From a virus, in IMG/VR virus record IMGVR_UViG_3300030090_001547, positions 1 to 24,347 of that record: a stretch of 24,347 bases of DNA. One strand, written 5' to 3'. The notes beneath the pieces were generated by a model that saw only the letters and a list, made by a program, of their open reading frames with translations, was not told the origin of the DNA and made no database searches. Each line of letters starts with the position of its first letter. The first letter of the stretch is position 1. Both the position numbers and the translations under genes were made by a program. Below, one piece after another: positions 1 through 24,347 of this stretch.

Positions 1-1
1 C

Positions 2-367
2 ATAGCGGAAGCTAACCATGAACAGTATGTGCAAGATAGAAATGAATATGAAGCTAGGGTAGTTATTGACGGCTTAACAATTTTTCAAGAAGAATATAAT
101 AAACACCATGACGTAAGTTATCAAATGGAACAAGCTAAAAAACGTGAAGCTAAACTAACCGAAAACCAAAAGAAAGATAGAAGTATAAGAAACAAGATAT
201 ATCATATAAAAAATAAAGAAAAGATAAATGCAAGACAAAAAGCTAGATACAAAGCTAATCCTGAAAAATATAGAAAAGCACACAGAAAATACTATAAAGA
301 AAATGTTAAAAAACCAGAGTTATTTCAAGTAGAACAATGGCTAAAGAAAAGAATCTCTGGCTCTTAA
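2..367 (+). CDS. Basic charged phage protein, 5' end outside window
   Basis: The reading frame is already open at base 2, so the gene starts upstream; the GTG at 29 is only an internal possible start. The C-terminal half is very rich in Lys/Arg/Tyr, with short repeated patterns such as KARYKANPEKYRK and HRKYYKEN. These resemble the basic helical stretch found before HNH domains in phage homing-endonuclease-type proteins, but no HNH motif follows before the stop. It could be a small nucleic-acid-binding protein or a remnant. Its last 31 bases overlap the next gene in another frame. Function unknown. Confidence 0.6.
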   Translation: MAEANHEQYVQDRNEYEARVVIDGLTIFQEEYNKHHDVSYQMEQAKKREAKLTENQKKDRSIRNKIYHIKNKEKINARQKARYKANPEKYRKAHRKYYKENVKKPELFQVEQWLKKRISGS

Positions 368-726
368 TAAGAGAAAATCTAAAAGAAATTCATTTACAAC
401 GTATTGAAACAGGTATGACAGGTGCAGGTGTGCCTGATGTTAATGGTTGTAGTAAAGGCAAAGAGTTTTGGATAGAATTAAAAGAAATACATTCAGGTAA
501 TAAACTTACTTTACGACCAATGCAAGTGTCTTGGTTGGCAAAAAGAGCAATGCACGGCGGACAGGTATTCGTCATGGCTAGAAAAAACGATGAAATCAAG
601 CTCTACCATATAGACAGCCTTACAGGAATAAAAGATTTAGTTAATGAAGGTTATAATCATAAAGCTCTTGTTACGCTTACTATCCCTTACGATTGGGATG
701 CTCTAGCTAGTGCTTTACTTTCATAA
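337..726 (+). CDS. VRR-NUC-like PD-(D/E)XK nuclease
   Basis: This 129-residue protein carries the layout of small VRR-NUC/Holliday-resolvase-like nucleases: GVPD at residues 31-34, IELK at 46-49 (E47 and K49 as active-site residues), and PMQ at 61-63, a usual helper glutamine. Such proteins cut DNA at junctions or branched structures during phage replication; the exact substrate cannot be read from sequence. The ATG lies inside the preceding gene (31-bp overlap), suggesting coupled translation. The last codons overlap the -35 box of the next promoter. Confidence 0.75.
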   Translation: MAKEKNLWLLIRENLKEIHLQRIETGMTGAGVPDVNGCSKGKEFWIELKEIHSGNKLTLRPMQVSWLAKRAMHGGQVFVMARKNDEIKLYHIDSLTGIKDLVNEGYNHKALVTLTIPYDWDALASALLS

Positions 727-740
727 TTTTCTTATATACT
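714..740 (+). promoter_or_regulatory. Cassette promoter for DUF932 operon
   Basis: TTTACT at 714-719 and TATACT at 735-740. The spacer is 15 nt, while the other copies of this promoter type have 17; using TACTAT at 737-742 would restore 17. The -35 lies inside the end of the nuclease gene. An inverted repeat GTAAGC/GCTTAC (750-766) begins about 3 nt after the predicted start of transcription. Confidence 0.65.
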
Positions 741-797
741 ATTATAAAGGTAAGCGTGGGGCTTACAACCATATTAAATTTCAGAAAGGAGAATTAT

Positions 798-1823
798 ATG
801 GCACATAATATAGAAACAATAGCGTGGGCGAACGATGTCCCTTGGCACAAATTAGGTGTCGAGGTAGAGTCTAATCTTACGCCATTGCAAATGTTGGAGG
901 CGGCAGATTTAGACTGGACTGTTAGTAAACGTCCAAGCTACACTATCGACTCTCCAAGTTGGAGCGACGATGTCGGGTTGATTCAAGCTGAAGATACCTT
1001 TCACATTGTTCGTGACAGCGACAATACAATACTTTCACATTGTGGTAGGAATTATATTCCTTTCCAAAATGAGAGAGTATTTGAGTTTTTTAAACGCTTT
1101 ACAGAAGCTGGTAATATGACCATGGAAACTGCAGGTAGTTTAAGAAACGGCAAAGAAATTTGGGGTTTAGCTAAAATCTCAAGCGACTTTGAACTTGCTG
1201 GTGGTGATAAAATAGGGGGCTATCTCTTAATTAATCAACCACACGTTGCAGGGAAATCGATGACGATAAAACTAACGCCTATAAGAGTAGTATGTAATAA
1301 CACTCTCACATTGGCTCTAGAAGCAGGGGGTAATCAATTTAGAATGCCTCATGTTAGAGACTTTAATGATGATGTTATTAAAACTGCAGAAGAAGCTTTA
1401 GGATTATCTGAAACTAAAATGCAAGAGTTTCAGCAATACGCTACAACTCTGTCTAAAGCGAAAGCTAAACATTCTGACGTAATAGATTACGTTGCAGAAA
1501 TATATCAACCAGATATGCTTATGCAATATAAACTAGAACAAAAATTACGTTCAGAGGGTAAAGCTGTCGGCATACAAGAACCACTAGCAGAGAAACTTAA
1601 TAAGTTTCCTTCATTAGCTATGGAAGGGTATTACAACTCTCCAGGTGCAAACCTTAAATCAGCTAAAGATACTTGGTGGGGTGCATTTAATGCTGTGACC
1701 TATGTTGAAGACCATCTTAGGACTTCACAAGTAGAGGGTAATGCTCTACATAGTGCATGGTTTGGTGCAGGTGCTAATAGAAAAGCTAAAGCATTAGATA
1801 TGGCTCTATCAAGGGCTGCATAA
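798..1823 (+). CDS. DUF932 phage/plasmid-like protein (TIGR03299 type)
   Basis: The 341-residue protein opens with MAHNIETIAWANDVPWHKLG and contains the DUF932 hallmarks: a conserved TPLQMLEAADLDWTV region near residue 30-45, and a central IRVVCNNTLTLAL segment. DUF932 proteins are common on phages and plasmids; their molecular role is not established. The start at 798 is preferred over an in-frame ATG at 756 because AGAAAGGAGAATTAT directly precedes it. Length fits the family. The stop overlaps the next start (TAATG), so the three genes 798-2321 probably form one operon from the promoter at 714. Confidence 0.85.
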   Translation: MAHNIETIAWANDVPWHKLGVEVESNLTPLQMLEAADLDWTVSKRPSYTIDSPSWSDDVGLIQAEDTFHIVRDSDNTILSHCGRNYIPFQNERVFEFFKRFTEAGNMTMETAGSLRNGKEIWGLAKISSDFELAGGDKIGGYLLINQPHVAGKSMTIKLTPIRVVCNNTLTLALEAGGNQFRMPHVRDFNDDVIKTAEEALGLSETKMQEFQQYATTLSKAKAKHSDVIDYVAEIYQPDMLMQYKLEQKLRSEGKAVGIQEPLAEKLNKFPSLAMEGYYNSPGANLKSAKDTWWGAFNAVTYVEDHLRTSQVEGNALHSAWFGAGANRKAKALDMALSRAA

Positions 1824-2059
1824 TGGCAGAAACACCTAAAACGTATTTTCTAGACGTTGAAATTCTAGAAAAAGCTTGGGAAGGATTATTCGAGTCAGGT
1901 CAAAATGAACTGGCTCGATTAATTTCTGACGCAATGATTGCACAAGGTTGTCAAGAACTAACGACTATTAAAGACCCGTCGTTAATCTTGATGTTTTGGA
2001 AAAATTATTTGGAAGAAAATAATTTAGTTAAATTTGATGACCCTAAGGAGGTTCACTAA
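1823..2059 (+). CDS. Small hypothetical protein
   Basis: This 78-residue, mildly acidic, probably helical protein starts in a TAATG overlap with the DUF932 gene and is likely co-translated with it. No cysteine pattern, membrane span or known motif is visible. Function unknown. Confidence 0.7.
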   Translation: MAETPKTYFLDVEILEKAWEGLFESGQNELARLISDAMIAQGCQELTTIKDPSLILMFWKNYLEENNLVKFDDPKEVH

Positions 2060-2060
2060 A

Positions 2061-2321
2061 ATGAATGAAGTGAAAATCGATAAAGGCATTCCATTACCTA
2101 CCGATATGAGGAATGAGTTGAAATATCCGTTTGATAAAATGGATGTTGGAGACTCTATCTTTTTTCCGTTAGGTGAACAGGATAATGCTCAACGTATGAA
2201 GAATAGACTGTCACAAGCTACTCGAACATACGGTAAAAAGCAAGAACCAGAACAGCATTTTGTTATTCGTTATCGTTTAGAAAACGAAATATCAGGTGTC
2301 AGAGTCTGGAGAAAAGATTAA
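2061..2321 (+). CDS. Small phage protein with C-terminal GVRVWR motif
   Basis: An 86-residue protein with KYPFDKMDVGDSIFFP near residues 30-45 and a C-terminal GVRVWR. This combination recurs in small phage proteins whose role is unknown. The ATG at 2061 is chosen over an in-frame ATG at 2034 because AAGGAGG (2045-2051) sits at the right distance. Third gene of the DUF932 operon. Confidence 0.75.
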   Translation: MNEVKIDKGIPLPTDMRNELKYPFDKMDVGDSIFFPLGEQDNAQRMKNRLSQATRTYGKKQEPEQHFVIRYRLENEISGVRVWRKD

Positions 2322-2344
2322 GTATCTGCCTATGATTATACTGC

Positions 2345-2373
2345 TTTACTTTCGGTATACTCGTAGGCATACT
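2345..2373 (+). promoter_or_regulatory. Cassette promoter
   Basis: TTTACT at 2345-2350, 17-nt spacer, CATACT at 2368-2373, followed by a leader with AAGAAAGGAG before the gene at 2437. It lies in the 115-bp gap after the DUF932 operon and would also transcribe the RNA candidate at 2830-2972. Confidence 0.7.
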
Positions 2374-2436
2374 TATAGTTGGTTCTACCGCATTATATGT
2401 GAGTAGGTGATATTAACAGTAAGAAAGGAGAAAGAT

Positions 2437-2820
2437 ATGCGAACAGCAGAAACTTCTACGTCTTCTACCAAGAAGACACCTATTGCATCTGCTAAAACAG
2501 TTGCAAAACCTTTAAGCAAGGCTAAAGTGACAGCTGTGCCAAAACCTGTATCAACAACAGGCAAAGGAGCAGCTAGAACTCAATACAAGTTCATTGGAAC
2601 TGTGCCTGAAGCTAAAGGCTTTACACCGCAAATGAGAGCTTTAATCTTGACTGCGAGCGAAGCAAAGAAGAGTGAATTAGATTCTTCTAGTTTCACAGCT
2701 CAAGACCTAGTTGCACTTGCGGTGAAAACAGGTAACCTTACAACAGGTCAAGACCCGTTAAGAATCTTTAGATTCTATGCGAAAAGACTTATTGATGAGG
2801 GATATTTCGCAAAAGCGTAG
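2437..2820 (+). CDS. Lys/Ala/Pro-rich tail plus possible winged-helix domain
   Basis: A 127-residue protein in two parts. Residues 1-45 are low-complexity, rich in Ala, Lys, Ser, Thr and Pro. Residues 55-127 look globular, with an EL/DLVAL helix followed by DPLRIFRFYAKRLIDEGYF. The second part resembles the C-terminal part of the protein at 12785 (IWRHYKKKLITAGYV) and more weakly that at 13458. A basic tail joined to a small helical domain recalls linker-histone-like or other nucleoid-binding proteins; this is inference. Start 2437 is chosen for its SD (AGAAAGGAG) over an upstream in-frame start at 2407. Confidence 0.75.
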   Translation: MRTAETSTSSTKKTPIASAKTVAKPLSKAKVTAVPKPVSTTGKGAARTQYKFIGTVPEAKGFTPQMRALILTASEAKKSELDSSSFTAQDLVALAVKTGNLTTGQDPLRIFRFYAKRLIDEGYFAKA

Positions 2821-2829
2821 TATCATATC

Positions 2830-2972
2830 TGTGGTTTGCTGGCACCTTGCCAAAAGCCAGCACGTGATTATAAGGTGTGCCACTAAGCGATTAGTACAGG
2901 ATGGCACTTAAAGGAATATTCCTGTTGGATGGGTTTATATAAGCATCCTATGAACAACACCTTATAACCACA
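2830..2972 (+). ncRNA. Candidate structured RNA A
   Basis: No reading frame fills this gap, but it is dense in complementary segments. Outer stem 2830-2836/2966-2972 (7 bp); hairpin 2837-2843/2856-2862 (7 bp); long stem 2870-2878/2957-2965 (9 bp, perfect). Within the latter are GTGCCA/TGGCAC (2877-2882/2902-2907), CTAA-GCGA-TTAG with a GNRA loop (2883-2894), ACAGGA/TCCTGT (2896-2901/2920-2925) and GGATG/CATCC (2927-2931/2944-2948). The third and fifth items interleave as an H-type pseudoknot. It matches no RNA family I recognise, and it is not a tRNA. Confidence 0.6.
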
Positions 2973-2977
2973 CCAAC

Positions 2978-3022
2978 GTAGTGATAGATTGATTTTTTAG
3001 ATTTGTCACAGTCTATCACTAC
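2978..3022 (+). other. Long inverted repeat in leader of next gene
   Basis: GTAGTGATAGATTG (2978-2991) pairs with 3009-3022 over 14 bp with one G-U pair, closing a 17-nt loop. There is no run of T after the stem, so it is not a classic terminator. It may be an RNase III site or a barrier protecting structured RNA A, which ends 5 nt upstream. Confidence 0.6.
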
Positions 3023-3044
3023 ACTTTATTTATGGGAGTAAAAT

Positions 3045-3248
3045 ATGAAAATTACAATAACTAAAGATGACGGCTCTACTATAGAAACAAACACTATAGC
3101 ACTCGCTCGTAAACTTAACAACATTGTGGTTCCCTCTATGGCTGATGGAGTTTTAGAATCATCAGATATAAACTGGGACCAAGCTGATTTTATTAATTGT
3201 ATGATTGATACTGTTGATACTATGTTTGCTGAAAAAGATATGGAATAA
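3045..3248 (+). CDS. Small acidic hypothetical protein
   Basis: A 67-residue, acidic protein preceded by GGGAG. No promoter box lies between it and structured RNA A, so it is probably read from the promoter at 2345 through the RNA and the hairpin at 2978-3022. No motif recognised. Confidence 0.65.
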   Translation: MKITITKDDGSTIETNTIALARKLNNIVVPSMADGVLESSDINWDQADFINCMIDTVDTMFAEKDME

Positions 3249-3254
3249 CCGTGC

Positions 3255-3283
3255 TTTACTTTCGTTTTGCTGGTAAGTAAAGT
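3255..3283 (+). promoter_or_regulatory. Cassette promoter
   Basis: TTTACT at 3255-3260, 17-nt spacer containing TGCTGGTAAG, TAAAGT at 3278-3283. The same spacer block occurs in the promoter at 5626. It drives the gene pair 3316-4178. Confidence 0.65.
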
Positions 3284-3315
3284 ATAACTATAACTAATAA
3301 AGAAAGGAGAAAGTT

Positions 3316-3666
3316 ATGAAAGCGATATTAATTGACCCTTTTGACCAATCCGTGTCAGAGGTAGATTACAACGGGGATTATAAAGAACTATATAATCTCT
3401 TGAACTGTAGAACATTCGATTGTGTCAGGATAGATGATACTAACGATATGTATGTAGATGATGAGGGTTTACTTAAAAACCCAAATCGATATTTTAAATA
3501 TGGACAACAAACTTTAGCAGGTATGGGACTAATACTCGCACACAACGATGAGGGTGAAAGTGTGGGAACTACATTAAGTTCTGCAGAAGTATTTGAAAAA
3601 GTTGAGTTCTTACCAGAAGGTCATATAGAAGAGCCTTATATGGAATTTTTCCCAATTAGGAGTTAA
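3316..3666 (+). CDS. DUF3846-like protein
   Basis: A 116-residue protein beginning MKAILIDPFDQSVSEVDY, with a central cysteine and DCVRIDDTNDMYVDDEGLL, then LAGMGLILAHNDEGE. This order (IDP, short spacer, Cys, VDDEGL, G-G-L-I) matches small phage/mobile-element proteins of the DUF3846 type, whose role is unknown. AGAAAGGAGAAAGTT precedes the ATG. It is followed after 2 bp by the Api92-like gene in the same operon. Confidence 0.6.
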   Translation: MKAILIDPFDQSVSEVDYNGDYKELYNLLNCRTFDCVRIDDTNDMYVDDEGLLKNPNRYFKYGQQTLAGMGLILAHNDEGESVGTTLSSAEVFEKVEFLPEGHIEEPYMEFFPIRS

Positions 3667-3668
3667 TT

Positions 3669-4178
3669 ATGCCAAATCATTGTCAAAATCGTGTAGAAAT
3701 ACATTGTGAAACAGTAAAACAAGCTTTAGAAATAAAAGAATTTTTACATTCTGAAGAAACTTGTTTCGATTTAAATAATATAGTTCCAAAACCAAATTTT
3801 GAGAAAACACCATTGACAGGTAAAGAAACTAATTTTATAGGAGAAAAATCAGAACTTGGTAAAGTTGGTGAATTACCTATAAAAGATGATAGTTTTCCAG
3901 AAGCACTCGGCACATTTTGGAAGTTTGCCAGCACTGGTAAACAAGACGATAGGTGGTATTCTTGGCAAATACGAAATTGGGGGACGAAGTGGAATACTTA
4001 TAGTGATGAGTTATCTTATATAGATGACGATACTGTTTTATATTACCATTTTAATACAGCGTGGTCGCCACCTGAATCAGCAATAGATAGGTTGCGTGAA
4101 ATCTATACTGAAGATATGGGTGTTCATATAACTGCTTGGTTTGACGAACCTGCTATGGAAATCGGGGGGTATTATTAG
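3669..4178 (+). CDS. Api92-like / DUF1281 family protein
   Basis: The 169-residue protein starts MPNHCQNRVEI and has NIVPKP near residue 38, NWGTKW at 103-108, TAWSPP at 130-135 and a WFDEPAMEIGGYY C-terminus. This set of landmarks is typical of the Api92-like ferredoxin-fold/DUF1281 family found on phages and conjugative elements; function is unknown. The SD GGAG lies within the end of the preceding gene. Its stop codon touches the -35 of the next promoter. Confidence 0.8.
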   Translation: MPNHCQNRVEIHCETVKQALEIKEFLHSEETCFDLNNIVPKPNFEKTPLTGKETNFIGEKSELGKVGELPIKDDSFPEALGTFWKFASTGKQDDRWYSWQIRNWGTKWNTYSDELSYIDDDTVLYYHFNTAWSPPESAIDRLREIYTEDMGVHITAWFDEPAMEIGGYY

Positions 4179-4181
4179 TGC

Positions 4182-4210
4182 TTTACTTTGGTGTTTATGG
4201 CTTATATACT
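4182..4210 (+). promoter_or_regulatory. Cassette promoter
   Basis: TTTACT at 4182-4187, 17-nt spacer, TATACT at 4205-4210; a nearly perfect copy of the consensus. A short inverted repeat TTATAG/CTATAA (4213-4225) covers the predicted start. It drives the five-gene unit 4250-5361 and probably structured RNA B. Confidence 0.75.
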
Positions 4211-4249
4211 ATTTATAGGCTATAACGCCACATTAGAAAGGAGAAAATT

Positions 4250-4540
4250 ATGAATCTAGAGCAGATTAAAGAGCAAACATTACGGCATATCAGTAGGTTA
4301 AGCTACTATTTAGATATGTCTGATGAAGACAGGTTAGAGGCGTATAATTTTTGTTGGAGTGTTATTTATGACTACCACAGGATTTATGAGCCTTATACTA
4401 AAATTACATTAGCAGATGTTAGCCACTTTTTTGATGTATGGTTTGATACTAATTACAAAGAGGAAGAAAAATGTCTTTGTGGTTTACCATTATCGTTAAA
4501 CGGCAAAAATTGTTATTCACATATGACAGAGGGGTATTAA
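4250..4540 (+). CDS. Small protein with possible zinc-binding tail
   Basis: A 96-residue, mostly helical and aromatic-rich protein ending in a C-x-C...C-x-x-H cluster (C75, C77, C88, H91) that could bind a metal. AGAAAGGAG precedes the ATG. First gene of the MazG operon. No family recognised. Confidence 0.65.
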   Translation: MNLEQIKEQTLRHISRLSYYLDMSDEDRLEAYNFCWSVIYDYHRIYEPYTKITLADVSHFFDVWFDTNYKEEEKCLCGLPLSLNGKNCYSHMTEGY

Positions 4541-4541
4541 T

Positions 4542-4748
4542 ATGTTAGTTCAAAGTAAAGATGTAAATACTATAAAAAAGATAATTAATTTTTATTGTGA
4601 TATAAGTGATGATGAAAATGCTAAAGATAAAGTCCAAAATGCTTGGACAAATATTATTCAAGCTTTACATCACGCTCATACACAAAACTCTATTATGATG
4701 TTAATGAACATCGATACTAGATTAGATAGGCAAATAGATGAAAGCTGA
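4542..4748 (+). CDS. Small hypothetical protein
   Basis: A 68-residue, probably helical protein starting 1 bp after the previous stop region, with AGAGGGG as SD. Its last 11 bases overlap the next gene. No motif recognised. Confidence 0.6.
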   Translation: MLVQSKDVNTIKKIINFYCDISDDENAKDKVQNAWTNIIQALHHAHTQNSIMMLMNIDTRLDRQIDES

Positions 4749-4989
4749 ATTATTAGAAGTAAATTCATATTTAGTAAAATTGCAACTATGTATAGGTGTT
4801 ACAGATATTATGGAAATGCGACCAGACTTACCTAATTGGAAAGCTCAACACGTATTACAAAGAGTTGCTAGAGAATTTAATGAGGAGATGGTCTATGAAG
4901 GACTTAAACAAGAAGCAGAAAAATGGGCAGACGAACTCTACCCAAAAACCGATGGATTGGGTGCCGAAACATCTGAGACATCTAAGTAA
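4738..4989 (+). CDS. Small acidic hypothetical protein
   Basis: An 83-residue protein, helical with an acidic C-terminal half (EEMVYEGLKQEAEKWADELYP). It starts within the previous gene and contains, in another frame, the start of the gene at 4895. No motif recognised. Confidence 0.6.
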   Translation: MKAELLEVNSYLVKLQLCIGVTDIMEMRPDLPNWKAQHVLQRVAREFNEEMVYEGLKQEAEKWADELYPKTDGLGAETSETSK

Positions 4990-5035
4990 ATGGCGAATTA
5001 ACGCACTTAAATACATATTTAGAGGTAAAGTATGA
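4895..5035 (+). CDS. Overlapping small basic protein
   Basis: A 46-residue, strongly basic protein in the +1 frame relative to 4738-4989, sharing 95 bases with it. GAGGAG at 4882-4887 is correctly placed before its ATG, and its stop overlaps the MazG start as ATGA. Both signs favour real translation. The C-terminal part (HLSKWRINALKYIFRGKV) is amphipathic. It could bind membrane or nucleic acid; function unknown. Confidence 0.5.
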   Translation: MKDLNKKQKNGQTNSTQKPMDWVPKHLRHLSKWRINALKYIFRGKV

Positions 5036-5361
5036 GAGATAATAAAATTAAACAAGTAGAAGAATGGGCTGAAGACCGTGGATTACTAATTGAATCAGAT
5101 GAGTATAAAGGTTATGCTTATAAGTATCGTGATATACAAGCACAAACGATGAAGCTTATGGAAGAAGTAGGTGAAACCGTGAAAGCTATAGCCTATAAAG
5201 ATTCACAAGGAGTTATGGACGGTATAGGTGATTGTGTAGTGGTGTTGATTGTATTAGCAGCACAACATAATATGACGTTAGAAGAATGTTTAGAACACGT
5301 GTGGGATGAGATTAAAGACCGCACAGGAAAATTGGAGGACGGATTATTTAAGAAAGATTAA
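5032..5361 (+). CDS. mazG-like: MazG-like nucleotide pyrophosphohydrolase
   Basis: The 109-residue protein has the all-alpha NTP pyrophosphohydrolase signature: EEVGE at residues 44-48 and DGIGD at 63-67, the acidic residues that hold catalytic magnesium. Family members hydrolyse (d)NTPs or related nucleotides to the monophosphate and pyrophosphate; in phages they are thought to adjust the nucleotide or alarmone pool. The substrate here is unknown. Single-domain length is usual for phage versions. Start overlaps the previous stop (ATGA). Structured RNA B follows directly. Confidence 0.8.
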   Translation: MRDNKIKQVEEWAEDRGLLIESDEYKGYAYKYRDIQAQTMKLMEEVGETVKAIAYKDSQGVMDGIGDCVVVLIVLAAQHNMTLEECLEHVWDEIKDRTGKLEDGLFKKD

Positions 5362-5364
5362 ACA

Positions 5365-5618
5365 TTATATGCTACCTACAAAGCAGAGGGATAAGCTCCT
5401 CAAATAAGGGTAGGCGAAGATACAAGTTAAAATACGATGCGTGGCGAGACTTGATGGCATATAAGATAGGTGGTCATTGTTAGGAACTCTTATAAAAGGG
5501 GAATAGTAACAAGCGTCCTATCCCTCAGTGACCACCGACCTTTTTAGTCAAGGGCAGTAGGGAGCTCCTATGGTGGTTTTATAATGTTTCCACCTGTATT
5601 CATACTCACCTATTGCCC
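5365..5618 (+). ncRNA. Candidate structured RNA B
   Basis: A 325-bp gap without a convincing gene but with many complementary segments. TTATATGC/GCATATAA (5365-5372/5457-5464, 8 bp) closes a junction holding CCTAC/GTAGG (5375-5379/5410-5414) with inner GAGG/CCTC (5386-5389/5398-5401), plus CAAGT/ACTTG (5423-5427/5449-5453). Next comes GGTGGTCATTG paired with 5526-5536 (11 bp, one G-U; 5' strand 5469-5479), enclosing TAGGA/TCCTA (5481-5485/5516-5520). Last is 5552-5561/5609-5618 (10 bp, one G-U), enclosing GGTGG/CCACC (5572-5576/5590-5594). It ends just before the next promoter. No known family recognised. Confidence 0.65.
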
Positions 5619-5625
5619 GCCTTGC

Positions 5626-5654
5626 TTTACAATGGCTTTGCTGGTAAGTAAACT
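5626..5654 (+). promoter_or_regulatory. Cassette promoter
   Basis: TTTACA at 5626-5631, 17-nt spacer with the TGCTGGTAAG block also seen at 3255, TAAACT at 5649-5654. It drives 5687-6686. Confidence 0.65.
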
Positions 5655-5686
5655 ATTTATAGTTAATTTTAAGAAAGGAGAAAGTT

Positions 5687-5983
5687 ATGAAAATTACAAT
5701 TCAACCAGAAGGTAAATTTACTAGAGTAGACGACGGATTATATGTCGACGAAAAAGGTAACCATTACCATGAGGAAAGAGTCTTACGCTACAAAGTATTA
5801 AGACAAAGAACTGACGAAACTGATAAAGATGTTTGGCAACTTCATTCATCACATAGTAGTGAGCAAAACGCTATAATACAACGTGATAGTCTTGAAGAAG
5901 AAGAACAAACTCTACATCGTTTGTATAGATATATAGTAAAAGACGAAGGTCAAGAAACTACTATTAAACGATTGGTTTATTAG
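5687..5983 (+). CDS. Small hypothetical protein
   Basis: A 98-residue, charged protein preceded by AAGAAAGGAGAAAGTT. The first half looks beta-rich (MKITIQPEGKFTRVDDGLYV), the second helical and acidic. No family recognised. First gene of a four-gene unit. Confidence 0.7.
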   Translation: MKITIQPEGKFTRVDDGLYVDEKGNHYHEERVLRYKVLRQRTDETDKDVWQLHSSHSSEQNAIIQRDSLEEEEQTLHRLYRYIVKDEGQETTIKRLVY

Positions 5984-5992
5984 GGGAGTATT

Positions 5993-6145
5993 ATGAAAAC
6001 TAGAACACTTACAGGTATAGAGCATATTAAAAAATGCACTTCACAAGGAACAGGTGGGAGAAGTCGTAGAGTTAAAATTTCTACATCCCACATGAACAAA
6101 TCACGTAAAAGGTCATATAAAGCATATAGGGGGCAAGGAAGATGA
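5993..6145 (+). CDS. Small very basic peptide
   Basis: A 50-residue peptide starting at ATG 5993 behind GGGGAG, rich in Arg, Lys, Ser and Gly (GGRSRRVK, NKSRKRSYKAYRGQGR). It probably binds nucleic acid. Its stop overlaps the next start as ATGA. No family recognised. Confidence 0.55.
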   Translation: MKTRTLTGIEHIKKCTSQGTGGRSRRVKISTSHMNKSRKRSYKAYRGQGR

Positions 6146-6225
6146 GCACAATAGAAATAATAAGTTATACGATACTATCAGTAGTATTAATAACTATGAT
6201 AATAATTAACGAAAGGAGATTATAA
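6142..6225 (+). CDS. 27-residue single-span membrane peptide
   Basis: ATGA-coupled to the preceding gene and TAATG-coupled to the next. The peptide MSTIEIISYTILSVVLITMI plus seven more residues is almost entirely one hydrophobic helix ending in ERRL. The last codons form the SD (AAAGGAG) of the following gene. Placement in a coupled series supports it as a real micro-gene. Confidence 0.5.
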   Translation: MSTIEIISYTILSVVLITMIIINERRL

Positions 6226-6686
6226 TGGGATTAGATTGTTATATAGTGCATGGTAACGACCATGATAAAGCGTTTACGCACGAAGATGATGAACGTTTAA
6301 AAGATATCAACCTTTGCGGAGGTATGTTAAGTGGTGATGGTCGTGATGGCTCGTTTAGAGGCAAAGTTTACGAGCCTTTAGTTGATGAACTTATGAGTAG
6401 GTCAGACGAAGATTTTGAAGGTCAAGGTATATGGCATAAATCGGAGGACGATGACCCGCCATATGTTACGAGCGATGAATTAAAAACACAAGCCAGAGTT
6501 TTAGAAGAATTTATACAAGCTAAACTACAGATTCTTGAAGAAGAAGGTTTAACCTATGACGATGATACTATTATTTACGGAAGTTATGAATACTTTGGAG
6601 AATATACATACGGCGAAGTTAAAGACCTAGCGACTTTACTCGGTGTTGCTGGTAAACGTGGTGCGATAATGCACGTATGGTGGTAG
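6225..6686 (+). CDS. MGLDCYI-type phage protein, unknown function
   Basis: A 153-residue acidic protein. The opening MGLDCYIV and LCGGMLSGDGRDGSFRGKVY (about residues 31-50) form a pattern seen in small phage proteins of unknown function. The GSFRGKVY segment and an aromatic C-terminus (MHVWW) suggest a compact globular fold. SD AAAGGAG overlaps the end of the membrane peptide gene. The stop lies 3 nt before TGCTTTACT of the next promoter. Confidence 0.7.
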   Translation: MGLDCYIVHGNDHDKAFTHEDDERLKDINLCGGMLSGDGRDGSFRGKVYEPLVDELMSRSDEDFEGQGIWHKSEDDDPPYVTSDELKTQARVLEEFIQAKLQILEEEGLTYDDDTIIYGSYEYFGEYTYGEVKDLATLLGVAGKRGAIMHVWW

Positions 6687-6689
6687 TGC

Positions 6690-6718
6690 TTTACTTTCCC
6701 TTTACTCGTATTTATACT
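6690..6718 (+). promoter_or_regulatory. Cassette promoter
   Basis: TTTACT at 6690-6695, 17-nt spacer with TTTACTCGTA, TATACT at 6713-6718. It drives the eight-gene unit 6751-8293, the longest of the cassettes. Confidence 0.75.
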
Positions 6719-6750
6719 ATTTATAGCGTAATAAAAGAAAGGAGAATTAT

Positions 6751-6942
6751 ATGATATGTTCATTATGCCGAGATAAAATACCGACCGCACGAGCGAAGTT
6801 AGGTTATTCGACCTGCACATCGTGTGGCGAGGAAGCTGCACAGCGATTAGCTGAACAGCGTAAAACACAGGTTGCACCAGCATATAACAAAGGTGCTTAT
6901 CAATATATAACATTAAACGATACAAAAACTATTGGGAGGTAG
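6751..6942 (+). CDS. Small C4 zinc-finger protein
   Basis: A 63-residue protein with C3-x2-C6 and C22-x2-C25 around KIPTARAKLGYSTCTSC. The spacing and the IP-AR element recall the DksA/TraR-type zinc finger that acts on RNA polymerase, but the long coiled-coil arm of DksA is absent, so this is only a domain-level resemblance. Preceded by AGAAAGGAGAATTAT. First gene of its cassette. Confidence 0.65.
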   Translation: MICSLCRDKIPTARAKLGYSTCTSCGEEAAQRLAEQRKTQVAPAYNKGAYQYITLNDTKTIGR

Positions 6943-6944
6943 TT

Positions 6945-7238
6945 ATGAATAGACCAATACTATATATTATGAAACATAAGATGTCTGGTGATGTAGACGA
7001 GCACGACGGCATTACCGATAATCCAGAGGCTTGGTTAAAACAACATAACGAAGCAAGGGACACAGAACCTGAAACTCTTGACGAGTTTTGGGTTGATGAA
7101 ATAAATGTTCATTATTACGGAGCTGATGATACAGAGGCTTATAAAAAAGCATACGAAGTTTTAATGGAGTATTGGGAACAGTTCCCAGACGATATTAAAG
7201 AGCCGTTAGACAAAGAATTAAAAAAGGTGGGATTATGA
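6945..7238 (+). CDS. Acidic hypothetical protein
   Basis: A 97-residue strongly acidic protein, probably mostly helical, with a tryptophan-containing central part. SD GGGAGG lies in the end of the previous gene. Overlaps the next gene by ATGA. The charge would suit a DNA-mimic or protein-binding inhibitor, but nothing specific supports that. Confidence 0.7.
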   Translation: MNRPILYIMKHKMSGDVDEHDGITDNPEAWLKQHNEARDTEPETLDEFWVDEINVHYYGADDTEAYKKAYEVLMEYWEQFPDDIKEPLDKELKKVGL

Positions 7239-7378
7239 AAAATAAAACTTATAGAGAAATAATCGAAGAACTCGAAGCTCTTGCTGACGACGAAAGTAAA
7301 ACGCAAGAAGAACGAGATAAAGCGAGAAAAATGCGTAACGATATTGTTGCAGAATTAACATTAAGAGCCTACGGCTAG
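7235..7378 (+). CDS. 47-residue helical peptide
   Basis: ATGA-coupled to the gene before. The peptide MKNKTYREIIEELEALADDE continues as a charged helix (EERDKARKMRNDIVAELTL), likely a short coiled coil. Followed 9 bp later by the next ATG with GGAG inside its stop region. No family recognised. Confidence 0.6.
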   Translation: MKNKTYREIIEELEALADDESKTQEERDKARKMRNDIVAELTLRAYG

Positions 7379-7387
7379 GAGAAAATT

Positions 7388-7582
7388 ATGAACAATGAAA
7401 ATAAACCATATTTCGATATGCTGGACACTATGCAAGAAGAAGGCAGTTTTAATATGATGCACGGACCAAAAATGTTAAGAGAAATGTTTGATATAAGTAA
7501 ACATGAATCTATCGCTATTGCGAGTGCTTGGATAAAAACCAAAACAATTAAAGATAAATTCCTAGATAAGAGTAGATTATGA
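7388..7582 (+). CDS. Small hypothetical protein
   Basis: A 64-residue, helical protein with SD TAGGAG. The middle (LREMFDISKHESIAIASAWIKT) could be a helix-turn-helix-like segment, but the call is weak. Overlaps the next gene by ATGA. Confidence 0.6.
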   Translation: MNNENKPYFDMLDTMQEEGSFNMMHGPKMLREMFDISKHESIAIASAWIKTKTIKDKFLDKSRL

Positions 7583-7770
7583 TTTATAGCGAAGATTGTA
7601 AAGGTAGAAGAATTAGTATTGGACCTTGTGATATAAGGAATAGTTATAAAATAACTAAAGACGGAGTATTACAAAGTGTATTAGAGTGCGAGATTTGCGG
7701 TAAACGGGAAGTTGAACTATTTACCGATAAATATCCAGAATCTAAAAAATACCATAAGGGGGGAACATGA
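7579..7770 (+). CDS. Small Cys4 protein, possible zinc ribbon
   Basis: A 63-residue protein with cysteines at 7, 17, 37 and 40, the last two as CEIC, which could form a zinc ribbon. It is ATGA-coupled at both ends. Function unknown. Confidence 0.6.
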   Translation: MIYSEDCKGRRISIGPCDIRNSYKITKDGVLQSVLECEICGKREVELFTDKYPESKKYHKGGT

Positions 7771-8114
7771 GTTTAGGAGATTTAGACCCGCAATCAGGGT
7801 TAGATATACAAATATTAGGTAGAGGTAATTACAAACCATCATTATTAGATGAGGATGGTTTGAAACTAATACAAATCGAATACCGCACTCGGAGTGAGAA
7901 AACGTGGATAGCAGGACAAAAGAAAGTTATAGCTTATATCAAAGCTATACCAGAAGAAGCTACTCGCGATATGTTGATGGCTACCTACAGTTCGTGGGAC
8001 GACCCTCTATCGATAGCATTAGGAAAAAGTGGTAATAAACACTATTTAGATGATTTAGCTCTACAATTAGAGAAGATGGGATTTTATGGAAAAGCAGCAA
8101 CCTACTCAGAATAA
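7767..8114 (+). CDS. Hypothetical protein
   Basis: A 115-residue soluble protein with mixed alpha/beta character, ATGA-coupled to the gene before, SD GGGGGG. No family recognised. Its last 29 bases overlap the next zinc-finger micro-gene. Confidence 0.65.
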   Translation: MSLGDLDPQSGLDIQILGRGNYKPSLLDEDGLKLIQIEYRTRSEKTWIAGQKKVIAYIKAIPEEATRDMLMATYSSWDDPLSIALGKSGNKHYLDDLALQLEKMGFYGKAATYSE

Positions 8115-8226
8115 CGAATGCCCAGAGTGCTGTGGCGAGGGCTTTGACCTTGATATTTTTTATGAAAAAGACGGTGAGGAAGAAGATTGTTATCTGTGCG
8201 GAGGCACGGGAGTTTATGAACAATAA
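8086..8226 (+). CDS. DnaJ-type zinc-finger micro-protein
   Basis: A 46-residue protein with two CxxC-type knuckles, CPECCGEG (C12, C15) and CYLCGGTG (C35, C38), matching the CxxCxGxG pattern of the DnaJ central zinc domain. It lacks a J domain. Such stand-alone knuckles are frequent in phages and may aid protein or RNA binding. It starts inside the previous gene behind GATGGG and overlaps the next micro-gene. Confidence 0.6.
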   Translation: MEKQQPTQNNECPECCGEGFDLDIFYEKDGEEEDCYLCGGTGVYEQ

Positions 8227-8293
8227 CAACGAAGGACTTTGGTTAGCTTTGGCTTGGCTTTTCCTAGCGTCGGCGGTTGTTTTACTTTGGTAA
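8216..8293 (+). CDS. 25-residue single-span membrane peptide
   Basis: Starts at ATG 8216 behind GGGAG, overlapping the zinc-finger gene by 11 bases. After MNNNNEG the rest is one hydrophobic helix (LWLALAWLFLASAVVLLW). Its stop codon lies just past the -35 of the next promoter. It could be an inner-membrane micro-protein; chance cannot be excluded. Confidence 0.45.
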   Translation: MNNNNEGLWLALAWLFLASAVVLLW

Positions 8294-8309
8294 AACTCCT
8301 AGTTATACT
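8281..8309 (+). promoter_or_regulatory. Cassette promoter with hairpin at +1
   Basis: TTTACT at 8281-8286, 17-nt spacer, TATACT at 8304-8309. A perfect 7-bp hairpin GTAATAA-AATA-TTATTAC (8316-8333) begins at the predicted first transcribed base and ends just before the SD of the gene at 8350. Confidence 0.75.
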
Positions 8310-8349
8310 TATAAAGTAATAAAATATTATTACGATAGAAAGGAGAATT

Positions 8350-8976
8350 ATGAAGATAGAAAAACTAATAAATGAAAACATTACTAGGGTCAACAGACTG
8401 TTGGAAGCGGCTGGAACCCCTGAATTTATACAGATAACCAAACATAACATTTGGTTAGCTGGAACGAAAATAGAAATCAAAGATGATTGGTATAGAGCGA
8501 CTAATAGTTATATTAACCATAATATAGTAGTAGAGCCGAGATATTATTTTGATTTATATCCAGTATTTAAGACCGAAAGTTGGGATAAAACTGCTGTGTC
8601 GAGACCAGTAGAGGAACATGAATACATCTACACCGACTGGCAAGAAGGAGAAACTATAGGTAGCGGAATGTTAACTTTAACTTCGGAACAGTTTCAGAAA
8701 TTTGAATACGGCAAACTAAACAAAATGTTTATACAATTTATGAAAGAAACTTATAAAAATGGTGAGGACAAAGATTGGTGGAAAGAAGATTACGATAAAT
8801 TTTTAGCCAAAGATGATGATGTGATACATATTATTATTTCAGTGCACGACCAAAACACTACGGCTAATATTAGACATTTTGTATACGATAATCCTGAAGG
8901 AGACCATGTTGACGCAGCGATGCGATACCTGATGGATAGAACTGATATAGGCAATTTATTAAATTTTAGTTATTAA
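8350..8976 (+). CDS. Hypothetical protein, 208 residues
   Basis: One of the larger unknown genes of the early region. The protein is soluble, aromatic-rich and acidic in the second half, without cysteine clusters or membrane spans. AGAAAGGAG precedes the ATG. It is first in a unit with 8986-9808. No family recognised. Confidence 0.75.
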   Translation: MKIEKLINENITRVNRLLEAAGTPEFIQITKHNIWLAGTKIEIKDDWYRATNSYINHNIVVEPRYYFDLYPVFKTESWDKTAVSRPVEEHEYIYTDWQEGETIGSGMLTLTSEQFQKFEYGKLNKMFIQFMKETYKNGEDKDWWKEDYDKFLAKDDDVIHIIISVHDQNTTANIRHFVYDNPEGDHVDAAMRYLMDRTDIGNLLNFSY

Positions 8977-8985
8977 GGAGGAAGT

Positions 8986-9390
8986 ATGACAGAAATAATT
9001 AAAAAAGAACTAATACATGAAGATGTATTCGAGAAAAAGAACGACCCTGAAAGACTCAGAGTTGAAAATATAATCGAAAGTATTACGAGTCATTTGACTG
9101 ACGACGATAAGATTGGTTATCACTTTAGCGAGTGTGACGGACACGATGAAGACCACTTTAAGGCATTCATGGAAGACCTACCCACAGATGTGACATGGCA
9201 CACTATCTACGATAGTTGTATGTTTCCTGTTTTTGATTCTAATAGTGGTTATAGTATTATCGAAGTAGCTCATGCATCTAATCAAGACTTCTATTATTTG
9301 GCTATGTCTTTAGGTGGCTCGTTAGGTAGTAGTGCTCTTACTGAGTATTTCAAGATTCCTTTAAATGGTAAATGGGCTTTTTCGGCATGA
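8986..9390 (+). CDS. Hypothetical protein, acidic
   Basis: A 134-residue acidic protein with AAGGAGG as SD, 9 bp after the previous stop. The first half is helical and charged, the second beta-rich with a small-residue loop (SLGGSLGSSALTEYF). No family recognised. Confidence 0.7.
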   Translation: MTEIIKKELIHEDVFEKKNDPERLRVENIIESITSHLTDDDKIGYHFSECDGHDEDHFKAFMEDLPTDVTWHTIYDSCMFPVFDSNSGYSIIEVAHASNQDFYYLAMSLGGSLGSSALTEYFKIPLNGKWAFSA

Positions 9391-9404
9391 GTGCTGGAGG
9401 AAGT

Positions 9405-9740
9405 ATGAGCGATAGATTATTTAAAGTATATTTTTGTTATCAACACGAGCGAGGAGGAAACTCTAATCAGGAGTTTGTATGTATTACTACAGCAGACCGT
9501 ATAGAAAAGATAACTGAACATTATTCGGAGTTGTGGGGTTTAATAATAGACCCATGCCCCTATAAGAGAAATGGCTGTAGCTTTTCACCTGATGAATTAA
9601 CGGAAAGTAAAATACTACAAGAATGGGAAGGATTCGAGTTTGACGCAATATTAGAATGCGTAGAAACAGGCGAGAAGTTCTGGTATATATCTACACGCGA
9701 CGAAAACGGTGTAGATGGATATGAGTTAGAGAAAGTATGA
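9405..9740 (+). CDS. Hypothetical protein, beta-rich
   Basis: A 111-residue protein. Start 9405 is chosen because GGAGGAA directly precedes it; an in-frame ATG at 9372 would add 11 residues and overlap the preceding gene. Sequence has alternating hydrophobic strands (LFKVYFCYQ, FWYIS) and several acidic loops. No family recognised. Its stop overlaps a micro-gene at 9737. Confidence 0.65.
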   Translation: MSDRLFKVYFCYQHERGGNSNQEFVCITTADRIEKITEHYSELWGLIIDPCPYKRNGCSFSPDELTESKILQEWEGFEFDAILECVETGEKFWYISTRDENGVDGYELEKV

Positions 9741-9808
9741 TAAGAATCTTACAATTAATACTGCTCGAATACTGCTTTATAATCGGCTTGCTGGTAGCTA
9801 TACTATAA
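9737..9808 (+). CDS. 23-residue membrane peptide across a promoter
   Basis: ATGA-coupled to the previous gene. The whole peptide is hydrophobic after MIRILQ (LILLEYCFIIGLLVAIL). It covers both boxes of the promoter at 9776-9804, whose T-rich boxes encode hydrophobic residues by themselves, so chance is a real alternative. Confidence 0.35.
   Translation: MIRILQLILLEYCFIIGLLVAIL
9776..9804 (+). promoter_or_regulatory. Cassette promoter
   Basis: TTTATA at 9776-9781, 17-nt spacer with TGCTGGTAGC, TATACT at 9799-9804. Drives the single gene 9836-10141. Confidence 0.7.
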
Positions 9809-9835
9809 GGGTATTAAAAAAGAAAGGAGAATTTT

Positions 9836-10141
9836 ATGAACGATACAGTAAAAGATAGATTCGAAGAATGTAATAGCCCTAACGAGCCGTTAGATACTTT
9901 GATTATTAGTAAAGCCTACCCTAAAGAATTAAGCGAAAAGTTGAATGGCTCAACTCGGGTAATTGTAGATTTCTACAACGTCGGTAGCTCTACTATATTG
10001 CGTATAAATGGTAACGATGGTTTCCATGCAGTCTATGCGTTTATGCGTTGTAACTCGGTTTTATCCGAAAATGAGTGCGTCGAAATGGTCGATTATATGA
10101 TTGCTGAAGATACTGCGTTTGTTGAATCTATGGCTTCATAG
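9836..10141 (+). CDS. Hypothetical protein
   Basis: A 101-residue soluble protein with AGAAAGGAGAATTTT before the ATG. It is alone in its cassette, between promoters at 9776 and 10147. No motif recognised. Confidence 0.7.
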   Translation: MNDTVKDRFEECNSPNEPLDTLIISKAYPKELSEKLNGSTRVIVDFYNVGSSTILRINGNDGFHAVYAFMRCNSVLSENECVEMVDYMIAEDTAFVESMAS

Positions 10142-10146
10142 GCTGT

Positions 10147-10175
10147 TTTACTATCGCTTTACTCGTAGCTATACT
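10147..10175 (+). promoter_or_regulatory. Cassette promoter with hairpin at +1
   Basis: TTTACT at 10147-10152, 17-nt spacer, TATACT at 10170-10175. A perfect 8-bp hairpin (10183-10190/10194-10201, loop TAG) begins about one base after the predicted start and is followed by the pseudoknot series. Confidence 0.75.
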
Positions 10176-10201
10176 ATATATAGTTAAAAATAGTTTTTAA
10201 C

Positions 10202-10313
10202 GATAGACGGGAGTGGCGAACCAGAGACAATGCCACGGTTTAAACGGGAGTCGACCGTAACAGAAGGACTCCCACGGTTTAACGGGAGTCGACCGTAACA
10301 AAAAAAGACTCCC
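10202..10313 (+). ncRNA. Tandem H-type pseudoknot leader
   Basis: Two near-identical units. Unit 1: ACGGT 10235-10239 with ACCGT 10254-10258, interleaved with GGGAGTC 10246-10252 and GACTCCC 10267-10273. Unit 2: 10274-10278/10292-10296 interleaved with 10284-10290/10307-10313. Linkers in both are 5-6 nt, 1 nt (G) and an A-rich 8-10 nt, the classic H-type geometry. A diverged copy lies upstream, with GTGGC 10213-10217/GCCAC 10232-10236 in place of GGGAGTC/GACTCCC. It sits between the promoter and the SD of the gene at 10335. No known riboswitch matched. Confidence 0.7.
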
Positions 10314-10334
10314 ATTTTATAGTAAGGAGAGATT

Positions 10335-10535
10335 ATGAAAAACTATAGAAGTAAATCAAAGATTACTCGCCACCTATTTATAGGAGAAGAGTGGTCTGAT
10401 ACAAACGGCGACCCAATGAAGGTTGTCAAAATAGAACCTGCCAAACGAGGCACGCCAGAATTTCCAGCCACTAGGCTTACATTCGATAATGGCACTCAGC
10501 TTTGGGACGGCGAACAATGGGGGGTAACATCATGA
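10335..10535 (+). CDS. Small protein under pseudoknot leader
   Basis: A 66-residue protein, basic at the start, with beta-strand-like segments (MKVVKIEP, ATRLTFDNGTQLWDG). SD AAGGAG lies 12 nt after the last pseudoknot, so folding could affect ribosome access. ATGA overlap with the next gene. No family recognised. Confidence 0.65.
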   Translation: MKNYRSKSKITRHLFIGEEWSDTNGDPMKVVKIEPAKRGTPEFPATRLTFDNGTQLWDGEQWGVTS

Positions 10536-10891
10536 GTAATACGGGCGACCCGATTATAGATACTTGGGATGATAGATTTACACCGACTGGACAAGACGGT
10601 GTAGAAATTAGTAATGGTGATTCTGTAGAAAGAATCGAAGATAAGTATACTGACGTTACGGATATGATAGCTTATTCGAAAGATTTAGGCACTTTTAAAC
10701 TAACAAATCCAGATGACAGTGTATACAAAGTTCACATCCATGTAGAAACAGGAGACGGACATAACTACATACATTTTGAGTATGAAGACGAGGATAATCC
10801 CATACACGGAGGTGCGGGTTTCAGCCTACGCATACCTGCAGTAGTTAATAATATAGTAAAACTAGAAACGAGGAGAAACAATCATGAGTAA
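10532..10891 (+). CDS. Acidic hypothetical protein
   Basis: A 119-residue very acidic protein with beta-rich segments (YKVHIHVETGDGHNYIHFEY). The ATG at 10532 is chosen for its ATGA overlap with the previous stop; an in-frame ATG at 10502 lies within the preceding gene. No family recognised. Confidence 0.7.
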   Translation: MSNTGDPIIDTWDDRFTPTGQDGVEISNGDSVERIEDKYTDVTDMIAYSKDLGTFKLTNPDDSVYKVHIHVETGDGHNYIHFEYEDEDNPIHGGAGFSLRIPAVVNNIVKLETRRNNHE

Positions 10892-11171
10892 AAACATAGA
10901 AATTTACGACATGGACGGAAAACAACTCAACGATAGTGGTGAGTGGACAGAACTTAAACACGGCGGCGAAATCTGGGACGGAGGATACTACGATGAAGCA
11001 CCCGTAGAGTTAGGCAAAGAAGTAGGGCATTACCAAGAAAACAACGAAGATTTTGTTTTCCACGTGAACAAGACAGACGGATATGTCTACCTTACGATAA
11101 GAATGCAAGGGAAAACTCCCAGACCTAGAATAACTATTAGAGTAGCTACATGGGAGGACTGGCAACAGTAG
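10884..11171 (+). CDS. Acidic hypothetical protein
   Basis: A 95-residue acidic, beta-rich protein starting 8 bases before the previous stop with GAGGAG as SD. Its general make-up (short strands, Gly/Asp/Glu turns, Trp) resembles the previous gene product, so the pair could be distant paralogs. A 7-bp inverted repeat and a terminator follow. Confidence 0.7.
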   Translation: MSKNIEIYDMDGKQLNDSGEWTELKHGGEIWDGGYYDEAPVELGKEVGHYQENNEDFVFHVNKTDGYVYLTIRMQGKTPRPRITIRVATWEDWQQ

Positions 11172-11215
11172 AAAGGAGGCACTTTCTGGAAAGAAGGAGT
11201 AAAGGAAAGTGTAAA

Positions 11216-11240
11216 CCCTCGCCTAGTGCGGGGGTTTTTT
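11216..11240 (+). terminator. Intrinsic terminator
   Basis: CCCTCGC (11216-11222), 5-nt loop, GCGGGGG (11228-11234) with one G-U pair, then six T. It closes the cassette 10335-11171. The same stem recurs at 11701. Confidence 0.85.
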
Positions 11241-11272
11241 ATATCCTAAATAATCCTACGTTGGTCTACTGG

Positions 11273-11301
11273 TTTATTTTGGCTTTTTTCCTAGTTATAC
11301 T
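11273..11301 (+). promoter_or_regulatory. Cassette promoter
   Basis: TTTATT at 11273-11278, 17-nt spacer, TATACT at 11296-11301. Drives the single gene 11344-11679, which is bounded by terminators on both sides. Confidence 0.7.
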
Positions 11302-11343
11302 TATATAGTAAAAAAATATTAATTTTCAAAGAAAGGAGAGATT

Positions 11344-11679
11344 ATGAATGATACGTATAGAGGACCGATAGTATTATACCCGAATAGACGAGTTTGTCGT
11401 TCGATTACTGGACCAGAACACATAGAATGGTATGTTAACATTTATCGAACTGAACGAGAATACGGCGGACCTGAAGAAGGAGGATGGTGGTTCACTACAG
11501 GAGAACTTATAGACATTCACCGATTTAAAAACCACAAGGAAGCCGCCGATTACTCGGAAAAAGTGGAAAACGAGATGCAGGACCCTAACGGAGGATGGTG
11601 CAGCGACTCGAAGTTTTTCATAGAGGTGGTTACACGCATGGGAGAGAATTTCCCGAGCCACCGACCAGTCTACGAATAA
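11344..11679 (+). CDS. Hypothetical protein in insulated cassette
   Basis: A 111-residue, aromatic- and charge-rich protein (GPEEGGWWFTTGELIDIHRF near residues 38-57). AAAGGAG precedes the ATG. It has its own promoter and lies between two terminators with the same stem, so it forms a self-contained transcription unit. No family recognised. Confidence 0.7.
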   Translation: MNDTYRGPIVLYPNRRVCRSITGPEHIEWYVNIYRTEREYGGPEEGGWWFTTGELIDIHRFKNHKEAADYSEKVENEMQDPNGGWCSDSKFFIEVVTRMGENFPSHRPVYE

Positions 11680-11700
11680 ACCACTAGCGGATTTTAAAGA

Positions 11701-11725
11701 CCCTCGCTTTATGCGGGGGTTTTTT
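11701..11725 (+). terminator. Intrinsic terminator, same stem as at 11216
   Basis: CCCTCGC (11701-11707), loop TTTAT, GCGGGGG (11713-11719), six T. It ends the cassette region before terS. Confidence 0.85.
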
Positions 11726-11726
11726 A

Positions 11727-12005
11727 TGCTCGTAGTAATCTGATATTGGATATATCGTATTAGTGTTTTTAAAAATAAAAAAGTTTTTGTAAAAAAATCT
11801 CTAAAACTACTAATATCTCTAATAAACTAATAGAATGGCTCTGTGAGCCTCTTGGTTACTCTATTCTTTGGTTTCTCAAAACTAATAGAATTCTATTAAT
11901 CTATTAGAAACTATGGTAAGATTCTCTAGAGGGCACGAGAAAAACTATTAAAATAGATTATTTTATAATAATATAGTAATATCATTTGCTACACGAGGAG
12001 ATAAG
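11727..12005. other. AT-rich leader of terS with palindromes
   Basis: This 279-bp gap has no gene. It holds A/T tracts (11767-11798), a GGCTC-TGT-GAGCC hairpin (11837-11849) inside AATAGA/TCTATT (11829-11834/11860-11865), a perfect 16-bp palindrome TAATAGAATTCTATTA (11883-11898) and further CTAATA copies. TATAAT occurs near 11972, but I see no good -35, so the terS promoter is not assigned. The palindrome could be an operator for a late regulator. Confidence 0.45.
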
Positions 12006-12539
12006 ATGAAACAGCTCACATATACTTCACTCATGCCAACTGAAGATGGTAAAGGCTTCATAGATGATAAGGGTAAGATTTGGCAGCCACTCAACTCAAA
12101 ACAAAAGAAATTTTGTAAAGAGTATTTCAAAGGTCAAACAGCAACGGAAGCCGCCATAAAAGCAGGGTATACGAAGGATAGGAAGGGTGCCAAGACACAA
12201 GGAAGCGTATTACTCAATCATAACCCAGTTGTTCGAAACTACCTCATCGACTTGGAAATCGCAGCTTCGGAAAGAGATGCAGTTTCCCTAGAGAATCATT
12301 TATCTACACTCCACGACCTCAGAGAAGAGGCAAAAGACCAGGGACAGATATCCGCTGCCATTACCGCAGAGGTCCATCGAGGGAAAGCAGGTGGTCTCTA
12401 CATCGATAGACGCGAAATATTGACTGCAAAGATTGATATGATGTCAAAGGACGACATACTCACTCGCCTCGAACAGCTGATAAAGAAAAGAGCGACGGAG
12501 TCCAATATCATAGAAGGAGATTTTGCATCCAAAGATTAA
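12006..12539 (+). CDS. terS: Terminase small subunit
   Basis: A 177-residue protein. Residues 32-60 (KQKKFCKEYFKGQTATEAAIKAGYT) form the helix-turn-helix typical of the Terminase_2-type small subunit, which binds the packaging site on phage DNA. Residues 95-170 are helical and charged, fitting the oligomerisation part. TerS forms a ring and directs TerL to the DNA. SD GAGGAG precedes the ATG. It is unusually far from terL, with about 3.9 kb and five genes between them. Non-coding CT-rich DNA follows at once. Confidence 0.85.
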   Translation: MKQLTYTSLMPTEDGKGFIDDKGKIWQPLNSKQKKFCKEYFKGQTATEAAIKAGYTKDRKGAKTQGSVLLNHNPVVRNYLIDLEIAASERDAVSLENHLSTLHDLREEAKDQGQISAAITAEVHRGKAGGLYIDRREILTAKIDMMSKDDILTRLEQLIKKRATESNIIEGDFASKD

Positions 12540-12784
12540 TTGCTCTACTCTATGGCTCTACTCTATCGCTCTATCAGTCTATCAATCAGTCCATCAATCC
12601 CTCTCCCACTCCCAGTCCCTCTTTCCGTCCGTCGCTGACTGCATACCAATAGTTTAATTCCACATAATGGTTTAATTCCCGATTTCACAGCTTCTTTATA
12701 CTGCTTTACTTTGGTACCAATCTCCCATATACTATTGGGATGGTTAGGTAATTAAGCCTACCATTTATCTAGAAAGGAGAAATT
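12540..12784. other. CT-rich gap downstream of terS
   Basis: The first 110 bases are made of C, T and A with few G, built from CTCTACTCTAT and CTATCAATC blocks and ending in CCGTCCGTCG. Positions 12542-12565 recur exactly at 13158-13181. No terminator was seen after terS. The promoter at 12705-12733 and its hairpin fill the rest. Confidence 0.6.
12705..12733 (+). promoter_or_regulatory. Cassette promoter with hairpin at +1
   Basis: TTTACT at 12705-12710, 17-nt spacer, TATACT at 12728-12733. TGG-T-TAGG (12741-12748) pairs with CCTACCA (12757-12763) leaving one bulged T; it begins at about +2. Confidence 0.75.
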
Positions 12785-13087
12785 ATGACTATAGATAAAA
12801 ACTATAAGGCGGGGACTCAAAGAGGGTCTTCAAACTATAACCAAGTAATCACTTTAGTGGCTACACCGAAAAAAGATAAAGATATTGCACCACAAGCTGG
12901 GAAAATTATCGAAGCTTTAGTAGCTGCCAAAGACCACAAACTTACAGTTGGTGAGTTAGTTGGGACTGATGGTTCGACTGAGAGTGCTTGGGAAAAAGCT
13001 GGAGGTGTAACAGACCAAACACCGATGGATATTTGGAGACATTATAAGAAAAAACTTATAACTGCTGGATATGTAACAGTTAGCTAA
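12785..13087 (+). CDS. Possible winged-helix regulator, paralog of 2437 product
   Basis: A 100-residue protein: short basic start, then KIIEALVAAKDHKLTVGELV (about 41-60) and TPMDIWRHYKKKLITAGYVTV at the C-terminus. A helix, the TVGEL helix and a final helix plus GY strand is compatible with a winged helix. The pattern matches the end of the 2437 product (DPLRIFRFYAKRLIDEGYF) and the TVGEL of the 13458 product. A DNA-binding role is inferred, not shown. AGAAAGGAGAAATT precedes the ATG; a UUCG terminator follows. Confidence 0.7.
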   Translation: MTIDKNYKAGTQRGSSNYNQVITLVATPKKDKDIAPQAGKIIEALVAAKDHKLTVGELVGTDGSTESAWEKAGGVTDQTPMDIWRHYKKKLITAGYVTVS

Positions 13088-13106
13088 TAACTGATTGATT
13101 CCAAAG

Positions 13107-13129
13107 GGCGACTTCGGTCGCCTTTTTTT
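13107..13129 (+). terminator. UUCG intrinsic terminator
   Basis: GGCGAC (13107-13112), loop TTCG, GTCGCC (13117-13122), then seven T. It ends the one-gene unit 12785-13087. Confidence 0.9.
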
Positions 13130-13130
13130 G

Positions 13131-13282
13131 TGCCTGCTCTACTCTACTCTATCAATCGCTCTACTCTATGGCTCTACTCTACTCTATCAATCGCTCTATC
13201 GCTCGCTCTCTCCCACCCGCCCTCCCTCTACTTTATGAATGAATCAATCTATCAATCTATCAATCAAATCCGTCCGTCCGTC
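13131..13282. repeat. CT-rich low-complexity repeat block
   Basis: Irregular tandem units of CTCTA, CTATCAATC and CTATCGCTC, then CCCACCCGCCC and CCGTCCGTCCGTCG. It shares an exact 24-base stretch with 12542-12565 and ends in the same CCGTCCG series, so the two blocks are probably diverged duplicates flanking the gene at 12785. No gene. Confidence 0.65.
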
Positions 13283-13283
13283 G

Positions 13284-13424
13284 TTCCTAAAATCTTAAAA
13301 TCCTAACATTAAACTAACTAACCTAACTAATTTATATAACCTTAATAACTTATATATAATTAACTAACTTATATAACCTAAATAACCTATATAAATTAAT
13401 TTAACTAATTTAACAAAAACTATT
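13284..13424. repeat. G-free AT-rich stretch with direct repeats
   Basis: There is no G on the + strand for 141 bases. It contains an 18-bp direct repeat with one mismatch, starting TTATATAACCT (13332-13349 and 13369-13386, 37 bp apart), plus many TAACTAAC units. Such easily melted, iterated DNA could be a replication origin, a packaging-related site or an unstructured transcript leader. No gene. Confidence 0.6.
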
Positions 13425-13450
13425 GACAGCTAGTTTAATAAGCGTATAGT
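13423..13450 (+). promoter_or_regulatory. Sigma-70-like promoter, leaderless
   Basis: TTGACA at 13423-13428 is a full -35 consensus, followed by a 16-nt spacer and TATAGT at 13445-13450. The ATG at 13458 is 7 nt after the -10, so transcription should begin at or next to it. Confidence 0.7.
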
Positions 13451-13457
13451 TATACTT

Positions 13458-13883
13458 ATGGATACGAAAAAACAGGTTAACGCACCTAAAAGCGTTGAGG
13501 CTGATACAGCCAAGAAACAGAATGTGTCAAAGAGTGGTGGTAGATTTACTGATACTTTAAAAGGTGGTAAAGCTAACGCTAATACAAGACTGACATTAAC
13601 TGATAGTTGTTTTGATTTAGTTGTGGCTAATAACCCAGCTAGACAAGTAGTATTAGTTTGTCAGTTATTAGATGATTTAGGCGGGTCTGCTACTGTAGGT
13701 GAGCTTAATGAAATGATACTAGCTTGTATGCATGATAAAGCTGATACCTTTTGGGTAGACAGTAAATCTGAAGCTTATGTGCAAGATATATATCCTGTCA
13801 TGGCTTCTTACCTTGATAAAATGATAGGTAAGGAAGATTGGACATCAAAGAAAGGTAGTTTTACTTTAGTAGAAGTATCTTAA
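13458..13883 (+). CDS. Lys-rich tail protein, possible regulator, leaderless
   Basis: A 141-residue protein. Residues 1-45 are a low-complexity Lys/Ala/Ser/Thr tail; the rest is globular with LLDDLGGSATVGELNEMI (about 74-91) and a long helix YVQDIYPVMASYLDKMI. TVGEL and the overall order match the neighbour at 12785 and the 2437 product, giving a three-member family in this window. A DNA-binding role is inferred. There is no SD; the -10 box lies 7 nt before ATG, so the mRNA is predicted leaderless. Confidence 0.7.
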   Translation: MDTKKQVNAPKSVEADTAKKQNVSKSGGRFTDTLKGGKANANTRLTLTDSCFDLVVANNPARQVVLVCQLLDDLGGSATVGELNEMILACMHDKADTFWVDSKSEAYVQDIYPVMASYLDKMIGKEDWTSKKGSFTLVEVS

Positions 13884-13907
13884 TTTATTAACTCACTATT
13901 CATACAA

Positions 13908-13932
13908 GGGCTACATTAGTAGCCCTTTTTTT
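13908..13932 (+). terminator. Intrinsic terminator
   Basis: GGGCTAC (13908-13914), loop ATTA, GTAGCCC (13919-13925), then seven T. It ends the 13458 unit. Confidence 0.9.
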
Positions 13933-14086
13933 ATGCCTGTATATCTACTATACCTTTAACCTAACCTACCCTTATATGAAGCCCTATACCCCCCTAACGC
14001 TATCAGCTCGGGTCCCACCCACCCGCCCTTTAGTTTCAGCCTCAGTTTTGCAACTACTTTACAAATAAGTCCCTAGTGAAAAAATT

Positions 14087-14114
14087 TTGCGAAAAAATTT
14101 TTTTCGATTATACT
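14087..14114 (+). promoter_or_regulatory. Promoter for holin-like gene, leaderless
   Basis: TTGCGA at 14087-14092, 16-nt spacer, TATACT at 14109-14114, then six bases to ATG 14121. The first transcribed base would be the A of ATG. Confidence 0.6.
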
Positions 14115-14120
14115 TTCGTT

Positions 14121-14591
14121 ATGAAAAATATGTTAAAAAATATAGTAGGAGCAGTAGCTCCAACATTAGGCTCAGCTTTATCAGGTCCTATGGGCGGCAT
14201 GGCAGGCGGGGTCATAGCTAAAGTATTAGGGGTAGATAATAACCAAGCTGCCATAGAAAACGCTATGCAAAACGCAACTCCCGAACAGTTGTTAGAGATT
14301 AAAAAAGCAGAAAAAGATTTCGAAGTTAAAATGAAAGAACTTAACGTTGATGTCTTTAAATTAGAAACGCAAGAAAAACAACACGCTAGAAGTATGTTCT
14401 CTAAAGATTGGACAGCCCGTATTATAGGAATAGCTATGATTGGTGGGTTTTTAGGTTATATCTTTTTAGTTACCATACAACCCCCTGAACAAAATTCGGA
14501 AGCGTTAATAAATTTGGTACTCGGTTATTTAGGTGGTTTAGCATCAGCCGTAATAAGCTTCTATTTTGGTGCTTCTAACAAAAGTGAGTAA
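14121..14591 (+). CDS. Holin-like membrane protein
   Basis: The 156-residue protein has a Gly/Ala-rich hydrophobic N-terminal part (about 8-36), a charged helical middle (50-92) and two clear membrane spans (101-119 and 128-149), ending FYFGASNKSE. A charged coiled part, KDWTAR, then two spans with a final small-residue helix recalls the 3TM (GTA-type) phage holins, which open the inner membrane at lysis. ATG 14121 is preferred to GTG 14076, because the upstream extension has no SD and the promoter lies within it. No lysin is seen next to it. Confidence 0.6.
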   Translation: MKNMLKNIVGAVAPTLGSALSGPMGGMAGGVIAKVLGVDNNQAAIENAMQNATPEQLLEIKKAEKDFEVKMKELNVDVFKLETQEKQHARSMFSKDWTARIIGIAMIGGFLGYIFLVTIQPPEQNSEALINLVLGYLGGLASAVISFYFGASNKSE

Positions 14592-14703
14592 GGGCAGCAG
14601 ACCACGACCCGTGGACCGTGATAAGTTCAACGCTAACTTCGATAAAATATTTAAAGATAAGAAAAAATCCACCGCGAACCAAGAATCCCATTCCAAAGAT
14701 TAA
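14584..14703 (+). CDS. Small basic SKGSRPRP-type peptide
   Basis: A 39-residue peptide starting at GTG 14584, which overlaps the holin stop (GTGAGTAA). It reads (M)SKGSRPRPVDRDKFNANFDK, then IFKDKKK and a polar tail. Short peptides with an SKGS-RPRP start and an F-x-x-NFDKIF core are common next to phage packaging and lysis genes; role unknown. Translation by reinitiation after the holin is likely. Confidence 0.6.
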   Translation: MSKGSRPRPVDRDKFNANFDKIFKDKKKSTANQESHSKD

Positions 14704-14732
14704 CTACTTTACTTTTATTTTGTAAATATCGT

Positions 14733-14762
14733 TTTACAAAAGACAGGTTTTTAACATATACT
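14733..14762 (+). promoter_or_regulatory. Promoter for 14769 gene, leaderless
   Basis: TTTACA at 14733-14738, 18-nt spacer, TATACT at 14757-14762, six bases, then ATG 14769. No SD lies before this ATG. Confidence 0.65.
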
Positions 14763-14768
14763 TTGTAA

Positions 14769-16493
14769 ATGGCTGAGCCTTCTATAGCGGATGTGTTAAT
14801 GAATAATGATTTACGTTTACGTAGAAGCGATGAATTATTCCACAGCCCTCAACAAACCCAAGAAATAAAACCTTTAAGATTATCAGATTCTCAGAGACGT
14901 TCTTTTTTCGATTATATAAATAATCCAACAAGAACGGAAGACCCTTTAAAAAATCTTTTAGCAGGAGTTATAGGTACCGATGAACGTATGGGGCTTGGAG
15001 ATTTTATTCCTGGATTATCCCAAGCATTAGCTGAACGTAGAGGGGATAAACTAGGTTGGTGGCTATCCAATTTAGATTATCTTCCTGGTGGTGGTATAGC
15101 CCCCGATATGGTTACTGCTATGTCTGCTGCATTTTCTAAATATCAGAAAAAGCGAGCTGATATAATTAAACGATTAAAAAGAGAACAAAAAATACAAGAA
15201 ACGGCTGACGCTACTGAAATGGCAGGTTCTGTAAAAGAAGTAAATAGATTAAAGAAACAACTTAAAAAAATAGACGCAGAAGAAGCAAAAAGAGCAGCAA
15301 AATTTAGAATTGAGGGTGATTATGTTCCTCCTCCTAAAAAGCAAAGCTTAGACCCTACAGACCCTAAATTAAGGAAACAACTAGAGGACCAGATACCTAC
15401 TAAAGATTTTGTTAAATCTGTATATAAAGCCCAACCCGACCCCAAAGGTCCTATTAATTTGAATTTTTCCCTTCCTCCTAAAAAGCCAGATGAGGGTGTT
15501 TTTAGCAACGCTATGTTGCGAGATATGCAGGCTGATTACATAAAATCAAGAAAAGGTCCAACAGAAATACCCCGTGTTATAGACGACTCAAGAAGTCTTG
15601 CTGACCAAGCTTTAGATTTTGATAAAGCATTTTTACGTGGAGAATACACAACAAAAGGCTCAAACCCTACGTTTAACAAACCAGGATATATTCAATTCAC
15701 AGGTAAAAATTTTCCTGATGCTGGAGCATACTCAGATTATTCAAAGTACTTAAATGACCCTGAAAAATTAAAAGAATTAAAAACAGCTACAGGCTCTGAC
15801 TTAAGATACAGTAATGAAATAGACCCAACTTTGGTAAAAGACTGGTTTTCTAGAGAGAACATATACTCATCTGTTCCTCCTCCTAAAGGATATACGTATA
15901 AAGCTCCACCTGAAGGTGCCTTATTTCGTGGAGATAGAAGCGGGTTATTAGAAAGAGGTAAAGGTTTTGATATTACAGATACTTCTGATATTGTTCCATC
16001 TTCAGGTATTTATTCTTTAATAGACCCTACAGACCCTAGATTTAAAATGTTCGCAAAAGGCATACCTAGTAAAGGCGGTCCAGGTGCAGGGTATGTTATA
16101 AACCCTAATTTTAAAAATATTTTAGATATTGATAATATTCCACCTGATTTTCTTAAAAAATTAGAAGATATGGATATGTTTAGAAATCGTCCTAGTAGAG
16201 ATTTAGCGGGCGGTATTGGTGATTTAATGTCTAAAAAACGAACTGATTTCCAATTAGACACTATATTACGAGGCGGTCCAGGAAGTATAAATAAAACACC
16301 TTCAGGACTTTCACAAGATATAGCCGATATTTTTACTAAAGAAGGTTATGACGCTTTACGTTTCCCACCTAGAGCTATGAAAGGTGAAAGCGATACTATA
16401 ATTTCGTTAAACCCTAAAAATTTAGAAATCACAGATGAAATACCTTATGACCAACTTGATGATTTTATAAGACAGCTACTAAGTGGAAAATAA
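14769..16493 (+). CDS. Large protein, possible ADP-ribosyltransferase-like C-terminus
   Basis: A 574-residue protein in three parts: residues 1-120 with GLGDFIPGLSQALAERRGDK (75-94) and a Gly-rich LDYLPGGGIAPDM; 124-180 a Lys/Glu coiled coil; then Pro-rich linkers and a C-terminal domain. That domain has LFRGDR (385-390), SSGIYSLIDP (411-420), EGYDALRF (525-532) and SDTIISLNPKNLEI (541-554). This order resembles ADP-ribosyltransferase-like domains in phage polyvalent proteins, but I cannot fix a catalytic glutamate. It may be a virion protein delivered with DNA, or a host-modifying enzyme. terL starts within its end (11-bp overlap). The mRNA is predicted leaderless. Confidence 0.65.
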   Translation: MAEPSIADVLMNNDLRLRRSDELFHSPQQTQEIKPLRLSDSQRRSFFDYINNPTRTEDPLKNLLAGVIGTDERMGLGDFIPGLSQALAERRGDKLGWWLSNLDYLPGGGIAPDMVTAMSAAFSKYQKKRADIIKRLKREQKIQETADATEMAGSVKEVNRLKKQLKKIDAEEAKRAAKFRIEGDYVPPPKKQSLDPTDPKLRKQLEDQIPTKDFVKSVYKAQPDPKGPINLNFSLPPKKPDEGVFSNAMLRDMQADYIKSRKGPTEIPRVIDDSRSLADQALDFDKAFLRGEYTTKGSNPTFNKPGYIQFTGKNFPDAGAYSDYSKYLNDPEKLKELKTATGSDLRYSNEIDPTLVKDWFSRENIYSSVPPPKGYTYKAPPEGALFRGDRSGLLERGKGFDITDTSDIVPSSGIYSLIDPTDPRFKMFAKGIPSKGGPGAGYVINPNFKNILDIDNIPPDFLKKLEDMDMFRNRPSRDLAGGIGDLMSKKRTDFQLDTILRGGPGSINKTPSGLSQDIADIFTKEGYDALRFPPRAMKGESDTIISLNPKNLEITDEIPYDQLDDFIRQLLSGK

Positions 16494-18006
16494 AGATAAA
16501 TTAAAAGCTTTAAAAAATATAGACCTTTCGCATTTAGATAAAGCTGAAGCGAAAGAGTTTACTGTTTTACTTGAAGAATTAGAAAAACGCGAATTTCAAG
16601 AAAAAGCAACTAGTACCTTTATGGATTTTGTTAAATCTATATGGAAAGAATTTATTAACGGCGACCACCATGTAAAAATGGCAAAAGCTTTTGATGATAT
16701 TGCTACAGGTAAATTAAAACGTTTAATTATTAATATGCCGCCTAGACATACAAAGTCTGAATTTGCATCACATTTGTTCCCTGCTTACCTTTTAGGGAAA
16801 AATCCTAAATTAAAAATTATAGAAGCAACCCACACCGCTGACCTTGCAGTTAATTTTGGTAGAAAAGTTAGGGATTTAATTGACGGTGAAGAATATAAAG
16901 AATTATTTCCCGATACAGAACTAAAAGCGGATAGCCGTTCTGCAGGTAAATGGTTAACAAATAAAGGCGGTGAATACTATGCCGCAGGTATTGGTGGTGC
17001 GTTAGCGGGTAGAGGTGCGGATTTATTTATTATTGATGACCCACATTCGGAACAAGACGCTATGTCCGATAAAGCGATGGATGAAGCTTACGAATGGTTT
17101 ATGGCAGGACCTCGTCAAAGGTTACAACCTGGAGGTGCAATCGTTATAGTTATGACCCGTTGGAATAAAAAAGACTTAACGGGTAGATTAATTAAGAAAA
17201 TGGCACAAGATGAAGGGGCTGACCAATGGGAAGTTATAGAATTTCCTGCAATTTTACCTAGTGGTAACCCACTTTGGAAAGAATTTTGGAAGTTAGAAGA
17301 ATTAGAAAGTATAAAAGCGTCCGTTAGTCCATCTAAATGGGCGGCACAATATATGCAAAGACCTACAGGGGAAGGTATTTCAATTATCCCTAAAGAGTGG
17401 TTTATGATTTGGGAGGAAAATAAACCACCTAAATGTGAATATATAATCCAGTCTTATGATACTGCATTTTTAAAATCAGAAAGAGCTGACTTTACCGCTA
17501 TAACAACATGGGGAGTTTGGTATCCAGAAGGTAAAATTGGGGATGAAATGTATACGGGTAACGAAGCCCATTTAATTTTAATAGATTGTATAAAAGAACG
17601 TTTTGATTTTCCTGAATTAAAAGCAGAAGCGTTACGGTTATATGATTATTGGGACCCTGATACTGTAATTATTGAAGCTAAAGCTAGTGGTATTCCGTTA
17701 GTACAAGAATTACGTAGGGTTGGTATTCCTGTAAATACATTTAGTCCAGGAAAAGGGCAAGATAAAATAGCTAGATTAAATTCTGTATCGCCAATTTTTC
17801 AAGATGGAAGAGTTTGGGTGCCTGATAATAGATTTGGCGAAGAACTTATGGAAGAAGTTTCAGATTTTCCCGCAGGTGAAAATGACGACTTAGTTGACGC
17901 AACAACATTAGCGTTAGCGAGGTTTAGGGAAGGTGGTTTTTTACAATTAACTACTGATTATTTTGAAGAAGAAACACATTATGTGGGTGAAAGGGTTTAT
18001 TATTAA
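16483..18006 (+). CDS. terL: Terminase large subunit
   Basis: The 507-residue packaging motor. ATPase part: Walker A PPRHTKS (86-92), Walker B LFIIDD (181-186), and motif III MTRWNKKD (224-231). RNase H-like nuclease part: D326 in QSYDTAF, E398 in VIIEAK, and D468/D469/D472 in ENDDLVDATT. TerL pumps DNA through the portal and cuts the concatemer at the end of packaging. GTG 16483 overlaps the previous gene by 11 bp; no clear SD, so translation is probably coupled. Length is normal for the family. Confidence 0.95.
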   Translation: MENKDKLKALKNIDLSHLDKAEAKEFTVLLEELEKREFQEKATSTFMDFVKSIWKEFINGDHHVKMAKAFDDIATGKLKRLIINMPPRHTKSEFASHLFPAYLLGKNPKLKIIEATHTADLAVNFGRKVRDLIDGEEYKELFPDTELKADSRSAGKWLTNKGGEYYAAGIGGALAGRGADLFIIDDPHSEQDAMSDKAMDEAYEWFMAGPRQRLQPGGAIVIVMTRWNKKDLTGRLIKKMAQDEGADQWEVIEFPAILPSGNPLWKEFWKLEELESIKASVSPSKWAAQYMQRPTGEGISIIPKEWFMIWEENKPPKCEYIIQSYDTAFLKSERADFTAITTWGVWYPEGKIGDEMYTGNEAHLILIDCIKERFDFPELKAEALRLYDYWDPDTVIIEAKASGIPLVQELRRVGIPVNTFSPGKGQDKIARLNSVSPIFQDGRVWVPDNRFGEELMEEVSDFPAGENDDLVDATTLALARFREGGFLQLTTDYFEEETHYVGERVYY

Positions 18007-18023
18007 TTAAAATAGGTTATGAT
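17996..18023 (+). promoter_or_regulatory. Possible leaderless promoter for portal
   Basis: TTTATT at 17996-18001, 16-nt spacer, TATGAT at 18018-18023, 8 bases to ATG 18032. No SD lies before the portal ATG. It is weaker than the other boxes because read-through from terL is also likely. Confidence 0.45.
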
Positions 18024-18031
18024 TTGAAAAT

Positions 18032-20467
18032 ATGGCTATAGAGAAACAACCGTTATCAGCTGTTCCTATGCAGGAAGAAGCTATCGAACTTGAAATTATG
18101 CCTCAGGTGGAAGAAGAAACAGAATTATTTGTACAACCTGACGGCTCAATTATTCGAGGCAGTGAAATGCCTGACCAAGCTACGTCAAAGTTTGGTGAAA
18201 ATTTAGCAGAAACTTTAGACGAGCGTGAATTAAATACTATTGCTAATGAATTAGTAAATAGTTTTGAAGAAGATTTAGATTCACGTAATGATTGGTTTCA
18301 AACTTATACCGAAGGATTAGATTTATTAGGAATAAATGCGGATTCTCGTTCCCAACCGTTTATTGGGGCGTCAGGAGTTCATCATCCGATACTCGCAGAA
18401 GCCGTAACCCAATTCCAAGCACAAGCGTATAAAGAATTATTACCAGCAGGAGGACCTGTTGATACAGAAGTTTTAGGAATGACTGATAATGCTAAATTAG
18501 AAAAAGCAAATAGAGTTAAAAACTTTATGAATTATCAGATAACTTACAAAATGGAAGAATATGACCCAGAAATGGACCAATTATTATTTTATCTTCCACT
18601 ATCTGGTTCTGCATTTAAGAAAGTTTATTACGACCCTGCAGTTGGACGGGCAGTAGCACGTTTTGTTAAGTCAGAAGATTTAGTTGTTCCGTATTACGCA
18701 GTAGATTTATTAACTTCTCCTAGAATTACTCATGTAATTCATATGAATGAAAACGAATTACGTAAATTACAGCTTTCAGGGTTTTATAAAGACGTTGAAA
18801 TGTCGTCTCCAGGAAGCGGATTAGAGAATACAGACGTTGATGATAAGATAGATGAGCTACAAGGTATCAGTAGAACGATATCTGATGAAGAATTCACCCT
18901 TTTAGAGATGCATGTTGACCTAGATTTAGAAGGATATCAAGATATAGACGAAAATGGGGAAGAAACAGGGGTAGCTTTACCGTATATTGTAACTATTTGT
19001 AAAGATAACAACAAAATTCTCGCAATTAGACCAAATTATAACGAAAAAGACCCGATGAAGAAGAAAATCGAACATTTTACGCATTATAAGTTTCTTCCAG
19101 GACTTGGATTTTACGGTTTTGGCTTAATTCACATGATGGGGGGCTTAACTAAGTCAGTTACAGCGATTTTACGTCAATTAATAGACGCAGGAACACTTTC
19201 TAACCTTCCAGCAGGGTTTAAATCACGAGGATTGAATATTCAACGTCATGATGACCCGTTACAGCCTGGAGAATGGCGAGATGTCGATGCTCCTGGTGGT
19301 AGATTACAAGATGCTTTCCTTCCTTTGCCCTATAAAGAGCCAAGTGCAACATTATCTACTTTATTAGGAGCATTGGTTGAATCTGGGAAAAGATTTGCGG
19401 CTACAGTAGAAGACCCAACAGGAGACGGTAATTCTGAGGCACCTGTAGGTACAACAGTTGCATTAATGGAAAAAGGACAGAGAATTATGTCCGCTATCCA
19501 CAAAAGATTACATTATGCTCAAAAAACAGAATTTAAAATATTAAAAAGAGTATTTGGGGAATTTTTACCTCCACAATACCCATATCAAGTACAAGGTGCG
19601 TCTGAAAACGTATTTAAAGAAGATTTTGATAATTCTGTAGATGTTATTCCTGTTAGCGACCCTAATATTTTTAGTATGACGCAAAGAATAACTTTAGCCC
19701 AAACACAACTACAAATGGCACAAGCAGCACCAGAATTACATGATTTAAGAGAATCTTACAAGAAAATGTATTTAGCTTTAAATATTAAAGATATAGATGC
19801 ATTATTACCCCCAGAAGCTGAAGTGCCCGCAAGAGACCCAATTAGCGAACAACAAGCAGCATTAACGGGTAATCCTATAAAAGCTTTTGATTTTCAAAAC
19901 CATGAAGCTTATATAGCTAGCCATAGTGCGTTTTTACAAAACCCTATGGTACAATCAAATCCCCCAGTAATACAGGCTATAACTGCTAATATACAAGAAC
20001 ATCAGGCGATGTTGTATAGAATACAAATAGAACAAGCTATAGGTCAGCCTTTACCAGAAATGGAAGATGGACAAATGCCACCAGAAGTTATGAATCAAAT
20101 TGCACTTATGGCAGCACAAGCAACACAACAAGTTACAGGTCAAGCACAAGCGATGGCACAAGCACAAGCGATGGCACAAAGAGACCCACAAATGGAAATG
20201 TTCCAGCAACAACTACAATTAGAAAAAGAACAGTTAATGCAAAAAGAACAAGAAGATGTACGTGATAAAGAAGTAGAGCTTACAAAAGCTGAACTAGATG
20301 CACAAGTTAAACGTGAGAAAATAGAAGCTGATGCTAGAAAAGAAGATACTAAAGCTGCTATTGATTTACAAGAATTAGAGCAAAAGTCTAAAGCTGATGC
20401 TGATAAGAACTTTACTGAATTAGTTAAAACTGTTCGGGATAGTAGAAATAAAAATGGAGAAAAATAA
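18032..20467 (+). CDS. Portal protein, P22-like long form
   Basis: The 811-residue protein has the features of P22-type portals of marine podovirus-like phages: NSFEEDLDSRNDWFQTYTEG near residue 80-100, a long mixed alpha/beta core, and an extended helical barrel. The last ~120 residues are Gln/Lys/Glu-rich coiled coil, containing an 18-bp tandem duplication (QAQAMA twice). Twelve copies form the channel at the capsid vertex for DNA entry and tail attachment. No SD precedes the ATG. It lies between terL and the small gene at 20467 (TAATG overlap). Confidence 0.9.
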   Translation: MAIEKQPLSAVPMQEEAIELEIMPQVEEETELFVQPDGSIIRGSEMPDQATSKFGENLAETLDERELNTIANELVNSFEEDLDSRNDWFQTYTEGLDLLGINADSRSQPFIGASGVHHPILAEAVTQFQAQAYKELLPAGGPVDTEVLGMTDNAKLEKANRVKNFMNYQITYKMEEYDPEMDQLLFYLPLSGSAFKKVYYDPAVGRAVARFVKSEDLVVPYYAVDLLTSPRITHVIHMNENELRKLQLSGFYKDVEMSSPGSGLENTDVDDKIDELQGISRTISDEEFTLLEMHVDLDLEGYQDIDENGEETGVALPYIVTICKDNNKILAIRPNYNEKDPMKKKIEHFTHYKFLPGLGFYGFGLIHMMGGLTKSVTAILRQLIDAGTLSNLPAGFKSRGLNIQRHDDPLQPGEWRDVDAPGGRLQDAFLPLPYKEPSATLSTLLGALVESGKRFAATVEDPTGDGNSEAPVGTTVALMEKGQRIMSAIHKRLHYAQKTEFKILKRVFGEFLPPQYPYQVQGASENVFKEDFDNSVDVIPVSDPNIFSMTQRITLAQTQLQMAQAAPELHDLRESYKKMYLALNIKDIDALLPPEAEVPARDPISEQQAALTGNPIKAFDFQNHEAYIASHSAFLQNPMVQSNPPVIQAITANIQEHQAMLYRIQIEQAIGQPLPEMEDGQMPPEVMNQIALMAAQATQQVTGQAQAMAQAQAMAQRDPQMEMFQQQLQLEKEQLMQKEQEDVRDKEVELTKAELDAQVKREKIEADARKEDTKAAIDLQELEQKSKADADKNFTELVKTVRDSRNKNGEK
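20141..20176 (+). repeat. 18-bp tandem duplication in portal gene
   Basis: The unit CAAGCACAAGCGATGGCA occurs twice, head to tail and identical, adding one QAQAMA repeat in frame to the portal's C-terminal coiled coil. Identity suggests a recent slippage event. Confidence 0.9.
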
Positions 20468-20670
20468 TGCGTGATTATTACGATAACGATAAGTACCCTT
20501 CTCCTTCACCTAAGAAAACCAAGGCAGCCCCTAGTTTTCCAAGTGTAGAAGATAGTACAAAAACTAAAACTATCGAAGCAGGTGAATGCTTAGATAAGCC
20601 TGAAAAAGCTAAAGTAAAAGCAGCTTACGGGCAAACTAAAGGACTTCTTTGGTATAGGTCAATTAAATAA
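20467..20670 (+). CDS. Small basic structural-block protein
   Basis: A 67-residue Lys/Pro/Ser-rich protein starting in a TAATG overlap with the portal, SD GGAG. It ends KAAYGQTKGLLWYRSIK. Probably disordered at the N-terminus; role unknown, likely head-related by position. Confidence 0.65.
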   Translation: MRDYYDNDKYPSPSPKKTKAAPSFPSVEDSTKTKTIEAGECLDKPEKAKVKAAYGQTKGLLWYRSIK

Positions 20671-20868
20671 GTGGACTATATCTTAGCTACGGAGCATTTG
20701 CTTCGTAAATACCGTGAGAGAAAAGAAGCTCTCACGCAAACGTTGGCTTCTGGAAGTATTGAGAATTTTGAACAATACCAAAGGATAGTCGGTGAAATAG
20801 CAGGGTTGAATTTCGCAGAACAAGAAATTCAATCTTTACATTCTAATATGGAGGATGCAAATGAATAA
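20671..20868 (+). CDS. Small helical protein between portal and GroES
   Basis: A 65-residue protein starting at GTG 20671 immediately after the previous stop; an all-helical, coiled-coil-like protein (HLLRKYRERKEALTQTLASG, then IVGEIAGLNFAEQEIQSLHS). Similar short proteins accompany portals in marine phages; role unknown, perhaps in head assembly. The end overlaps the co-chaperonin start. Confidence 0.7.
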   Translation: MDYILATEHLLRKYRERKEALTQTLASGSIENFEQYQRIVGEIAGLNFAEQEIQSLHSNMEDANE

Positions 20869-21295
20869 CAAAGTTATTCCAAATAGAGTAGATAATTTTG
20901 GTAGTAATGCGTTAAAAGAAGAATTATCTGAAAACGATATTACGCCAGAAAACTACGAATCTCATGCAGATAAGTTACCACGTCCTACGGGGTATCGAAT
21001 CTTAATTTTACCTTTTGCACAAAAAAGCGTAACTAAAGGTGGCATACATATAGCAAAACAAACTATAGATAAAGAACGTTTGTCAACTGTTGTAGGTCAT
21101 GTAATTGCTTTAGGTCCAGACGCCTATGCGGATACTATGAAGTTCCCAGAAGGTGCTTGGTGCAAACAAGGTGATTGGGTAATCTTTGGCAGATATGCTG
21201 GTGCTCGTTTTCAAATAGAAGGTGGCGATATGCGACTTTTAAATGACGATGAGATACTTGCTGTTATTGATGACCCAGAGGCAATAATATCATAA
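20861..21295 (+). CDS. GroES-like co-chaperonin
   Basis: The 144-residue protein carries a chaperonin-10 domain at about 40-136: RPTGYRILILP, a mobile-loop-like AQKSVTKGGIHIA (53-65), STVVGHVIALGPDAY, GDWVIFGRYAG and LLNDDEILAVI. GroES-type proteins cap the host GroEL chamber; phage versions such as T4 gp31 are needed to fold the capsid protein. The ~40-residue N-terminal extension is extra to bacterial GroES. Start 20861 is preferred to ATG 20855 because GGAGG (20850-20854) is spaced for it. Position between portal and scaffold fits a role in head assembly. Confidence 0.85.
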   Translation: MNNKVIPNRVDNFGSNALKEELSENDITPENYESHADKLPRPTGYRILILPFAQKSVTKGGIHIAKQTIDKERLSTVVGHVIALGPDAYADTMKFPEGAWCKQGDWVIFGRYAGARFQIEGGDMRLLNDDEILAVIDDPEAIIS

Positions 21296-21310
21296 TTAAC
21301 AGGAGAAATT

Positions 21311-22198
21311 ATGCAAAATAATGAAGCAGAAAAAATAGAATTAGAACTTCCAGAAGGGGAAGTTGATATTCATGAAGCAGATGTTGATGATTCTATAAAA
21401 GAAGAAAAAGCACCTGTGGAAGAAAAAGTCGTCGAAGAAAAAGACGAATTAGACGAAGTTAGTGATTCAGTACAAAAACGTATTGATAAATTAACTTATA
21501 AAATGCGAGAAGCAGAAAGACAGCGAGATGAAGCTGTTACTTATGCTCAAAGCATAACCCAGAATAATACTCAGTTAAAAGAAAAATTAAAGAATTCTGA
21601 TTCTTCCCTTTTCAAAGAGTACGATAATAGGGTACAATCAGAAATAGCAGGAGCCAAAATTTTATTAAAAGAGGCTCAAGATGCAGGAGATGGTGAGGCT
21701 GTAGCTGAAGCAACAGAAAAACTTTCTAGAGCTAGTGCTGAAGCAGAAAATCTTAGAAGATTATCTGCACAACAAGCAGTTAGAGAAAAGAATGTTTCTC
21801 AAGAAGTTCCAGTAGAAGACTATCAACCTACATTGCAACCTCAGACCAAAGGACCTGACCCTAAGGCAGAACAATGGGCTGAGAAAAATAAATGGTTTGG
21901 AGATGACCAAGCAATGACGTTTGCAGCATTTGGAATACATAAAGAATTAGTTGAAAGTGGTTACGACCCTTCTTCTGATGATTATTATGCTGAAGTAGAT
22001 AGACGTATGCAGGATAATTTTCCACACAAGTTTTCAGAAGAGCAATCTGCCCCCGTGCAACAGGTTGCTGCCAGTAGCAGAGGTGCTAGTGGTAAAAAAT
22101 CATCACGCAAAATTAAGTTGACACCAAGTCAAGTAGCGATAGCTAAAAGACTTAATGTGCCACTAGAAGAATATGCTAAGCATATCGAAGGAGTATAA
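21311..22198 (+). CDS. Capsid scaffolding protein
   Basis: A 295-residue protein: residues 1-55 very acidic (Glu/Asp), 55-160 a charged coiled coil (RIDKLTYKMREAERQRDEAV), then a linker and a basic C-terminus (GKKSSRKIKLTPSQ). Acidic N-terminus, coiled coil, basic end and placement before the capsid gene are typical of scaffolds, which guide procapsid assembly and then leave. SD AGGAGAAATT. No protease motif seen. Confidence 0.8.
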   Translation: MQNNEAEKIELELPEGEVDIHEADVDDSIKEEKAPVEEKVVEEKDELDEVSDSVQKRIDKLTYKMREAERQRDEAVTYAQSITQNNTQLKEKLKNSDSSLFKEYDNRVQSEIAGAKILLKEAQDAGDGEAVAEATEKLSRASAEAENLRRLSAQQAVREKNVSQEVPVEDYQPTLQPQTKGPDPKAEQWAEKNKWFGDDQAMTFAAFGIHKELVESGYDPSSDDYYAEVDRRMQDNFPHKFSEEQSAPVQQVAASSRGASGKKSSRKIKLTPSQVAIAKRLNVPLEEYAKHIEGV

Positions 22199-22199
22199 A

Positions 22200-22700
22200 A
22201 TGACAGACGAAAATAAAACAACAGAAGTCGTAACGGACAGAAACTCTAGGTCCGCAGAGACACGAGACTCTCAAACTCGCAGAACGCCTTGGAAACCCCC
22301 GTCAATGTTAGACGCACCAGAAGCACCTCCTGGATACCAATTCAGGTGGATTCGTGAAGCTACTAGAGGCAACGATGATAAATCTAATATGTCTAAACGT
22401 ATTAGAGAAGGATATGAGCCTGTGAGAGCAGAAGATTATCCTGATTTCGAAGCTCCTACTATAGATAACGGAAGCAATAAAGGAGTAATTGGGGTTGGAG
22501 GTTTAATCCTCGCTAAAGTACCAGTCGAAACCGCAAATGAGCGTACAGCTTATTTTCAAGACCAAGCAAAATCAGCTATGGACGGAGTAGACCACAACTA
22601 TATGCGAGAAAGCGATGCTAGAATGCCTATTAAAGATAGTGATATCCAAAGGACTTCTAAAGTCGCGTTCGGTAGTAAACCTACTGATAAAGGAACTTAA
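22200..22700 (+). CDS. Head-associated structural protein
   Basis: A 166-residue protein with an N-terminal RRTPWKPPSMLDAPEAPPGY, then FRWIREATRG and REGYEPVRAEDYPDF, followed by GGLILAKVPVETANERTAYF. This series matches a protein found just before the capsid gene in T7-like and marine podovirus-type phages; exact role unknown, probably virion-associated. ATG 22200 has AAGGAG at proper distance; a frame-compatible start at 22173 lies inside the scaffold gene. Confidence 0.7.
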   Translation: MTDENKTTEVVTDRNSRSAETRDSQTRRTPWKPPSMLDAPEAPPGYQFRWIREATRGNDDKSNMSKRIREGYEPVRAEDYPDFEAPTIDNGSNKGVIGVGGLILAKVPVETANERTAYFQDQAKSAMDGVDHNYMRESDARMPIKDSDIQRTSKVAFGSKPTDKGT

Positions 22701-22733
22701 TAATAACAATGTATTTAGACAAAGGAGAAAATC

Positions 22734-23273
22734 ATGGCTAATACAAATAAACCAGATGGTTTTACCCCTGCGTATCACATCTATGGTGGTGTTATTCGTC
22801 CTGCAAAAATGAGAATCGCTAGTGGTTACGGAACTGCTATTTATAGCGGCGATGTAGTTACTCTTTCAAGTGGTTACGTTCAACAAGCAGGAGCGACTGA
22901 TACGCCTGTAGGTGTATTTTACGGGGTATACTATACCGCCTCAGACGGTACTCCGACTTTTTCAAAAAGTTGGACTGCGTCTACGGCGACACAAGGAAGT
23001 GCCGATGCAGAAGCTCTCGTCTACAATGACCCTGGAATTGTATACGAAGCACAATTTACAGCAGGAACACCTGCAGTAAGCTTTATCGGTAACAAATACA
23101 CTTTATCTACCACAGCTGGTTCTTCAACCAACGGTAGGTCAAAAGAAGGTGTAACTGCAACAACATCAAGTGGTGTAGCGTTATGTGTAGGATTCTCATC
23201 CACGCCAAGCAACTCTATAGGAGCTTACGCGAGAGGATTATTCACATTCCCAACTAACACCTTTGCTGTATAA
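22734..23273 (+). CDS. Putative capsid decoration protein
   Basis: A 179-residue beta-rich protein of small residues (Gly, Ser, Thr, Ala) starting MANTNKPDGFTPAYHIYGGV, without charged helices. Such proteins directly before the capsid gene are usually head decoration or cement proteins that stabilise the filled capsid. The assignment rests on composition and place. SD AAAGGAG. Confidence 0.65.
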   Translation: MANTNKPDGFTPAYHIYGGVIRPAKMRIASGYGTAIYSGDVVTLSSGYVQQAGATDTPVGVFYGVYYTASDGTPTFSKSWTASTATQGSADAEALVYNDPGIVYEAQFTAGTPAVSFIGNKYTLSTTAGSSTNGRSKEGVTATTSSGVALCVGFSSTPSNSIGAYARGLFTFPTNTFAV

Positions 23274-23290
23274 TCTAAGGAGAATAAATA

Positions 23291-24199
23291 ATGGCAATTA
23301 ATAGAGCCCAACTAGTCAAAGAGCTAGTACCTGGACTCCATGCTCTCTTTGGATTAGAGTATGAGAGATACAATAACGAACACGAAGACATCTTCGACAC
23401 CGAGAGTTCTGAAAGAGCATTCGAGGAAGAAGTAATGTTAAGTGGATTTGGTGAAGCACCGACTAAAGGCGAAGGAGCCGCTGTCATTTATGATACAGCT
23501 CAAGAAGCTTGGACATCACGTTTCACACATGAAACCATAGCATTAGCGTTTGCGTTAACTGAAGAAGCTATAGAGGATAATCTTTATGACACTCTTTCTT
23601 CAAGATACACAAGAGCTTTAGCTAGGTCAATGCAACAAACTAAGCAAGTGAAAGCAGCTAATGTATTAAACAATGCATTTAGTTCTTCATATGTTGGTGG
23701 AGATGGAAAAGAGCTTTGTGCTACAGACCATCCTACTGTAGGAAATGTTGATTTGGCTAATGAGCTATCTACAGCTGCAGACCTTAATGAAACTTCTCTT
23801 GAACAAGCTTTAATTGATATAGCTGGTTTTAAAGATGAAAGAAATCTTAAGGTTAATGCACAGGCGAAAAAATTAATCATACCACCTGCTTTACAGTTCG
23901 TGGCTGATAGATTAATGGAAACTCCTGGAAGAGTTGGTACTTCAGACAATGATATTAACGCAATCAGAAACATGGGAATGGTTTCTGAAGGTTATGTAGT
24001 AAATCATTATCTTACAGATACTGACGCTTGGTTTATCAAAACTGACGTTCCTAACGGACTTAAACATTTCGTTAGAACTCCTGTATCAACTAGTATGGAA
24101 GGCGACTTCGAAACTGGTAATGTAAGATACAAAGCTAGAGAACGTTACAGCTTTGGTTGGAGTGACTGGAGAGGTATCTTTGGTTCACCTGGAGCATAA
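23291..24199 (+). CDS. Major capsid protein
   Basis: A 302-residue protein of the HK97-fold/Mu gpT-like type. Landmarks: ELVPGLHALFGLEYERY at residues 11-27, an EAWTSRFTHETIALAFALTEEAIEDNLYD stretch that fits the long spine helix, KLIIPPALQFVADRLMETP, and a C-terminal RYKARERYSFGWSDWRGIFG. Around 400 copies would build the shell. SD AAGGAG. It is the last gene before a strong terminator, as expected for a highly expressed product. Length is normal for this group. Confidence 0.85.
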   Translation: MAINRAQLVKELVPGLHALFGLEYERYNNEHEDIFDTESSERAFEEEVMLSGFGEAPTKGEGAAVIYDTAQEAWTSRFTHETIALAFALTEEAIEDNLYDTLSSRYTRALARSMQQTKQVKAANVLNNAFSSSYVGGDGKELCATDHPTVGNVDLANELSTAADLNETSLEQALIDIAGFKDERNLKVNAQAKKLIIPPALQFVADRLMETPGRVGTSDNDINAIRNMGMVSEGYVVNHYLTDTDAWFIKTDVPNGLKHFVRTPVSTSMEGDFETGNVRYKARERYSFGWSDWRGIFGSPGA

Positions 24200-24218
24200 T
24201 TCACTTTCGTGAAAATTT

Positions 24219-24246
24219 AAGGGGACTTCGGTCCCCTTTCTTTTTT
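24219..24246 (+). terminator. UUCG terminator after capsid gene
   Basis: AAGGGGAC (24219-24226), loop TTCG, GTCCCCTT (24231-24238), then TTCTTTTTT. A smaller hairpin TTCAC-TTTC-GTGAA (24200-24213) lies just before it. Confidence 0.9.
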
Positions 24247-24275
24247 ACAATTTATGGTATATCATGAGGAAAGTT

Positions 24276-24331
24276 CTAGGGAATATATTAACTATCTATC
24301 GACTGCCCTAGCAGACAAGCCAAGACGATAG
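24276..24331 (+). other. Possible pseudoknot leader of the next gene
   Basis: CTAGGG 24276-24281 pairs with CCCTAG 24306-24311, interleaved with CTATCG 24296-24301 and CGATAG 24326-24331. The window ends 16 bases later in AAGGAGAC, the SD of the next gene. Two 6-bp pairings in this length could also be chance. Confidence 0.35.
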
Positions 24332-24347
24332 AGTTTATTAAGGAGAC

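Follow-up and report, generated by a model that had tools for sequence, protein, structure and literature searches.

A predicted tandem pseudoknot in a phage leader belongs to a small family found before unrelated genes

Small H-type pseudoknots with an A-rich third loop form the preQ1-I and SAM-II riboswitches, which hide the Shine-Dalgarno (SD) sequence in stem 2, and the E. coli rpsO pseudoknot docks at the 30S platform. In phages, the gene 32 operator of T4, T2, and RB69 is a 5' leader pseudoknot bound by gp32; in T4 it lies ∼67 nt upstream of the start, is followed by UUAA(A) repeats, and acts on gene 32 itself (PMC3014915, PMC535899). Type III antitoxins are tandem 34- to 45-nt H-type pseudoknots behind a promoter, and phages can carry mimics of them (PMC5086642, PMC4627078), an example being the pseudo-ToxI antitoxin mimic of phage TE (PMC5086642). 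STAXI (RF01728), found in Enterobacteriales near DNA-handling genes, likewise consists of tandem pseudoknots, often with UUCG loops (PMC2864571). Elements of both kinds, tandem pseudoknots (STAXI) and a pseudoknot in a leader (gene 32), have been described before. What is new here is a small predicted pseudoknot family that spans unrelated genes and two groups of marine phages and exists as presence/absence alleles. Searches of the literature turned up no description of an element of this kind, and Rfam searches of the leader element at gathering and lenient thresholds gave no family match, including none to models of known riboswitch classes (SAM-II, preQ1, etc.).

The element lies in the window, by which we mean the whole stretch of 24,347 nucleotides analyzed, within a 24.9-kb virus record (IMGVR_UViG_3300030090_001547). 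The window terminase is nearest to those of 023Pt_psg01, DSL-LC04, and Pelagibacter phages HTVC027P and HTVC023P (51 to 59% identity); no clear pseudoknot member was found in HTVC027P (complete) or in the first 50 kb each of HTVC023P, 023Pt_psg01, and DSL-LC04. The pseudoknots occupy the gap between a 101-aa open reading frame (ORF) that ends at 10141 and a 66-aa ORF (Table 1). The hexamers and spacing of the promoter-like site, followed by an AAGGAG-type ribosome-binding site (RBS) and ATG, recur at 4182, 6690, 8281, 10147, 12705, and other positions, and transcription of the leader is predicted to start near 10182. In sister phage L067 the leader-start hairpin reads GCTAAAAAATAACTTTTAGC; here a T-A pair has become C-G, with compensation on both strands. 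The 66-aa ORF is 74 to 97% identical in relatives. Its product has no match in Pfam, PHROG, or PADLOC, and an AlphaFold model of low confidence, a small beta barrel, has no significant match in the PDB. Elsewhere in the window, short CTCTACTCTA-type repeats lie between genes near the small terminase (12540-12565 and 13130-13200), and similar runs, GTAGAGTAGAG, are present in relatives.

TABLE 1 Predicted features of the leader and its downstream gene in the window
Feature	Positions	Strand	Sequence or arrangement	Remark
Promoter-like site	10147-10175	+	TTTACT-N17-TATACT	Form recurring before many genes of the phage
Leader-start hairpin	10183-10201	+	GTTAAAAATAGTTTTTAAC	From fold and sister-phage comparison
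Whole inserted block	10204-10314	+	111 bases	L013 and L015 lack it in the orthologous leaders
Unit 1	10213-10236	+	Hairpin GTGGC (10213-10217)/GCCAC (10232-10236), loop GAACCAGAGACAAT	Followed directly by GGTT
Unit 2	10235-10273	+	ACGGT (10235-10239), TTAAAC, GGGAGTC (10246-10252), G, ACCGT (10254-10258), AACAGAAG, GACTCCC (10267-10273)	H-type pseudoknot: 5 bp, L1 6, 7 bp, L2 1, L3 8
Unit 3	10274-10313	+	ACGGT (10274-10278), TTAAC, GGGAGTC (10284-10290), G, ACCGT (10292-10296), AACAAAAAAA, GACTCCC (10307-10313)	H-type pseudoknot: 5 bp, L1 5, 7 bp, L2 1, L3 10, A-rich
Shine-Dalgarno	10324-10329	+	AAGGAG	Nested folds leave it unpaired, whether or not the block is present
66-aa ORF	10335-10535	+		Conserved, downstream of the block

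Units 2 and 3, of 39 and 40 nt, stand head to tail with no spacer nucleotide, each with its stems interleaved in the order stem 1 (S1), stem 2 (S2), S1', S2'. When both strands were scanned with a descriptor, they ranked as the top two H-type pseudoknots of the window, with a summed stacking of -26.0 each; the next-ranked candidate (-25.4, minus strand) is the same palindromic stretch in reverse, and the best elsewhere reached -23.4. Dinucleotide shuffles of the intergenic region never matched them (0 of 1,000; best, -22.5), nor did shuffles of the whole window (0 of 100; best single unit, -24.6). For adjacent pairs, the best sum in the shuffled whole window was -36.5 versus an observed -52, and the intergenic shuffles likewise gave no pair close to the observed value. 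No ORF of at least 50 aa covers the region, and a coding reading was set aside. The original prediction of tandem H-type pseudoknots in a gene leader is borne out by this exact stem order, by the shuffle controls, and by compensatory changes in both stems, and we conclude that the two-unit pseudoknot is a real RNA-type structure, the fold itself being predicted.

The compensatory changes come from relatives. Relative L010 (same contig as L002) has an identical three-unit layout at the corresponding place, and S1 of its last unit is ACAGT/ACTGT versus ACGGT/ACCGT in the window; because both sides changed within one unit, pairing with a neighboring unit is disfavored. Because a MAFFT alignment misplaces the stems, we aligned 15 units by hand according to structure and tallied the pairs there. 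In these 15 units S2 is paired in all cells and varies at 4 of its 7 pairs, and S1 is paired in all cells except at the outermost pair and varies at 4 of its 5. The counts are not entirely independent: the set is small, and some members were found with a search pattern that specified S2 and others with one that specified S1 (the first pattern left the 5' strand of S1 free, and the last left S2' free). When the 3' strands were re-dealt among unique strand pairs, the observed pairing was reached in 0.5% (S1) and 3.5% (S2) of trials. Both predicted stems are supported by compensatory changes in relatives. A chance or repeat artifact would fit the identical stem-2 sequence of many members. Given the absence of shuffle matches, the compensatory changes, and the members retrieved by protein homology that are described below (L120, L121, and L125), we reject that explanation as extremely improbable.

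Unit 1 is of another kind. It had been read as a diverged third copy whose pairing was kept with different bases in place of those of S2. The pairing stands: GTGGC/GCCAC can form, and in sister phages L058, L061, L067, and L080 it is re-paired as TAGC/GCTA around the loop AAACCAGAACT, with the RAACCAGA loop sequence kept (AACCAGA in the window). The position-for-position replacement of S2 does not, since GGGAGT persists 5' of the hairpin and the 3' arm, GCCAC, overlaps S1 of unit 2 (ACGGT) by two bases; unit 1 is better described as a separate conserved hairpin. An additional H-type pseudoknot between AACC (10219-10222) and the GGTT beside unit 1 was rejected as sterically implausible, as zero bases would have to span five pairs. 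The dinucleotide that unit 1 shares with S1 of unit 2 is AC in the window and TA in L067. Between these two sequence types its partners on both sides change with it (GT-AC-GT to TA-TA-TA), a hint that the two helices may form as alternatives.

Such an alternative pairing is what a metabolite riboswitch of the small H-type kind (SAM-II, preQ1-I) would use, the shared dinucleotide switching partners, and the topology, the A-rich L3, the tandem copies, and the joint change between the window and L067 would all suit one. Nevertheless, we regard a riboswitch as quite unlikely. In preQ1-I and SAM-II the SD is part of the pseudoknot, whereas in the window it lies outside; S2' contains no SD, and nested folds leave the SD largely unpaired. 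Furthermore, the leader element has no Rfam match, the downstream genes have no common known pathway, and the element is dispensable.

That dispensability is seen among the orthologs of the window's own gene, whose leaders exist in zero-unit, one-unit, and multi-unit versions. Besides the window and L010, relative L003 has a single unit, without a promoter, that stands immediately behind the stop codon of the 101-aa ORF; its S2 pairing is kept through a G-U pair. Relatives L013 and L015, whose 66-aa proteins are 74 and 75% identical, have the promoter and the RBS and lack the pseudoknot. The L013 leader reads ...TTTAACGA|TTTTATAG... (as given with the orthologs of the 66-aa gene, ...TTTAACGA|TTTTATAGAAGGAG), and the window carries the 111-base block between the two halves. 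Homologs without the stems, of the kind that the original prediction listed as a refutation, exist at the level of the gene, which therefore does not require the element.

The same block also stands before an unrelated gene. Among the leaders of 80 relatives, retrieved through the small terminase, L058, L061, L067, and L080 read TAGC AAACCAGAACT GCTA GGTT..AACA GGGAGTC T ACCTA CAGAAAAA GACTCCC, behind the same promoter type and before an unrelated 65- to 92-aa ORF. Compared with the window, both unit 1 (TAGC/GCTA versus GTGGC/GCCAC) and S1 (TAGGT/ACCTA versus ACGGT/ACCGT) are re-paired. In many phages the same ORF and promoter occur without the block, and by nucleotide comparison of the coding sequences (CDS) every filled allele compared was nearest to an empty one: L061 to L071 (98.9% identity), L058 to L072 (91.8%), and L080, L067, and L093 to L062 (93.9, 89.8, and 92.4%, respectively). 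Filled alleles are 73 to 89% identical to each other, and the L058 and L061 blocks are nearly identical. These relationships indicate that gain and loss, or exchange, of the block does not depend on the gene behind it, and the predicted element is a separable leader module without a fixed link to the 66-aa protein. Pairs of filled and empty leaders on nearly identical genes constitute natural experiments on a pseudoknot at the 30S edge. The family also suggests that phages can exchange regulatory RNA much as they do genes. The 65- to 92-aa ORF family (L058 7187-7456, L067 8642-8839, and L080 1626-1904) encodes a small conserved protein that by eye resembles ribosome modulation factor, with no significant Pfam match; a structure model of it was unusable.

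A pseudoknot-aware descriptor search in other phages, proposed with the original prediction, found further members (L114, L170, L171, and L174). L114, detected by the pattern scan, is a contig of a marine phage and has both a gp32-like and a UvsX-like gene (PHROG 1192 and 97, respectively); its element, TAGGT ATCA GGGAGTC A ACCTA CAGCCACAAA GACTCCC, ends 26 nt upstream of the uvsX AUG. Retrieval by UvsX protein homology, not by RNA pattern, yielded L120 (GCAGG CTC GGGAGTC T CCTGT GTTGAAAAT GACTCCC), L121 (in L121-L124, AAGGT TTT GGGGAGC TG GCCTA CAATAAAAA GCTTCCC), and L125 (AAGGT TTC GAGGAGC TT GCCTA CTGTCGATAAAG GCTCCTC, before a small ORF); L119, retrieved likewise, has no pseudoknot at the corresponding place. 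The last pattern scan added L174; L171, where the element sits between a gp32-like gene and a tRNA-Gly gene; and L170, in which two different pseudoknots stand ∼60 nt apart in one gp32-uvsX gap. One of these two (L170a) and the element of L171 directly follow the gp32-like gene, 83 to 105 nt from the next candidate start codon. Judged by sequence, the window-type and gp32/uvsX-type members could reflect either a common ancestor or convergence. A pseudoknot-before-RBS descriptor matched 119 times versus 43 in a reversed-sequence control, in a 1.16-Mb set that is redundant and partly selected for these elements. Matches in L001 and L088-L092 were discarded as chance, lacking S2, and among the 27 contigs of the pattern scan those outside the described families proved to be simple hairpins or unrelated-sequence matches.

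Every member read is in the sense orientation and lies between genes. There is one pseudoknot locus per genome, missing from many close relatives. A DNA-level element (an origin, packaging, or recombination site) that merely resembles an RNA pseudoknot could account for the insertion of a short block at equivalent places in the leaders of two genes, and STAXI has also been considered as a possible single-stranded DNA (ssDNA) structure (PMC2864571). The interleaved stems, the asymmetric loops, the constant sense orientation, the G-U pairs retained in the stems of L003 and L121, and the patchy single locus make this very unlikely. STAXI itself appears distinct, its model (RF01728) having no cmscan match among the members tested. 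The repetition typical of STAXI (at least 2 units) is found in the window and L010; L003, L058, and L067, like most members, have single units and L170 has two that are ∼60 nt apart.

Across 12 coding contexts, drawn from two phage groups that are unrelated, S2' ends 19 to 26 nt before the AUG and 8 to 15 nt before the SD (the block in the window ends 21 nt upstream of the AUG), which we take to be just outside the 30S footprint. The earlier suggestion that the element controls ribosome access holds in part. Because the SD is free in nested folds of the window leader, the block does not appear to act by hiding it, and simple RBS masking is disfavored; its constant distance from the AUG does suggest a link to the initiation region. 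With moderate confidence, we propose a cis-acting leader element that would control initiation, or decay of the mRNA or its leader, at the 30S edge. The block would be transcribed from the phage promoter at 10147 and fold cotranscriptionally into a stem stack whose end borders the 30S initiation footprint, from where it would act in cis on initiation or leader decay, leaving the SD free. Most likely a protein or the 30S platform would use it as a docking or operator site, in the manner of the T4 gene 32 operator or the rpsO pseudoknot of E. coli, and recombination via the common promoter and RBS sequences would swap it between leaders.

The gene 32 operator is also similar in layout, with a single H-type pseudoknot 5' of a phage-gene RBS and an AU-rich stretch between them, and some members here adjoin gp32/uvsX-type genes. 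In contrast to that operator, the members end at -19 to -26, can be tandem, are present or absent among orthologs, and stand before several unrelated genes or after gp32. The downstream genes are the 66-aa ORF, the 65- to 92-aa ORF, or UvsX, not a gene 32-type ssDNA-binding protein. Two observations run counter to a cis leader role, namely, that orthologous genes lack the block and that L170a and L171 follow a gp32-like gene; in light of the latter, the element may act at the 3' end of the upstream gene or as a general intercistronic element. Its members can also be viewed, tentatively and with somewhat less confidence than the cis-acting role, as mobile pseudoknot cassettes, modules that move between leaders of unrelated genes and unrelated marine phage groups and provide gene-independent plug-in control or protection.

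A more specific boundary function would be that of an attenuator, in which the pseudoknot and the A(C/T)TTTTA-like sequence that follows S2' in many members act together as a pseudoknotted terminator of low efficiency or shield the 3' end of the upstream mRNA. The two members directly behind gp32-like genes would fit it, as would the uvsX leaders of distant relatives, in which pseudoknot-capable stems precede long T runs. We consider it improbable, however, because the window has only ∼4 T residues there and no Rho-independent terminator was called on the plus strand from 10235 to 10335, L058 and L067 have no T stretch, and in the window and the L058/L067 group the element sits downstream of its own promoter. 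The uvsX leaders of L129-L137 contain terminator-like hairpins (GAGGCAC..GTGCCTC plus a T run) whose loop can pair with an upstream AACC/ACCC, possible pseudoknotted terminators before uvsX-like genes.

Alternatively, the tandem pseudoknots could be an antitoxin-like decoy that binds a host ribonuclease toxin of the ToxN/CptN/TenpN type in trans, an anti-defense cargo spread between phages. Like ToxI, CptI, and TenpI, the window has tandem H-type repeats downstream of a promoter; the repeat length of 38 to 40 nt, the A-rich third loop, the copy number of 0, 1, or 2, and the patchy distribution also recall type III antitoxins and phage TE. Yet the toxin holds ToxI by its tails, and units 2 and 3 have no single-stranded linker between them, most members are single units, no terminator separates the repeats from the gene, and the AUG spacing is fixed even without a nearby promoter, which suggests a cis role. 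A search of nine phage records for ToxN-type PF13958 gave no match, with the control genomes silent too, and the downstream 66-aa ORF had no Pfam, PHROG, or PADLOC match as a ToxN/CptN/TenpN-type endoribonuclease. With the tandem H-type repeats present but no toxin gene found in these searches, no terminator called, and no linker tails, membership in the type III antitoxins was rejected, and a decoy role seems unlikely.

Other candidate RNAs were noted in these phages. A conserved intergenic candidate, GTCAGCAGG..CCTGTCATA.CAACTCGGAGTGCGGTTGTCTGACGAAA(A)GCACTCC, occurs in L019 (∼1000-1070), L023, L030 (∼7240-7315), L037, and L048, just upstream of a promoter and with no Rfam match; its interleaved stems are GTCAG/CTGAC, CAGG/CCTG, CAACT/GGTTG (re-paired as CAACT/AGTTG in L037), and GGAGTGC/GCACTCC. 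L016, L018, L021, L029, L035, and L074 have modular, apparently structured, noncoding leaders of 200 to 400 nt with common blocks such as GTCAGCCATCGGGTGCGAGA..TTATCCCGAGAAGTGAC..CTACTAGA, and those scanned had no Rfam match. Finally, L082 and L087 (4453-4490) carry a different pseudoknot with a one-base L1, GTGATAG A TGGCGGT CTATCAC AAAAC ACCGCCA, directly before the RBS of an 84-aa ORF.
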